Part shown: positions 1 through 47,580 of the stretch, piece by piece
Position numbering within the stretch: position 1 is the stretch's first letter
Layout: each line of letters starts with the position of its first letter
Virus record (IMG/VR): IMGVR_UViG_3300025880_000024
Coordinates: 1 to 47,580 of that record
Source of the DNA: a virus
Length of the DNA stretch: 47,580 bases
Direction: 5' to 3' (one strand)
Translations under genes and position numbers: made by a program
Notes under the pieces: generated by a model
The model's database searches: none
Seen by the model: only the letters and a program-made list of their open reading frames with translations
What the model was told of the DNA's origin: nothing

Positions 1-137
1 ATGTCACATCGACTAATGCCTATGTCATTTAGTTCAGCATCTGACATCTGGTTTAGTATCTTAATAGTCTTCCTATGCTCGGATCTTGTCACTAAGTAAT
101 TAGTTACACGCCACAGGTATTTACAAACTCTACTCAT
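1..137 (-). CDS. DUF1127 small protein, partial at left edge
   Basis: The ATG shares its A with the stop codon of the MazG-like gene (TAATG). Forty-five residues are visible before the window edge. The end of the visible part reads LNQMSDAELNDIGISRCD, which matches the DUF1127 core (a helix with leucine, SD-EL-DIG-SR-DI) common in small arginine-rich proteins of alpha- and gammaproteobacteria. Only a few residues should be missing. Bacterial members have been linked to RNA turnover and stress or phosphate responses; the role in a phage is unknown and may be to mimic or modulate a host regulator. The family call rests on the motif; function is inference. Confidence 0.75.
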   Translation of the reverse strand, partial: MSRVCKYLWRVTNYLVTRSEHRKTIKILNQMSDAELNDIGISRCD

Positions 138-475
138 TACCGATCATCTCCATTTCCTTGCAAGGTGCCACGTTCTTCTCGTCCATTAAGTTTATCTACA
201 TTCATCTGTAAGACAGCGCCTATGTGTACGTTGAGGAAGTTACAGATGGCTTGGATATAGAATAGGCAGTCACCTAACTCCTTCATCATATCCTCTACCT
301 TGACTTGCTGTTTGTCACGTATCATCTTCTTAAGCTTCTCAGCTACTTCTCCTGACTCGCCTACTAGACCTAGTACGTTCTCAATTAGTCGTACATCACC
401 CTCAGTGATTATCTTGCTCTCTACAAAGTCTGAGTATTCATCTAGTGTTGTTACTTCTTTAATCTTCTTAGTCAT
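137..475 (-). CDS. MazG-like nucleotide pyrophosphohydrolase
   Basis: The 112-residue protein is a single all-alpha NTP-PPase domain. The metal-binding signature is present: E40-x-x-E43 within GESGEVAE and E66-x-x-D69 within KELGD. The family hydrolyses nucleoside triphosphates or alarmone-like nucleotides to monophosphate and pyrophosphate; phage versions are thought to clean up or rebalance the nucleotide pool, and a link to ppGpp is debated. It starts in an ATGA overlap with the upstream 53-residue gene and ends in a TAATG overlap with the DUF1127 gene, so all three are probably translated together. Substrate cannot be read from the sequence. Confidence 0.85.
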   Translation of the reverse strand: MTKKIKEVTTLDEYSDFVESKIITEGDVRLIENVLGLVGESGEVAEKLKKMIRDKQQVKVEDMMKELGDCLFYIQAICNFLNVHIGAVLQMNVDKLNGREERGTLQGNGDDR

Positions 476-633
476 ATCTCTGATACCTCTATATTAATTA
501 ACTTACTGTCGTCCATGTCCCAAATAGCGTTGCGTATCATCTCCTCTACAACTGCTGTACGTTCTGAAGGATCACAATCCCAATAGAACGTAGACTCATC
601 TACGTTTACGTTTAGTATTATCTCAAACTCCAT
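472..633 (-). CDS. Small hypothetical protein (53 aa)
   Basis: This short acidic protein begins MEFEIILNVNVDEST and ends in an ATGA overlap with the MazG-like gene. Its start lies 11 bases inside the end of the metallophosphoesterase gene. The tight overlaps on both sides and the absence of any other gene in the gap are the main evidence that it is real. No family is recognised. An accessory role to MazG is possible but is only a guess from position. Confidence 0.6.
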   Translation of the reverse strand: MEFEIILNVNVDESTFYWDCDPSERTAVVEEMIRNAIWDMDDSKLINIEVSEI

Positions 634-1405
634 CACCATACTCCTTACGAAGTGTATCGAGTCCTATGAACTCAGGCTCGTAGTAGCCATCTTCAATCTG
701 TCGTTTAACTATCACCCCGTGCCACCACTCCATATTAGCTTGTCCAGCCCATGTTTCCTTAGCTCCTTTATAACACCCTGCGACCAAGCCGATAGCACCC
801 CGTGGACCCACGCCATCCTTAAAGTACATATCACGCTTGTGGGAGTGACCAACAGTACAAGACCTATACCTGTTCTGAATAAGACCGTAAGCATGATGAG
901 TACCGCTAATGGCACGACCAAAGTTACCAGCACCAACGAAGTGAGCGTAGTCCACACCATCGTAATTGTGTACCTTAGGAGCACCAAACTCGTACTTATG
1001 ATACTCATCAAACCACTTATTAGTGTTGAGATGTTTGAAAGATATGCCATACTTAGTTCCTTCTAACCTTGGGTCATACGATATAGCTGTGCCGATACGT
1101 GCTTCATGGTTACCCTCGAAACCGTACCATGCTGGCTTCTTACGCTTACCTTGTTTAAAGTAGTGACGTAGGCGTTCTTGACTATCGTTGTATGTATCAA
1201 TGTCTCTTTCATAAGACTGTGTAACAATAGACTCTGGCTTACGGGTGTCGTAGCTGTTAAGTGACTTCATATCAGCACCGTCTCCTAGGTCTACTACGTA
1301 GTCAGGTTTAAGATCATATAGAAACTTACCTAACCAAGAGAACCTATCGTTAGATGCTTCGGGTGTTGCATGAGCGCAACTGAATACTACTGCTGTCTTA
1401 CTCAT
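623..1405 (-). CDS. Calcineurin-like metallophosphoesterase
   Basis: The 260-residue protein has the ordered metal-binding blocks of calcineurin-like phosphoesterases: SCAH near residue 10 in place of the usual D-x-H, LGD around residue 40, EGNHE near residue 98 and VGHSH near residue 185. The first aspartate is replaced by serine (S9-C-A-H12), so metal site 1 may differ from the classic enzymes. Proteins of this type occur in marine podoviruses; substrates (nucleotides, RNA ends or phosphodiesters) are unknown. It starts in a TAATG overlap with the endonuclease I gene, so it belongs to the replication operon. Confidence 0.8.
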   Translation of the reverse strand: MSKTAVVFSCAHATPEASNDRFSWLGKFLYDLKPDYVVDLGDGADMKSLNSYDTRKPESIVTQSYERDIDTYNDSQERLRHYFKQGKRKKPAWYGFEGNHEARIGTAISYDPRLEGTKYGISFKHLNTNKWFDEYHKYEFGAPKVHNYDGVDYAHFVGAGNFGRAISGTHHAYGLIQNRYRSCTVGHSHKRDMYFKDGVGPRGAIGLVAGCYKGAKETWAGQANMEWWHGVIVKRQIEDGYYEPEFIGLDTLRKEYGDGV

Positions 1406-1806
1406 TATTTACTACCTTTCTCGTCTATCCACTCCTGAGGAATAGACTTGTTTGCATATTGAAAACCATACCTAATACACCACTCTCCGTAGTTGCTCTT
1501 AGCGTTCTTGTATAGCTTTGCTCTAGAGTTAGTGAATACGAACCGTAGGTCTAAGTCAGGGTATTGTTTCTTTATCTCTTTATGTTTACGTCTGTCTTCA
1601 GATGTGAACCTACCTTTAGACTCAATGATGATACCGTTATCTAAGAGTACGAAGTCAGGTGTATAAGTTCTAGTCTTAGAGTCTAGCCAGCTTATCTTTA
1701 GCTTCTCATATGTGAACTGTACACCTTTCTCAATTAACTCAATAGATATGTCCTCTTCTAAACCAGACCTGTACCCAGCTTTGATAGCCCTTCTACGTCT
1801 GTTCAT
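1405..1806 (-). CDS. T7-type endonuclease I (Holliday junction resolvase)
   Basis: The 133-residue protein matches T7 gp3 endonuclease I in length and motif order: YRSGLEEDISIEL at residues 12-24 with the catalytic glutamate region, TPDF with D51, and IESKG with E62 and K64, the PD-(D/E)XK active site. The C-terminal WC-YA-IP-EW pattern also fits. In T7 the dimer resolves branched DNA and degrades host DNA to feed nucleotide synthesis. It lies between the Cas4-like nuclease and the metallophosphoesterase in the leftward replication operon, as expected for a recombination and host-DNA-breakdown gene. Confidence 0.9.
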   Translation of the reverse strand: MNRRRRAIKAGYRSGLEEDISIELIEKGVQFTYEKLKISWLDSKTRTYTPDFVLLDNGIIIESKGRFTSEDRRKHKEIKKQYPDLDLRFVFTNSRAKLYKNAKSNYGEWCIRYGFQYANKSIPQEWIDEKGSK

Positions 1807-1826
1807 GTTAAGTCCTCGCTCTTAGT

Positions 1827-2690
1827 TCAGTCATCCCAGTTCTCTACCTCAGGTACGTTGATGTGAGTGCGCTGCTTAGTAATATAGACAGGACCGTGAG
1901 AGTATACAAACTTCCTAAGGTCAGGCCAACAGGCTTTCTTGAACTCGCAGTATGAACACTCCATCTTTAGTTTCTTATTAGGAGAAGTCTTACTCATAGG
2001 CTCATCCTTAAAGCCTCTAGTTGGTGGTACTGGATCACTAACCATTGTCTTTATGCGATCAATCTCTTCTTCTTTGTTCTTCATCTCATCAGTGAAGTCA
2101 TACATATCCAAGCAGATGTGTCCGTTGACTTTATCTACGACAAGGAAAGCGCCGTAGTTCTTATTAGTGACGAGTGGGTCGTCCTTAGCTGCATATACAT
2201 ATGAAGATAGCTGAGAGATGTAACCAAATGGATCTTGATCTCTAAGGTCTCCGTTCTTGAACTTCTTAAAGCTATAAGGTGAAGCTGACTTAACGTCAAC
2301 AGTCATACCGTCAATCACTGCGTCTCGACTACCCTTAATACCGTGGGCGTCCATACGGTCCTGCTGACCTGTAACTGTGTGACCAGCTTGCTCCACTAGG
2401 CATAGAACTAACTCCTCTATCATGTCTCCGTAGCTGAACTTAAGTAGAGCATTAGCCTTCAGAGGTGCAGCTAGATCTGTCTTGTTAATCTTATACCATA
2501 ACTTGCGATCACAAGGTGTTCCTAGTGACGACATAGATAAGTAGCCTCTAGGCTCCTGTGGCTTACCGAATCTAGACTTATAGATTGAAGCTATCTTAGA
2601 ACCCATAGCAGAACCTAGTGCATCATCCCATCCGTTATGACCTAGGATTACATTCTCAATATCAGCTACTAGTGTTGTTATATCTTTCAT
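1827..2690 (-). CDS. Cas4/RecB-like PD-(D/E)XK exonuclease with Fe-S cysteines
   Basis: The 287-residue protein has nuclease motifs GSRDAVIDG (D123), VDVKS (D132, K134) and GYISQLSSY (Q160), the order seen in RecB/Cas4 family nucleases. One cysteine early (C60) and a C-terminal cluster C245, C248, C254 form the C-x(n)-CxxC-x5-C arrangement that holds a 4Fe-4S cluster in Cas4 and AddB. It occupies the position where T7 carries its gp6 5'-3' exonuclease, so it probably processes DNA ends for recombination and host-DNA degradation. There is no cas1 or CRISPR nearby. Activity and cluster are inferred from motifs. Confidence 0.8.
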   Translation of the reverse strand: MKDITTLVADIENVILGHNGWDDALGSAMGSKIASIYKSRFGKPQEPRGYLSMSSLGTPCDRKLWYKINKTDLAAPLKANALLKFSYGDMIEELVLCLVEQAGHTVTGQQDRMDAHGIKGSRDAVIDGMTVDVKSASPYSFKKFKNGDLRDQDPFGYISQLSSYVYAAKDDPLVTNKNYGAFLVVDKVNGHICLDMYDFTDEMKNKEEEIDRIKTMVSDPVPPTRGFKDEPMSKTSPNKKLKMECSYCEFKKACWPDLRKFVYSHGPVYITKQRTHINVPEVENWDD

Positions 2691-2718
2691 TAGTATCTCC
2701 TTGGTAGATAGGGTGGAA

Positions 2719-2738
2719 GGGGAACCCGTAGGCTCCCC
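2719..2738 (-). terminator. UACG-loop hairpin after the SSB gene
   Basis: Read leftward, the sequence GGGGAGCC-TACG-GGTTCCCC forms an 8-bp stem (one G-U pair) with a UNCG-type tetraloop, 21 bases after the SSB stop codon. No strong U tract follows, so it may act as a weak terminator or as a 3' stabiliser of the SSB message rather than a classic intrinsic terminator. Confidence 0.5.
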
Positions 2739-2759
2739 AACTAGAAGTAGTCGCCCTTA

Positions 2760-3299
2760 TCACCAAGGGATATCTTCTACGCTATTCTCTGACGCTGCCA
2801 CTGTAGCTGTAGTAGGGGTAGATACTGGGGCTGCATCAGTGTAGTTCTTAGGTTTAATAGAGGTACCACCACCACCTGTGTCACCGTACGGTACGTGGTT
2901 GATAACTTGTAGACCCTTAAGGCGGCATCCTTTGCCCATCTTAGTGTCGTACACTTCTACGAACACGATACCAGTAGAACCATTACCAATCATACCGTTA
3001 GTATCAAGGTCCCACTTTGAACCGTCAGGTGTGTAGACGTCAGGAGCACCTGCTGCCCACTCACGGTCAAACTTATCCTTCCAAGGGCGTTTCATCTTGT
3101 AGCGAGTACCACCGTCTGTTGGTTTACCTTGCTTACGAATACCAGCGTCCTTGATGATCTTCTCACCGTCTGCATCAACGATGATGTCAACTGTTGTTGC
3201 ACCATCTGTTTCAATGTCGTACTCCCCGCAATCACGGGTTACTTCAAACACTTTAGTCCATTCTAGTGTCGCTGGAATCTGAACTACTACTGTTGCCAT
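2760..3299 (-). CDS. Single-stranded DNA-binding protein, gp2.5-like
   Basis: The 179-residue protein has a mixed beta-rich N-terminal part, a proline/threonine/alanine-rich linker (about residues 145-168) and the acidic aromatic tip SVEDIPW, which is typical of SSB proteins that recruit partners through the tail. Position next to the DNA polymerase matches T7 gp2.5, which coats ssDNA and contacts polymerase and primase-helicase. It has its own consensus promoter just upstream and a stable hairpin after its stop codon, consistent with higher expression than its neighbours. AGGAGA lies upstream of the ATG. Confidence 0.75.
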   Translation of the reverse strand: MATVVVQIPATLEWTKVFEVTRDCGEYDIETDGATTVDIIVDADGEKIIKDAGIRKQGKPTDGGTRYKMKRPWKDKFDREWAAGAPDVYTPDGSKWDLDTNGMIGNGSTGIVFVEVYDTKMGKGCRLKGLQVINHVPYGDTGGGGTSIKPKNYTDAAPVSTPTTATVAASENSVEDIPW

Positions 3300-3339
3300 A
3301 TGTTTATCTCCTATATGGTTTACGTTAACTTATAATGTA

Positions 3340-3368
3340 ATGATAGCATAGATAGATGTAGGTGTCAA
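3340..3368 (-). promoter_or_regulatory. Sigma70-type promoter for the SSB gene
   Basis: On the minus strand TTGACA (3363-3368) is followed after exactly 17 bases by TATCAT (3340-3345). It sits in the gap between the polymerase stop and the SSB start, leaving a leader of roughly 30 bases. The preceding GCAC before the -35 resembles the ACTTGACA context of the other promoters in the window. Confidence 0.8.
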
Positions 3369-3372
3369 GTGC

Positions 3373-5337
3373 TTAGTGAGTATCTAACCAATTTAAACCT
3401 ACATCATATGAACCTGGGGTTGGTATCTTGAAACCCAGATCTTCACCTGTTTGTAACATCGTGTCAGCTACAAGCTGCCCTAGATGTGACGCTTCTTCTT
3501 TAGTACCTTTTACCTCTATCTGATACTCATCATGTATGAAGCCTACCATCCTAAAGTTAATACCCTCCTGTCTAGCTTTAGTATGGAAGTTGATTAGAGT
3601 ATGTTTCATCAAGACTGACTCACCAGATTGTAGTAACCCAGCTAGTGTTTTGTACTCACTAGGTACTAGAACCCTGCGGCCATCGTACCCTACAAAGTAG
3701 CCTCTATCCGCAAGCTTAGGTATAAGTCTACGTTTTAGCTTGGACATACCGTCTATCGCTTCTTCGAATCTACTACGTGCAGCTGCGGCTTCTGTAGCGT
3801 TAACTCCTAGGATACTTGCAGTCTTATCTACACCAGCACCTAGTAGCCAAGCATATATGAAAGTCTTAGCCATGTCCCGTGTTCCGTTAGGTACATCTAA
3901 AGCTTTCCTATTCATGTTATGTATGTCTGTTTCATCCTCCTTGTTACCCTCCATGATAGCCTTAGCATACATATCAGCATCGTAGTGCTTCCATAAGTAG
4001 TCAGCTAGTACACGTAGTTGGATACCATCAGCATCACAACCTACTAGCCAGCTACCCTGCGGAACATCCCAACACTCTCTTAGATGTTTATCGTACTTAC
4101 TCTTGATAACATCTACTGCGTTAATCGGATTGCCGTGGAAAGCTGATGGTATGTTAGCGGTGTTAGGAGCGTTGTGTGCGCAACGTCCTGTCCATGCTCC
4201 TATGTTGTTAATGGAACCATGTATCCTACCGTCTCTACCTACTTGATCTATCCACTCTCTCAGTGAGCTTCTACGTCCCTCTAGGACTAACCACTGTGCT
4301 AGAGACTTAGCACCCTCAGAGGCTGTGTCAGGCAGTGTAGTAAGGTTATCTTCTGATACAGTATAACCGTATTTAAGTAAGTCTTTCTTCTTAGCTGTGT
4401 GGAACTCCTTATCCATTGATTTGATCTTCTTACCGTAGGCATCACCTACCTTTAGTTTATTAAAGAGAATGTGTGTCTTAGTCTTCTCGAAGGGCTTCCA
4501 ACCTGCTTCCCAAAGAACATCTACTCTGTCCCTAGAGGCTGCTGGTTTGAATGGTACATAGTCGTAGCATAACAACTCATCGTCAGTTGTACGCTTGGTT
4601 AGTGGGTAAGTATCCTTAGCTTTGATTACACTAGAGTACTCAGTACCATCTGCCTTTACTCTGTACTTAATAGTATTGACGTGTAATAGTTTAGATGGGA
4701 AGTCAATCTTGAACTGCTCCTCTATTCTATCCTTCTCCTCTGTAACACTGTCAAGTAAACGTTGGGCTAACTCCTTGTTGAAGTGGAAGCCAGAGTACTT
4801 AGTACGCACTAACTCTATCTGTAGATCATGTTCAGTACGTAAAGACTTAGACCATCCTTTGCTGTAGACGTCAGCTTTGAAGTGATTGAACAAAGCCTCA
4901 GTAGTATCTAGATCACCATACCAGTAATCTATCATGTCTTGGTTGAAGTTATCGAAGTCAGTGTAGTCACCCTTGTGGACTCCTAGACGTATACCCCAAG
5001 ACTTCAAGCTGTGTGGTCCTTTACCACCTTTAGGTGTCTCTATGTTGTAGTCGAAGGTACGTGACAGTATTAGTGTGTCAATAACCTTGTATGGATCGAG
5101 ACGTGAGTCTAACCATTTGTTTAGTAAGGGTAAGTCGTACTGTATGAAGTTATGACCTACCATCTTATCCAATGATAAATGCCATTCAGTAGCAGCCTTA
5201 CGTGCTACAGTATCTTCGTGTATATTCTCAAACTTAAATACCTCACCAGTGCAAGCCATCTTACCACCGACTAGCCAACACTTGTCAGGGTTATCAATAG
5301 CATTCGTCTCAATGTCGCAGAATGCGATTCTAGTCAT
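3373..5337 (-). CDS. Family A DNA polymerase with 3'-5' exonuclease
   Basis: The 654-residue protein has exonuclease motifs D8-I-E10, N63/D68 (GHNFIQYDL) and Y140-x3-D144, then polymerase motif A at D435 (CDADGIQLR), motif B (RDMAKTFIYAWLLGAG; K491, Y495) and motif C HDE at 602-604. Tyr at the position equivalent to E. coli F762 is T7-like. The next O-helix tyrosine (E. coli Y766, T7 Y530) is leucine L499, and the motif A glutamate (E. coli E710) is glutamine Q440. It is about 50 residues shorter than T7 gp5, so the thioredoxin-binding insert may be absent. A perfect AGGAGG precedes the ATG, which lies within the end of the HNH gene. Confidence 0.95.
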   Translation of the reverse strand: MTRIAFCDIETNAIDNPDKCWLVGGKMACTGEVFKFENIHEDTVARKAATEWHLSLDKMVGHNFIQYDLPLLNKWLDSRLDPYKVIDTLILSRTFDYNIETPKGGKGPHSLKSWGIRLGVHKGDYTDFDNFNQDMIDYWYGDLDTTEALFNHFKADVYSKGWSKSLRTEHDLQIELVRTKYSGFHFNKELAQRLLDSVTEEKDRIEEQFKIDFPSKLLHVNTIKYRVKADGTEYSSVIKAKDTYPLTKRTTDDELLCYDYVPFKPAASRDRVDVLWEAGWKPFEKTKTHILFNKLKVGDAYGKKIKSMDKEFHTAKKKDLLKYGYTVSEDNLTTLPDTASEGAKSLAQWLVLEGRRSSLREWIDQVGRDGRIHGSINNIGAWTGRCAHNAPNTANIPSAFHGNPINAVDVIKSKYDKHLRECWDVPQGSWLVGCDADGIQLRVLADYLWKHYDADMYAKAIMEGNKEDETDIHNMNRKALDVPNGTRDMAKTFIYAWLLGAGVDKTASILGVNATEAAAARSRFEEAIDGMSKLKRRLIPKLADRGYFVGYDGRRVLVPSEYKTLAGLLQSGESVLMKHTLINFHTKARQEGINFRMVGFIHDEYQIEVKGTKEEASHLGQLVADTMLQTGEDLGFKIPTPGSYDVGLNWLDTH

Positions 5338-5815
5338 TTAACCTCCTAAAGTCTGCGAGTACAGCTTCAAGCTCCTCTAATGTTGCGTCATTCTTTAATA
5401 GATTAGCTCTTGCTGATATAACTCTTACGTTCCCTTTTATGTAACCCTTAGCGGGGTCTATTTTATCTAAGGAGACTGCGTTAGGGTGATACCCCCTCGC
5501 ACCTTCTTTGGACCGCTCTAACAGTACACCCAGTACAGGACAGTGGGTCGGTACTTCAATGTCATTTGGTTCTAGGTTGAAAGGAATGTTATTAGCTTTG
5601 GCACGGTGTTTAACCCTGCTTAATATCTTCCTCTCGAAGTTGTTGTTAGCATAACCCTCGCGTCTCAGCTTCTCCTTATCCTTGTTGTTAGAATAGTAGG
5701 AGTTATACCTACAGTTGGAGGAGCAGTACTTACGTGTAGACTCCTTCTGGTTACGCTTGACGGTGTGAGTATGTAACTCACCACAAGTGGCGCAGGTTAT
5801 GGTAAAGGTTTTCAT
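5330..5815 (-). CDS. HNH homing-type endonuclease
   Basis: The 161-residue protein has an N-terminal zinc-ribbon-like pair (CATCG and YCSSNC) and a C-terminal HNH domain of the free-standing phage type: CPVLG, SLDKIDPAKGYIKGNVRVIS and a following RAN-K-AT-EL segment. Such genes nick or cut a target close to their insertion site and spread by homing. It is inserted directly before the polymerase gene and overlaps its first codons, a common place for phage homing endonucleases, and it carries the polymerase ribosome-binding site within its own 3' end. Confidence 0.85.
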   Translation of the reverse strand: MKTFTITCATCGELHTHTVKRNQKESTRKYCSSNCRYNSYYSNNKDKEKLRREGYANNNFERKILSRVKHRAKANNIPFNLEPNDIEVPTHCPVLGVLLERSKEGARGYHPNAVSLDKIDPAKGYIKGNVRVISARANLLKNDATLEELEAVLADFRRLND

Positions 5816-5834
5816 GGTGTTGTCCTCTGATACG

Positions 5835-6137
5835 CTAGACGCATATGTTCTCCTTTAAGTAATACTTCTCAAGTGCATACAGTTCTATCTTAAGAAGCTC
5901 TAGTTCATCCTCAAGACGTTCAACGTTCTGAGTACCATCGTCCTCTGCTGAGTCTCTACAGTTTATTATGTTCAGCTCTATACGTTCTATCTCTTTCTCA
6001 ACTGAGTCTAACATATCACGTCTATTGTTATCATACATATCTAACTCAGGAGAGTCAAGTCTAAAGTAATCATCAGAGTAGTCTAAGCAACTGTTAATAG
6101 GTGATGGTGTGTAGTCGTCTTCGTCTTCGTTATACAT
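5835..6137 (-). CDS. Acidic coiled-coil hypothetical protein (100 aa)
   Basis: This protein is strongly acidic at the N-terminus (MYNEDEDDYTPSP) and has a predicted long amphipathic helix from about residue 40 to the end (VEKEIERIELN, VERLEDELELLKIELYALEK). The start overlaps the end of the primase-helicase gene by eight bases. No family is recognised. Small acidic proteins next to replication genes may be DNA mimics or inhibitors of host nucleases, but nothing here proves that. Confidence 0.65.
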   Translation of the reverse strand: MYNEDEDDYTPSPINSCLDYSDDYFRLDSPELDMYDNNRRDMLDSVEKEIERIELNIINCRDSAEDDGTQNVERLEDELELLKIELYALEKYYLKENICV

Positions 6138-7722
6138 CTAAGAACTCCTCACTAAGTATTGTAGTTTTAGGATCATATAGGATGGAACCAGCTTTACCTA
6201 GCTTACTGAACGGACGGTTCTTATCTACTATAAAGTTAGTAGTATTACGAATGTCCTCATCTTCACTCTCAGTGTCACGCTCTAGCTTGATACATATGAT
6301 AGCTTCTTCCTCTAATGAACCAGCATACTTTGTACGTCCATCGTCATTGACCTGACTAATGAAGATAACACCGATGTCTAACTCCTTAGCTAACTGAGCC
6401 ATGCGAGAGCCGATAGCTGTTAGTAAAGAAGTAGCACCGTCGGCACCACCCTGCGACAGATAGGCTAGGCGTTGGACGTGGTCAATGAACACGTAGTCAA
6501 CACCGTAGACTGTAGCTGCCATACGAACGTAGTCTAGCAGCTTCATAGGATCATCGTGTGATCTTAGTTCAAAGACTACAGTACGATCATCAGCCATTGT
6601 CTGTGCTGCTTTAATGACTGCATCTTCAGTTACGCTATTGGATGCAGCATCCTCTTTAGTACGCACGTTGACACCAATCTGATAGGTAGCCATAGCACGG
6701 TAAGTAGTAGACCTCATCTCTTCCATGTGCATCAACCCTATCTTTACATTAGGATCTTGCAGTAGGCCACACTCAAAGAAGCGTACCATCTCTGTCTTAC
6801 CACCACCTCTAGGTGCTTTGACAAAGGTTAGACCACCCTTAACTAGACCTCGTATCTTATCGTCTAAGCCACTGTGTCCAGTAGGTACGTAGCTGTATGG
6901 ATTCTCCTTACGGATTGTGTCGTTGATGTCGTCGTCACCCATGTAGAAGTTATCAGGTGAGAAGCGTTGAGGCTTACGTGCTGCCCATAGGAGATCATCT
7001 TTAGCTCCTTCCATAAGGAACTCATTAGCATCCTTATGTTTACTCATAGCTACATAGTAGAACTTGTTAGGAAACAACTCATATAGTTTCTCAGCTGCTG
7101 CCTTACCCGAAGGGTCTTGCTCACCAGCATACACTACTTCCTTAAAGGAGTTAAGGTACTCGTAGTTCTTCTTGATGAACCTCTCGCTTACTGTAGCACT
7201 AGGTAATGATTTAACAGGGAATGTCTTACCTAGTATCTGGTATAAGCTGGCAGCATCGAACTCACCTTCAGTGATGTAGAGTCTGTTAGAACTACCAGCG
7301 TTGAAGTCAGGACCAAACAGATCGTCTAAGCCTGAGCGTTCCTTTAACCAGAACTTCTTCTCATCGTAACCACGGTACTTTACATTGTTAGGCCACTTAA
7401 AGGCATACCGTACAGGTGAGCCTTCAGAGTCTACCTGTAGTTGAATACCGTATAACTCACATACATCAGGATCAATACTACGAATACCTTCGTAAGTACC
7501 AGATGCTATCTGACGCTGTACTACAGGTTTATCTTCTTTGTTATCTTTCAAGGGATAATCCTCCTTTGCCCAATCATATACTTGTAAGAGATTCATACCC
7601 TTAGTGGGGTACCCTGTGTTGCAAGAGTGGCACATACCAATGCCCTTACTAGGGTTCCAACTAAAGGCATCACTACTACCGCAAGTGCCATACGGACAGG
7701 GTAGGTGTGTCTCATCGCTCAT
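6130..7722 (-). CDS. Fused DNA primase-helicase (T7 gp4-like)
   Basis: The 530-residue protein has an N-terminal zinc finger (C9, C14, C31, C34), a TOPRIM primase core (ITEGEFDA at 150-156, then GEQDPSG near 200-206) and a RecA-fold helicase with Walker A APRGGGKT (303-310) and Walker B VFIDHVQ (D414). This is the domain order of T7 gp4, which unwinds the fork 5'-3' and lays down RNA primers for the polymerase. The TOPRIM second acidic pair reads E-x-D rather than D-x-D. It is slightly shorter than T7 gp4 (566 residues). It lies one small gene plus the HNH gene upstream of the polymerase. Confidence 0.95.
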   Translation of the reverse strand: MSDETHLPCPYGTCGSSDAFSWNPSKGIGMCHSCNTGYPTKGMNLLQVYDWAKEDYPLKDNKEDKPVVQRQIASGTYEGIRSIDPDVCELYGIQLQVDSEGSPVRYAFKWPNNVKYRGYDEKKFWLKERSGLDDLFGPDFNAGSSNRLYITEGEFDAASLYQILGKTFPVKSLPSATVSERFIKKNYEYLNSFKEVVYAGEQDPSGKAAAEKLYELFPNKFYYVAMSKHKDANEFLMEGAKDDLLWAARKPQRFSPDNFYMGDDDINDTIRKENPYSYVPTGHSGLDDKIRGLVKGGLTFVKAPRGGGKTEMVRFFECGLLQDPNVKIGLMHMEEMRSTTYRAMATYQIGVNVRTKEDAASNSVTEDAVIKAAQTMADDRTVVFELRSHDDPMKLLDYVRMAATVYGVDYVFIDHVQRLAYLSQGGADGATSLLTAIGSRMAQLAKELDIGVIFISQVNDDGRTKYAGSLEEEAIICIKLERDTESEDEDIRNTTNFIVDKNRPFSKLGKAGSILYDPKTTILSEEFLDV

Positions 7723-7916
7723 TACTTTCCCTCTCTTTCTCTTTTAATCTGATCTGCATAGCAATAGGCTAATACCCTGATCTCACACTCTATCTGGTAG
7801 ACACCTTCTTCATCATCGCAAGACTCGTAGTCCTGTAACTCACCCTGCAAGTCCTGCATCCAAGCATCATAAGCCTCTACAGTCAAATCTTCCCAGTTGT
7901 TTAACTCTTGTGACAT
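7722..7916 (-). CDS. Small acidic hypothetical protein (64 aa)
   Basis: This protein (MSQELNNWEDLTVEAYDAW...) is rich in acidic and aromatic residues with a basic tail (QIKREREGK). It starts on the stop codon of the 90-residue gene and ends at the primase-helicase start, so it is translationally packed between the two. No motif is recognised. Confidence 0.65.
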   Translation of the reverse strand: MSQELNNWEDLTVEAYDAWMQDLQGELQDYESCDDEEGVYQIECEIRVLAYCYADQIKREREGK

Positions 7917-8188
7917 TATATGTCCCCTTTCATAAGTGAATTAACTTCTGCAAACGTTGTCTCAGCTTCCAGAGTGATGTCAGCATCTGTTTCAATCCAA
8001 GCTCTGGCTCCACAACTTAACTGTGTACCGTTACCAATCAGCTTGCAAGGTCCGTTAATACTAACTTGCTTTGCGTATCTAGGTGTCTTGTTCCCTCTAG
8101 TCTTTACTGTGTACATTGGTCGGTCAAGACCATCCTTGATATTCTTAGCAATGAACTGACGATTAACGTGTATAATATGTTTAGCCAT
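7916..8188 (-). CDS. Conserved-looking phage protein of unknown function (90 aa)
   Basis: The protein begins MAKHIIHVNRQFIAKN and contains LSCGARAWIETDAD. It looks like a small mixed alpha/beta protein without membrane segments or zinc motifs. I have the impression of similar proteins beside replication genes of other marine podoviruses but cannot name a family. The start overlaps the end of thyX by eight bases, and the stop overlaps the next start. Confidence 0.65.
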   Translation of the reverse strand: MAKHIIHVNRQFIAKNIKDGLDRPMYTVKTRGNKTPRYAKQVSINGPCKLIGNGTQLSCGARAWIETDADITLEAETTFAEVNSLMKGDI

Positions 8189-8849
8189 TATTAAACTCTC
8201 TATTCATTAATGCGTTCCATGAGTAAGGATAAAGTAATGACATACCCTTGTCAATACCTTGGGCTACTATTTGTGTTTCAAGTTGTGTATCAGATGCAAG
8301 ACGTAACTTACACATATCTGCAAAGGCATCAAGACTACCTGACCACCACCATTCAGTCATCATTGACTGAGGCAGTATCATACGGGCTTGCTCAGGGGCT
8401 ACACCATCAGCTAACAGATCATTGTAAGCAGTTAGTGCTGTGTGATTAACGAAGTCAACGTCAACGTCTGTCCTTGCTATACCGTCACTACCTTGCTTCT
8501 TATCGACGGGCTTACCTCTCCATACAGACGAGGTGTAGAACTCTGGTTCATCATCGACATACCTACGGCTTACCTCATTCCATCGTATAAACTTATGCTT
8601 GACTAACTGTCGTGCTACAAAGATGGGAGCTTTGACATGGAAGCTGGCGAAGCAGTGACCGAAGGGGCTGAGGTGTTTGTGCTTAGCTAAGTAATTGATT
8701 AACTTGATGTCCTTCTTAAGCATCACTGTAACCTCTCCCAGTACATCAGACACTTGCTTTTGCTTATTGAAGCTGACTCTTGCAGCGTTCACTACAGTCT
8801 TATCGCAACCCATGTTGTTTAAGAAAGTTACTTTTATCTGATCAGTCAT
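8181..8849 (-). CDS. thyX: Flavin-dependent thymidylate synthase ThyX
   Basis: The 222-residue protein carries the ThyX signature region as KHKFIRWNEVSRRY (about residues 84-97), a divergent form of RHRxxSxNExSxR: the NExSxR half is intact but both outer arginines of RHR are lysines and the first serine is arginine. A second conserved block reads ARMILPQSMMTEWWWSGSLDAF followed by CKLRL and the final Q-E-TQIVAQGI. ThyX makes dTMP from dUMP with FAD and methylenetetrahydrofolate, supporting phage DNA synthesis. It lies at the head of the replication genes and its ATG overlaps a 54-residue gene. Confidence 0.88.
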   Translation of the reverse strand: MTDQIKVTFLNNMGCDKTVVNAARVSFNKQKQVSDVLGEVTVMLKKDIKLINYLAKHKHLSPFGHCFASFHVKAPIFVARQLVKHKFIRWNEVSRRYVDDEPEFYTSSVWRGKPVDKKQGSDGIARTDVDVDFVNHTALTAYNDLLADGVAPEQARMILPQSMMTEWWWSGSLDAFADMCKLRLASDTQLETQIVAQGIDKGMSLLYPYSWNALMNREFNNG

Positions 8850-9006
8850 TGATATCGTCCTCTATTCCTTTCAGTAACAAAGCTACGAACCCATAGTTAA
8901 ACACTTGGTTGTAGGTTTCTACACTGCACTCCACTGTCACTGTGGCTGATCCATCATCATTGTTTATTAGATCAGCGATATGAATGTCATTATTATTATC
9001 TACCAT
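8842..9006 (-). CDS. Small hypothetical protein (54 aa)
   Basis: This short acidic protein begins MVDNNNDIHIADLINNDDG and ends inside the first codons of thyX (ATG and stop overlap by eight bases). Its start overlaps the end of the next upstream gene by 11 bases. Nothing in the sequence gives a function; the middle part (ATVTVECSVETYNQVFNYGFVALL) looks like a small beta-alpha fold. Confidence 0.6.
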   Translation of the reverse strand: MVDNNNDIHIADLINNDDGSATVTVECSVETYNQVFNYGFVALLLKGIEDDIND

Positions 9007-9163
9007 CTTTTAACTCCACTACATAATCAAAGTGCAACTCAGAGTCCTCTAGTAAGACTTTAGAATCAGTATCCCTAATCATCTGTACCGCTTCCTCCTC
9101 ATTCGTTGCAACTACTTCGATAGTACCTATAACTGTGTATCCGATGTGGTATCTATTAGGCAT
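8996..9163 (-). CDS. Small hypothetical protein (55 aa)
   Basis: I place the start at the internal ATG giving MPNRYHIGYTVIGTIEVVATNEEEAVQMIRD, because AGAGAGGA lies nine bases upstream and the ATG overlaps the stop of a tiny membrane protein gene (TAATG). The longer open frame upstream has no ribosome-binding site and would overlap two other small genes. The pattern beta-beta-alpha-beta (GTIEVVATNEEEAVQMI...ELHFDYVVELKDG) resembles small phage proteins with an ASCH- or DpnD-like layout, but the family is not certain. Confidence 0.7.
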   Translation of the reverse strand: MPNRYHIGYTVIGTIEVVATNEEEAVQMIRDTDSKVLLEDSELHFDYVVELKDGR

Positions 9164-9255
9164 TATATGTATCCTCTCTCTATCATAACGGCCAATATCA
9201 TTACTATAAATATGAATGTAGCAGATAAGAATGTGATTAGTGTTTCTAAGTCCAT
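9163..9255 (-). CDS. Tiny single-pass membrane protein (30 aa)
   Basis: The 30-residue product MDLETLITFLSATFIFIVMI plus LAVMIERGYI is almost entirely one hydrophobic helix. A good AGGAG lies ten bases upstream of the ATG, the start follows directly on the stop of the previous gene, and the stop overlaps the next start as TAATG. This packing supports a real gene despite its size. It may affect the host inner membrane early in infection; that is inference. Confidence 0.6.
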   Translation of the reverse strand: MDLETLITFLSATFIFIVMILAVMIERGYI

Positions 9256-9372
9256 CTAAAATATAACTCCTATTAACTTGTTTACTAAAACAGCTAGACC
9301 TATAAGCCCAACTAGTATTGTCCAAAGTATGAACTTGAACATAAGAGCAACAGCTACGTCATCTAGGCTCAT
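9256..9372 (-). CDS. Tiny single-pass membrane protein (38 aa)
   Basis: The product starts MSLDDVAVALMFKFILWTI and has one long hydrophobic helix (FILWTILVGLIGLAVLV) followed by NKLIGVIF. AAGGAAAT precedes the ATG and the start overlaps the upstream basic gene by 14 bases. It is directly followed by another single-pass membrane gene, making a tandem pair. No family is recognised. Confidence 0.6.
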   Translation of the reverse strand: MSLDDVAVALMFKFILWTILVGLIGLAVLVNKLIGVIF

Positions 9373-9520
9373 CGTGATTTCCTTTGTGTTTATCCTTACG
9401 ACCTGACCTCTTACGTTTATCTAAGAAAGGTCTAGTCCTAAGAGCGCCTTTAGCTTTCAGCTTAGAAGCTGGATCTCTGTGTTTTACTGTAGGTGTATCC
9501 TTCTTACCTAAGCGGTCCAT
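9359..9520 (-). CDS. Very basic small protein (53 aa)
   Basis: The protein reads MDRLGKKDTPTVKHRDPASK and continues with many Lys and Arg residues (RKRSGRKDKHKGNHDEPR). I choose the ATG at 9520 because GGTGAGA precedes it, while the longer frame start at 9550 has no ribosome-binding site. It is likely disordered and may bind nucleic acid. It overlaps the end of the 74-residue gene upstream. Confidence 0.55.
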   Translation of the reverse strand: MDRLGKKDTPTVKHRDPASKLKAKGALRTRPFLDKRKRSGRKDKHKGNHDEPR

Positions 9521-9728
9521 TATTCTCACCGTAGTTACCGTACTCATCAAACTGTTGTGATACGACAGTAAGGTTAGGTTTATTAACTAATATAGTTTTA
9601 ACCTTAACATCACAATCGTAGTCTGTGTTCTGTAGAAATGTAGATAAGCCAGAACCTGATTTAAATATAATGTGATCTGTCTTGTCTGTGAAGTAGCAGG
9701 GTGTTACTTGGTATTCTGTCTTAAGCAT
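9504..9728 (-). CDS. Hypothetical protein (74 aa)
   Basis: The protein (MLKTEYQVTPCYFTDKTDHIIF...) looks like a small beta-rich domain with two cysteines and no membrane segment. It starts inside the end of the 55-residue membrane gene (overlap of eight bases) and ends inside the next gene. Function unknown. Confidence 0.6.
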   Translation of the reverse strand: MLKTEYQVTPCYFTDKTDHIIFKSGSGLSTFLQNTDYDCDVKVKTILVNKPNLTVVSQQFDEYGNYGENNGPLR

Positions 9729-9888
9729 TTGATGGTCCTTCCATTGCTTGTGTTACAGCTTCTACGAATCTGTTGTGACTGTCAATGACTTCGTCAAGGT
9801 CAGCTTGTACTGTATGTATTGTAAAGGCTTGGTATATAGCTACAAGAGTTAATATACTTATTAGGAATGTTATTGGATCGATTGTCAT
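9721..9888 (-). CDS. Small membrane-anchored protein (55 aa)
   Basis: The N-terminal half is one hydrophobic helix (ITFLISILTLVAIYQAFTI) and the C-terminal half is a soluble amphipathic helix (VQADLDEVIDSHNRFVEAVTQAM). AGAGGGA precedes the ATG with good spacing. The topology (short N-terminus, one TM, helical tail) is that of a small anchored inhibitor or scaffold. It is one of four tiny membrane genes in the early block. Confidence 0.65.
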   Translation of the reverse strand: MTIDPITFLISILTLVAIYQAFTIHTVQADLDEVIDSHNRFVEAVTQAMEGPSNA

Positions 9889-9904
9889 AGTATGCGTCCC
9901 TCTT

Positions 9905-10138
9905 TCAGTGAAGCCTATTGTTTAAGTCATGCTGCAAGTCATCGCAGTAACTCTCGAAGTCTTTTCTATTTAAACCCTTGCAAAGCATATAACTCTCAAG
10001 GTTATGTATTTGAATTAGTAGAGATGTAGATAGTCTGCAAACAGCAGTTAGCTTATCATCAGTGTTTGCAAACCTACAGGCTAACTCCTTCACGTACTCA
10101 TCCATGTCGTGAGTACCGTAGTCTCTCATAAGATTCAT
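9905..10138 (-). CDS. Hypothetical helical protein (77 aa)
   Basis: This is the first gene after the strong leftward promoter at 10248-10276, with AAGGA upstream of its ATG. The protein (MNLMRDYGTHDMDEYVKELA...) appears mostly helical with four cysteines spread along its length. No family is recognised. As promoter-proximal gene it should be well expressed. Confidence 0.65.
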   Translation of the reverse strand: MNLMRDYGTHDMDEYVKELACRFANTDDKLTAVCRLSTSLLIQIHNLESYMLCKGLNRKDFESYCDDLQHDLNNRLH

Positions 10139-10155
10139 TAGTTCATCCTTGTAGT

Positions 10156-10172
10156 GTATACTTAAAGTATAC
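10156..10172. promoter_or_regulatory. Perfect 17-bp palindrome, candidate operator
   Basis: GTATACTTAAAGTATAC is a perfect odd palindrome located in the leader between the leftward promoter and its first gene. Near copies of the TATACTT/AAGTATA half-sites occur in the control regions at about 17.15-17.4 kb and 43.0-43.1 kb. A dimeric regulator site is the simplest reading. Confidence 0.5.
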
Positions 10173-10247
10173 TAAGAGTATTTACTTAAGTAATATTAAT
10201 ACTAAGTTAGTATAATCTTAAGACACTCTTAGTTAAACCTTAAGTTA

Positions 10248-10276
10248 ATTATAACATCAGTCTGAAACCTTGTCAA
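10248..10276 (-). promoter_or_regulatory. Consensus sigma70 promoter, leftward
   Basis: TTGACA (10271-10276) and TATAAT (10248-10253) are separated by exactly 17 bases, and TGT precedes the -10, giving an extended -10 as well. This is a full consensus promoter on the minus strand. It should drive the small-gene block from 10138 and possibly the replication genes beyond it. Confidence 0.88.
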
Positions 10277-10294
10277 CCCCTAATCGTACATTAG

Positions 10295-10507
10295 TTAAAG
10301 AAAGTCTATTTGGTCAATCCTATATGACTGTATATGTTCTGTCGTATCAATAGAGCCATCTATAGCCTCTATACCTTCCGATATAGTTACAAGATCACCT
10401 TCTGCTACGTTGTTGTTTGCCCAATACTTAGCACTGGACAAACTCTGTGTAGTAAGTGAATCCTGAAGGTCACCATCTCTCTTAATATCTATTACATATG
10501 TAAACAT
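10295..10507 (-). CDS. Hypothetical protein (70 aa)
   Basis: I place the start at MFTYVIDIKRDGD because GAAAGG lies just upstream; the longer frame begins within the peptidase gene without a ribosome-binding site. The protein seems to be a small alpha/beta domain (VIDIKRDGDLQDSLTT...AKYWANNNV). It ends just before the -35 of the leftward promoter, so it closes the upstream early operon. Confidence 0.6.
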   Translation of the reverse strand: MFTYVIDIKRDGDLQDSLTTQSLSSAKYWANNNVAEGDLVTISEGIEAIDGSIDTTEHIQSYRIDQIDFL

Positions 10508-10529
10508 TGTTTTATACCTTTCTAAAGTA

Positions 10530-11477
10530 TTAGTAGTAGTAGTTACGGTATGATGTCTGATCATCTATACCCATCTCATCTAACATAGCCTCAGCATTTA
10601 AGCCATACTCAAGTAATAACCCAGCTACTGATTCTGGTCTGTCTACCATCAGTCGCTTGATAGCTAGAAGATCTTCCTCAGAGTCCTCGTAAGCGTAGTT
10701 ATCATAGCGAGCCATAGAGCGCTCATGCAGCACGTCAGGCAGGGTAGGGTCACGGGATACGTCTAAGAGGCTCCAATCAGCCTTACAGAGCCTCTCAAGC
10801 AGTGTCTCAGCAAAGTATAGGTCTTGGCTTTCCTTACTAGTGTGTTGACTGTAGTAACCAACGCTTATATTGGTACACTCAGCCACTACATCTGCGTACT
10901 CGTACGAGTCAGTGTATAGACCATTTGTATCAGGTTGCATAGACCTCATACCTAGTACAGCCGATAGACTGTTAGCGAACACATCACTAGCTGTACGCAT
11001 ATAAGATTGATGTGTTATGATACTGTTAGTACCAAACCTATCGAATGATATACATATGTCTATATAGTTTAACCAAGTAGGTCTATCTTTAACTAGATTG
11101 GTGCTACCAATACCACCTATCTCCTCAGCTGCATGAGCTACATAGACACCTTCTACACCTGCCTCTATCATACCTAGCATGAGCCATAGACCTGTAGTGC
11201 AGTCAGCCCCTAGGCAGTTACTATTAGGCGCTGTAGCAAAGCTGTTCTCTATAACGACCTCTTGTAGACCTCCTATCTTATGAACCGTATCGGTGTGTGC
11301 AGTGAACATGATGTCAGGCTGGTCACCTATCACATGGATATAGTTACCGTGTTCATCAGGTTTACCAAACACTGGGTATAAATACTCATTACAGAACGCT
11401 TCCTCTGCTACTGAGTATGCTGGTCTCATGTGCCTTAACATGGCTACCAACGTCTGTCTGTTTACTTTACTACTCAT
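10530..11477 (-). CDS. M20/M28-type metallopeptidase-like protein
   Basis: The 315-residue protein shows the ordered metal ligands of co-catalytic zinc peptidases (MH clan): H61-T-D63 in FTAHTDTVH, bridging D92 in LGADCTTGLWLML, the catalytic pair E118-E119 in AHAAEEIGG, D146 in SFDRFG and H212 in YYSQHTSKE. No lid/dimerisation domain or signal peptide is seen, so it should act in the cytoplasm. Substrate is unknown: a peptide, a modified amino acid or an amide-linked conjugate are possible. It begins on the stop codon of the 517-residue gene (TAATG), so the two are coupled and may work together. The C-terminal tail is acidic. Confidence 0.7.
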   Translation of the reverse strand: MSSKVNRQTLVAMLRHMRPAYSVAEEAFCNEYLYPVFGKPDEHGNYIHVIGDQPDIMFTAHTDTVHKIGGLQEVVIENSFATAPNSNCLGADCTTGLWLMLGMIEAGVEGVYVAHAAEEIGGIGSTNLVKDRPTWLNYIDICISFDRFGTNSIITHQSYMRTASDVFANSLSAVLGMRSMQPDTNGLYTDSYEYADVVAECTNISVGYYSQHTSKESQDLYFAETLLERLCKADWSLLDVSRDPTLPDVLHERSMARYDNYAYEDSEEDLLAIKRLMVDRPESVAGLLLEYGLNAEAMLDEMGIDDQTSYRNYYY

Positions 11478-13030
11478 TAAGCTACCTCTTGTACTTCTTC
11501 AGTGAATAACTCAGGATATAGGTCTACCTTACAAGTAGGCACGTACTCACCGTCCTGAGTTATAGTTACGTCATCTTCAAACCACCACTGCTCTACACAT
11601 TCGCAGTATCTAGCGTAATCCAAGTGACAATAGTCGTATGTGATACTACCATCTGACTCTTGCCTAACTTCTACTAAGTCATTTATGTGAAAAGTCTCAC
11701 CTGAGACAGAGCAAGTAGCGTAGTTATCACAATAGCATTGCTCACATAGAGCATAGCCATCGTCGTCGTAGTATACCTCATCGTCGTGAACTTCGCAGTC
11801 ACAATGATTACATCTCTGAGGATCCTTTAATAGACCTTCGGTGCTAGTCAATTCGTAGCTACCGTTAATGTCTAGGTTAAGGTAAGTAGAGCCTATGTCA
11901 CAGCATATGTTCCCATCAAAGTAAGGAGCTATATAAGTATCGTAGTGTGCTGCCTCAATCAGTAGCAAACGCAGTCCGTCCCACTCTCTTAGATTATTAG
12001 AACTTAAGCAACCTAGTTTTGCAAGGTGATCCCTAAGAATCTGACCTGACTGCTCACAAGCTGCATAGATAGGAGCGTTGAAGCTGTCAATGATTTCTTT
12101 AGATGTCTCACAAAAGGTACCTACGCTATAGATAACACGGCCTGCGATACGTTCGATGTTACCTTCCTCGTCCTCCTCTACCACATAAGCTATCTCAAAG
12201 TCACCAGATGCGTAAACACTAGCTGGGTTTAAGTCCCTATCCTCACCTTCATGCAATGCTCTTAGAGTAAAAGTATGCATACATGACATAGCTAGAGACT
12301 TATAGTCATTCTTCGTAGCTGACAGGTTGCGTGACTTAGTACGCTCCTCAGTATATGCGATATTAAAGTCATCAATAGTCCTGCCTGTACGTAACTTGAA
12401 GTTACGTGGTGCAGTCTCATCCATCCACAAGTCTGTGATCTTAGCAACCTGCGCATCACTCATGTTCTGGAACATATGTCTAAAGGCACGTCCAGCTTTC
12501 ATCGTAGTGCTACGGTTGCGGTTAAAGTCTTTCTGATTAAGGAATAAGGCTACCTTACCATCTGAGACCATGGTAGCTTGATAGATACGTGTAGCTGTGA
12601 ATAGAGACTCACGTTCTATATGGGTAAACAAGTCAGATGAGAGATTCTTCAACCAACGACCGATGCTATTGTGACTGCAACCCTCAAGCCCATTGATGAC
12701 CTTCAGTAGACGGGTGGCAGTAGTAGTAAGATCTCCCCACTTGTAAGAGGGTACCTCAGAGGCTGACACAGCCTTCTCAGATGACTCCTTGTCTTTCTTA
12801 CTAAAGAAGCTAATACCACCTGATAGTGATACGTATGCTGAGCTACACAGGCCACTCTCATCAGCGTAAACGACTGAGTATGTCTGAGCATGGTCATTGG
12901 TTACAGCTAGAACCTCCCTCCTTGACTTGAACTCACTGCAATCCTTTACAGTTCTATGGAACCTGTACAAACCACTGGTACCAAACTCAATAAAGTCACC
13001 TGACTTAACAAATGTTACTTGTTCTTCCAT
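11477..13030 (-). CDS. Large early protein with C-terminal zinc clusters (517 aa)
   Basis: The family is not identified. Residues 1-400 are an alpha/beta region with features such as KSLAMSCMHTFTLRALHEG, NPASVYASGDFEIAYVVEEDEEG and GRVIYSVGTFCET. The C-terminal part (about 408-490) is rich in CxxC pairs and single cysteines (CNHCDCEVHDDEV, CEQCYCDNYATC, YCHLDYARYCEC), suggesting two or more treble-clef or ribbon-like zinc sites. No catalytic motif is clear. It is directly coupled to the metallopeptidase gene by a TAATG overlap. It could be a nucleic-acid or protein-binding takeover factor; this is inference. Confidence 0.75.
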   Translation of the reverse strand: MEEQVTFVKSGDFIEFGTSGLYRFHRTVKDCSEFKSRREVLAVTNDHAQTYSVVYADESGLCSSAYVSLSGGISFFSKKDKESSEKAVSASEVPSYKWGDLTTTATRLLKVINGLEGCSHNSIGRWLKNLSSDLFTHIERESLFTATRIYQATMVSDGKVALFLNQKDFNRNRSTTMKAGRAFRHMFQNMSDAQVAKITDLWMDETAPRNFKLRTGRTIDDFNIAYTEERTKSRNLSATKNDYKSLAMSCMHTFTLRALHEGEDRDLNPASVYASGDFEIAYVVEEDEEGNIERIAGRVIYSVGTFCETSKEIIDSFNAPIYAACEQSGQILRDHLAKLGCLSSNNLREWDGLRLLLIEAAHYDTYIAPYFDGNICCDIGSTYLNLDINGSYELTSTEGLLKDPQRCNHCDCEVHDDEVYYDDDGYALCEQCYCDNYATCSVSGETFHINDLVEVRQESDGSITYDYCHLDYARYCECVEQWWFEDDVTITQDGEYVPTCKVDLYPELFTEEVQEVA

Positions 13031-13078
13031 TGTATAAACCTTTCCTAATATATACTACAAAACACAAACTATAGTTAC

Positions 13079-13288
13079 TCAATCGCAACCCATTTCCACC
13101 AACTCAGTACCCCAATCCTCAGCCTTCTTTTGCCACTTAGCCACAATAGAAGTCCAAGTAGGGTACTTGGCTGGATCACGGGTCAACCATATGAAGTCCA
13201 ACTCCTCATCATCAAACAATACTTCAATATTAGAATCCTCCTGAAGGATACCAAAACAAGCTACGCCTTTTATCTCAAATCTAGTCAT
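13079..13288 (-). CDS. Hypothetical protein (69 aa)
   Basis: The protein begins MTRFEIKGVACFGILQEDSN, is acidic in the middle and tryptophan-rich near its end (IWLTRDPAKYPTWTSIVAKWQKKAEDWG). AGGAAAGG precedes the ATG. No family is recognised. Confidence 0.6.
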   Translation of the reverse strand: MTRFEIKGVACFGILQEDSNIEVLFDDEELDFIWLTRDPAKYPTWTSIVAKWQKKAEDWGTELVEMGCD

Positions 13289-13292
13289 ATTA

Positions 13293-13382
13293 TTAACCTT
13301 TCCTGTTCATTATAAAGTCTAGCCAATGGCCCACGTTATCGCATGGATCATCGTGTTTTGTGTTTCTTGTCATAGTAATCAT
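13293..13382 (-). CDS. Very small hypothetical protein (29 aa)
   Basis: Starting at ATG 13382 the product is MITMTRNTKHDDPCDNVGHW plus LDFIMNRKG. The start is uncertain: an in-frame ATG at 13409 overlaps the previous stop (ATGA) and would add nine residues, but it would place the GGAGGG inside the gene. The 22 bases around the start (13368-13389) are repeated with one mismatch at the start of the 84-residue gene at 14683-14704, which supports use of this start. Confidence 0.4.
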   Translation of the reverse strand: MITMTRNTKHDDPCDNVGHWLDFIMNRKG

Positions 13383-13405
13383 AGTGTGTGACTTTCCCTC
13401 CTGAT

Positions 13406-13504
13406 TCATCTGAAGTCATCCATTATAAACATGACTGCAAAACCGATTGCACATAGTCCTAAGACTATGCACAACCCACCATATACGATCAAACCAAGAT
13501 CCAT
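13406..13504 (-). CDS. Tiny single-pass membrane protein (32 aa)
   Basis: The product MDLGLIVYGGLCIVLGLCAI plus GFAVMFIMDDFR is one glycine-rich hydrophobic helix with a short charged tail. It begins on the stop codon of the preceding gene (TGATG) with AAGGTGG upstream. It is the fourth tiny membrane gene in the early block. Confidence 0.55.
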   Translation of the reverse strand: MDLGLIVYGGLCIVLGLCAIGFAVMFIMDDFR

Positions 13505-14048
13505 CAGTATCCACCTTCCATTTCATCTAATTTAATACGATCAGCTACAACTTCGTTAGCCTTCTCACCACAAGAAAAGGTCTTACCTGTCACTGGGTTA
13601 TACGTCCAACCATCTACCATCGACTTTTCGATGCTTCCAAACAGTTCAACCATAGGTCCAACGCTTTCATGCTTTCCATCTGGCATTTCAAGATAAGCGG
13701 GTTGTCTTGTATCAGCTGGAACCACTAGCACACAATCTTGCGCTAAAGTATAGAAACCCTTGACTAGCTTCTCGTAGTCACCACGATTCATCATGTATGC
13801 GACAGCCATAACGCCACCCCATGAGCCTATGCATTGGGTAAAAGAGCCTGTCATGTTACCCATTGCACGAGCCGTTGAAATGTGACGCAGAAACTTAGCA
13901 TCAATATCTAGAGAAACTTAGCATCAATATCTAGTGCATCCAAGCCCACAAGTGACGGGTTAAGCGCTGGGTTACCAGCCTTATTGTTGTCAATCTCAAA
14001 TAGTACAGTGTCACCTGTGATTGCTGCGATCTTTTTAGTAGAGTCCAT
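13504..14048 (-). pseudogene. Early gene split by a 23-bp tandem duplication
   Basis: A gene starting at ATG 14048 (AAGGA six bases upstream) encodes MDSTKKIAAITGDTVLFEID and reaches a stop at 13908-13910 after 46 residues, ending DALDIDAKFL. That stop is created by an exact 23-bp tandem duplication (13889-13911 and 13912-13934). With one copy removed the frame runs on as DIDAKFLRHISTARAMGNMTGS to the stop at 13504, giving a 173-residue protein. As given, only the N-terminal 46 residues and, from an internal ATG at 13863, the C-terminal 119 residues can be made. The family is not recognised; the C-terminal part has three cysteines and a small hydrophobic stretch. It may be a true mutation, a reversible slippage state or an assembly error. 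Confidence 0.75.
13889..13934. repeat. 23-bp perfect tandem duplication
   Basis: Two head-to-tail identical copies of 23 bases lie within the coding sequence of the early gene at 13504-14048. Because 23 is not a multiple of three, the second copy shifts the frame. No other large tandem repeat is seen in the left arm. Confidence 0.95.
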
Positions 14049-14070
14049 GTTTTGTCCTTCCATGGTGGTT

Positions 14071-14115
14071 AAAGCATTATTGCTTTACGCTATGCACCTT
14101 TTCACCAGTGCATAG
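14071..14115 (-). promoter_or_regulatory. Two hairpins in the leader of the split early gene
   Basis: Read leftward, CTATGCAC and GTGCATAG (14090-14115) form a perfect 8-bp stem with a 10-base loop. Directly after it AAAGCA-ATAA-TGCTTT (14071-14086) forms a second 6-bp stem. Both lie between a possible promoter and the start codon at 14048, so they may control expression of this gene, as attenuator or protein site. Confidence 0.4.
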
Positions 14116-14124
14116 ACTAAAACA

Positions 14125-14153
14125 TTAATAACCGTATTCTGCTAGGATGTCAA
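14125..14153 (-). promoter_or_regulatory. Possible sigma70 promoter, leftward
   Basis: TTGACA (14148-14153) and TATTAA (14125-14130) are separated by 17 bases. It lies within or at the end of a possible 24-codon gene, and the -10 coincides with its stop codon, so chance is not excluded. The ATACTTGACA context matches the other promoters. Confidence 0.45.
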
Positions 14154-14199
14154 GTATGTCATACTCATATGTGTAATAAACATAATCATCATAATTCAT
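14125..14199 (-). CDS. Possible tyrosine-rich micro-ORF (24 aa)
   Basis: The ATG overlaps the stop of the 80-residue gene (ATGA) and the product reads MNYDDYVYYTYEYDILDILA then EYGY, very rich in tyrosine and aspartate. Coupling makes translation plausible, but it is so short and overlaps a possible promoter that it may be fortuitous. Confidence 0.3.
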   Translation of the reverse strand: MNYDDYVYYTYEYDILDILAEYGY

Positions 14200-14438
14200 A
14201 TTACCAAACCTTTCTCAATAAAGTTAACCCACTCACAACCCGCTACACTAGGGAAATACTCACATCCATCTAGCTCAATGCGTCCAGTAGATCCAGCCTT
14301 ATGTGGTGGATTACCTAGACCTGTCACGATGCAATCGTCTCCTCTAAAGTCCTGCAACCTGTCGCCTATGCAAACACGTCCACCTTCAGCATTGATTAAA
14401 ACTAAGTCGCCTACTACTACTTGGGTTCCATTTTCCAT
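14196..14438 (-). CDS. Hypothetical protein, KOW/SH3-like fold (80 aa)
   Basis: The start is set at MENGTQVVVGDLVLIN, since AAGGAG lies nine bases upstream; the longer frame would overlap the upstream gene. The sequence GDLVLINAEGGRVCIGDRLQ and GLGNPPHKAGSTGRIELDG suggests a small beta-barrel of SH3/KOW type. Such folds in small phage proteins often bind nucleic acid or host proteins. Function unknown. Confidence 0.65.
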   Translation of the reverse strand: MENGTQVVVGDLVLINAEGGRVCIGDRLQDFRGDDCIVTGLGNPPHKAGSTGRIELDGCEYFPSVAGCEWVNFIEKGLVI

Positions 14439-14442
14439 TGTC

Positions 14443-14697
14443 TTATACTCCTTCAACTGTGTTGCTATACTCATCACGTAATTGTGCTTTAAGTTTCTCT
14501 ATCTGTATCATAAGATCCGTAATGCCGTCCTCAATATGTTCTGGCGCGTCATCGGCCTTGTTAGCGCTCAACCATATCATGCCAACCTTAACTTTTACTG
14601 ATTCTAAATCTTCAATTCCTTTCCTGATAACGCCCAAGCGCTCACCTGTTGTTTGTCTCTGTGTTGTCGCTTCTGTTGGTTTTGTCATAGTAGTCAT
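14443..14697 (-). CDS. Helical hypothetical protein (84 aa)
   Basis: I choose the ATG at 14697 (MTTMTKPTEATTQRQT), preceded by AAAGG nine bases upstream. After a threonine-rich start the protein is largely helical (LGVIRKGIEDLESVKVKVGM, GITDLMIQIEKLKAQLRDEY), probably a helical pair or coiled coil. The 22 bases around the start are shared with the small gene at 13293-13382. Confidence 0.6.
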   Translation of the reverse strand: MTTMTKPTEATTQRQTTGERLGVIRKGIEDLESVKVKVGMIWLSANKADDAPEHIEDGITDLMIQIEKLKAQLRDEYSNTVEGV

Positions 14698-14719
14698 AGT
14701 GTGTCGCCTTTCTTGGCTG

Positions 14720-14863
14720 TTATACGGTTTCAATACATATCGTTGTTTGTGATTGTGCTACAACTCGCATTGTTTTAGCATCGCTCAATAGTCTAAGAGC
14801 TGTTTTAGCGTTAAGACTCGATAAGAGACCTAGCGTTACTCCGTCCTTGATTATCTGGATCAT
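14720..14863 (-). CDS. Small hypothetical protein (47 aa)
   Basis: The product MIQIIKDGVTLGLLSSLNAK with the continuation TALRLLSDAKTMRVVAQ is a short alpha/beta sequence. AAAGGA lies seven bases upstream of the ATG. It is the second gene of the leftward early operon, after a hairpin. Confidence 0.6.
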   Translation of the reverse strand: MIQIIKDGVTLGLLSSLNAKTALRLLSDAKTMRVVAQSQTTICIETV

Positions 14864-14907
14864 ACTGTTTTCCTTTCATATGTTATCCATCAAAGTGTTA
14901 TTATGAA

Positions 14908-14929
14908 TAGCCACCTTGTTAGATGGCTA
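14908..14929 (-). terminator. 8-bp hairpin after the first early gene
   Basis: TAGCCATC-TAACAA-GGTGGCTA forms an 8-bp stem with one G-U pair, nine bases beyond the stop of the first early gene. No U run follows. It could be a partial terminator that makes the first gene the most abundant early message, or an RNA-processing site. Confidence 0.4.
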
Positions 14930-14937
14930 CCCTAATA

Positions 14938-15411
14938 TCACTTGGCATTTACGGCAGCGGCCAATGCTTCAAGTTGTCCTTTTGATGCTACCACGTTGAC
15001 CTTGTCATTCTTTGCAGCCTTTTCTAAACGCTTGACCAATTTGGCCATTTCTTCTGCAAGATTAAACTCATTACTTGATTCGCTTGCTTTTACAAAATCA
15101 ACCCAATGGCCTGTTACCGCATCAAGGTCGAATGTACCTTTTTTGTTATGAACGAATGTCTTATTCTCTGCGTCATAATCAGCCTTTGACCAATGATCAA
15201 TAAACTCAATAAGAGCCTTGACCCTAGATCCGTTGCCCATTTTAGCGACCAACAAATTGAGTAAAGCTACTTGACCAAATTCGGCATGATTAGCCATGGC
15301 TGATAGTGCTGCAATCTGGATCCTATCTTGAAGCTTAGTTGACGCAGCGCCGATTGCTTTGATTTCGTTTGTGAGTGCTTTTGTGTCTGTAATAATTGCT
15401 AAACGTGTCAT
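14938..15411 (-). CDS. First leftward early gene, unknown function (157 aa)
   Basis: The protein begins MTRLAIITDTKALTNEIKAI and is mostly helical, with an internal GHWVDF and a basic C-terminal helix region (VKRLEKAAKNDKVNVV). There is no membrane segment or cysteine. It is the first gene read leftward from the control region, directly behind a promoter that contains a palindrome, with AAAGGA upstream of the ATG. Promoter-proximal early phage proteins often block host functions or regulate later genes, and this one is a candidate DNA- or RNA-binding protein, but no motif shows it. Confidence 0.8.
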   Translation of the reverse strand: MTRLAIITDTKALTNEIKAIGAASTKLQDRIQIAALSAMANHAEFGQVALLNLLVAKMGNGSRVKALIEFIDHWSKADYDAENKTFVHNKKGTFDLDAVTGHWVDFVKASESSNEFNLAEEMAKLVKRLEKAAKNDKVNVVASKGQLEALAAAVNAK

Positions 15412-15437
15412 AATGTTTGTTCCTTTAATTATGCTAA

Positions 15438-15467
15438 ATTATACAATCACCATTGATTGCATAACAA
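15438..15467 (-). promoter_or_regulatory. Leftward early promoter with internal operator
   Basis: TTGTTA (15462-15467) and TATAAT (15438-15443, preceded by TTG) lie 18 bases apart on the minus strand, just upstream of the first early gene. The spacer holds the inverted repeat CAATCA-ATGG-TGATTG (15444-15459). A protein on this site would cover the promoter between -35 and -10, a classical repressor position. Confidence 0.65.
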
Positions 15468-15895
15468 CTCATAATCGAATTGTCAGATTAATGTAACACG
15501 TTCCCGCCCTAATCTATGTGAATCGATTCCCTCTATCTTAGATATTCAAACGAGGCCCAATATTAGGGATTCATTCAAACGGCCAAGATAAACAGTTTCA
15601 ACTAGCGTTATCGCGCCACCATATTCTATGCAAGTTTGCTTTCTATCTGTTTACTTGCGTTTGCTTTTCTTTAGGTTAAAGCTATAACCTTGCCAGACTC
15701 TGGACTGTGCTGGCGGACCTGTTTTTGGATGGCGAACCTCGCCTTATGGGATTACCTATGTTTACCCTCGTATTGTTAGCTGCGTCAAACGTCGTCTAGG
15801 TTTGCAGCGCCGTATCACTCGGCCGTCAGACTAAGAGGACTTTTGAACTATGGGCTGAAGGCCAGTTCGTTTTATGTCTCGTTTGTCTTGGATTT

Positions 15896-15924
15896 AACTT
15901 AAGTTTAGTTCAGACGGTTGTCAA
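15896..15924 (-). promoter_or_regulatory. Possible distal leftward promoter
   Basis: TTGACA (15919-15924) lies 17 bases from TAAGTT (15896-15901) on the minus strand. The -10 match is weak. If active it would transcribe about 480 bases of untranslated, structured leader before the first early gene. Confidence 0.35.
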
Positions 15925-15926
15925 CC

Positions 15927-16449
15927 CATTGATTTCATTGGATAAAATGAGTGTCAGTCTGGATTTATTCAATGTTTTCAATGGGTTAGCTGATTCGTAT
16001 TTATCTTAATTATTATTGAATTATTTAAACTTTCTTATAAGTCATTGATTTCATTAGATAAAACTTGTGATAATTGTTACAGTTTTAATATTATGTAATG
16101 ATTTCAATAGGTTATAAAGATCATAGTATAGATAATTAAGATTATGTAATGATTTCAATAGGTTAGAAGAAAAGAGGTTTGCTCAACCGCAAGATAATCA
16201 AGATTATTCAATGTTTTCAATAGGTTACAGGAATGGGGTTTTAGCGTCATAGTATTGGGGTCAAGTATCAGCATATAAGACCGAATCGGACCTATTAGGT
16301 CTAAGATCAGCGACTCAGATAATGAGGAAACGCGTATGCGCGTGAGATAGATCTTTCGGAATGTCAATGGGGTTAGCTATGCTATTGTAACATATCCGTT
16401 ATGATCTGTGGGAATGGGTCCTGTAAGTCATTGATTTCATTGGATAAAA
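15927..16449. repeat. Seven irregular 20-bp repeats (ATTGA-TT-TCAAT type)
   Basis: Type A, CATTGATTTCATTGGATAAAA with small changes, occurs at 15927, 16043 and 16429. Type B, TAATGATTTCAATAGGTTA or CAATGTTTTCAATAGGTTA, occurs at 15969, 16095, 16146 and 16208. All are in the same orientation, at intervals of 42-74 bases apart from the last. The shared core is the inverted repeat ATTGA-TT-TCAAT. They are probably sites for a sequence-specific protein in replication or early control. Confidence 0.85.
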
Positions 16450-16740
16450 ACCTTAGAATGACGGATCGTGTTTTTATGGGGTACGGGTAGGGAAAGCTAA
16501 AACAGCGCTGTATGGGCCGTTTTAGAGGGTCTAAGAGCGTCAATAGCTTATCACGGTTTATTGCAGGCTGTAACAATATGTGTAGTTGCATAAATGTCAC
16601 AGATGGGTCCGATGTGGTCCTATTCGTTTGATGGGTAGGTTATATATAAATAGTAGGTCCGATCCGTACCTATCCCAGATTCCAGACACGGTATGCGCAT
16701 ACATCATGGCTGCTATGCAGAAAACGCATGGCTGTCATAG

Positions 16741-16852
16741 TGTGACATATATACCACAGATCGTCATAGTGTGACCTTTATGCAACAGTGGGTGTTACAT
16801 TTGTGCAACAGTGTGACATATATACAACATATGGTGTGACATATGTGCAACA
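16741..16852. repeat. Five 18-bp iterons, plus one inverted copy nearby
   Basis: Copies of TGTGACATWTRTGCAACA start at 16741, 16770, 16793, 16812 and 16835, with one to three changes each. An inverted copy (TTGCATAAATGTCACA) lies at 16586-16601. Spacing of 19-29 bases places them on nearly the same face of the helix in part. A cluster of this form next to an AT-rich tract resembles replication iterons or an operator array. Confidence 0.9.
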
Positions 16853-16977
16853 GGGGGTGCTGGGGCCACCAGCCCTAGGGGCGTTATATACATGACCAAT
16901 GACAGCGGGGGGTATTTACGTCTTGTTAACCACTGAGCTAACAGATAGGTTTACAAAGCTTACTATTATCACTATTA

Positions 16978-16992
16978 GTGAACATTGTTCAC
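16978..16992. promoter_or_regulatory. Perfect 15-bp palindrome, candidate operator
   Basis: GTGAACATTGTTCAC is an exact odd palindrome about 115 bases upstream of the first rightward promoter. It resembles LexA-like GAAC-GTTC dyads but has a 3-base centre rather than the usual 4, so LexA binding is uncertain. A second palindrome, GCGGATATCCGC, lies at 17033-17044. Confidence 0.5.
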
Positions 16993-17105
16993 TCTCAGGA
17001 AACTAGACAGTTAGATCACATATTGAATATAAGCGGATATCCGCCTATGTAAGCCTCTGAGTACTCTATATAGGCAACATTCCGCCTACTAGTTCACTTT
17101 AGGGG

Positions 17106-17134
17106 TTGACATTCAGCTCAATACGTGGTATAAC
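17106..17134 (+). promoter_or_regulatory. Sigma70-type promoter P1, rightward
   Basis: TTGACA (17106-17111) is followed after 17 bases by TATAAC (17129-17134). The transcript would begin near 17141 and run through the AT-rich repeat tract before the first rightward gene. The hairpin TTAGG-TTCGCG-CCTAA at 17358-17373 lies between P1 and P2. Confidence 0.8.
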
Positions 17135-17148
17135 TGTACTTATAGTAT

Positions 17149-17350
17149 AACATAATGAGATTATAGAGTATACTTAAAGTATTATAACTCTAATTAATAA
17201 TACTACTTAGTTAATACTAACTATAAGTAATACTATAAGTATACTTAAAGGTACTTTAAGACTATAAGTAATACTATAAGTATACTTAGAGTATATAATA
17301 ACTCCTATATTATTAATATTAAAGTAGATACTTAAAGTATACTTATAGTA
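17149..17350. repeat. AT-rich tract with TATACTT/AAGTATA repeats
   Basis: The tract contains many copies of TATACTTAAAGTAT-like half-palindromes. Two exact copies of a 28-base unit occur at 17220-17247 and 17261-17288, 41 bases apart. The composition is nearly all A and T, suited to DNA melting or to binding of a regulator that also recognises the palindrome at 10156-10172. Confidence 0.75.
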
Positions 17351-17454
17351 CCATATTTTAGGTTCGCGCCTAACAGTTATACTTTAAGTAATACTCTTAT
17401 AGGCTATATTTGTCGCAGTACAATAAGTATTTAACCTTCAAGTACACTTTTATC

Positions 17455-17483
17455 TTGACAAATAGAGACTTCTATGGTATAAC
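17455..17483 (+). promoter_or_regulatory. Sigma70-type promoter P2, rightward
   Basis: TTGACA (17455-17460), 17 bases, TATAAC (17478-17483). Transcription should start near 17490, only a few bases before a 15-codon leader ORF. It serves the lysis operon. Confidence 0.82.
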
Positions 17484-17497
17484 TGAGGAGTCCTGTA

Positions 17498-17545
17498 ATG
17501 AAAACTAACAGTAGCAACAGCATCAACAACACGTATCAATACTAG
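17498..17545 (+). CDS. Possible 15-aa leader peptide
   Basis: GAGGAG precedes an ATG that opens a frame of 15 codons reading MKTNSSNSINNTYQY. It ends 18 bases before the start of the asparagine-rich gene, whose beginning (MSTNSTITSYFSNNN) is similar in composition. It may be a leader peptide that sets translation of the next gene, or a decayed duplicate of its 5' end. Confidence 0.35.
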   Translation: MKTNSSNSINNTYQY

Positions 17546-17563
17546 CAACGTAAGCAGGACAAC

Positions 17564-17884
17564 ATGAGTACTAACAGTACAATTACTTCTTATTTCTCTA
17601 ATAATAATAATAATAATAACCTTAACAGAAAACCACTTGACGCAGACAGTATACTAGAAGACTTCTATTCAGCTCTAGCAGATGGCGACATAAAGGCTAT
17701 TAGGAATATACATATACCACGTTCTGATGTATTCTATGTTAGACAGAAGTACTTTATAGACACGGGTGAGTGGATAACCTTAGATCGAATGGAACGCTGT
17801 ATGTACCTTGAAGGGTTACTATCAGCTTCTGAAGTAAGAGACCCTGATCGTGTTAGAGATTGGGAATACACAACGACAAACTAG
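17564..17884 (+). CDS. Hypothetical protein with polyasparagine N-terminus (106 aa)
   Basis: This is the first clear rightward gene. The N-terminus has seven consecutive Asn encoded by an AAT/AAC microsatellite, followed by a compact alpha/beta region (DADSILEDFYSALADGDIKA, RMERCMYLEGLLSASEVRD). AGCAGGAC precedes the ATG. No family is recognised. The repeat could vary in length by slippage. Confidence 0.75.
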   Translation: MSTNSTITSYFSNNNNNNNLNRKPLDADSILEDFYSALADGDIKAIRNIHIPRSDVFYVRQKYFIDTGEWITLDRMERCMYLEGLLSASEVRDPDRVRDWEYTTTN

Positions 17885-17895
17885 GAGAGTCTACC

Positions 17896-18183
17896 ATGAA
17901 TACGTACATTAAGACAATAACTCTTATTACCTTATTAGCTATAACCACTGCGACAGCTACACAGGCTCACACAGTTACTGTTAAGCATACACCTTACACA
18001 GATGAGCAAGTTATAGTAGCTACAGTTGGCTGTGCTGTTCTCTTTGGAGCACTTGCAGCAATGACTAGCGGTATCTCTACAGCTGTGGGAGCAATAGCAG
18101 GTGGCTCAGTATGTGCTGTTGGCTTTGGAGAAGACTATATCAAACATGATGGTCGTATCGTAGGTTACGAATCAGGAGCGTAA
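17896..18183 (+). CDS. Exported/membrane protein with signal peptide (95 aa)
   Basis: I use the ATG at 17896, after AGGAGAG, rather than an earlier in-frame ATG inside the preceding gene. The first 24 residues (MNTYIKTITLITLLAITTAT plus ATQA) form a signal peptide with an A-x-A-like cleavage site before HTVTVKH. A second hydrophobic, glycine-rich segment (VIVATVGCAVLFGALAAMTS...) spans about residues 45-80. There is no lipobox at the cleavage site. Its place directly before the endolysin suggests a role in lysis or envelope, not otherwise shown. Confidence 0.7.
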   Translation: MNTYIKTITLITLLAITTATATQAHTVTVKHTPYTDEQVIVATVGCAVLFGALAAMTSGISTAVGAIAGGSVCAVGFGEDYIKHDGRIVGYESGA

Positions 18184-18192
18184 TGAATCATA

Positions 18193-18894
18193 ATGACTCA
18201 GACAACAAGTGATAAAGGTATATACGCACTCGTACAACATGAGGGTGTAGTGCCTGCTCCCTACTTCGACTCTGTAGGTGTTCTCACTTACGGTATTGGA
18301 CATACTAAGGCGGCTGGGTCTCCTGATCCAGCTAGTCTACCTAAAGGTATGCCTTCCAGTTCTAACCTAGACGATGCGCTTGAGGATGTGTGTCAAGTAT
18401 TTAAGATTGACTTAGCTAAGTATGAAGCTGCCGTAGCTAAAGCTATAACAGTACCAGTTGAGCAACACCAGTTTGATGCAGCTGTAAGCTTTCATTATAA
18501 CACAGGTGCTATCTCCTCAGCTACTTGGGTTAAGACTCTAAACTCTGGTAATACTTCCTTAGCTGCTGATCAGATAATGAATTGGACTAAACCACCTGAG
18601 ATTATACCCCGTAGACAAGCTGAACAAGACTTGTTTCGTAATGGTATCTACCCAGAAGATAATGTTATTGTATGGAAAGTAGACTCAGCCTGTAAGGTTA
18701 TATGGGATCCTGCCTGTACTCTTACCTCTTCTGAGGTACTAGGATACCTTAATTATAATGATAATGATATTAATAATGATAATGATGCATATACAAAAGA
18801 TAAGGGCAGTCAAACATCTAGTTCAACTGTAAGCTGCCCCACCTGTAAAGGTTCAGGTGTCGTTTCGAGCAGGAGACGTAACAAGAGGGGCTAA
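18193..18894 (+). CDS. Endolysin, T4-type GH24 lysozyme
   Basis: The 233-residue protein has the T4-lysozyme catalytic triad with exact spacing: E17 (QHEG), D26 (YFDSVG) and T32 (LTYGIGHT). This enzyme cuts the MurNAc-GlcNAc bond of peptidoglycan. No signal peptide is seen, so it should depend on a holin. After the lysozyme domain (to about residue 165) comes an Asn/Asp-rich linker and an unusual C-terminus, SCPTCKGSGVVSSRRRNKRG, with one CxxCxGxG unit as in DnaJ zinc fingers and a basic tail. The ribosome-binding site AGGAG lies 14 bases upstream, and a nine-codon frame overlapping the previous stop may couple translation. Confidence 0.92.
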   Translation: MTQTTSDKGIYALVQHEGVVPAPYFDSVGVLTYGIGHTKAAGSPDPASLPKGMPSSSNLDDALEDVCQVFKIDLAKYEAAVAKAITVPVEQHQFDAAVSFHYNTGAISSATWVKTLNSGNTSLAADQIMNWTKPPEIIPRRQAEQDLFRNGIYPEDNVIVWKVDSACKVIWDPACTLTSSEVLGYLNYNDNDINNDNDAYTKDKGSQTSSSTVSCPTCKGSGVVSSRRRNKRG

Positions 18895-18934
18895 TTCACC
18901 CATACTTAAAGAGACATAAGACTGGAGAGATCTG

Positions 18935-19135
18935 ATGTCATCAGAAAGAGAAGAATTAGAAAGGCAGATTAACAAACTAACGATTAAACAAGCACTGCTT
19001 GAACAAGCAGTTAACGACTTAAAGCAAGATCAGACAAGCAAGGAAGCCTTCACAGAAAAGGTACAATTCTTCTTAATCGGCGGTGTAATATCTGCAATAC
19101 TAGCATTTGTCGTAAAGGGAGGTCTTTCGCTATGA
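18935..19135 (+). CDS. XhlA-like coiled-coil plus TM lysis protein (66 aa)
   Basis: The N-terminal 40 residues are a coiled coil (REELERQINKLTIKQALLEQ) and the C-terminal part is one TM segment (FFLIGGVISAILAFVVKGG). This layout is that of the XhlA/haemolysin family found in phage lysis cassettes. GGAGAG lies upstream. Stop and next start overlap as ATGA. Confidence 0.65.
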   Translation: MSSEREELERQINKLTIKQALLEQAVNDLKQDQTSKEAFTEKVQFFLIGGVISAILAFVVKGGLSL

Positions 19136-19338
19136 CTCTTAATTTAAAGAATACAGTAGTTAATATACCATCTATGGTGGCGGGGGCAGTCGTATTTGGT
19201 TTAATAATCTATTGGATTTTACTGTTTATCAGTATATCACACACATACGACTTTCAATCCAAAAGAGAAAGGATAGGTTTAGGATGTACTCAGTGTACCT
19301 CGATACCTTTTCAACAGCTTGGGCTTGTATCTTATTAA
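19132..19338 (+). CDS. Small membrane protein (68 aa)
   Basis: One strong TM segment (MVAGAVVFGLIIYWILLFIS) is followed by a soluble tail with cysteines. The start overlaps the stop of the previous gene by ATGA, which supports translation. The last 55 bases overlap the next gene in another frame. It may be part of the holin set. Confidence 0.55.
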   Translation: MTLNLKNTVVNIPSMVAGAVVFGLIIYWILLFISISHTYDFQSKRERIGLGCTQCTSIPFQQLGLVSY

Positions 19339-19553
19339 TCATTACAGCCTCCCTAATATACAAACACAAAGGTAAGTTAGAAGTCTATCTAACGATACTA
19401 GCTTGCTTATTATACTTAATCGCACAGACAGGATGGACTACCGCCTACTTCAATGGAATACTCTGGGGGGCCGACATATTCAACTATGTATGGTTCGCAT
19501 TTAATACCACTGTCTTTGCCACTCTTACAATATACTTAAGGAAACTAAAGTAA
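19284..19553 (+). CDS. Three-TM membrane protein, holin-like (89 aa)
   Basis: I set the start at MYSVYLDTFSTAWACILL, preceded by AAAGGATAGG. Three hydrophobic segments are visible (CILLIITASLIY, YLTILACLLYLIAQTGW, YVWFAFNTTVFATLTIYL). Similar three-helix proteins with FNT motifs occur in marine myo- and podoviruses. It ends in a TAATG overlap with the GTA-type holin. Confidence 0.65.
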   Translation: MYSVYLDTFSTAWACILLIITASLIYKHKGKLEVYLTILACLLYLIAQTGWTTAYFNGILWGADIFNYVWFAFNTTVFATLTIYLRKLK

Positions 19554-19963
19554 TGGCTTTACCTGCACTTATACCTTTGTTAGCTCCTCTCTTAGGAGAT
19601 ATAGTTAAAAAGGTTGTACCTGACAAGAACTTAGCTGAGAAGATAGAACGTGAAACTACACTTGCTCTAATTCAGAAGTCTGATTCTCTTACACAGATTC
19701 AAGGAGAGATTGTATTAGCTGAGGCTAAGTCAGACAGTTGGATCACCTCATCGTGGCGTCCTTTGCTTATGATGGTCTCCGTACTTATTATAGCTATCAA
19801 CTTCTTAATAATACCTGTTGTAGCTATGGCCTACCCGCCTGTTACTTCCAATATGATAGACTTCCCTAACCAACTGTGGACTCTTCTACAGATTGGTGTA
19901 GGCGGTTATATTGTAGGTCGTAGTGGTGAGAAGATCATTAAGAACTGGGATCACTCTAAGTGA
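19553..19963 (+). CDS. Holin of the GTA 3TM family
   Basis: The 136-residue protein matches the family of holins linked to gene-transfer-agent release in alphaproteobacteria: an N-terminal hydrophobic stretch (ALPALIPLLAPLLGDIVKKV), a helical middle, then ITSSWRPLLMMVSVLIIAIN and a C-terminal GVGGYIVGRSGEKIIKNW. Holins make the inner-membrane lesions that release the endolysin. It lies in a tight run of membrane protein genes. This family call is one hint for an alphaproteobacterial host. Confidence 0.8.
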   Translation: MALPALIPLLAPLLGDIVKKVVPDKNLAEKIERETTLALIQKSDSLTQIQGEIVLAEAKSDSWITSSWRPLLMMVSVLIIAINFLIIPVVAMAYPPVTSNMIDFPNQLWTLLQIGVGGYIVGRSGEKIIKNWDHSK

Positions 19964-20241
19964 CTCCTCTAGAGGAGATAGATATTGAAGATCGTAAGCG
20001 TCAGATGTTTGATGCTGATAAGAAACGTGACGCTGAGAGGAATATGTCGTATGCTGCTCTAGCTGGTATGCTGGCATTTCCTCTTCTTATTATCATCTCC
20101 TCCTTTTTAGGTTTAGATAAAGCTGCAACACTTCTAGCTGACATAGCAGGTATCTCTTATATAGCAGTCAGCGCTGTATTAGGTAGCTACTTTGGGTTTA
20201 ACACTCTATCGGAGCTTAAGAATCATGCCAAAGGTAAATGA
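19960..20241 (+). CDS. Two-TM membrane protein (93 aa)
   Basis: The start codon is GTG overlapping the holin stop (GTGA). A charged N-terminus (EEIDIEDRKRQMFDADKKRD) is followed by two TM segments (AALAGMLAFPLLIIISSFLG and LADIAGISYIAVSAVLGSYF). This is a holin or anti-holin type topology. No family is certain. Confidence 0.65.
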   Translation: MTPLEEIDIEDRKRQMFDADKKRDAERNMSYAALAGMLAFPLLIIISSFLGLDKAATLLADIAGISYIAVSAVLGSYFGFNTLSELKNHAKGK

Positions 20242-20518
20242 CAATACAGATATTACACTACCTGTTAAGAATCTAATAGCTATTGTTATTGCTACAGGCT
20301 TAGCTGCTACAGCTTACTTTGAGATACAGAATAGATTAACCCATTTGGGCTTTCAACAAGAAGTTATTTGGACTAAGGTTAGGGAAGCAGAGGAGTATAT
20401 AAATACATTTGATCCAAAAGAAGCTGTAGAGTACCATATAACTAAACAATATAAGTTAGAATTACTATTAAATAACGTAATAACTAGGCTAGAACAACTA
20501 GAAGAGAAAAGGAAGTAA
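20225..20518 (+). CDS. Single-TM coiled-coil protein, spanin-like (97 aa)
   Basis: The start is set at MPKVNDNTDITLPVKN with GGAG ten bases upstream; it overlaps the previous gene by 17 bases. A TM segment near the N-terminus (LIAIVIATGLAATAYF) is followed by a long charged helical region (VREAEEYINTF to RLEQLEEKRK). An inner-membrane spanin has this topology, but no matching outer-membrane lipoprotein gene is visible nearby. Confidence 0.6.
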   Translation: MPKVNDNTDITLPVKNLIAIVIATGLAATAYFEIQNRLTHLGFQQEVIWTKVREAEEYINTFDPKEAVEYHITKQYKLELLLNNVITRLEQLEEKRK

Positions 20519-20521
20519 GAT

Positions 20522-20968
20522 ATGGGAAGTTTAAGAAAAGGCACAGGCGATCCTGTTGTAAAACCTGGACGTGGAGGTAAAAGCACTGGTGGAAGTGGTG
20601 GTAGTACCAGAAAAGGTTCTTCGGCTGCGCCCTCAACATCAAAGTATCCAAAGGGACGTCCTAGCAGTACGGGTTCTTATGACAAGGGTATGCCGTCTGA
20701 TAGTAAACCTAGAGACTATTTCACTAAGTCAGAGGGTGGTGCACCTAAAAGTCCTTTAAAGAAGAAGAAGAAGAGTGACAGCACAACATCCACACCATCC
20801 AAACCATCTTATAAATCTAAAGCATCTCCTTCCAGTAAAGGTAGCCCTAAGAAAGCTCCTAAGAAGTCTCCTAAGAAGAGTGGCTCCTCTACTAAAGGTA
20901 AGGGTCCAATGCGGTTCTCAGCTAAAGCTGGAGCTTCTGTACCTCCTAATAGAATGGCTAAGAAGTAA
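20522..20968 (+). CDS. Histone H1-like basic disordered protein (148 aa)
   Basis: This protein is made almost only of Ser, Lys, Gly, Pro and Thr and is predicted to be fully disordered. It contains SPKKAPKKSPKK and several SSKG/KSPLKKKKK segments; SPKK units are the DNA minor-groove-binding repeats of H1 and sperm histones. It lies between lysis and packaging genes. It may bind phage or host DNA, or be a packaged DNA-condensing protein; no direct proof. Confidence 0.7.
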   Translation: MGSLRKGTGDPVVKPGRGGKSTGGSGGSTRKGSSAAPSTSKYPKGRPSSTGSYDKGMPSDSKPRDYFTKSEGGAPKSPLKKKKKSDSTTSTPSKPSYKSKASPSSKGSPKKAPKKSPKKSGSSTKGKGPMRFSAKAGASVPPNRMAKK

Positions 20969-20994
20969 TAACAATCTAAAGAATGGTGATAGAT

Positions 20995-21153
20995 ATGCAA
21001 AGCACAGTCATACGTGACGTTAAGAACAGTGGAACAGCTAGTGGTGACATAAATATGGTCATCAAAGAGCCTGACACACCTTCTACTTCAAAGAATAACG
21101 CAGGTAGTCCCAAAGGTGGGACTGCTTCGTCTTCTATTAATAAAGGTTTATAA
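20995..21153 (+). CDS. Small disordered protein (52 aa)
   Basis: The product begins MQSTVIRDVKNSGTASGDIN and is rich in Ser, Thr, Lys and Gly. An in-frame ATG at 20983 would add four residues. TGGTGA precedes the chosen ATG. It ends two bases before the GTG start of the next gene, which favours a real gene. Confidence 0.5.
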   Translation: MQSTVIRDVKNSGTASGDINMVIKEPDTPSTSKNNAGSPKGGTASSSINKGL

Positions 21154-21154
21154 A

Positions 21155-21436
21155 GTGCCTATTAAACCTAGAAACTACAAACGAGAACGTCAGCTTCAAT
21201 CTACTCCTATTGAACTAGCTAAGAATGCTGCACGGAAACGTGCTCGTAGGAAGTTAGAGAAAACTGGCGTTGTTAAGAAGGGAGACGGTAAAGATGTAGA
21301 CCATAAGAATCGTAACCCAATGGATAACGCTAGGGGTAACCTTAAAGCTAAGCCTAAGTCGGCTAATCGTAGTTTCTCACGTAAGGGTACTAAAGGTGTC
21401 TACGGTAAGAAGAACCCCACACCTAGGAGGAAGTAA
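21155..21436 (+). CDS. HNH-like small basic protein near terminase (93 aa)
   Basis: I choose the GTG at 21155 (product MPIKPRNYKRERQLQSTPIE) with AAAGG eight bases upstream; the ATG further upstream would overlap the previous gene. The segment KDVDHKNRNPMDNARGNLKA resembles the core of small phage HNH proteins (DH, N, NL). HNH proteins beside terminase genes can assist packaging in other phages. The whole protein is very basic. Confidence 0.65.
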   Translation: MPIKPRNYKRERQLQSTPIELAKNAARKRARRKLEKTGVVKKGDGKDVDHKNRNPMDNARGNLKAKPKSANRSFSRKGTKGVYGKKNPTPRRK

Positions 21437-21438
21437 TA

Positions 21439-21822
21439 ATGACTATTAATACTAAAACTGGTAGAAAGCTAAGTGAGAAGCAAGAGAAGTTCCTTGCTGT
21501 TCTATTTGAAGAAGCTAAGGGAGACCCTCTAGTTGCTAAGCGTCTAGCTGGTTACTCAGATAATAAGTCTACATCTGTTATAACAGCTGCTCTAGTTGAT
21601 GAGATAGCTGAGTTAACTCGTAAGTTCATTGCACAGAGTTCTACTAAAGCTGCGTATACAATGTTCAGTGTTATGGGTTCTAAGGATATGCTAGGTGCTA
21701 AAGAGAGAATGAATGCAGCTAAAGACATAATGGATCGCGCTGGTTTTGTTAAGACTGATAAAGTAGAAGTCACTACAGCTGAACCTCTGTTTATCCTACC
21801 AGCTAAAAGAGATGATGACTGA
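21439..21822 (+). CDS. Small terminase subunit-like protein
   Basis: The 127-residue protein starts LSEKQEKFLAVLFEEAKGDP, a DNA-binding-like helix set, followed by an oligomerisation-like helix region and the tail GFVKTDKVEVTTAEPLFILP, which is common at the end of small terminases (AKDIMDRAGFVK then PLFILPAK). It would recognise the packaging site and regulate the large subunit. The large subunit lies two genes downstream, as expected. Confidence 0.7.
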   Translation: MTINTKTGRKLSEKQEKFLAVLFEEAKGDPLVAKRLAGYSDNKSTSVITAALVDEIAELTRKFIAQSSTKAAYTMFSVMGSKDMLGAKERMNAAKDIMDRAGFVKTDKVEVTTAEPLFILPAKRDDD

Positions 21823-22088
21823 TGCCTAGGAAAGCAGAGAAAGCTATTCCTAAGACAACCAAGGGTAAGAACGCTAACTACCTGAAGACGTCCAAAGGGG
21901 CTGGCATGACTAAAAAGGGTGTGGCAGCTCATAGAGCCGCTAACCCTGGGTCTAAGCTAAAGACTGCTGTAACAGGTAAAGTTAAACCTGGAAGTAAAGA
22001 TGCTAAGAGACGTAAAGCATTCTGCAGTCGTTCTAAGAGTTGGACAGGTGAACGTGGGAAAGCCGCGAGAGCTAGGTGGAAATGCTAA
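21822..22088 (+). CDS. DUF6321-like basic phage protein (88 aa)
   Basis: The protein contains MTKKGVAAHRAANPGSKLKT, GSKDAKRRKAFCSRSKSW and ends ARARWKC. This pattern (KGV-AYR-NPGSKLKTAVT and RRKSFC-R) is found in a small basic protein family of marine phages known as DUF6321. It starts on the stop codon of the small terminase (TGATG). Function is unknown; a DNA or RNA role is likely from its charge. Confidence 0.7.
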   Translation: MPRKAEKAIPKTTKGKNANYLKTSKGAGMTKKGVAAHRAANPGSKLKTAVTGKVKPGSKDAKRRKAFCSRSKSWTGERGKAARARWKC

Positions 22089-22132
22089 TGGCTACTCCTA
22101 CTAATAAGAAACTATAATTAGTTAATTAGCAC

Positions 22133-22161
22133 TTGACAAATGACTTATAATGTGATATAAG
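22133..22161 (+). promoter_or_regulatory. Sigma70-type promoter before the packaging genes
   Basis: TTGACA (22133-22138), 17 bases, TATAAG (22156-22161), in the context ACTTGACA. The next ATG starts at 22168, seven bases after the -10, so the transcript would begin at or next to the start codon. Confidence 0.8.
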
Positions 22162-22167
22162 AGTTAA

Positions 22168-22644
22168 ATGGAACGTAAACAAGCACCTAAGATGACTTAC
22201 ATACATCCTGACCAAACTTGGAGAATACCTAAGCGTGGTGAGGATGGTGAATGGTTTCCTATAGTTAGAATAGGTAGGCATGTACCCTTTGGTTACTATC
22301 AAGACAAAGATGATAAGAATCTATTACTTCCTATTCCATCAGAACTAGAGTTACTAGAAATAGCTAAGAAGTACCTTAAAGAATACTCATTACGTATGGT
22401 AGCCCGTTGGTTAACTGAAGAGTCAGGACGGTACATCTCCCATGTAGGATTAAACAAACGTGTCAGCATCGAATACAAAAGGCGTCAAGAAAGTATCACC
22501 TATCGAATGTATGAAAGGCGCTACAAAGAAGCCTCGGAAACGGCGCGTAAGCTCGACCAAGAAAGGCTCGGTGGTATCCAAACAAGAAGATACTACACCA
22601 CAGACGAAGATAGAAAAGACTATACCAGCGACGGTGATACCTGA
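22168..22644 (+). CDS. HTH-containing protein overlapping the large terminase
   Basis: The 158-residue protein has an N-terminal aromatic region and a helix-turn-helix-like segment (ELLEIAKKYLKEYSLRMVAR, WLTEESGRYISHVGLNKRV), then a charged helix. The last 185 bases overlap the large terminase frame. The promoter leaves essentially no leader, so translation is probably leaderless. It could be a second packaging adaptor, or the N-terminal part of the large terminase joined by a +1 frameshift near its end (stop context ACC TGA A at 22639-22645). Confidence 0.65.
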   Translation: MERKQAPKMTYIHPDQTWRIPKRGEDGEWFPIVRIGRHVPFGYYQDKDDKNLLLPIPSELELLEIAKKYLKEYSLRMVARWLTEESGRYISHVGLNKRVSIEYKRRQESITYRMYERRYKEASETARKLDQERLGGIQTRRYYTTDEDRKDYTSDGDT

Positions 22645-24058
22645 ACCTATTAATGTAGCTAAAGCACAGGATATCATATTCCAACCAAACGAAGGTCCAC
22701 AGACAGACTTTCTAGCATCTAATGAACAAGAGGTGTTGTACGGTGGTGCAGCAGGAGGTGGTAAGAGCTACGCAATGGTAGCTGACCCTGTACGCTACTT
22801 TAACAACCCTCACTCCCGTGGCTTGTTAGTACGTAGAAGTACTGAAGAACTACGGGAGCTTATCTCGGTGTCTAAGCAGCTGTATCCTAAAGCAGTTCCT
22901 GGGATTAAGTTTATGGAAAGAGATAAGACTTGGATAGCTCCAAGTGGTGCTACTCTTTGGATGTCTTATCTTGACAGAGATGATGACGTTATGCGTTACC
23001 AAGGTCAAGCTTTTAATTGGATTGGCTTAGATGAACTTACACAGTGGCCTACTCCTTACGCTTGGAACTATATGAGATCACGTCTACGTACAACTAAAGC
23101 TTCTGGGTTACCTCTCTATATGAGAGCTACTACAAACCCAGGAGGTCCAGGACATCACTGGGTGAAGAAGACCTTTATTGATCCTTCCCCAGCTAATAAG
23201 ACTTTCTGGGCTACTGACGAATACGGAGAAACTATATGTTGGCCTAAGGGTCATACACGCGCAGGGGAGCCTTTGTTTAAACGTAGGTTTATACCTGCTA
23301 ATTTGTTTAATAACCCATACCTAGCTGAAGATGGTATGTACGAAGCTAACCTTCTCTCAATGCCTGAGCATCAACGTAGACAACTACTGGATGGCGATTG
23401 GAGTGTATCAGAAGGTGCAGCATTTACTGAGTTTAAACCTAAGATCCATGTAGTAGAACCCTACGATATACCTAATTCATGGTCTAAGTTCAGAGCGTGT
23501 GACTACGGTTACGGAAGTATGACAGCTGTATTATGGTTCGCAGTAACACCTGCTGAGCAGATAGTTGTATACAGAGAGTTATATGTTAATAAGACTACAG
23601 CTGTAGACCTAGCTGGTATGGTTAATGACATAGAACGTGGTGAGAAGATACGCTACGGAGTCTTAGATAGCTCACTTTGGCATAACAGAGGTGACACAGG
23701 ACCGTCTCTAGCTGAGCAGATGATACAAAGAGGATGTAGGTGGAGACCTTCAGATAGATCAAAAGGGTCACGTATAGCTGGTAAGAACGAAGTGCATAGA
23801 AGACTACAGGTGGACGAGTTTACAGAAGAACCTAGGTTGGTATTCTTTAACGTCTGTAAGAACATTATAACTGAACTACCTTCACTACCTTTAGATAAGA
23901 ATAACCCTGATGATGTAGATACTAAGAGTCCTATTGATCACGGTTATGATGCTTTACGTTACGGACTGATGACTAGACCAAGAAGTAGCTTGTTTGATTA
24001 TGACCCTAATGCGGCTGGCGCAGGGTTTCAAGCTGCTGACGATGTTTTTGGATACTAA
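22460..24058 (+). CDS. Large terminase subunit (packaging ATPase-nuclease)
   Basis: Counting from the GTG at 22460 the protein has 532 residues. Walker A is GGAAGGGKS (95-103), Walker B is WIGLDE (D191, E192) with a following coupling motif (TNPGGPGHHWV). The nuclease domain has D348 in FRACDYGYG, D in YGVLDSS and the final DHGYDALRYG. An ATG at 22511 is an alternative start; the first 65 residues are basic and Ser/Thr-rich. The enzyme translocates DNA into the prohead and cuts the concatemer. It is followed closely by the portal gene. Confidence 0.93.
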   Translation: MSASNTKGVKKVSPIECMKGATKKPRKRRVSSTKKGSVVSKQEDTTPQTKIEKTIPATVIPEPINVAKAQDIIFQPNEGPQTDFLASNEQEVLYGGAAGGGKSYAMVADPVRYFNNPHSRGLLVRRSTEELRELISVSKQLYPKAVPGIKFMERDKTWIAPSGATLWMSYLDRDDDVMRYQGQAFNWIGLDELTQWPTPYAWNYMRSRLRTTKASGLPLYMRATTNPGGPGHHWVKKTFIDPSPANKTFWATDEYGETICWPKGHTRAGEPLFKRRFIPANLFNNPYLAEDGMYEANLLSMPEHQRRQLLDGDWSVSEGAAFTEFKPKIHVVEPYDIPNSWSKFRACDYGYGSMTAVLWFAVTPAEQIVVYRELYVNKTTAVDLAGMVNDIERGEKIRYGVLDSSLWHNRGDTGPSLAEQMIQRGCRWRPSDRSKGSRIAGKNEVHRRLQVDEFTEEPRLVFFNVCKNIITELPSLPLDKNNPDDVDTKSPIDHGYDALRYGLMTRPRSSLFDYDPNAAGAGFQAADDVFGY

Positions 24059-24073
24059 TAAGGAAGCGACAGT

Positions 24074-26242
24074 ATGGATGAAGATACAAACGAGATCATC
24101 ATGGAAGAAGCAGTATCTTCGTATATTGATGATATTAAAGAAGATGATAAAACAGATGAGAATGTAGGTTCTGTAGTAGGTTTTGTTACTCAACGCTTCT
24201 CTAAAGCTGAAACTGCTCGTTACATAGATGAGCAACGCTGGATTGTAGCTTACCGTAACTATCGGGGTCTCTATGGCCCTGATGTTCGTTTTACATCTAC
24301 TGAAAAGTCAAGAGTATTCGTTAAAGTTACTAAGACTAAAGTATTAGCTGCATATGGTCAAGTTACTGAAGTTCTATTCGGTAATAACAAGTTTCCTATC
24401 TCAGTAGATCCTACAACGCTTCCAGAGGGCATTACAGAGGCTGTACACTTCGAAAGCAGCTCTGATATGCAAAAGGCTAAAAAGGACGCTCAGGGCGGCT
24501 CTCAGAGCCTCTCAGAGCCTAGTATGGATGACATGAAGCTAAAGCCAGGAGAGACACTACCAGACTTAATGGAACGGGTAGGTTCTCTTAAGACTAAACT
24601 GGAACCTGTAGGTTCTTCATTAGAAGAGGGTCTCGGTGGTACAGCTACTGAAGTTACTATCTACCCTGCAATGGTAGCAGCTAAGAAGATGGAGAAGAAG
24701 ATACATGACCAGTTAGACGAGTCTAGTGCCTCTAAGAAGCTACGTACAGCAGCTTTTGAATGCGCATTGTTTGGCACAGGTGTTATGAAAGGTCCATTTG
24801 CTGTAGACAAAGAGTATCCTAACTGGGATGAAGAGGGTAACTATAAACCACGTATTAAGACAATACCACAATGTGATGCAGTTTCTATATGGAACTTCTA
24901 CCCTGATCCAGATGCTAACTCTATGGAAGAAGCTGAGTACATTGTTGAACGACATAAGATGTCTAAGTCTCAGATGAGGTCTCTTAAGAAGCGTCCTTTC
25001 TTCCGTGATAACGCTATTGACTTAGCTCTGGGTTTTGGGCCTTCGTACACTAAAGAGTGGTGGGAGTCTATCATGGAAGATGACTCTACCGAAGTAGTAA
25101 CAGAACGCTATGAAGTCCTTGAGTTCTGGGGTTACGTAGATCGTGAAGTACTTGAAGATCATAACGTTGATATTCCTAAAGAACTGAAAGATGCAGATCA
25201 GTTAAATGTCAATGTTTGGATATGTAATGATCAGGTACTACGTCTGGTTATGAATCCGTTTAACCCACAGATAATACCCTACTACGCAATGCCATATGAA
25301 GTCAATCCTTACTCCTTCTTTGGGGTAGGACTAGCTGAGAACATGGATGACACACAAACCTTAATGAATGGTTTCATGCGTATGTCAGTAGATAACGCTG
25401 CTTTGTCAGGTAACTTAATACTAGAAGTTGATGAAAACAACCTAGTTCCAGGCCAAGACTTGTCAATATATCCTGGGAAAGTCTTCCGTAGAAGCGGTGG
25501 TGCTCCTGGACAGGCTATCTTTGGTACTAAGTTCCCTAACGTATCTCAAGAGAATATGCAGATGTTTGATAAGGCTAGGGTTCTAGCTGATGAATCAACT
25601 GGTTTACCTAGCTTCTCACATGGGCAGACAGGTGTCTCAGGTGTTGGTCGTACAGCATCAGGTATCTCAATGCTTATGTCTGCTGCTAACGGTTCTATTC
25701 GTACTGTAGTTAAGAATGTAGATGACTATCTCCTAGCTCCTCTAGGTAAAGCCTTCTTCTCATTCAATATGCAGTTTGACCATGACCCAGAGATCAAAGG
25801 AGACCTAGAGGTTAAAGCCCGTGGTACTTCTTCTCTAATGGCTAACGAAGTACGTAGTCAACGTCTTACACAGTTCTTACAGGTTGTACAGAACCCAGTG
25901 TTAGCTCCTTTCGCTAAGATGGACTACATCATACGTGAGATTGCTGAGTCAATGGACCTAGACGCTGATAAGGTAGTCAACTCTTTCTCTGAAGCTGCTC
26001 TTCAAGCTGAAGTACTTAAGAAGTTCCAAGAAGCTAACCCTGAGGAAGCTCCTAAACCTGAGGCAGCACCAGAAGGTGGAGACCCCTCTGGTAACGGAGG
26101 TGGTACTATAGGAACAGGTGGTGTCCCAACTCCAGGAGAAGAAGGATTCTCAGGTAACGCAGGTACTCCACCTGCAGGACCAGAGGGTGGACTAGAGGCT
26201 TCCCTAAGTTCATACTTAGGTAATAATGGTGGTGTTCAGTAA
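24074..26242 (+). CDS. Portal protein
   Basis: The 722-residue protein lies directly after the large terminase and has the features of podovirus-type portals: an acidic N-terminus, AETARYIDEQRWIVAYRNYR, a long core with GTGVMKGPFAV and NPYSFFGVGLAENMDDTQTL (stem and wing region), then helical parts, and a Pro/Gly/Glu-rich C-terminus. The dodecameric portal forms the vertex through which DNA passes and binds the terminase and tail. The stop overlaps the next ATG (TAATG). Confidence 0.85.
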   Translation: MDEDTNEIIMEEAVSSYIDDIKEDDKTDENVGSVVGFVTQRFSKAETARYIDEQRWIVAYRNYRGLYGPDVRFTSTEKSRVFVKVTKTKVLAAYGQVTEVLFGNNKFPISVDPTTLPEGITEAVHFESSSDMQKAKKDAQGGSQSLSEPSMDDMKLKPGETLPDLMERVGSLKTKLEPVGSSLEEGLGGTATEVTIYPAMVAAKKMEKKIHDQLDESSASKKLRTAAFECALFGTGVMKGPFAVDKEYPNWDEEGNYKPRIKTIPQCDAVSIWNFYPDPDANSMEEAEYIVERHKMSKSQMRSLKKRPFFRDNAIDLALGFGPSYTKEWWESIMEDDSTEVVTERYEVLEFWGYVDREVLEDHNVDIPKELKDADQLNVNVWICNDQVLRLVMNPFNPQIIPYYAMPYEVNPYSFFGVGLAENMDDTQTLMNGFMRMSVDNAALSGNLILEVDENNLVPGQDLSIYPGKVFRRSGGAPGQAIFGTKFPNVSQENMQMFDKARVLADESTGLPSFSHGQTGVSGVGRTASGISMLMSAANGSIRTVVKNVDDYLLAPLGKAFFSFNMQFDHDPEIKGDLEVKARGTSSLMANEVRSQRLTQFLQVVQNPVLAPFAKMDYIIREIAESMDLDADKVVNSFSEAALQAEVLKKFQEANPEEAPKPEAAPEGGDPSGNGGGTIGTGGVPTPGEEGFSGNAGTPPAGPEGGLEASLSSYLGNNGGVQ

Positions 26243-27030
26243 TGGATGCTAAGTTATTAGCAACTATCATAGCTATAGCTAAGAAGGAAGCTGGTGCTTT
26301 AGCTAAAGATAACAGAGAGTTGGAACGTACTGTAACTGCTAAGCTACAGGAGTTTCACAAAAGGTCTCCTATTCTAGAGACACCTAAGTTCTTTAGGAAA
26401 GGTGGACAGCTCATATGCTCTTGGTCTTCAGGTTTAACATTAGACTTAGGTAATGTGGTTGGACCTAAGGGGGCTAAAGGCGACAAAGGTGATAAAGGTC
26501 TACAAGGCCCAGCTGGTGCCGATGGGCTTAATGGTCGTAACGGCATTGATGGTCTTAACGGTAGAGACGGTGTAGACGGACGTAACGGTAAGGATGGAAT
26601 ACAAGGTCCAGCTGGTAAAGACGGAAGCACAGGTCTGAAAGGCCCAGAGGGTAACCAAGGACCAGCAGGTCCACAAGGTCTCAAGGGTGAAGAAGGTAAA
26701 GAAGGTCTACGAGGTCTTAAAGGACAAGATGGTTCTGATGGTCTTGACGGTGAAGATGGAGACGGTATAGCTAAAGCATGGGTTAGTGAAGATCATCACC
26801 TGATGATTAAACTAAACAGTGGACGTACAATAGATACTGGTTATGTACGTGGTAAAGCTGGTATCTCTGGTAAAGGTGGTCGTGTCTCAGGAGGCTACGT
26901 AGGAGGAGGAGGCGGTGGTGGTAACATCATTGTACCTCCTGCTGATAATAATAATAATGTAGATGGCGGTGCTGCCGCATCTGTTTATTTAGTAACGCAG
27001 CACATTAACGGAGGAACCGCCAGTGGCTGA
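26242..27030 (+). CDS. Collagen-like structural protein I (262 aa)
   Basis: An N-terminal 73-residue domain (helical start, then [14 protein letters not shown]) is followed by 34 uninterrupted Gly-x-y triplets at residues 74-175 ([13 protein letters not shown] and so on), then a domain with [20 protein letters not shown] and a Gly-rich tail. Such triplets form collagen triple helices in phage fibres. The protein is probably trimeric and exposed on the virion. It begins on the portal stop and overlaps the next gene. Confidence 0.8.
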
Positions 27031-30000
27031 TATTATTCAGATTAGACGAGATACACAAGGTAACTGGTTAGACGTAGATCCTATTCTAGCTCAAGGAGAG
27101 TTTGCTGTAGAGGTTGATACTAACCAGTTTAAGATAGGTAATGGCACAGACGTATACAGTGTCCTACCGTATGTGACACAAGGACCAGAAGGTCCGCAAG
27201 GTGGTCTAGGACCCGAAGGTCCACAAGGTATTCAAGGTCCACAAGGTGATACAGGTCTGCAAGGACCAGAAGGTCCACAAGGTCCAGCTGGCAACGATAG
27301 TGTTGTTCAAGGACCCGAAGGTCCACAAGGTGCTACAGGACCCGAAGGTCCACAAGGTGCTACAGGACCAGAAGGTCCACAAGGTATTCAAGGTCTACAA
27401 GGGGATCAAGGACCTAAAGGAGACACTGGAGAGGCTGGCCCCAAGGGAGACACTGGTGATCAAGGTCCTACAGGACCAGAACTACAGACTGAGTTGTTTG
27501 ACGATAAGTCACCAGTACTTGCAGCCAATCTTGATGCAAATAATAAGAATCTAGAAAACGTTGATACCATAACTGCGGCAAAGGGAGACTTTGGCTCCCC
27601 TGCGGCATTGCGTTCGTTTAACGTATATGGAACTGGCACAAATGGTCGTCTGAGCTTACAAAGCAATGAGGCTGGAAACCCAGGTCTTGAGATGACTATA
27701 GATAGCAACGTTACTAGAGTGTTAGCTCGGTTAGCTAGAGCGGGGACAAGCGGTACAGAGCTTCAAGTCTGGAATCAACGAGACGGCGGTGGTATACATA
27801 TGCCCTTCGTCTTTGGAGAGGGCGGTGAGTTCTTTATTAGACCCAAAGGCTCTAGCACAGATGTTGTAAATGATGCTGGATTCAGAAACCAAGCAGGCAC
27901 TCTTGAGTTCAGGAATGATAATGGAACATGGTCTTCTTTTGGCTCGGCTGATGGAGAACAAGGAGAACAAGGACCACAAGGGCCACAAGGTCCGATAGGT
28001 CCAGAAGGTCTGATAGGTCCAGAAGGTCCTAAAGGTGACACTGGTGACGCTGGCCCACAAGGTTCTAAAGGTGATACAGGTCTGCAAGGCCCAGAAGGAC
28101 CACAAGGTCCTATAGGTCCAGAAGGTCCAACAGCGGTTTCAACAGATGCTGACAATACGGCTACGCTAGGAACGGATGGTCTAGTCTACGTAGCTGGACC
28201 GTCAGGAACACCAAGCCTAGACCTCCAATGGTTCTTTCAAGATTCAACTGCAGGACAACCTAACCCTAACTTCTTTAGGACAGACGAGCGTGAGATAAAT
28301 GACATCACATCTTTAGACTTATCTTGGGTATCGTTTCCTAACAGAGAGGTCGCTAACCTCCTAGGTGAGCTTAGGCAAGGTGACAAGATATACATACAAC
28401 AGAACAACGCTGAGTCGAACTACGCCAACTTTGATATTACTGCTGACCCTGTAGACAACGGGACATGGTGGACTATCGCAGTTAATGCCTACGGAGCAGG
28501 TGAGAGATTCTCTATAGATCAAGACTGTGTATTCCTATTCTGGCGGGGAGCTGATGATGGAGGAGGAGGAGGCGTAACCCCTGATGATAGCATAGCGAAC
28601 TCTAAGGGTGCAGCACTGGCACTAGAGCAATCGTTACTAGCTAAAGATGGACAGCCAGCACTGACGGTACTTGCAGTAGGCGCTACGAACACGGGGAAAG
28701 TGCAAGGTTGTAGCCTAGGTAATGGTAACGTTGTCGAGGTATATGCCAGTGGTGCTGACTTTAACAGCTCTACTGTTTTGCACCGAGAGTTCATGTCAGC
28801 AGGTGAACCTATCTGCTTCACGGGACTAAGCGCTGGGGCAATCATCACAAGCACCCAAGGCTTCTACGGTATGGGTGAACAGATAGAGGGGGGTAACGAA
28901 AGCCCTATGCCTTTGCTGTCTCTGGGCTTAGCGTTTACGGGTACGTTCCTGTATGCGTTTCGTAATTCTAACAACTACCCAAGTGAAGGCCTCAGTACAG
29001 GCCAAGTCACTGTGGTCAACGGCCCTCTACCTTCTACGGTTACGTTCACTAGGAATGGTAATCAAGTAGAAGATCAAGCGCCTCGCAACCTTGAGCCGTT
29101 TGAGCTTACGATCTTCTACACGAATGCGAATGGAGAATACTTCCTGTCAGGTACGTCACCCGTTATGGCGTGTATACAAGCATACATGGGGACTAATCCT
29201 CCGCTAGTTCCTGGAGACCCAGCAGACGCAAGCCAGCGTTTTTATGATGCTCGTCTTGTAATGCCTCTAACAAACGACGGCATCACATGGCCTCGTTCTG
29301 GTTACGTGAGTGCGCCTTACGACAACACAACGTCTAAGTATTATGTGCGTGACGGCGTTACTGGGGACTTCCCCGCAGTGAGTCCTGGAGTTCCCGTGGA
29401 CTTTGACGCAGGCACCTCTACGGGCGCTAACGACCCAGATTATGAACCAAGAGGGGCTACAAGACTTCGGGCTAATGGTCTTGTAGTGGCTTACTCAGGT
29501 GCAGACACAGCAGGTCTTGAGGCTTCACCTATGATCCCTGTATCAGCTATGTCTCAGGTAGTTGCACAGCCCTTCTGGATTGATGATTCAGGAGATGGCG
29601 GTACCTCTGGCGTTGCTATTGCAAGCCCCTACGAGGGTACAGCTAAGGTCTACGCTTGGAATGAAGCAACAGGTGTAGCTGAATTGGCCTATACAGTACC
29701 ACTCGCAAGAGGCACTATAGGGCAGGGTATCGCACCTACTACACCAGAGGATCAATACATTCCTTGTGCTGGCATGGTAGCTAACGAGTCAACTCTAGAT
29801 GCTGACCCTTCAGTTGTTCAGTTAGTTGGAAACTTAGGCCCAGGATACGTTGTAGCTGACGTTCCCATCACAGTTGTAGCACAGAACGCATCACCGACCC
29901 TGATACCTGCAATACGTTCACAGAACGGAACAACGACAACATCTATTGTTAGTGATGATGACGAAACGCTAATGCTGGGATGGACGCCTGTACAGAAGAA

Positions 30001-30085
30001 GGCAGAGATCACAGAGGATGCCGATGGGTACACACGTAAACGAGTACTAGATAACACAGGAGCCATCACATGGCCTCTTACGTAA
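27023..30085 (+). CDS. Collagen-like receptor-binding or decoration protein (1020 aa)
   Basis: The start is GTG with AGGAG upstream, overlapping the previous gene by eight bases. Residues 1-51 ([20 protein letters not shown] ... [15 protein letters not shown]) match the N-terminal domain of Mtd-like tail proteins. Two collagen stretches follow (about 53-155 and 312-370; GPEGPQG units), separated by a beta-rich domain, then a large C-terminal region of about 640 residues, probably several beta domains. Codons in the C-terminal half (CGT, ACG, GCG) look richer in G and C than in the neighbours, suggesting transfer. It is likely a trimeric fibre binding the host, though it lies among head genes. 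Confidence 0.75.
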
Positions 30086-30100
30086 CCAAGGGAACCAATA

Positions 30101-30307
30101 ATGATTATTAAACAACTAGTAAACTCTACAGCTTTGTGGGATGCCTTTAATACTGAGTTAGATGAACGTATCCACTTTGCACAAAAACAACTTGAGCAAA
30201 GAGACGAACAGCAAGAGCTTTATAGAATACAAGGTGAGATCAAAGCGTTGCGTAGCCTTAAGATGCTTCGTGATAAAGTCAACGGTGCTAGAACGGAGAC
30301 CTTTTAA
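30101..30307 (+). CDS. Small coiled-coil protein (68 aa)
   Basis: The protein is one long amphipathic helix (WDAFNTELDERIHFAQKQLE, then IQGEIKALRSLKMLRDKVN). Proteins like this are found among head genes of many podoviruses, with no known role. AAGGGAACC lies upstream of the ATG. Confidence 0.65.
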   Translation: MIIKQLVNSTALWDAFNTELDERIHFAQKQLEQRDEQQELYRIQGEIKALRSLKMLRDKVNGARTETF

Positions 30308-30309
30308 CT

Positions 30310-32043
30310 ATGGATGATTTGTTTGAAGAAGCTGCAACTGAAGGTATGGACGTAGATCCTATTTCAGGTAATGAGATTCCAGAAGGAGTATCAGGCAAGA
30401 ACGTACGTGATGACGTAGATGCTAAACTATCTGAAGGTGAGTTTGTTATACCAGCTTACGCAGTTAAGTTCTTTGGAGTTGACTACTTCGAGAAACTCCT
30501 TAAGAAAGCTAAGAAAGGTAACGAAGAGTTAGCTAATGAAGGTAGGTCTGAAGGTGAAGGTCTTGAGATGCAGATGGGTGGCTTAGTCCCAGCGGCTAGA
30601 ACTAGAGGTCAGGTTAGAAGTAATCAAGATTTATCTACTATGCAGATACAAAGTCCTACTAAAGCCGATAACCTTATTAATAAAGATAACATGACTGAGG
30701 TTGATGAAAAAGGTGACTTTAAGGAGATGCCTTCTAAGGAAGATCTACCTAGTGAAGAGGATAAACCACAAGAACTGTTCATAGGTGGTATTGTTAAAAA
30801 GGCTAAGAAGCTGGTAGGTCTAGGTGGTGGAGGAGGAGGAGGAGGTTCGTCTTACGAAGCACCAGAAAGGCAGTTTGGTGTAGGTGAGTATGACCCTTCT
30901 AACTTTATGAGCAAATGGAATGCGACTGACTACGGTATGGGTTTCTCTACTAGACCTGAGTACAGTGGTAACGGTCCTGTTAAAGCTGCTTATACTTCTA
31001 AGGTTCAGTGTCCAGAAGGTTACGTTCTAGATGAGAAACAGAACATATGTGTGCCTGTTGCTCAGCAGAAAGCACAGGATATTGCTAAGAACGCTGGTCA
31101 AATCAAAAACCCTAACTCTGAGGGAGAGCCACGTACTGGTGACGACAGAGCAGGAACTACAGGAAACTCCGTTAGACAACCTAGCGGTGGTCAAGGAGAT
31201 GCTAGTAAGAGTACCCCAGGAAGTGGTGGTCGTGGCTTCGGTGGTAACTGGACTTCTAAGTTTGACTACTCAGACACAGATTCCTTAGTAAATCAAACAT
31301 TAACTACACTGGGTTCCACAGAAGCTGCTGATGCTAAGAACGATGGTACTAGCCGTTTTGGTAACATAGGTGAAAGTATTGTAGGTGGCGTAGTAGGACG
31401 ACTAGGTAGCGGTGCCGTAGGACAGGTTCTAGACTTAGGTGGTGACGTCATAAGTATGCGTACAGCTTCTATTGCTAATGCTAATGCTCAGTATCTAGAC
31501 TCCATCGGTAAGAAGAAGGAAGCACAACAGGTACGTGACGCTGCTGACAAGTATGCTGAAGATAAAGGTCTGGTAGGGCGCTTCGGTGTCATTAAGGATG
31601 ACTACAACGGAACTCAACGCTTTGAGAACGCTAAAAAGCAAGGTCTATTTGATCAAGTAAAAAGCTTAGTATCACCTAGAAAGACTACAACTACTTCTAC
31701 GTCTCAAAGTGGTAAAGGGTCAGTAGGTACTGGAAGCTCATCAGCGCCTACTACAAGTGTACGTCCTCAGGCTCGCCCAAGTAAAGGTGGTGTGAAGTCT
31801 GGTAACAGCTCTAAAGGTGGTTACAATGCCCAAGGTAAATCAGGTAATGAAGGTAACCCAACAGGCGGTGATGGCAGCGGTGGCTACGATAACAATGGTA
31901 AGTCTGGACGTGCTGGCACTTGGGCTAAAGGCGGTATCGTCAAACCTAGAGTTAAGACTAAGACAGTTAAGGACATGGAAGCAAAGAATAAAGCTAAAAA
32001 GGTTTCAAAAGGTAAGAAAGGATTAGGACGTAAGACTAAGTAA
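30310..32043 (+). CDS. Low-complexity virion-associated protein (577 aa)
   Basis: Residues 1-75 contain VDAKLSEGEFVIPAYAVKFF and GVDYFEKLLKKA, a motif I associate with virion proteins of podoviruses. Then come a Gly run (LGGGGGGGGSS), a region with two cysteines (VQCPEGYVLDEKQNICVP), an alanine-rich helical part (about 350-430) and a Ser/Gly/Lys tail that ends KGKKGLGRKTK. The protein is probably disordered over half of its length. It lies between the fibre and the scaffold genes, so a structural role is likely, but none is proven. Confidence 0.65.
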   Translation: MDDLFEEAATEGMDVDPISGNEIPEGVSGKNVRDDVDAKLSEGEFVIPAYAVKFFGVDYFEKLLKKAKKGNEELANEGRSEGEGLEMQMGGLVPAARTRGQVRSNQDLSTMQIQSPTKADNLINKDNMTEVDEKGDFKEMPSKEDLPSEEDKPQELFIGGIVKKAKKLVGLGGGGGGGGSSYEAPERQFGVGEYDPSNFMSKWNATDYGMGFSTRPEYSGNGPVKAAYTSKVQCPEGYVLDEKQNICVPVAQQKAQDIAKNAGQIKNPNSEGEPRTGDDRAGTTGNSVRQPSGGQGDASKSTPGSGGRGFGGNWTSKFDYSDTDSLVNQTLTTLGSTEAADAKNDGTSRFGNIGESIVGGVVGRLGSGAVGQVLDLGGDVISMRTASIANANAQYLDSIGKKKEAQQVRDAADKYAEDKGLVGRFGVIKDDYNGTQRFENAKKQGLFDQVKSLVSPRKTTTTSTSQSGKGSVGTGSSSAPTTSVRPQARPSKGGVKSGNSSKGGYNAQGKSGNEGNPTGGDGSGGYDNNGKSGRAGTWAKGGIVKPRVKTKTVKDMEAKNKAKKVSKGKKGLGRKTK

Positions 32044-32113
32044 TATTAATAACTCCGATAGAATATATAAGGCCACTCAGCTATAAGCTGACCCCAACAT
32101 AAAGGAATACATA

Positions 32114-33013
32114 ATGGCTAATAATGAAATGGTAAAAGAGTCAACTCCAACTAAAGGATTCTCTGACAGAGGTTCAAACTACGCAGCTAAACAAGCTAAA
32201 CTAGACGCAGACGAAGCAGAGATTGCTGCGTTAGTTAAGGCTCATGCAGAGGGTGACGAAGAAGATACACCCGAAGAAGCCTCAGATGTAGTTGAACAAG
32301 AGACTGAGGAGACACAAGAAGAAGATGACTCTAACCTATCACGCGAAGAGAAGTCATTTAAGAAACGTTACGGTGACCTACGCCGCCATATGGCTGAGAA
32401 AGAGAAAGAGTGGAAAGCTTCACTTGAATCTACTAACTCAAGCTCAGTCCGTCCCCCTTCTTCTGATGAAGATATTGAAGAATGGGCATCTAAGTACCCT
32501 GAGATTGCAGCTATTGTAGAAACTATTGCTGATAAGAAAGCATCAGCTAAGTTTGAACAAGCGGAAACTCGGTTCAAGGAACTAGATGATGCAAAGTATG
32601 AAGCTACTCGAACTAAAGCTGAAACAGCTATTCGTAAAGCTCACTCAGACTTTGATGAACTACGAGAAGCAGATGAGTTCCACGATTGGGTAGAAGAACA
32701 GCCCAAGTGGGTACGTGATGCTTTATATGAGAACTCAGATGACGCCCAGAGTGTTGTACGTGTTCTTGACTTGTACAAGGTAGACAATGGTTTAACTCCT
32801 TCAGCTAAGAAGGCTAAAGCTAAAGATGCCGCTAAGACAGTTACTAAACGTAAGAGTCGCACACAAGTTGACTCTGATAGCCTAAACTCACAGATTCGTG
32901 AGTCGGATGTACAGAAGATGTCTGATTCAGAGTTTGAAGATAGGTATGAAGAGATACAAACAGCTATGTCTTCTGGTAAGTTTGTATACGATATCTCAGG
33001 TAAAGCAAGATAA
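32114..33013 (+). CDS. Head scaffolding protein
   Basis: The 299-residue protein lies directly before the capsid gene and is highly charged and helical: an acidic stretch (GDEEDTPEEASDVVEQETEE), long helices (LSREEKSFKKRYGDLRRHMA) and a C-terminal helix with EDRYEEIQTAMSSGKFVYDI. Podovirus scaffolds share place, size and composition. It would guide assembly of the prohead and leave it before maturation. Confidence 0.8.
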   Translation: MANNEMVKESTPTKGFSDRGSNYAAKQAKLDADEAEIAALVKAHAEGDEEDTPEEASDVVEQETEETQEEDDSNLSREEKSFKKRYGDLRRHMAEKEKEWKASLESTNSSSVRPPSSDEDIEEWASKYPEIAAIVETIADKKASAKFEQAETRFKELDDAKYEATRTKAETAIRKAHSDFDELREADEFHDWVEEQPKWVRDALYENSDDAQSVVRVLDLYKVDNGLTPSAKKAKAKDAAKTVTKRKSRTQVDSDSLNSQIRESDVQKMSDSEFEDRYEEIQTAMSSGKFVYDISGKAR

Positions 33014-33037
33014 ATCGTATATAATATAAAATAGTAC

Positions 33038-33066
33038 TTGACATTTGATGTTAAGTATGATATAAC
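33038..33066 (+). promoter_or_regulatory. Sigma70-type promoter for the major capsid gene
   Basis: TTGACA (33038-33043), 17 bases, TATAAC (33061-33066), in the context AGTACTTGACA. It begins 24 bases after the scaffold stop codon and gives the capsid gene its own strong transcript. Confidence 0.85.
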
Positions 33067-33326
33067 TGAGAGTATAGCGTTGTGATACATAGCGTTATAC
33101 TTACAGTTAGGTTCGACGGAACCACTACTGAACACTAATAAATCACTAAGAACTACCTAACAAGTATAGGCCCATTTGATCATCTCTTAAGGCTTGATCT
33201 CCTTAATACTTGAACTGAATGCACCCTAAGACACGTTAGCCTCTTGCCATGATTGTTTATGTTCCCTTAATGGAGTACATTTGTACTTTATATATCAAGC
33301 CTAATACATCTTGAAAGGATAAAACA
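33067..33326 (+). promoter_or_regulatory. Long capsid mRNA leader (about 250 nt)
   Basis: No gene is seen in this stretch. It holds the direct repeat ATAGCGTT (twice near 33074-33095), a short stem GGTTC-GACG-GAACC (33112-33125 region), and at its end GAAAGGATAAAACA before the capsid ATG. A long structured leader may stabilise the capsid message or control its translation. Confidence 0.5.
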
Positions 33327-34394
33327 ATGGCTTTTCCATCAGCAGCAGGTTGGGGTAACTTACCCAACGGTAACTTCTCACCAGTTATCTATTCCAAGAA
33401 AGTCCAATTAGCATTCCGCAAGAAAGCGATCTGCATGGACGTAACTAACAGCGACTACTTTGGTGAGATTGCTTCGCAAGGTGACACAGTTCGCATCATT
33501 AAAGAGCCAGAGATTTCAGTAAGCGCATATGAGCGTGGTACTGTTATTGCTGCGCAAGACCTTGATGACGCTGACTTCTCACTTGTGGTTGATAAAGCTA
33601 ACTACTTTGCATTCAAAATGGATGACATCGAAGAAGCTCATAGCCACATCAACTTTATTGATCTTGCTACAAACCGTGCGGCTTACCGCTTGGCTGACCA
33701 GCTTGACCAAGAAGTCTTAGGCTATCTGTCAGGTTACAAACAGTCTGCTATTCACACTAACTCTGATACAGTTAATGACACTGTCTCTGGTACTGTCGCA
33801 GACGTAAACGCTGGTACAGACGAATTGCTTGCTACAATGAAACTTAACAAAGGTTCATTCGGTAACATCACAGCTGGCGGAGATAACTCCATCCCAGTTG
33901 CTGCTCGTCTCCCAGGAGCTACTACTCTTCCAGATGAGTACGCTTCACCTGTTATGGTTATTAACCGTATGGGTCGTTTGCTTGACCAACAGAACGTTGA
34001 CAAAGATGGCCGCTGGTGCATTATTGACCCAGTGATGCTTGAAGTGTTAATGGACGAAGACTCACGCTTCCTGAACGCCGACTTCGGTGAAACAGGTGCG
34101 CTTCGTAACGGTCTGGTACTAAGCAAGTGGAATGGCTTCCGCGTTTACGTATCTAACAACCTACCGTCTGTTGGTACTGGCCCAGCAACTACAGGTACTG
34201 CAGATCAGAATGCTAACTACGGTGTTATCGTAGCTGGACATGATTCTGCTGTAGCTACTGCTGAGCAAATCAACAAGACAGAGACTTACCGTGACCCAGA
34301 CAGCTTTGCTGATATTGTTCGTGGTATGCATCTCTATGGCCGTAAGATACTTAGGCCCGAAGCTCTTGTCAACGCCAAGTACAACTTAGCGTGA
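33327..34394 (+). CDS. Major capsid protein
   Basis: The 355-residue protein directly follows the scaffold, has its own promoter and leader, and is followed by a stable hairpin, all signs of a very highly expressed gene. Segments such as DYFGEIASQGDTVRIIKEPE, DKANYFAFKMDDIEEAHSHI and LNKGSFGNITAGGDNS are consistent with an HK97-fold coat protein of podoviruses. Codons include CGC and TTC forms used more than in neighbours, fitting high expression. Confidence 0.9.
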   Translation: MAFPSAAGWGNLPNGNFSPVIYSKKVQLAFRKKAICMDVTNSDYFGEIASQGDTVRIIKEPEISVSAYERGTVIAAQDLDDADFSLVVDKANYFAFKMDDIEEAHSHINFIDLATNRAAYRLADQLDQEVLGYLSGYKQSAIHTNSDTVNDTVSGTVADVNAGTDELLATMKLNKGSFGNITAGGDNSIPVAARLPGATTLPDEYASPVMVINRMGRLLDQQNVDKDGRWCIIDPVMLEVLMDEDSRFLNADFGETGALRNGLVLSKWNGFRVYVSNNLPSVGTGPATTGTADQNANYGVIVAGHDSAVATAEQINKTETYRDPDSFADIVRGMHLYGRKILRPEALVNAKYNLA

Positions 34395-34414
34395 TAATCT
34401 AACCTACACTAACA

Positions 34415-34438
34415 GAGGCTCTCCTTCGGGGGAGTCTC
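34415..34438 (+). terminator. UUCG-loop hairpin after the capsid gene
   Basis: GAGGCTCTCC-TTCG-GGGGAGTCTC forms a 10-bp stem (two G-U pairs) with a UUCG tetraloop, 20 bases after the capsid stop. The following bases ACCTATTTAATAG are only partly U-rich. It is probably a terminator with readthrough or a 3' stabiliser. Confidence 0.7.
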
Positions 34439-34463
34439 ACCTATTTAATAGATAAGGTGACAG

Positions 34464-35147
34464 ATGGCATATACATACTTAGACTTAACTAATGAAGTCC
34501 TATCTCGTATGAACGAGGTTACTCTTACTGACGCTGGCTTTGGTGCTGCAAGAGGATTTCAAGTTCAATGTAAGAATGCTGTTAATGATGCTATAAACTA
34601 TATTGATACCTCTGCCTTTAACTGGCCCTTTAACCATGGAACATACACTGACCTACTAGTTGCTGGTCAGACCCGCTACTTCATTCCTTATAACGCTAAG
34701 TCTATAGACTACGATACATTCCGTTTAGTAGGAGATACTAACTTAGGTGTTACTGGAACTAAACTAGTAATACTAGCATACAAAGAGTACGTTGCTAAGT
34801 TTATTAGTCAAGAAGATGAAGCCGATAAAGGAGCTGTACCTAGGCGTATTGTACGTACTCCTGATAACAACTTCTTACTTTACCCTTACCCAGACAAAGC
34901 TTATTCAATTAAGTATGATTATGTATACAAACCTTTACCTCTAGTGTCTCCTTTAGATGTACCCTTTATACCTGAGATACATCGTCAAGTTATAGCTGAC
35001 GGTGCTACTGCTTACTCTTACCAATTTAGAGGTGAGCTAGAGCAGTACGAAGCTAACTGGGCTAGGTTTGAAACAGGTATTACAGATATGCGTACGCTAC
35101 TCTCTAATAACTACCCCTACGTACGTTCCACTGTAATCACATTCTAA
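34464..35147 (+). CDS. Tail tube protein A-like (gp11-type adaptor)
   Basis: The 227-residue protein begins MAYTYLDLTNEVLSRMNEVT and has a helical N-terminus, a beta middle (RYFIPYNAKSIDYDTFRLVG) and a helical C-terminus (IADGATAYSYQFRGELEQYE). Size and place after the capsid match the podovirus adaptor/tail tubular protein A, which joins the portal to the tail nozzle. Confidence 0.8.
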   Translation: MAYTYLDLTNEVLSRMNEVTLTDAGFGAARGFQVQCKNAVNDAINYIDTSAFNWPFNHGTYTDLLVAGQTRYFIPYNAKSIDYDTFRLVGDTNLGVTGTKLVILAYKEYVAKFISQEDEADKGAVPRRIVRTPDNNFLLYPYPDKAYSIKYDYVYKPLPLVSPLDVPFIPEIHRQVIADGATAYSYQFRGELEQYEANWARFETGITDMRTLLSNNYPYVRSTVITF

Positions 35148-35167
35148 ACTAAGAAAGGTAGACAAGT

Positions 35168-36874
35168 ATGGCAGATGAATCTGGCCTAAGTCCATATGTC
35201 TTCCCTCTTGAAGGTGGACTCGTACTTAACAAATCTAACTTCTCAATAAAACCTGGAATGGCCCTAGAGCTAGAGAACTTCGAGCCTTCTGCCACAGGTG
35301 GATACCGCCGTATAAATGGATACACAGCTTGGGGACTAGAAGTACCCTATACTGACTCGCCTGTTGAACCAGTTCTTATGTCAGCCTTTTATAAAGGTGA
35401 AGTGATTGCAGCTAGAGGGTCAGCAGTATACCGTTCTACAAACGGTAAAGCATTACTTAAACAACCAGTAGGGGTTAGTGAGACTACGTTAGTTGTGGAT
35501 AGCACATCTGGTTTCTCAGACACAGGAGTCCTCCTACTAGAGACTGAGTACGTAGAGTACACAGGCTTAACTGATACTGAGTTTACAGGCTGCACCAGAG
35601 GTGCCTTAGGTACTTCAGCAGAAGTCCATGTCTTAAACATTACTATAGAACAAAGCTGGACTACCATTGAGACAGGACGTACAGGAGCTAATAAGTACCA
35701 GTTTATAATTGGTGCTCTTACTGGTCCTCTTAAGTTAATATACGCTGATGGAACTAACCCTGCGTCAATGTGGGACGGGTCTACTGTTACCCAGATAACA
35801 GGCGCTTTAGCTCCATTAGATCCTCAATACTTAACTGACTTTAAGAATACTGGATTCTACGCTGGTATGTCTGCTAATCCACAGGAAGTGGTCTACACAG
35901 CTCCAACTACATCAGACGACTTTGACCCAGCTAACGGCGCTGGTAGCTTTGTTGTAGATGAACCTGTTACAGGTCTGACTGTCTTTCGTGATTCATTGTA
36001 TATCTTCTCAGCTAACCGTATCTACAGGTTAAGTGGTTCTACAGCAGAAGACTATGTACTTACACCTATTACTAGAAGTATTGGATGTCGTAACGGATGG
36101 ACTATCAAGGAGTTTGCAGGAGACATTGTATTCCTTGGACCTGATGGTCTTCGTACTATTGCTGGTACAAACAAGATTGGTGACGTTGACTTAGGTTCTA
36201 TCTCTTCTCAAGTTCAACAGTTGTTTCAAGGTCAGACTAAGGTATCGGACTTTGAGTCTCTAGTTATACCTAACAAGACTCAATACCGTATATTCTTTAG
36301 TGACCCTGAGACACCAAAGGAAAGCACAGTAGGTGTCATTTGTACTCGTAAACAAGAAGGATACGAGTACGCTACCACAAAGGCTATACGACCTTCTTGT
36401 ACTGATACTGAAGAATACTTAGGAGAGTACTTTGTTATCTTCGGTGGTTATGACGGTAGAGTTTACCGTCTTGAAGAGAGTACTACGTTCGACGGCAGTC
36501 CTGTTATTGGACGTTACCGTAGTTCAGATATCACAGCTGGTGATCCAGGTATTCGTAAAGCATTTCAACGTATTATCATTAACTATACACCTGAAGGTAC
36601 TGTAAACTCTAACTTATATATTAGATACGATTACGAATCCTCAGATGTTCCCAGACCAGATCCTTACCCTTTTGATTCAACTAAGATTGTGGCTTTATAC
36701 GGTACAGGTCGTTATGGTTTTGTTAATTATGGTGGTCAGAGTAACCCACTAGTAAGACAAGCTATTGAGGGTTCGGGGTTCGCATTAGCAATACGTGTTA
36801 TTGACCAAGGTATATCCGATCCATACACGCTGAAGGGTTTTCAGCTTGAGTTCACTACGGGCGCAAGACGCTAA
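35168..36874 (+). CDS. Tail nozzle / stabilisation protein (568 aa)
   Basis: The N-terminus contains MALELENFEPSATGGYRRIN, a motif of podovirus tail nozzle or stabilisation proteins, followed by a long beta-rich body with propeller-like repeats (LTVFRDSLYIFSANRIYRLS, GDIVFLGPDGLRTIAGT, YRLEESTTFDGSP). It is shorter than T7 gp12. AGAAAGG lies upstream. It would form the tail nozzle below protein A. Confidence 0.8.
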   Translation: MADESGLSPYVFPLEGGLVLNKSNFSIKPGMALELENFEPSATGGYRRINGYTAWGLEVPYTDSPVEPVLMSAFYKGEVIAARGSAVYRSTNGKALLKQPVGVSETTLVVDSTSGFSDTGVLLLETEYVEYTGLTDTEFTGCTRGALGTSAEVHVLNITIEQSWTTIETGRTGANKYQFIIGALTGPLKLIYADGTNPASMWDGSTVTQITGALAPLDPQYLTDFKNTGFYAGMSANPQEVVYTAPTTSDDFDPANGAGSFVVDEPVTGLTVFRDSLYIFSANRIYRLSGSTAEDYVLTPITRSIGCRNGWTIKEFAGDIVFLGPDGLRTIAGTNKIGDVDLGSISSQVQQLFQGQTKVSDFESLVIPNKTQYRIFFSDPETPKESTVGVICTRKQEGYEYATTKAIRPSCTDTEEYLGEYFVIFGGYDGRVYRLEESTTFDGSPVIGRYRSSDITAGDPGIRKAFQRIIINYTPEGTVNSNLYIRYDYESSDVPRPDPYPFDSTKIVALYGTGRYGFVNYGGQSNPLVRQAIEGSGFALAIRVIDQGISDPYTLKGFQLEFTTGARR

Positions 36875-36888
36875 GGGAGTTATAATAA

Positions 36889-38199
36889 ATGTCAGGTTAT
36901 GTACGCCAAAGTTCTTATATTGACGGTGACGTTATACAAGCGTCAGACTCTAACACTGAGTATGAGGCTCTTGTTATTGCCTTTAATAATCAGGTAGGAC
37001 ACTCACATGACGGTTCAGCATCTGAAGGACCAGTTATAGGCCTTATAGGTGATGCTGGACTAATTAATCCTCTTAACAAGATAAGAGTAGACAGTATAGC
37101 AAGTACTATTAACTTCTCTATCAATGTATCTGATGTATCTGAGGAACAGATTAAACTAGTAGACGGGGTGTTGTTCCCTGCTGTTACTAACGATGTGGAC
37201 TTAGGTACTGATCTACTTAAGTTCAAAGATGCCTACTTTAACGGTACAGTTGAGATAGGGACACTTTCTATTAGTAACGTTATAGGCTCACCTAGTTTTG
37301 GCACAGTGGACATAAACGGCGGTACGATAGACGGAACGACCATTGGTGCAGATGTACCCTCCACTGGTAGTTTTACTAGTATAGATGCCGATACAGTTGA
37401 TATAGACGGTGGTACAATAGACGGTACTACTATAGGTGGTGTAGTAGCCGCATCTGGTAGCTTCACTGATTTAGGTGCTACAGGTGATATCACTGTGGAT
37501 GGTACTGTAGATGGGCGTGATGTAGCTGTTGATGGTACTAAGTTAGACTCCATTGAAGGTAATGCTGATGTAACAGATACAACTAATGTTGAAGCTGCTG
37601 GTGCTCTTATGGATAGCGAGCTGACTAACATAACTGCGGTCAAGGCTTTAGACCAAGGTGTGTCTACAACAGATACTCCTACCTTTGCAGGTGTCAATAC
37701 GAATACACTAGACCTAACAACGATTGAAGTAACTAACATAAAAGCTAAAGATGGTACAGACTCAGCTTCGATAGCTGACTCAACAGGCGTTATGTCAATA
37801 GACTCAGCAGTCATAACAAGTGCTGATATTAACTCAGGTACTGTAGACGCTACACTAGGTGGTACAACACCTGCTGCTGCAACAGTAACAACCTTAGTAG
37901 CAACTAACGGTGGCTCTCTGACAGGTACTTGGTCTGACTTAGGGTCAGTAACTACAGTAGACATAAACGGTGGTACTATAGACAACACTACAGTAGGTGC
38001 TGTTGACCCAGCTGAAGGTTACTTTACTAACTTAACAGCTTCTGGTACTATTAATATAGACCTGTCTAATATCTCTACTACAGGTGTTCTAGCAGTTTCT
38101 AGTGGCGGTACAGGGGCTGCAAATGAGGAAGATGCTCGTACTAACTTAGATGTAGACGTAGCAGGCACTGCACTTGCTCTTTCAATAGCATTAGGATAA
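36889..38199 (+). CDS. Tail fibre protein with VDINGGTIDGTTIG repeats (436 aa)
   Basis: The N-terminal domain (MSGYVRQSSYIDGDVIQASD ... HSHDGSASEGP) is an attachment-type module seen in marine phage fibres. The middle has three imperfect copies of a unit like VDINGGTIDGTTIG followed by SGSFT (near residues 139, 168 and 362), and a long beta-rich shaft rich in Thr, Asp and Val. It ends with the common motif LAVSSGGTGAANEEDARTNL. It likely forms a trimeric fibre. Confidence 0.8.
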   Translation: MSGYVRQSSYIDGDVIQASDSNTEYEALVIAFNNQVGHSHDGSASEGPVIGLIGDAGLINPLNKIRVDSIASTINFSINVSDVSEEQIKLVDGVLFPAVTNDVDLGTDLLKFKDAYFNGTVEIGTLSISNVIGSPSFGTVDINGGTIDGTTIGADVPSTGSFTSIDADTVDIDGGTIDGTTIGGVVAASGSFTDLGATGDITVDGTVDGRDVAVDGTKLDSIEGNADVTDTTNVEAAGALMDSELTNITAVKALDQGVSTTDTPTFAGVNTNTLDLTTIEVTNIKAKDGTDSASIADSTGVMSIDSAVITSADINSGTVDATLGGTTPAAATVTTLVATNGGSLTGTWSDLGSVTTVDINGGTIDNTTVGAVDPAEGYFTNLTASGTINIDLSNISTTGVLAVSSGGTGAANEEDARTNLDVDVAGTALALSIALG

Positions 38200-38212
38200 G
38201 GAACTAAACAAT

Positions 38213-38521
38213 ATGGCAAACGTCTTTAAGAACTCAACGGATACAGCAGTAGGTACTTCACCTTCTACTTCGTATACTGTTCCAGCGGCTACTACTTCTG
38301 TTATGATTGGAATGACAGTAGCTAATACATATTCTCAACAAGTAATTGTGTCTGTACAGGCAGCGGGTGTATACTTAGTTAAAGAAGCACCTGTCCCCGT
38401 TGGATCAAGCCTCAGTGTACTGGACGGTAAGATCATACTAGAGGCATTCGATACTGTTGTTGTAACATCAAGTGATAGTGCTTCTATTGACGTTATCATA
38501 TCAATTCTGGAGCAGACCTAA
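38213..38521 (+). CDS. Small tail-associated beta protein (102 aa)
   Basis: The protein (MANVFKNSTDTAVGTSPSTS...) has the layout of small marine-phage tail proteins: VFKN start, VPAATTSVMIGMTVANTYSQ and a beta-sandwich-like rest. It lies between fibre genes and its stop overlaps the next start. A role in fibre or tail tip is inferred from place. Confidence 0.7.
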   Translation: MANVFKNSTDTAVGTSPSTSYTVPAATTSVMIGMTVANTYSQQVIVSVQAAGVYLVKEAPVPVGSSLSVLDGKIILEAFDTVVVTSSDSASIDVIISILEQT

Positions 38522-39039
38522 TGGCTGGTTACTTAGGGTCTGAGGCAGTCTTCCTGTCAGCTTCCCTAGCTGAGATAAAGGGTGATGCTAGCGTAGGTGG
38601 TGATCTCAGTGTTGAAGGCGTCCTTAATACAACCAACGGTATAACCTTTGGAGCTGGTACTGATATTCTGAATGATTACGAGGAGGGTACTTGGGTACCC
38701 AATATTATTGGGGAAGTCACAAGTAGCTCTGGTACCTATACAAAGATTGGAGACATTGTCACTGCTCACTTTTGGATTGAGTTACCTAACATCGGTTTCT
38801 CCACAGACCCAGCTCTACTAGAAGGTATACCTTACTCTAGCAACTTCTCAGGAAGTACTGATGCTCGTAGAAGCGCTGGGTACACAACGTACAACACTGA
38901 TAGTAAGGCTGCTTCTTTATTGTTTGAAACCGTTGACAGAGTGGGTTTTAGAGCTGACCCAGGAGGAGCAGCCTTGGACAGAGGAACATTGGCTGGTAAC
39001 ACTTACTGGGGAACCCTAGTTTATACAACTGATAGTTAA
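38521..39039 (+). CDS. Tail fibre tip-like protein (172 aa)
   Basis: The first residues (MAGYLGSEAVFLSASLAEIK) form an attachment part. Then DASVGGDLSVEGVLNTTNG and NDYEEGTWVPNIIGEVTSSS match a module very frequent in marine phage fibres (YEEGTWTP ... YTKIGDIVTAHF). It is a C-terminal receptor-type domain. The start codon overlaps the previous stop (TAATG). Confidence 0.75.
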   Translation: MAGYLGSEAVFLSASLAEIKGDASVGGDLSVEGVLNTTNGITFGAGTDILNDYEEGTWVPNIIGEVTSSSGTYTKIGDIVTAHFWIELPNIGFSTDPALLEGIPYSSNFSGSTDARRSAGYTTYNTDSKAASLLFETVDRVGFRADPGGAALDRGTLAGNTYWGTLVYTTDS

Positions 39040-39052
39040 TAAGGAGGTCAAC

Positions 39053-39295
39053 ATGGCCCTTTCAGAGAAAACAATAGTAGACAAGATAGAAATAGTAGGT
39101 GAGTTTAAGATTGTACAAGTACGTACAGCCCGTATTATTCTTGAAAACGGTGTAGAGTTAAGCCGTTCATTCTCACGCCACGTTGTAGCACCAGATGCTA
39201 ACGTGTCAGGCGAGAGTGCAGAAGTACAGGCTATCTGTGAAGCGGTACATACGTTAGCAGTTAAATCAGCATACGAAGATCACAAAGGATTATAA
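39053..39295 (+). CDS. Small tail-module protein (80 aa)
   Basis: The protein (MALSEKTIVDKIEIVGEFKI ...) is a small beta-plus-helix sequence typical of marine phages between fibre genes. AAGGAGG lies upstream of the ATG. It may be a fibre chaperone or small virion part; no motif proves it. Confidence 0.65.
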   Translation: MALSEKTIVDKIEIVGEFKIVQVRTARIILENGVELSRSFSRHVVAPDANVSGESAEVQAICEAVHTLAVKSAYEDHKGL

Positions 39296-39298
39296 GTA

Positions 39299-40564
39299 AT
39301 GTCAGGATACATAGGAAACGTACCTGTACCTCAGTCTACACAGAACCGTCAAGACTTTGTAGCAACTGCTGGTCAAACTGTATTTAACACTTTAGGCTAT
39401 GAGCCTAAGTATGTAGACGTGTATCTAAATGGTATTAAACTTATTGATATTACAGAGTATACAGCTACTAACGGAACGGACATCATACTGACCTCAGCGG
39501 CTTCGGTTGGTGATACTTTAAGCTATCTGTCTTTTACTAACTTCACTATAGTTGATAGTGTAGGTGACCTTACTGTAACTAATATCAGTACTGAGACTTT
39601 AGAAGTAGGTGGTAGTGGGGTAACTATAGACGCCATACTAGACGAAGACGACATGGTATCTAATAGTGATACAGCAGTGCCTACTCAACAATCAGTTAAG
39701 ACCTATGTTGATACTTCAATAGTAGATTTAGAAGCTTCAAAACTAGGTATAGATGATAACGCAACAAGCACTGTTATAACTCTTACCGCTACGAATACAA
39801 TGGAAGTGTCAGGGGATACAACTGTAACAGGTAATGTAGAAGCTGACTCTTTTAATGACGTCATAACTACAGACGATACGGTAGCAGGAGGAGAGGCTCT
39901 GGGAGTTAAGAGTACACTACCTACTGACAGATCTTTGGTCTATAATGGTATCCACGTAGGTGCACGGGGTGTTTTAGAAGGTCCGAATAATGGCTTCTCG
40001 TTTGTTGACACTCTGTCACTGACCAATAACGGCTACACAGCTACTGCAGGTGTTAAAGCTCAGAATGACGGGCCTATTACTCGCTTCCAAATGCTTGATG
40101 GTCGGTTTCTCTTTCAGAACGTACACGCCTCAAGCGGTTCGAGTACCCCATCAGCTGGTGACGTTATATCTGCTGGAAACATAGTAGACGTTGCTGAAAT
40201 AACAGCAGCAGGGTTTATGTACACACAGGGTCTTAACGTCAAAGAGAATGCACAATTTGAGGCTGCTATTGTTGAAGAAGTACACGTACTCTCAGGAACT
40301 TCTGTTGACTTAGACCCCGATAATGGGACTATTCAAACTCACACTTTAACAGGTAACACAACATACACAGAGTCACTTAATGATGGGTTTTCTATGACCC
40401 TTATGATAGCTCCCACTACAAATACTATAACGTGGCCTGCAATGAACTGGGTTAACAATGATACCCTTCCACCAGAATTAGGAACAACTGGTAATACCGT
40501 AGTGTCACTATGGCAAGTTGGTGGAACAGTATATGGAGCCTTTGTAGGTAATAGTGAAGCATGA
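39299..40564 (+). CDS. Tail fibre protein (421 aa)
   Basis: The N-terminal part MSGYIGNVPVPQSTQNRQDF followed by ATAGQTVFNTLGYEPKYVDV and VYLNGIKL is a well-known marine phage fibre domain. The shaft is Thr/Val-rich with a helical break (VPTQQSVKTYVDTSIVDLEA). The C-terminus (VDLDPDNGTIQTHTLTGNTT ... NTITWPAMNWVN) is a beta domain also seen in other fibres. Its stop overlaps the next ATG (ATGA). Confidence 0.8.
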   Translation: MSGYIGNVPVPQSTQNRQDFVATAGQTVFNTLGYEPKYVDVYLNGIKLIDITEYTATNGTDIILTSAASVGDTLSYLSFTNFTIVDSVGDLTVTNISTETLEVGGSGVTIDAILDEDDMVSNSDTAVPTQQSVKTYVDTSIVDLEASKLGIDDNATSTVITLTATNTMEVSGDTTVTGNVEADSFNDVITTDDTVAGGEALGVKSTLPTDRSLVYNGIHVGARGVLEGPNNGFSFVDTLSLTNNGYTATAGVKAQNDGPITRFQMLDGRFLFQNVHASSGSSTPSAGDVISAGNIVDVAEITAAGFMYTQGLNVKENAQFEAAIVEEVHVLSGTSVDLDPDNGTIQTHTLTGNTTYTESLNDGFSMTLMIAPTTNTITWPAMNWVNNDTLPPELGTTGNTVVSLWQVGGTVYGAFVGNSEA

Positions 40565-41583
40565 AGCTTTGGTCTTTAATAAAGAAGTGGCTCCGTAAGC
40601 TCTTTTGTAAAGAAAAGACTAGTGATGTTAAACCAGTTACACCTGCTATTGTAGAAGGTATTAAGGAAGATGAAGATATGCTAAGAAACTCAATAATAGG
40701 AGCTGCTGGTAGTAGTGGAGAGGTTCTTAGTCTTGACTTTGCTGAGTACACACTCAACCCCGCCAAGAGTTCGATAACTTACCATGACAATAGCAGTAAC
40801 GGTCCAACTCTAGGGTTGCTGTGGACAAACATCAAAATACGAGGTGTATCCGCTAGCCCAGACGGTACTAAACTCTACCTGCATGATGCTAATCAGGCCG
40901 AGACCTACGAGATGATAGGAGCAGGTCCGTGGGACTTCTCTTCCCTTAGTGTAGGATATACGAGGACAGTTGATACTCAGGGGATGCAAACTACTCCTGC
41001 ATGGAGTCCAGACGGTACTCGTTATTATATGATTTCAGGCCAAACTTCACCAAAGATTGTATATCAGTACAATGTAAGCACACCTTTCAGTTTGGCTTCT
41101 GCGAGTTATGCAGGCCAATCGAGTGTAATGTCTTCTGTAGTAACCAATGATGGTTATCTTGATAGATTTAACAAGATAGGCACACTTTTATTAGATGGAG
41201 ATGGAAGCCAGTTTTACATAACAGATGACGGTGGTTTTAATACTAAGATATATGGTGCGACTATGTCAACTAACTTCGAAGTAACGACTTCTTCATTAAT
41301 ATCCAGCACTGCTACTCCATTCCAAGCCCAGATCCGCATCTGGGGTGGTTGGATTCATCCTAAAGGTAAGCTGTTTGTAACGGCTGGTATAGACAGTATA
41401 GACTCTTATCAACTAGAAAAGGCTTTTGACTTCACTACCGCTGTCCTGCAAAGTAGGTTAATTCGTGCAGATAACAATATTTGGTCGAGAGGTGTAAGCG
41501 TTAGCGATGATTTAAGTAAATTGGTTGTATATGACTGTCTAAGCCAACGGGAACATTACTTCAGTGTCTATGAGAAGTTATAG
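40561..41583 (+). CDS. Propeller-like tail protein, copy 1 (340 aa)
   Basis: The ORF starts with a basic amphipathic part (MKLWSLIKKWLRKLFCKEKT) of about 39 residues before MLRNSIIGAAGSSG, where the second copy begins. GGAAGATGAAGAT lies just before this internal ATG (40678), so two starts are possible. The body has propeller-like repeats (VSASPDGTKLYLHDANQAET, PAWSPDGTRYYMISG, VYQYNVSTPFSLASAS). Such proteins serve as marine phage tail tips. It is a paralogue of the next gene. Confidence 0.75.
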   Translation: MKLWSLIKKWLRKLFCKEKTSDVKPVTPAIVEGIKEDEDMLRNSIIGAAGSSGEVLSLDFAEYTLNPAKSSITYHDNSSNGPTLGLLWTNIKIRGVSASPDGTKLYLHDANQAETYEMIGAGPWDFSSLSVGYTRTVDTQGMQTTPAWSPDGTRYYMISGQTSPKIVYQYNVSTPFSLASASYAGQSSVMSSVVTNDGYLDRFNKIGTLLLDGDGSQFYITDDGGFNTKIYGATMSTNFEVTTSSLISSTATPFQAQIRIWGGWIHPKGKLFVTAGIDSIDSYQLEKAFDFTTAVLQSRLIRADNNIWSRGVSVSDDLSKLVVYDCLSQREHYFSVYEKL

Positions 41584-41585
41584 AG

Positions 41586-42506
41586 ATGTTAAGAAACTCA
41601 ATAATAGGAGCTGCTGGAAGTGGTGGACTTCCTAGTATCGACCTCTCTGCTTTCGTATACAACGCAGCCAAGAGTTCCCCTATTTACAACAAGAATGGTA
41701 CCGATTTCGGATCAGGGGTAAGTGATCTTGCACAGGCTCTGGATCAAGGTATGGAGGTCAAACCAGACGGTACTCAAGTATGGCTGATTGATCGCCCTCT
41801 CAAGGAGATCGTTGAGGTAACTCTTGGTAGTCCTTGGGATTGGTCTAGTATGAACATAACCGCTAGAAGTGTACCACCATCCTCATCTGGTTGGACGAAG
41901 ATAGGGTCTACCATTATATGGGCCGATGACGGTAATCTTTGTTATTTCCATGAAGACGGTGGCTCAGCCACGGGTAGCATAAATACAGCCTATCAGTACG
42001 CTGCAAGTACACCTTACAATATCGCTACTCTATCCTATGTAGGCTCATCAAATGTTATGTCTCCACTTGTTGCAACTGGGTCTGGAGGAACGTGGCAGTT
42101 CATGTATCCATACGAAGATGGAAGTGGGTGGATTATAATAGATGTTGCCGATAAAGCCTATTACGTGACTATGTCAACTCCCCACTCATTAGCAACTGCT
42201 TCATTAGTATCTACCACTCCGAAAGTTATACCAAGCATTGATACTAGTGACCCTGTCCGTTGGATGCGTGGCGGTTGGTTTAACTCCAAAGGTACACAAC
42301 TTGTAAAGGGTTCAGTTCGTGAAAAAGGGGTAGCTGCGTTTGAACTGGGTACTCCTTTTGACGTATCTACAGCCGTTAACACAGGTTATCTGGACACAGA
42401 TCCTATCGGTCCAACGTTTTCTGTAGCATTTAGCGAAAAACAGGATATACTGATGATTTCTAACAGAGATGGAATTGATTGTAGATTCTCTATCTACGAG
42501 GCGTAA
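41586..42506 (+). CDS. Propeller-like tail protein, copy 2 (306 aa)
   Basis: The protein begins MLRNSIIGAAGSGGLPSIDL and follows the plan of copy 1 from there: PDGTQVWLIDRPLKEIVEVT, SPWDWSS, AYQYAASTPYNIATLSYVGS, and GGWFNSKGTQLVKG near the end. The ends of both copies have FSIYEA / FSVYEKL. Identity is high at the first 14 residues but lower later, so the duplication is old or the copies exchange their 5' ends. Confidence 0.78.
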   Translation: MLRNSIIGAAGSGGLPSIDLSAFVYNAAKSSPIYNKNGTDFGSGVSDLAQALDQGMEVKPDGTQVWLIDRPLKEIVEVTLGSPWDWSSMNITARSVPPSSSGWTKIGSTIIWADDGNLCYFHEDGGSATGSINTAYQYAASTPYNIATLSYVGSSNVMSPLVATGSGGTWQFMYPYEDGSGWIIIDVADKAYYVTMSTPHSLATASLVSTTPKVIPSIDTSDPVRWMRGGWFNSKGTQLVKGSVREKGVAAFELGTPFDVSTAVNTGYLDTDPIGPTFSVAFSEKQDILMISNRDGIDCRFSIYEA

Positions 42507-42522
42507 AGAAGAGGTTATAAAA

Positions 42523-42957
42523 ATGTATATATTAGTAAATAACGGTGTAGCTGCATCTTACTCAATCACGCAGCTAAAGAAAGACAATCCAAATACCAGT
42601 TTCCCTAAAGAACCTACTGAGGAACTACTGGCTACGTATGGTGTGTATATCTGCACTAACGAGCCACAACCTGACTACGATGAATCAATAGAGCGTCTTA
42701 TATTGGGGGATCCTGTTCTAGTAGATGGAAGTTGGGTACGAAAGTGGACTACTGTTCCTATTCCAGAGGAAGAACTAGCATTAAGTGTTCGTAATGAGAG
42801 AGACCGTTTGCTTACCGAGTCAGATTGGACACAAGTGTCTGACTCACCCTTATTTCAGGATTCAGCTTGGCTATCATACCGAACTGAGTTAAGAGACATA
42901 ACGGATCAAGATGGGTTTCCTTACTCTGTAGTTTGGCCTGTGATACCTCAGTCATAA
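42523..42957 (+). CDS. Tail fibre assembly chaperone-like protein (144 aa)
   Basis: The start is set at MYILVNNGVAASYS, with GAGG ten bases upstream. The C-terminal half, RNERDRLLTESDWTQVSDSP then SYRTELRDITDQDGFPYSVV, is the signature of phage tail assembly chaperones (LLTESDWTQ ... YR-LRDI-GFP--V-WP). It probably assists folding or assembly of the fibres encoded just upstream. Confidence 0.82.
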   Translation: MYILVNNGVAASYSITQLKKDNPNTSFPKEPTEELLATYGVYICTNEPQPDYDESIERLILGDPVLVDGSWVRKWTTVPIPEEELALSVRNERDRLLTESDWTQVSDSPLFQDSAWLSYRTELRDITDQDGFPYSVVWPVIPQS

Positions 42958-42982
42958 TAATAATAATAATGTAATTTAGTAC

Positions 42983-43011
42983 TTGACAAACCTTACAAAC
43001 CAGTGTATAAT
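42983..43011 (+). promoter_or_regulatory. Consensus sigma70 promoter for internal virion genes
   Basis: TTGACA (42983-42988), 17 bases, TATAAT (43006-43011), in the context AGTACTTGACA. The leader to 43120 includes AT-rich half-palindromes (TATAGTATACTAATA) like those at 10.1 and 17.2 kb. Confidence 0.88.
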
Positions 43012-43119
43012 AACTTTAAGGTTTCCGAGGGTGTATATAGTATACTAATAGTATTCTAAGGGTACTTAATACCTAAGTATTAATAATAACTAAGTATCTA
43101 ATACAATAAGGATATATCA

Positions 43120-45069
43120 ATGAGAGATACCATGTATAACCCTTTCAGTACATATGAGGCTAAGATATGTCGTATGCCATCTGAAGCTGGGTACGGTGTT
43201 AACGCTAGTGACTACTCGTATGCTAGTCGTCACGCGGAGCTTCGTAAGCAACAAGCGGCTAGAAACCAACGTATAGCTGACGAGAAGGCTAAGCAAGATA
43301 GACTTGCTAGAGAGGCTCAGCAGAGGAACGCTAAAGCTGCTGCTGACAAGAGGGCTAGGGATGCTGCTGCTAAGAAGGCTAGCGATGCTGCTGCCAGTAG
43401 GGCTAGGGAGGCTGCTGCTAAGAAGGCTAGAGATGATGCTGCAGCAAAAGCTGCTGCTGCTGCTAGAGCTGCAGAGGCTAAGAAGAAGCAGGAAGCTGAA
43501 GCACGGGCTAAGTTGATTAAGAAGCAATCAGATGAAATGATGTTACAAGCTGTAACTGATCCTGGGTCTATGTTTGGTAAAGCTGATGTCGCTACTATAA
43601 ACTCTAATGAAGCTGGTACTAACATAGATGAAGGTACTGGTCAACTAACTGGTGATGCTCCACAGATAAGTACACCAGACAACTTTGATGCTGCTACTGT
43701 AGAAGCATCTACTGTATCAGATGATGTTAGTTCAGCACTAGAGGACGTTAACGCAGTCCAAGGTACTGTATCAGATGATTCCTTAGCTGAAGCTGCTACG
43801 TTAGACCCTACTGAGTTAGCTCAGTTGGATCTTGAAGCTACAACTATAGATGAGGCTCAGAAGGTAGCTGATACCGATGACCGTGTTCTAGAAGATGGTG
43901 AGCTATTAGAAGGCTCCTCTGTTGATATGTCGAAGGTAGACGAAGCGTTAGACTTCGAAGCTGCTCAAGCTACAGCGTCTAAGCAAGCTACAGTTCAAGG
44001 TCAAATGGAAGACTTGATGGAGGACTTTGAGGGTGGCAACACACCAGCATGGGCCTCAGGAGCTATGAGAGCTGCTACTGCGGCTATGGCTGCTAGGGGT
44101 CTAGCTGCGTCCTCTATAGCTGGTCAAGCCATTGTACAGGCTACTATGGAGTCTGCACTACCTATTGCACTGCAAGATGCTCAGACTCATGCATCCTTTG
44201 AGATGCAGAACCTATCTAATAGACAACAGACTGCTATGTTTGCAGCTGAGCAACGTGCTAACTTCTTAGGTATGCAGTTTACACAGGAGTTCCAAACTAG
44301 GGTACAGAACGCAGCTAAGATTAGTGACATTGCTAATATGAACTTCACAGCTGAACAACAGGTTGCCTTAGAGAATGCTAGACTAGCACAGACTGTAGAC
44401 TTAGCTAATATGAATGCTGTTAATGCTAAGATGATGGCTGATGCTGCTGCTATGTCTCAAGTTGAGCTTACTAACCTAAGTAACAGACAGCAGGCTGCGA
44501 TACAGAACGCTAACGCTTTCCTAGCTATGGATATGGCTAACACAGAGCTTATGCAACAAACAGAGATGTTTAAAGCACAGTCAGTTATACAAGGTCTCTT
44601 CACTGACCAAGCTGCTGAGAACGCTGCCAAGCAGTTTAATGCTGCTAGTGAGAACCAGACTAATCAGTTCTTTGCTAATATGGCTAATGAAGTCCAGAAG
44701 TTCAACGCTGGTATGACAGTACAACGGGATCAGTTCAATGCTCAGAACGCTCTAATCGTTGCTCAAGCTAACGCACAGTGGAGACAGAACGCCTCCGTAG
44801 CTAACGCAGCTGCTCAAAATGCTGCTAACCTTCAACACGCCCAAGCTGCTAACGGTATGACGATGGGTGCTATTGATCAGATATGGCAACGAGAACGTGA
44901 CTTGATGGATAACTCTTTCCGTCAGTCTGAGTCGGCATCTGACCGTGCCTTAAGTGTATTCCTTGCTGAATTGCAAATGGATATGCAACGTGAATTGGCA
45001 GGTGATCAAGCTGATGCTGATGAGAAGGCTTCTAAAGGTTACCTATACGCTAGACTAGCGGGTATATAA
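43120..45069 (+). CDS. Internal virion protein, alanine-rich coiled coil (649 aa)
   Basis: Residues 40-140 are a highly charged Ala/Lys/Arg helix (AREAQQRNAKAAADKRARDA and so on). An acidic, Thr-rich part follows, then from about residue 305 TPAWASGAMRAATAAMAARG and a long Asn/Gln/Ala-rich helical region with LSNRQQTAMFAAEQR-like repeats. The pattern NTPAWASGAMRAA-MAARGL is found in podovirus internal or ejection proteins. It may be ejected with the DNA to build the channel through the cell envelope. Confidence 0.78.
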   Translation: MRDTMYNPFSTYEAKICRMPSEAGYGVNASDYSYASRHAELRKQQAARNQRIADEKAKQDRLAREAQQRNAKAAADKRARDAAAKKASDAAASRAREAAAKKARDDAAAKAAAAARAAEAKKKQEAEARAKLIKKQSDEMMLQAVTDPGSMFGKADVATINSNEAGTNIDEGTGQLTGDAPQISTPDNFDAATVEASTVSDDVSSALEDVNAVQGTVSDDSLAEAATLDPTELAQLDLEATTIDEAQKVADTDDRVLEDGELLEGSSVDMSKVDEALDFEAAQATASKQATVQGQMEDLMEDFEGGNTPAWASGAMRAATAAMAARGLAASSIAGQAIVQATMESALPIALQDAQTHASFEMQNLSNRQQTAMFAAEQRANFLGMQFTQEFQTRVQNAAKISDIANMNFTAEQQVALENARLAQTVDLANMNAVNAKMMADAAAMSQVELTNLSNRQQAAIQNANAFLAMDMANTELMQQTEMFKAQSVIQGLFTDQAAENAAKQFNAASENQTNQFFANMANEVQKFNAGMTVQRDQFNAQNALIVAQANAQWRQNASVANAAAQNAANLQHAQAANGMTMGAIDQIWQRERDLMDNSFRQSESASDRALSVFLAELQMDMQRELAGDQADADEKASKGYLYARLAGI

Positions 45070-45082
45070 GGGATTATAAGTA

Positions 45083-45787
45083 ATGTCAGGATTGAACTAC
45101 AAAGAGAACCTTGAGAGAGCAAGAGAGCATACAATGAACAATCGTTCTAAGTTTGCTGCTCCTGTGGCTGCTGAGCAAGTAGAAAAGGTGCAAGAGGGTC
45201 TTATGCGTCCTATGGCTAGGCCAGAACCTAAAGAAACATCAGGTGGTATGGCAGGTGGTGTAGGTCTCGCAATGATGGAGAATATACAGGACTCCAAAGA
45301 ACAAGCCTTTAAAGATAAGAGAAAGAAGGAAGCCCAAGCCTTTGAAGATGAGAAAGCTGCTTCTGACTTTGGCACTATAGAGGGTCTTGAGGGTTTCTCT
45401 AAGAAGATGATGATGTCGGAGTCAGGTGGTGACACAGGTATTCAGATCACCCTTGAGGACGGTAGGACAATGACAGGAGCATTTCAGTTTGGCGATGCTC
45501 GTCTTAAAGACTACAAGAAAGCTACAGGTAAGTCCTTTACTACTGAGGAGTTTAGACTTAATCCTTCATTACAGAATCAAGTCTTTAGTTGGCACTTGAA
45601 GGATATAGACAGGGTTATAGACTCCCTAAAAGGGTCTAACACCTATAATAGAGATGGCTTACGTGCTGTTGCACACTTAGGTGGTACTACTGGACTCCGT
45701 AAGTACGTTAGTTCTAAAGGGCAGTACAACCCATCTGATAAGTTTGGTACTTCTCTTTCAGCCTACTATAACAAGTTTAGTAATTAA
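45083..45787 (+). CDS. Virion transglycosylase/peptidoglycan hydrolase-like protein
   Basis: The 234-residue protein has a disordered N-terminus and from residue 90 a lytic-type domain: MMMSESGGDTGIQI with the likely catalytic glutamate in ESGG, MTGAFQFGDARLKDYKKATG, and RAVAHLGGTTGLRKYVSS. The ES-GG and GAFQFG pattern is that of lysozyme-like transglycosylases. In podoviruses such a domain in the internal core opens the wall locally during DNA entry. It lies between two internal virion proteins. Confidence 0.78.
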   Translation: MSGLNYKENLERAREHTMNNRSKFAAPVAAEQVEKVQEGLMRPMARPEPKETSGGMAGGVGLAMMENIQDSKEQAFKDKRKKEAQAFEDEKAASDFGTIEGLEGFSKKMMMSESGGDTGIQITLEDGRTMTGAFQFGDARLKDYKKATGKSFTTEEFRLNPSLQNQVFSWHLKDIDRVIDSLKGSNTYNRDGLRAVAHLGGTTGLRKYVSSKGQYNPSDKFGTSLSAYYNKFSN

Positions 45788-45813
45788 TAATAATATAAGA
45801 AGGAACTTGGTTA

Positions 45814-46362
45814 ATGCCACAGATATTCCCAGGACAGAGCCTTACAGCTGAGCCTAAGAACGCACCCTATGAGAATCCTCCTGAGATGAATAAACCAGAA
45901 GAGGCTATACTTTGGCATCTAGAACGTATCTCAACTAAAGAGCGTACTGAGGCTTTAATAGACCTTATGGAACTAGACTCATCTGTTGTAGAGTTAACAG
46001 AAGGTATCTTGAGAGCTGCTGTTATGGAAGGACGTCATAGCATTGACATATCTCTTATCATTGCTCCTATTCTACATGAAACCATTAAGACTATAGCAGA
46101 CAGAGCAGGCATTGAATACGAAGAAGGTTTCCCAGATGACTCTGAAGAGAAAGCTGCCTTAGATTACGTCATAAACAACAAGCGTATCATTAAGGAGTTA
46201 GAGCGTCTTGAGGAGACAACTGGTGAGGAGTATACAGACTTTGTAGACCCCTCCGATAAAGACATGAAGGATATAACTCCTGAATCAGAGGATACTCTGA
46301 AGGAAACAAAAGGGTTGATGGCACGTCCCAAATCCAAGGAAATAGAAGGTGATATGGTATGA
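45814..46362 (+). CDS. Hypothetical internal virion protein (182 aa)
   Basis: The protein (MPQIFPGQSLTAEPKNAPYE...) has a Pro-rich start, a helical middle (AILWHLERISTKERTEALID) and a charged tail. The end overlaps the next gene (ATGA). The place between internal virion genes suggests a virion role. No family is known to me. Confidence 0.6.
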   Translation: MPQIFPGQSLTAEPKNAPYENPPEMNKPEEAILWHLERISTKERTEALIDLMELDSSVVELTEGILRAAVMEGRHSIDISLIIAPILHETIKTIADRAGIEYEEGFPDDSEEKAALDYVINNKRIIKELERLEETTGEEYTDFVDPSDKDMKDITPESEDTLKETKGLMARPKSKEIEGDMV

Positions 46363-47580
46363 GTTTCTGGGCAGGTATCGCAAAAGGTGTAGAGGCTAAC
46401 GAAAGAGAACGTCAGATTGATGAAACACGGGACGAACGTAGAGCTGAGCGTCAAGAAGCTCAAGAATGGCGTGAATCGCAGTTTAAGTACCAACAGAAGA
46501 GGGACGGCATTGTAGATGCTAGAGCAGATGCTGCCTTAGCGGAGAATGAGCGAAGGTATGAAGACGCTCAGGCTTTGAATAGTTTTAACCAATCCATGAA
46601 GATCGCATCGATGGTAGGTAGTCTAGGTCTTCCCTCTGGTGCTCTTTCAGCTTTCGCTTCACCTGGAAATGGTGAGACTAACGTGCGTGTGAGTGGACCT
46701 CCTGGGGCTTCACCTACGCCTAGTGCTACTTCTGTTGCTGGTGGGGGACGTCTTACTCCAAAAGAAACCCGACAAGTAGCTAATCTTATTAATAACATAG
46801 ACATAAAGAGCTTAGATGAAAACTCCGCTGAAGCAGAGTTCTGGGGGAAGGCTGTCCAAGACCCTAGTACTCTTTTACAGTGGGAGAAATGGAGGAACGA
46901 TAATAACGCGAAGAACCCAAGTAACCACATTGCTCTAGAAGACTTACCTAAATTCATTAAGATAACTGGTGTTGCTGAAGCTTCAGGTCAAGATGGTTTT
47001 AAGGCTCTAAATGAGTTTTTACAAGACAGTGACTCTGTAATAAAGGACCCCGAAGGGTTTCTAAAGGCTATGGAAAGTGCTAAAGCTTGGACACCTTTTC
47101 AAGTATACTTTGAAACTAAAGCAAGTCCGCTCACATATAAAGCCAAAAATGATCAAAAGCTCTATGCTACAAGCCTTATAGAGAATACGATGGCAAAACT
47201 CTATGCTGCTAGGGAAATGGGAATTAATCCTGAAGAAGTTCGGTTTGCGAGTACTGTAATAGGTACCAATGAAGCATCGACACCTTTTGCTATTCTTGAT
47301 GGTATTGCATCTCAAGGTCTCGATTCATCAGTTGGCCTTTTCAAAGCTGCAAACCTTATTATAAAAGACCCTGACACGCCAGATAAGTATATAGCTGTTG
47401 GTGATCTTATACTAAGACAAGGAGATATGAACGTAAAAGACAACGCTCTTCTTAATAGCTACACACCTGTACTTGCTACGCGCCTCTATGTTGATGAACT
47501 AAACGGTGTAAGCAATGAAGGTACTGGTACTGGTACTGTTACTGGTAATGGTGCTGTTACTACTGATGCTGTTACTACTG
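46359..47580 (+). CDS. Internal virion/ejection protein, partial at right edge
   Basis: The ATG overlaps the previous stop. The frame stays open for 407 codons to the window end: MSFWAGIAKGVEANERERQI, a charged helical part, a Ser/Pro/Gly linker (near 105-130), then a helical domain (LTPKETRQVANLINNIDIKS). It ends in a Gly/Thr/Val-rich repeat (GTGTGTVTGNGAVTTDAVTT) coded by GGTACT-like repeats. It is likely the large ejection protein of the core, and the C-terminus is missing. Confidence 0.75.
   Translation, partial: MSFWAGIAKGVEANERERQIDETRDERRAERQEAQEWRESQFKYQQKRDGIVDARADAALAENERRYEDAQALNSFNQSMKIASMVGSLGLPSGALSAFASPGNGETNVRVSGPPGASPTPSATSVAGGGRLTPKETRQVANLINNIDIKSLDENSAEAEFWGKAVQDPSTLLQWEKWRNDNNAKNPSNHIALEDLPKFIKITGVAEASGQDGFKALNEFLQDSDSVIKDPEGFLKAMESAKAWTPFQVYFETKASPLTYKAKNDQKLYATSLIENTMAKLYAAREMGINPEEVRFASTVIGTNEASTPFAILDGIASQGLDSSVGLFKAANLIIKDPDTPDKYIAVGDLILRQGDMNVKDNALLNSYTPVLATRLYVDELNGVSNEGTGTGTVTGNGAVTTDAVTT

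Follow-up and report, generated by a model that had tools for sequence, protein, structure and literature searches.

The two genes described here lie side by side on the minus strand of a 47.6-kb virus record, the whole of which (47,580 nucleotides) was analysed and is referred to as the window. The class of the contig was assigned by its portal protein, which shares 74% identity with its counterpart in Roseobacter phage CRP-9 and is nearly as close to that of HMO-2011; by this protein it is an HMO-2011-type podovirus contig. The first gene of the pair in the direction of transcription encodes a 517-residue protein with a conserved Ser-Cys-Met (SCM) motif and a putative Cys4 zinc-finger region, here called the partner, and the second a metallopeptidase. 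Both open reading frames are where a sequence-only reading of this DNA had placed them, and they overlap, in keeping with the translational coupling that it proposed: the TAA stop of the partner and the ATG start of the peptidase share one base (TAATG), and a Shine-Dalgarno-like AAGAGG stands 7 nt ahead of that ATG, within the last codons of the partner gene. Overlapping partner/peptidase junctions are common in relatives. The positions of the main features are listed in the table.

Table. Features of the peptidase and partner genes (positions in the window).
Feature	Position	Strand	Basis
MH-clan (M28/M20/M42-like) metallopeptidase, 315 aa, phrog_4191	10530..11477	-	ORF; profile match; fold match
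SCM-core partner protein, 517 aa	11477..13030	-	ORF; homologues beside the peptidase in 12/14 phage records
Junction: AAGAGG (11490-11485), 7-nt spacer, peptidase ATG	11475..11490	-	read from the sequence
Pre-core helical module of partner, ~residues 171-206	12413..12520	-	profile match to two huge-phage peptidases; extent inferred from alignment
Conserved core of partner, residues 208-345, GNAT-like by weak fold comparison	11996..12409	-	VIA Z up to 6.5; Foldseek E 0.1-1
S249-C250-M251 (SCM) motif of partner	12278..12286	-	partner alignments
Cys-rich LIM-like putative zinc-binding region of partner, ~residues 405-505	11516..11818	-	Cys pattern; Foldseek; Pfam in relatives
HxD motif of peptidase, H61 and D63	11289..11297	-	sequence; alignments
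D92, predicted bridging metal ligand	11202..11204	-	conservation; role from established clan knowledge
E118-E119, predicted general base and metal ligand	11121..11126	-	conservation; roles from established clan knowledge
D146, predicted metal ligand	11040..11042	-	conservation
H212, predicted metal ligand	10842..10844	-	conservation

The earlier assignment of the pair to an early block has to be qualified: the pair sits upstream of ThyX and the replication genes and, judging from this position, would be expressed early. The window holds 33 promoter-like sites against 29.6 ± 5.1 expected by chance, which is no excess. The first 34 kb of CRP-9, in which ThyX, primase/helicase and polymerase genes are present, contain no annotated peptidase/partner pair, and the pair therefore looks accessory in phages of the HMO-2011 type.

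The peptidase carries the complete MH-clan ligand set that had been recognised in its sequence. The seven residues, H61, D63, D92, E118, E119, D146 and H212, are exactly as named, and none of the 154 unique peptidases pooled from three sets departs from them; they are also invariant in an alignment of 11 sequences that reaches down to 22% identity and in a set of 46 sequences. Chance can be ruled out as the source of this ligand set, since the residues are invariant across all relatives aligned. The phrog_4191 profile matches residues 6-264 with an E-value of 4.9e-77. The score against Pfam Peptidase_M28 is 21.2 bits, just under the gathering cut-off of 21.3 bits, and among the relatives the proteins of PPWS1 (33.8) and BDU-MI-1 (28.9) are over the cut-off and that of Pasto (20.3) is under it.

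An AlphaFold2 model of the peptidase (pLDDT 91) was used for the fold search that the sequence-only reading had called for, and the predicted structure has the fold of the clan: 615 of 1000 chains matched at a Z-score of at least 8, with a PepT-like enzyme at the top (Z 24). The model superposes on PepT, M42 (TET), M20, M28, LysK and DapE enzymes, with Z of about 20-24 for the best, and in a motif alignment the HxD, LGAD, EE and GY..H motifs are in register with PepT. These two comparisons bear indirectly on a putative single metal site for the ligands, the second condition that the sequence-only reading had set. The window peptidase thus resembles peptidase T, the M42 TET enzymes, DapE and LysK in predicted fold and in its metal-ligand motifs. 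It differs from them in having a partner gene and in that the inserted second domain appears to be absent, since the alignments take in about 225 residues of the model, against chain lengths of 310-490 residues in those enzymes.

Such an enzyme had been thought uncommon in a podovirus. This view has to be abandoned: relatives of the peptidase are found in 384 named phage records, and nearly all of those that were opened are Autographiviridae. The window peptidase belongs to the phrog_4191 ‘peptidase’ of Slopekvirinae, Corkvirinae and Maculvirus phages, and the gene order is the same, with an SCM protein directly upstream; the window differs from those phages in its backbone, which is of the HMO-2011 type and not that of an Autographivirus, rather than in its peptidase family.

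The partner is less easily placed. Its model has a pLDDT of 80, with approximately the first 95 residues poorly predicted. It contains a set of nearly fixed residues: C250 is kept in 54 of 54 partners of one alignment (A3), and neither C250 nor D372 is replaced in any of the 139 partners of a larger one, which was selected for SCM by leaving out 2 of 141 partners without the motif. S249, M251, Y226, Y273, R298, Y322, P369 and Y370 are each kept in at least 133 of the 139. The window partner departs from its relatives at residue 268, where it has an asparagine in place of the histidine of 50 out of 54 partners.

Fold comparison of the modelled residues 208-345 points weakly to acetyltransferases of the GNAT type. 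All 50 matches listed are GNAT-fold enzymes, at Z-scores of 5.3-6.5 that are below the guide value of 8 of the tool, and comparison of the partner with a small profile of five GNATs by hhalign gave E-values of 0.73-0.76, which are not significant. The canonical acyl-CoA loop of GNATs, Q/R-x-x-G-x-G/A, follows strand β4; it is absent from the consensus of the 54 partners, which reads PIYGVSEQAxD at this place. The core is not filed as a GNAT because the Z-scores are below 8, no profile match is significant and the acyl-CoA loop is missing, and this weak likeness also counts against the mechanism proposed below.

The CxxC clusters noted earlier in the 517-residue protein are borne out as two motifs, C407-C410 and C429-C432, joined by a further cysteine, C440; of the 54 partners aligned, 50 or more have each of the five. 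The Cys-rich region is treble-clef-like, as are the LIM domains of LMO2 and CRP1, to which Foldseek aligns it with an E-value of 0.013, short of significance. Unlike LIM domains, it shows only one clear CxxC-x18-CxxC unit. The Pfam LIM model matches 8 of 54 relatives of the partner weakly (best E 0.0059) and does not match the window partner itself, on which all Pfam and NCBIfam models stay below their cut-offs. The earlier statement that the protein has no known domain is therefore close to right, and is softened by the weak LIM-like signal in relatives and the weakly GNAT-like core. In a viral fold library, the matches with E below 0.001 are all uncharacterised or unnamed proteins. The relatives lead likewise to two phage families of unknown function, phrog_13313, which includes the PPWS1 partner, and phrog_6980, which is matched by the BDU-MI-1 partner; the window partner reaches neither, and is tied to them by pairwise similarity and alignment.

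Further proteins were considered as relatives of the core, and profile comparison lent them no support. PcfJ was considered for its similar pattern of cysteine, tyrosine and strand, and hhalign with one PcfJ sequence gave no match; the PcfJ of pCF10 (L178:10877-12217) shows a Cys-Tyr-strand-Arg pattern like that of the SCM core, with no profile support for homology. The two proteins flanking the peptidase of Enterococcus phage VRE9_3 (L015:2652-3848 and 4970-5974) have an SC..Y and a Cys-Tyr-strand-Arg pattern like the core, and here too profile comparison lent no support to homology.

Co-occurrence of the two genes in relatives was examined among named phages and in viral contigs. Neither a DNA search with the pair nor a protein search with the window partner found a match among named phages, and single-protein scans of viral contigs returned no relatives; alignment-based profiles were needed. 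Of 14 phage records opened around the peptidase match, 12 have an SCM-type protein as the immediate neighbour of the peptidase. It is upstream in Pasto, PPWS1, BDU-MI-1, KF1, SFN6B, Zenivior, Minorna, KpV48, Ep4, SrVc9 and the gut phage MT840031, and downstream in phi40:1. In the whole records of Thermus phage P23-45_stolb1 and Enterococcus phage VRE9_3 the SCM profile found no match despite the presence of a peptidase, which counts against the functional unit proposed below.

Each scan of the viral contigs was limited to its 80 best loci. The partner was found in 71 of the best 80 peptidase loci. The nine misses all have 641 bp or less upstream, and the partner is present in 64 of 64 loci, among these 80, that have at least 1 kb upstream. 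It is adjacent to the peptidase on the same strand in 55 of the 64; in five loci the pair is retained with the partner on the opposite strand, and in four it is retained at a distance of 657-1159 bp. These opposite-strand and distant pairs speak for a functional linkage that is not merely one of a shared operon. One locus carries two pairs in tandem (L075). From the partner side, the peptidase was found in 73 of 78 of the best loci, the five misses ending 137 bp or less beyond the partner; the two sets overlap, 33 of the 78 loci sharing an identical partner with the first set, so that the counts are not independent. A scan with a more divergent partner profile found the peptidase in 73 of the best 80 loci. 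Three of its seven misses have short flanks and four do not; these four SCM contigs, which are 18-58 kb long and possibly fragments, seem to be without a peptidase, and count against the same proposal. With 64/64, 73/78 and 73/80 in the three scans, the pair does co-occur in relatives; its absence there had been named in advance as grounds for giving up the idea of a joint system.

The backbones on which the pair is found differ widely. They include 43-kb Autographiviridae, a 72-kb Cellulophaga phage, the 121-kb BDU-MI-1, the HMO-2011 type and phages of 634-735 kb. The pair was always present in the Slopekvirinae, Corkvirinae and Maculvirus records that were opened.

The surroundings of the pair in 89 sources were searched for another conserved gene, for instance one for a small tag protein, and none was found beyond a primase-helicase, ThyX and an integrase-like ORF. 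The peptidase recurs in 89 of these sources, the partner in 81, the primase-helicase in 58, ThyX in 47 and the integrase-like ORF in 39; the remaining large clusters of neighbours resemble antisense shadow ORFs. The integrase-like ORF was read from the sequence (L021:5140-6039 and 38 other loci). In Pasto, an annotated tyrosine integrase is close to the pair, and a gene for an ArdA-like antirestriction protein adjoins it.

The trees of the two proteins were compared with those of their neighbours through pairwise distances, after near-identical loci had been thinned (32 to 20, 30 to 19 and 67 to 45). In the 20 loci with ThyX, partner and peptidase distances correlate with r = 0.93, against 0.45 and 0.47 with ThyX; in the 19 loci with primase the values are 0.91, against 0.77 and 0.64 with primase. 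The partial correlations between partner and peptidase are 0.91 and 0.86 in the ThyX and primase sets, respectively. The pair evolves as a unit, its members tracking each other better than they track ThyX or primase.

The largest carriers are four records of 634, 636, 642 and 735 kb (LR756501, LR756502, LR756504 and LR745206; loci L268 and L269-L291), sizes that PMC7162821 gives for its four largest complete genomes. Together they hold 22 strong copies of the peptidase, from 4 to 8 in each genome, and each genome has 7-15 tblastn places for the SCM protein. Homology of their SCM proteins to the window partner is clear from hhalign (probability 98.9, E 1.3e-17 over 285 columns, with an alignment that also includes two non-huge members). 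In the cluster L272, one strand carries three SCM genes, then a peptidase and then a fourth SCM gene, and a second peptidase gene at the other end points away. An SCM gene lies within 230 bp of four of the 22 peptidases, two in L272 and one each in L284 and L287. The other 18 have no SCM gene within about 5 kb on either side, and this too counts against the functional unit.

Parts of the two proteins are also found on one chain. Two huge-phage peptidases have the N-terminal helical module of the partner at their own N-termini (profile E 8e-5 and 2.9e-4), and one further huge-phage peptidase has the C-terminal domain of the partner (E 4e-9); in a background control, 0 of 172 ORFs matched at E 0.01. 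In the Klebsiella phage pKP-M212-2.1 (L292:2011-5025), partner and peptidase form a single frame of 1004 aa, annotated as ‘peptidase’. The fusion may be a sequencing error, given the run of nine G at the junction.

Three of the huge-phage SCM proteins (L272:2122-3585, L272:5061-6278 and L269:8962-11280) begin with a stretch resembling the capsid-targeting N-termini of T4 internal proteins. Such a start was found in 3 of 9 huge-phage SCM proteins compared with 10 of 174 other ORFs (p 0.019), a weak lead from one self-made pattern.

The two genes very probably work as one unit, because they nearly always co-occur across very different phages, some of them among the largest known. The co-occurrence seen from both sides, the co-variation above background, the retention of the pair outside an operon, the tandem pairs, the shared domains, the 1004-aa frame and the invariant residues support the same conclusion, and we are close to certain that the pair encodes a single functional unit, presumably a phage protein-processing module.

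How such a module would act is a more tentative matter. The zinc-finger region of the partner may serve to recognise a target protein, which the partner would then either modify, as a GNAT-like acyl- or aminoacyl-transferase, or else present; C250, R298, Y322 and D372 are candidate residues of its site. The peptidase might then take off the N-terminal residue, or an acyl or aminoacyl group, either from that target or from what the partner has produced. The GNAT-fold enzymes that make up all 50 matches listed for the core, and the accessory nature of the pair, count in favour. The earlier suggestion that a peptide or conjugate is removed from a host target is likewise hypothetical. The module may serve host takeover or counter-defence, a role suggested by the location of the pair ahead of the replication genes. 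This mechanism, in which the target is modified or presented and then trimmed, is a plausible proposal that we put at somewhat less than an even chance.

Rac of the phiKMV-like phages offers a precedent, as a phage protein whose action ends in the cutting of a host protein. It is described as a predicted GNAT acting in takeover, which triggers cleavage of the alpha subunit of host RNA polymerase (PMC7552054). It is likened to the present pair by description, the SCM core being only putatively GNAT-like, and it differs in that the cutting is ascribed to host proteases (PMC7552054).

Alternatively, the partner may be non-enzymatic, serving as an adaptor or scaffold that brings a host protein to the peptidase, or being itself the substrate, a pro-protein that the peptidase matures. 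A LIM-like zinc region is of a kind that usually binds protein, and such a role would also fit with the tight co-variation of the two proteins, with overlapping genes that favour joint production and with the modules that partner and peptidases have in common. The near-fixed polar set of S249, C250, R298, Y322 and D372, however, resembles an active or ligand site. Most enzymes of the MH clan act as exopeptidases or deacylases and are poor at internal processing, and the four SCM loci without a peptidase are a further difficulty, so that a purely non-enzymatic partner seems rather unlikely.

The preferred mechanism of modification or presentation followed by trimming can be carried further. The partners could be a new family of GNAT-like aminoacyl- or acyltransferases that mark proteins, with a dedicated MH-clan exopeptidase removing or editing the mark; recognition modules would be shared and re-used, the system would be passed between unrelated phages, and paralogues would have expanded in the largest phages, some perhaps being packaged and injected. 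This extended form is speculative, and we regard it as unlikely in full.

It is also conceivable that the pair undoes or blocks a modification made by host immunity or the host stress response, such as a conjugated peptide or an aminoacyl or acyl group; its carriers would then be the phages that meet this defence. The accessory nature of the pair and its exchange between phages as a unit, the many copies in huge phages, the adjoining ArdA-like gene in Pasto and the capsid-targeting-like starts described above are all in line with such a role. Yet neither protein matches a defence model that would indicate a target, the single PADLOC match being weak (E 0.023), and the constant presence of the pair in the opened Slopekvirinae, Corkvirinae and Maculvirus records is less typical of a counter-defence gene; a role confined to counter-defence is distinctly unlikely. 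A supply of nutrients, in which host peptides are recycled by the peptidase into phage protein and the partner controls the enzyme or delivers its substrates, would agree with the presence of PepT tripeptidases among the best structural relatives of the peptidase. It leaves the near-constant partner, its invariant residues and the 7-15 tblastn places per huge-phage genome unexplained, and is improbable. That the genes have no functional link and are neighbours only through the shared ancestry of a few phage groups could draw on the overlap between the scan sets and the restriction to the best 80 loci, but is barely credible for a pair that recurs on different phage backbones and outtracks its ThyX and primase neighbours.

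The peptidase by itself is an already annotated family; the treatment of both genes as a unit appears to be new. PMC6115819 counts the peptidase as one of six early ORFs that PhiM1-like phages have in common, with hypothetical proteins beside it. No description of peptidase and partner as a unit was found in the open-access literature. Should the proposed action of the unit be right, a protein-processing system that has gone unstudied stands beside the replication genes of hundreds of sequenced phages, including many phages of Klebsiella, Pectobacterium and Vibrio as well as the four phages of 634-735 kb, and an unexplained ‘peptidase’ and a large ‘hypothetical protein’ gain a partner and a context.

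Two minor features were observed elsewhere in the window. Just downstream of the peptidase gene, at 10276-10248 on the minus strand, there is a sigma-70-like promoter that matches the consensus at 12 of 12 positions, with a TG before the -10 element. The protein encoded after the portal gene (26242-27030) has matches in many tail fibre families, collagen-like ones among them.

Follow-up and report, generated by a model that had tools for sequence, protein, structure and literature searches.

What reads the seven repeats in the spacer that separates this virus genome's divergent gene blocks, and what might they do there? The window (the whole stretch of DNA analysed, 47.6 kb) is an IMG/VR virus record whose replication genes are related to those of roseophages CRP-9 and CRP-13, the DNA polymerase being 60-61% identical to its counterparts in these two; we take it to be a marine phage and infer its actual host from the roseophage relatives. 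By family assignments, genes for polymerase, primase/helicase, thymidylate synthase and a nuclease lie in the leftward block, and those for endolysin, holin, terminase, portal and tail proteins in the rightward one. Between the left (replication) and right (lysis/structural) blocks lies a spacer of 2.15 kb (15412-17563) in which the ORF map and family assignments give no convincing gene and which holds all seven sites. GC skew turns at ~15.5-16 kb, i.e. in the spacer, a turn that divergent transcription alone could also produce. Neither a lysogeny gene nor a phage-encoded RNA polymerase gene was recognised in the phage genome, and the spacer region had no blastn-level DNA match in the phage collection.

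Outside the spacer, an early gene (13504-13863, minus strand) matches the S-adenosylmethionine lyase family PF23780 with an E-value of 1e-6, just over the cut-off, and its product is possibly an anti-restriction protein. The holin (19553-19963, plus strand) is of the gene-transfer-agent type (PF11351, E 7e-16).

Results

One family of repeats in both orientations

Seven copies of the repeat lie within 15921-16446, far above chance expectation. A matrix built from relatives, with the window's own copies excluded, recovers these seven sites and no others, at 26.8-32.2 bits, while nothing else in the 47.6-kb window scores above 9.7; by this measure the copies are real, as the initial annotation had held, and unique in the genome. 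They are site 1 (TATCCAATGAAATCAATGGGTTGA, 15921-15944, minus strand, 28.3 bits), which is the outermost copy, site 2 (TATTCAATGTTTTCAATGGGTTAG, 15966-15989, plus, 32.2 bits), site 3 (TATCTAATGAAATCAATGACTTAT, 16037-16060, minus, 28.3 bits), site 4 (TATGTAATGATTTCAATAGGTTAT, 16092-16115, plus, 26.8 bits), site 5 (TATGTAATGATTTCAATAGGTTAG, 16143-16166, plus, 29.4 bits), site 6 (TATTCAATGTTTTCAATAGGTTAC, 16205-16228, plus, 27.8 bits) and site 7 (TATCCAATGAAATCAATGACTTAC, 16423-16446, minus, 29.8 bits).

Their description had to be corrected in several respects. The initial annotation saw two 20-bp subtypes, ending in GATAAAA and GGTTA and all in one orientation, whereas we find a single family with a 24-bp unit, WATnnAATGWWWTCAATRRSTTA, of which four copies are on the plus and three on the minus strand. 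The four ‘GGTTA’ copies read TAT[TG][CT]AATG[AT]TTTCAAT[GA]GGTTA, and the three ‘GATAAAA’ copies are the minus-strand form of these, reading TATC[CT]AATGAAATCAATG[GA][GC]TT. Over 24 bp, the two groups agree at 15-18 positions when the three are reversed and at 14-16 in the original register, and the same-direction alignment was rejected as the worse fit. Two relatives, L009 and L067, carry TTCAATGATTTCAATGACTTA, which has the form of the reversed copies and joins both forms. We find the proposed core string ATTGATTTCAAT on neither strand, and the inverted repeat seen in it is imperfect in every copy; the internal symmetry that is visible is a direct repeat, CAWTG-N4-CAWTR. A supposed similarity to an operator in the early promoter (15444-15459) fails as well, since this stretch reaches -10.1 bits at best on the matrix whereas true copies have 26.8 or more, and with it falls the idea that one regulator reads both.

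Conservation in related phages

Comparison of CRP-9, CRP-13 and fetched contigs revealed a conserved core, TGACAGMGRGGRGTATTT...TTAACCAC, in the spacer. This core (TGACAGCGGGGGGTATTTACGTCTTGTTAACCAC in the window, 16900-16933, plus strand) served as the anchor for collecting relatives and gave 66 IMG/VR stretches with an exact-pattern match; the helicase was the other anchor, and an IMG/VR search for relative loci with the window's 157-aa protein returned none. The 1.4 kb upstream of the core in the relatives contain 90 motif matches (47 distinct sequences) in 72 kb, a count that is inflated by near-identical contigs, and many contigs stop before the region; the controls gave 0 matches in reversed sequence and 1 in 446 kb elsewhere. 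Conservation, the check suggested with the initial annotation, thus speaks for repeated protein-binding sites that related phages share, the motif being found both in IMG/VR relatives and in roseophage CRP-9. Copies number one in CRP-9, six in L067 and L109 and seven in the window, and their flanks, number and orientation vary, with mixed orientation in the relatives too (---+++ in L067, -++ in L122, -+ in L121). In L105, sites stand at the positions of window sites 5, 6 and 7, and their base changes stay within the consensus. Some relatives are without the motif and have other repeats or arrays in their spacer instead.

Four further direct repeats like GTGTGACATATATACAACA lie at 16739-16858 of the window, between the repeats described above and the conserved core, and relatives have other repeats at that place (GTTTAAYRTTAAAC, TATCCNNNNGGATA, GTGATCAC). 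The core region itself (16900-16980) consists of TGACAGCGGGGGGTATTT..TTGTTAACCAC followed by GGTTTACA, where CRP-9 has a TGTTAACC/GGTTAACA inverted repeat, and it is a candidate origin, packaging site or promoter. A GTTC-N7-GTTC element resembling the alphaproteobacterial LexA box occurs ~270-470 bp upstream of the core in L107, L011, L122, L134, L064 and CRP-9 (L080), often in tandem with an 11-bp period; it is concentrated in the relatives' spacer, rare in other fetched sequence, and was not found in the window's spacer.

Match to the IHF consensus

The right half of the motif, WWTCAATRRSTTA, fits the consensus of integration host factor (IHF), WATCAANNNNTTR (PMC10380432), including the CAA-N4-TTR spacing. 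In the window the consensus is matched exactly by three of the seven copies (site 1, at 15922, and sites 3 and 7) and with one mismatch by site 2 and the other three, always at the second position. Across the 47 distinct copies C-A-A is invariant (CA in 47/47) and the two T positions are kept in 45/47 and 47/47, half of the copies having T, not A, at the second core position. The 20 bases 5' of the core are 70-85% A+T against a regional mean of 67%, a modest excess.

A text search for phage 11-mers, in which IHF was not named, led to a probe for the Escherichia coli datA IHF site that contains TATCAATAGGTTA. This sequence shares 12/13 bases with sites 4-6 (the right half of site 4 having the bases TCAATAGGTTA, as in the probe) and differs at the second core position, with A for T. 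The right half of the probe scores 16.7 bits, more than any of 5000 shuffled sequences; its left half shows no match, giving -11.8 bits over 24 bp. With IHF sites in general the phage repeats have in common the CAA-N4-TTR core, the A/T-rich 5' side and the asymmetry of the site; unlike the IHF consensus, they allow A or T at the second core position, have a TRRS-like 4-bp spacer and conserve a left half, AATGWWW or, in relatives, GTTTAAAA. No IHF/HU protein (PF00216) was recognised in the phage record, and a phage-encoded IHF/HU was for that reason rejected as the binder.

Occurrence in bacterial genomes

A 21-bp version of the motif is present in at least 118 contigs of GTDB bacterial genomes, against ~8 expected by chance on a rough estimate, and among the 80 matches listed nearly all are from Proteobacteria, the main group known to possess IHF (PMC10380432). 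One hundred fetched loci fell into 58 groups by flanking sequence, so the matches are more than a single locus met repeatedly. Across 296 genomes from the family of G001, the Salibaculum (Rhodobacteraceae) genome behind L203, we tallied at least 149 matches to AATGWWWTCAAN4TTA (AATGWWWTCAANNNNTTA) against 11 to the reversed pattern; TGGG and TGAC lead among their spacers and TAGG is one of those that follow, host-family genomes thereby favouring the same spacers as the phage copies. The full motif was found 16 times against 0 for its reverse in 149 genomes, 15 of the 16 places listed being outside predicted genes and several immediately after the 3' end of a tRNA gene or close to a recombinase gene, and twice against 0 in 70 genomes from the class of a Sphingobacterium. 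An ihfA model matches in 13/13 sampled genomes of the Rhodobacteraceae family, 12 of them over the cut-off.

One large group of motif loci is in Burkholderiales (L157, L158, L160, L172, L194 and others), where an almost invariant CTAAGYCATTGATTTCATTGA lies ~90 bp upstream of mraZ, and these mraZ leaders have separate AGTG repeats downstream of the element, nearer the gene.

Over-representation of the motif in bacterial genomes points to a host protein as the reader, for which IHF is the best candidate; the enrichment alone does not name the binding protein.

Arrangement of the sites

In the window, the distances from one site to the next are 41, 75, 51, 51, 62 and 222 bp, or 3.9, 7.1, 4.9, 4.9, 5.9 and 21.1 turns at 10.5 bp, and in L067 they are 41, 64, 115, 40 and 63 bp. 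Spacings were measured from just 5' of the WWTCAA core, which we take, from general structural knowledge, to be the centre of the site. Helical phasing on this reference had p = 0.011 for the window and 0.006 for the relatives relative to spacings shifted at random by at most 5 bp, a test in which the spacings are not all independent, and reached no significance with the motif midpoint as the centre. As the result depends on the choice of centre, the phasing is suggestive, and the sites perhaps lie on one helical face.

A -35-like hexamer, TTGACA (15919-15924, minus strand), overlaps the end of site 1 and points to the left (replication) operon. The same hexamer ends the leftmost copy in 5 of 8 loci (the window, L107, L088, L122 and L134) and is present in 0/27 other copies from the relatives and the window; as L088, L122 and L134 look like one lineage, these amount to about three independent cases. 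Matching -10 elements are weak, that of the window at 17-bp spacing being TAAGTT. A scan for consensus promoters did not flag TTGACA at site 1 and listed TTGTTA-N18-TATAAT directly before the first left gene.

Discussion

Our analysis suggests, with good though not decisive probability, that the repeats are an array of host IHF sites that folds the DNA between the operons, probably tuning leftward early transcription and maybe with a role at an origin. At the sequence level this is supported by the motif, its conservation, the match to the IHF core, the over-representation in bacteria and the fact that no IHF/HU gene could be recognised in the phage, and from these we infer IHF binding, the promoter effect and the origin role. 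The initial annotation had expected a dimeric protein, which may hold in a different sense, as IHF is a heterodimer; the inverted repeat on which that expectation was based does not stand.

Other readers can be envisaged. A phage-encoded regulator might use the sites as operators to autoregulate early transcription, and the product of the first left-operon gene (14938-15411, minus strand; 157 aa, phrog_1448 family, E 2e-28) had been put forward as the binder. We regard this as improbable. Loci with at least two copies and enough flank do have the 157-aa family as first gene, and no locus that starts with a different gene has more than one copy; this co-occurrence may be shared ancestry, and L098, L127 and L140 have distant family members and no sites. 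The overlap of the outermost site with a -35-like hexamer and a motif tighter than a loose IHF site would suit an operator, whereas over-representation between genes in bacterial genomes would not be expected of a phage-specific one. The protein itself matches no family annotated as DNA-binding and its AlphaFold2 model, at pLDDT 43, is unusable, which leaves its candidacy without direct support. A host protein other than IHF is suggested by the TRRS spacer and AATG left half, which are over-constrained beyond the IHF consensus, and by T at the second position in half of the copies, so that another host protein, or IHF with a partner, might be the reader; the bacterial enrichment, which leaves the protein unnamed, and the Burkholderiales site upstream of mraZ would agree with this. 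That a different conserved proteobacterial regulator with an IHF-like core binds here nevertheless seems very unlikely to us: IHF agrees with the CAA-N4-TTR spacing and its A/T-rich 5' side, with matches confined almost entirely to Proteobacteria, with the tRNA ends and recombinase genes nearby, which are usual neighbours of IHF sites, and with the match in the datA probe, and the AGTG repeats of the mraZ leaders are separate from the site and downstream of it.

We give hardly any weight to the sites being iterons for a phage replication initiator and marking the origin, given that their mixed orientation (four plus, three minus) and irregular spacing are unlike typical iterons and that the motif also occurs in unrelated bacterial genomes. 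It is true that they lie in the spacer at the GC-skew turn, with AT-rich DNA and the conserved core nearby, in a genome encoding its own polymerase and primase/helicase; however, the turn is expected from divergent transcription alone, and no initiator gene was recognised among the proteins scanned, many small genes having no assigned function. DnaA boxes were rejected, the start TTAT[TC]CA being similar and the remainder not, as were promoters for a single-subunit phage RNA polymerase, given the mixed orientation, the lack of a recognised polymerase gene and the occurrence of the motif in bacterial genomes. A broader idea is that the spacer is an exchangeable sensor hub, in which arrays for different regulators (IHF-type in the window; LexA-like GTTC-N7-GTTC, TATCCNNNNGGATA and GTTTAAYRTTAAAC in other relatives) let the virus read host physiology or titrate regulators before replication; we consider it unlikely.

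Based on the IHF reading we can propose how the array would work. Host IHF, a DNA-bending heterodimer, would bend the DNA at seven places with near-whole helical-turn spacings. The ~520 bp separating the divergent operons would thereby be folded into a compact complex, and their control elements would come close to one another. Where the outermost site lies, IHF would either contend with RNA polymerase for a putative leftward promoter or set the position of the polymerase on it; since this site overlaps the -35-like TTGACA, IHF occupancy probably tunes leftward early transcription. Early transcription, and possibly opening of a replication origin, would in this way be made dependent on host IHF. 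To our knowledge, and on a non-exhaustive search, so many IHF sites within a single spacer would be unusual for a phage in which no lysogeny genes were recognised, and our literature search on IHF and podovirus early promoters found no report.

As binding sites, the phage repeats would belong to the known IHF-site kind. Likewise in an alphaproteobacterium, Caulobacter, IHF sites are found at phage-type gene promoters: the IHF elements IBE1 and IBE6, at two promoters, are required for production of the gene transfer agent, as established by ChIP-seq and mutation (PMC11150451). Unlike those, the putative phage sites are seven in one spacer of a virus genome without a recognised lysogeny gene. 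The E. coli oriC and iteron plasmids similarly have IHF sites in a control region that is flanked by replication genes or close to them, as is generally known (see also PMC10380432); the phage spacer differs in that no DnaA-box array or iteron/Rep pair is shown there, and its origin is putative.

In summary, this phage probably makes use of a protein of its host to shape the DNA where the early genes, and perhaps replication, start. If this is true, a group of marine phages employs a DNA-bending protein of the host in the control region that separates its gene blocks, which would give a testable view of early transcription, and perhaps of origin opening, in phages without a recognised RNA polymerase of their own. 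Furthermore, the extended motif AATGWWWTCAATRRSTTA would be a sharper handle on IHF sites of Rhodobacteraceae than the loose general consensus.
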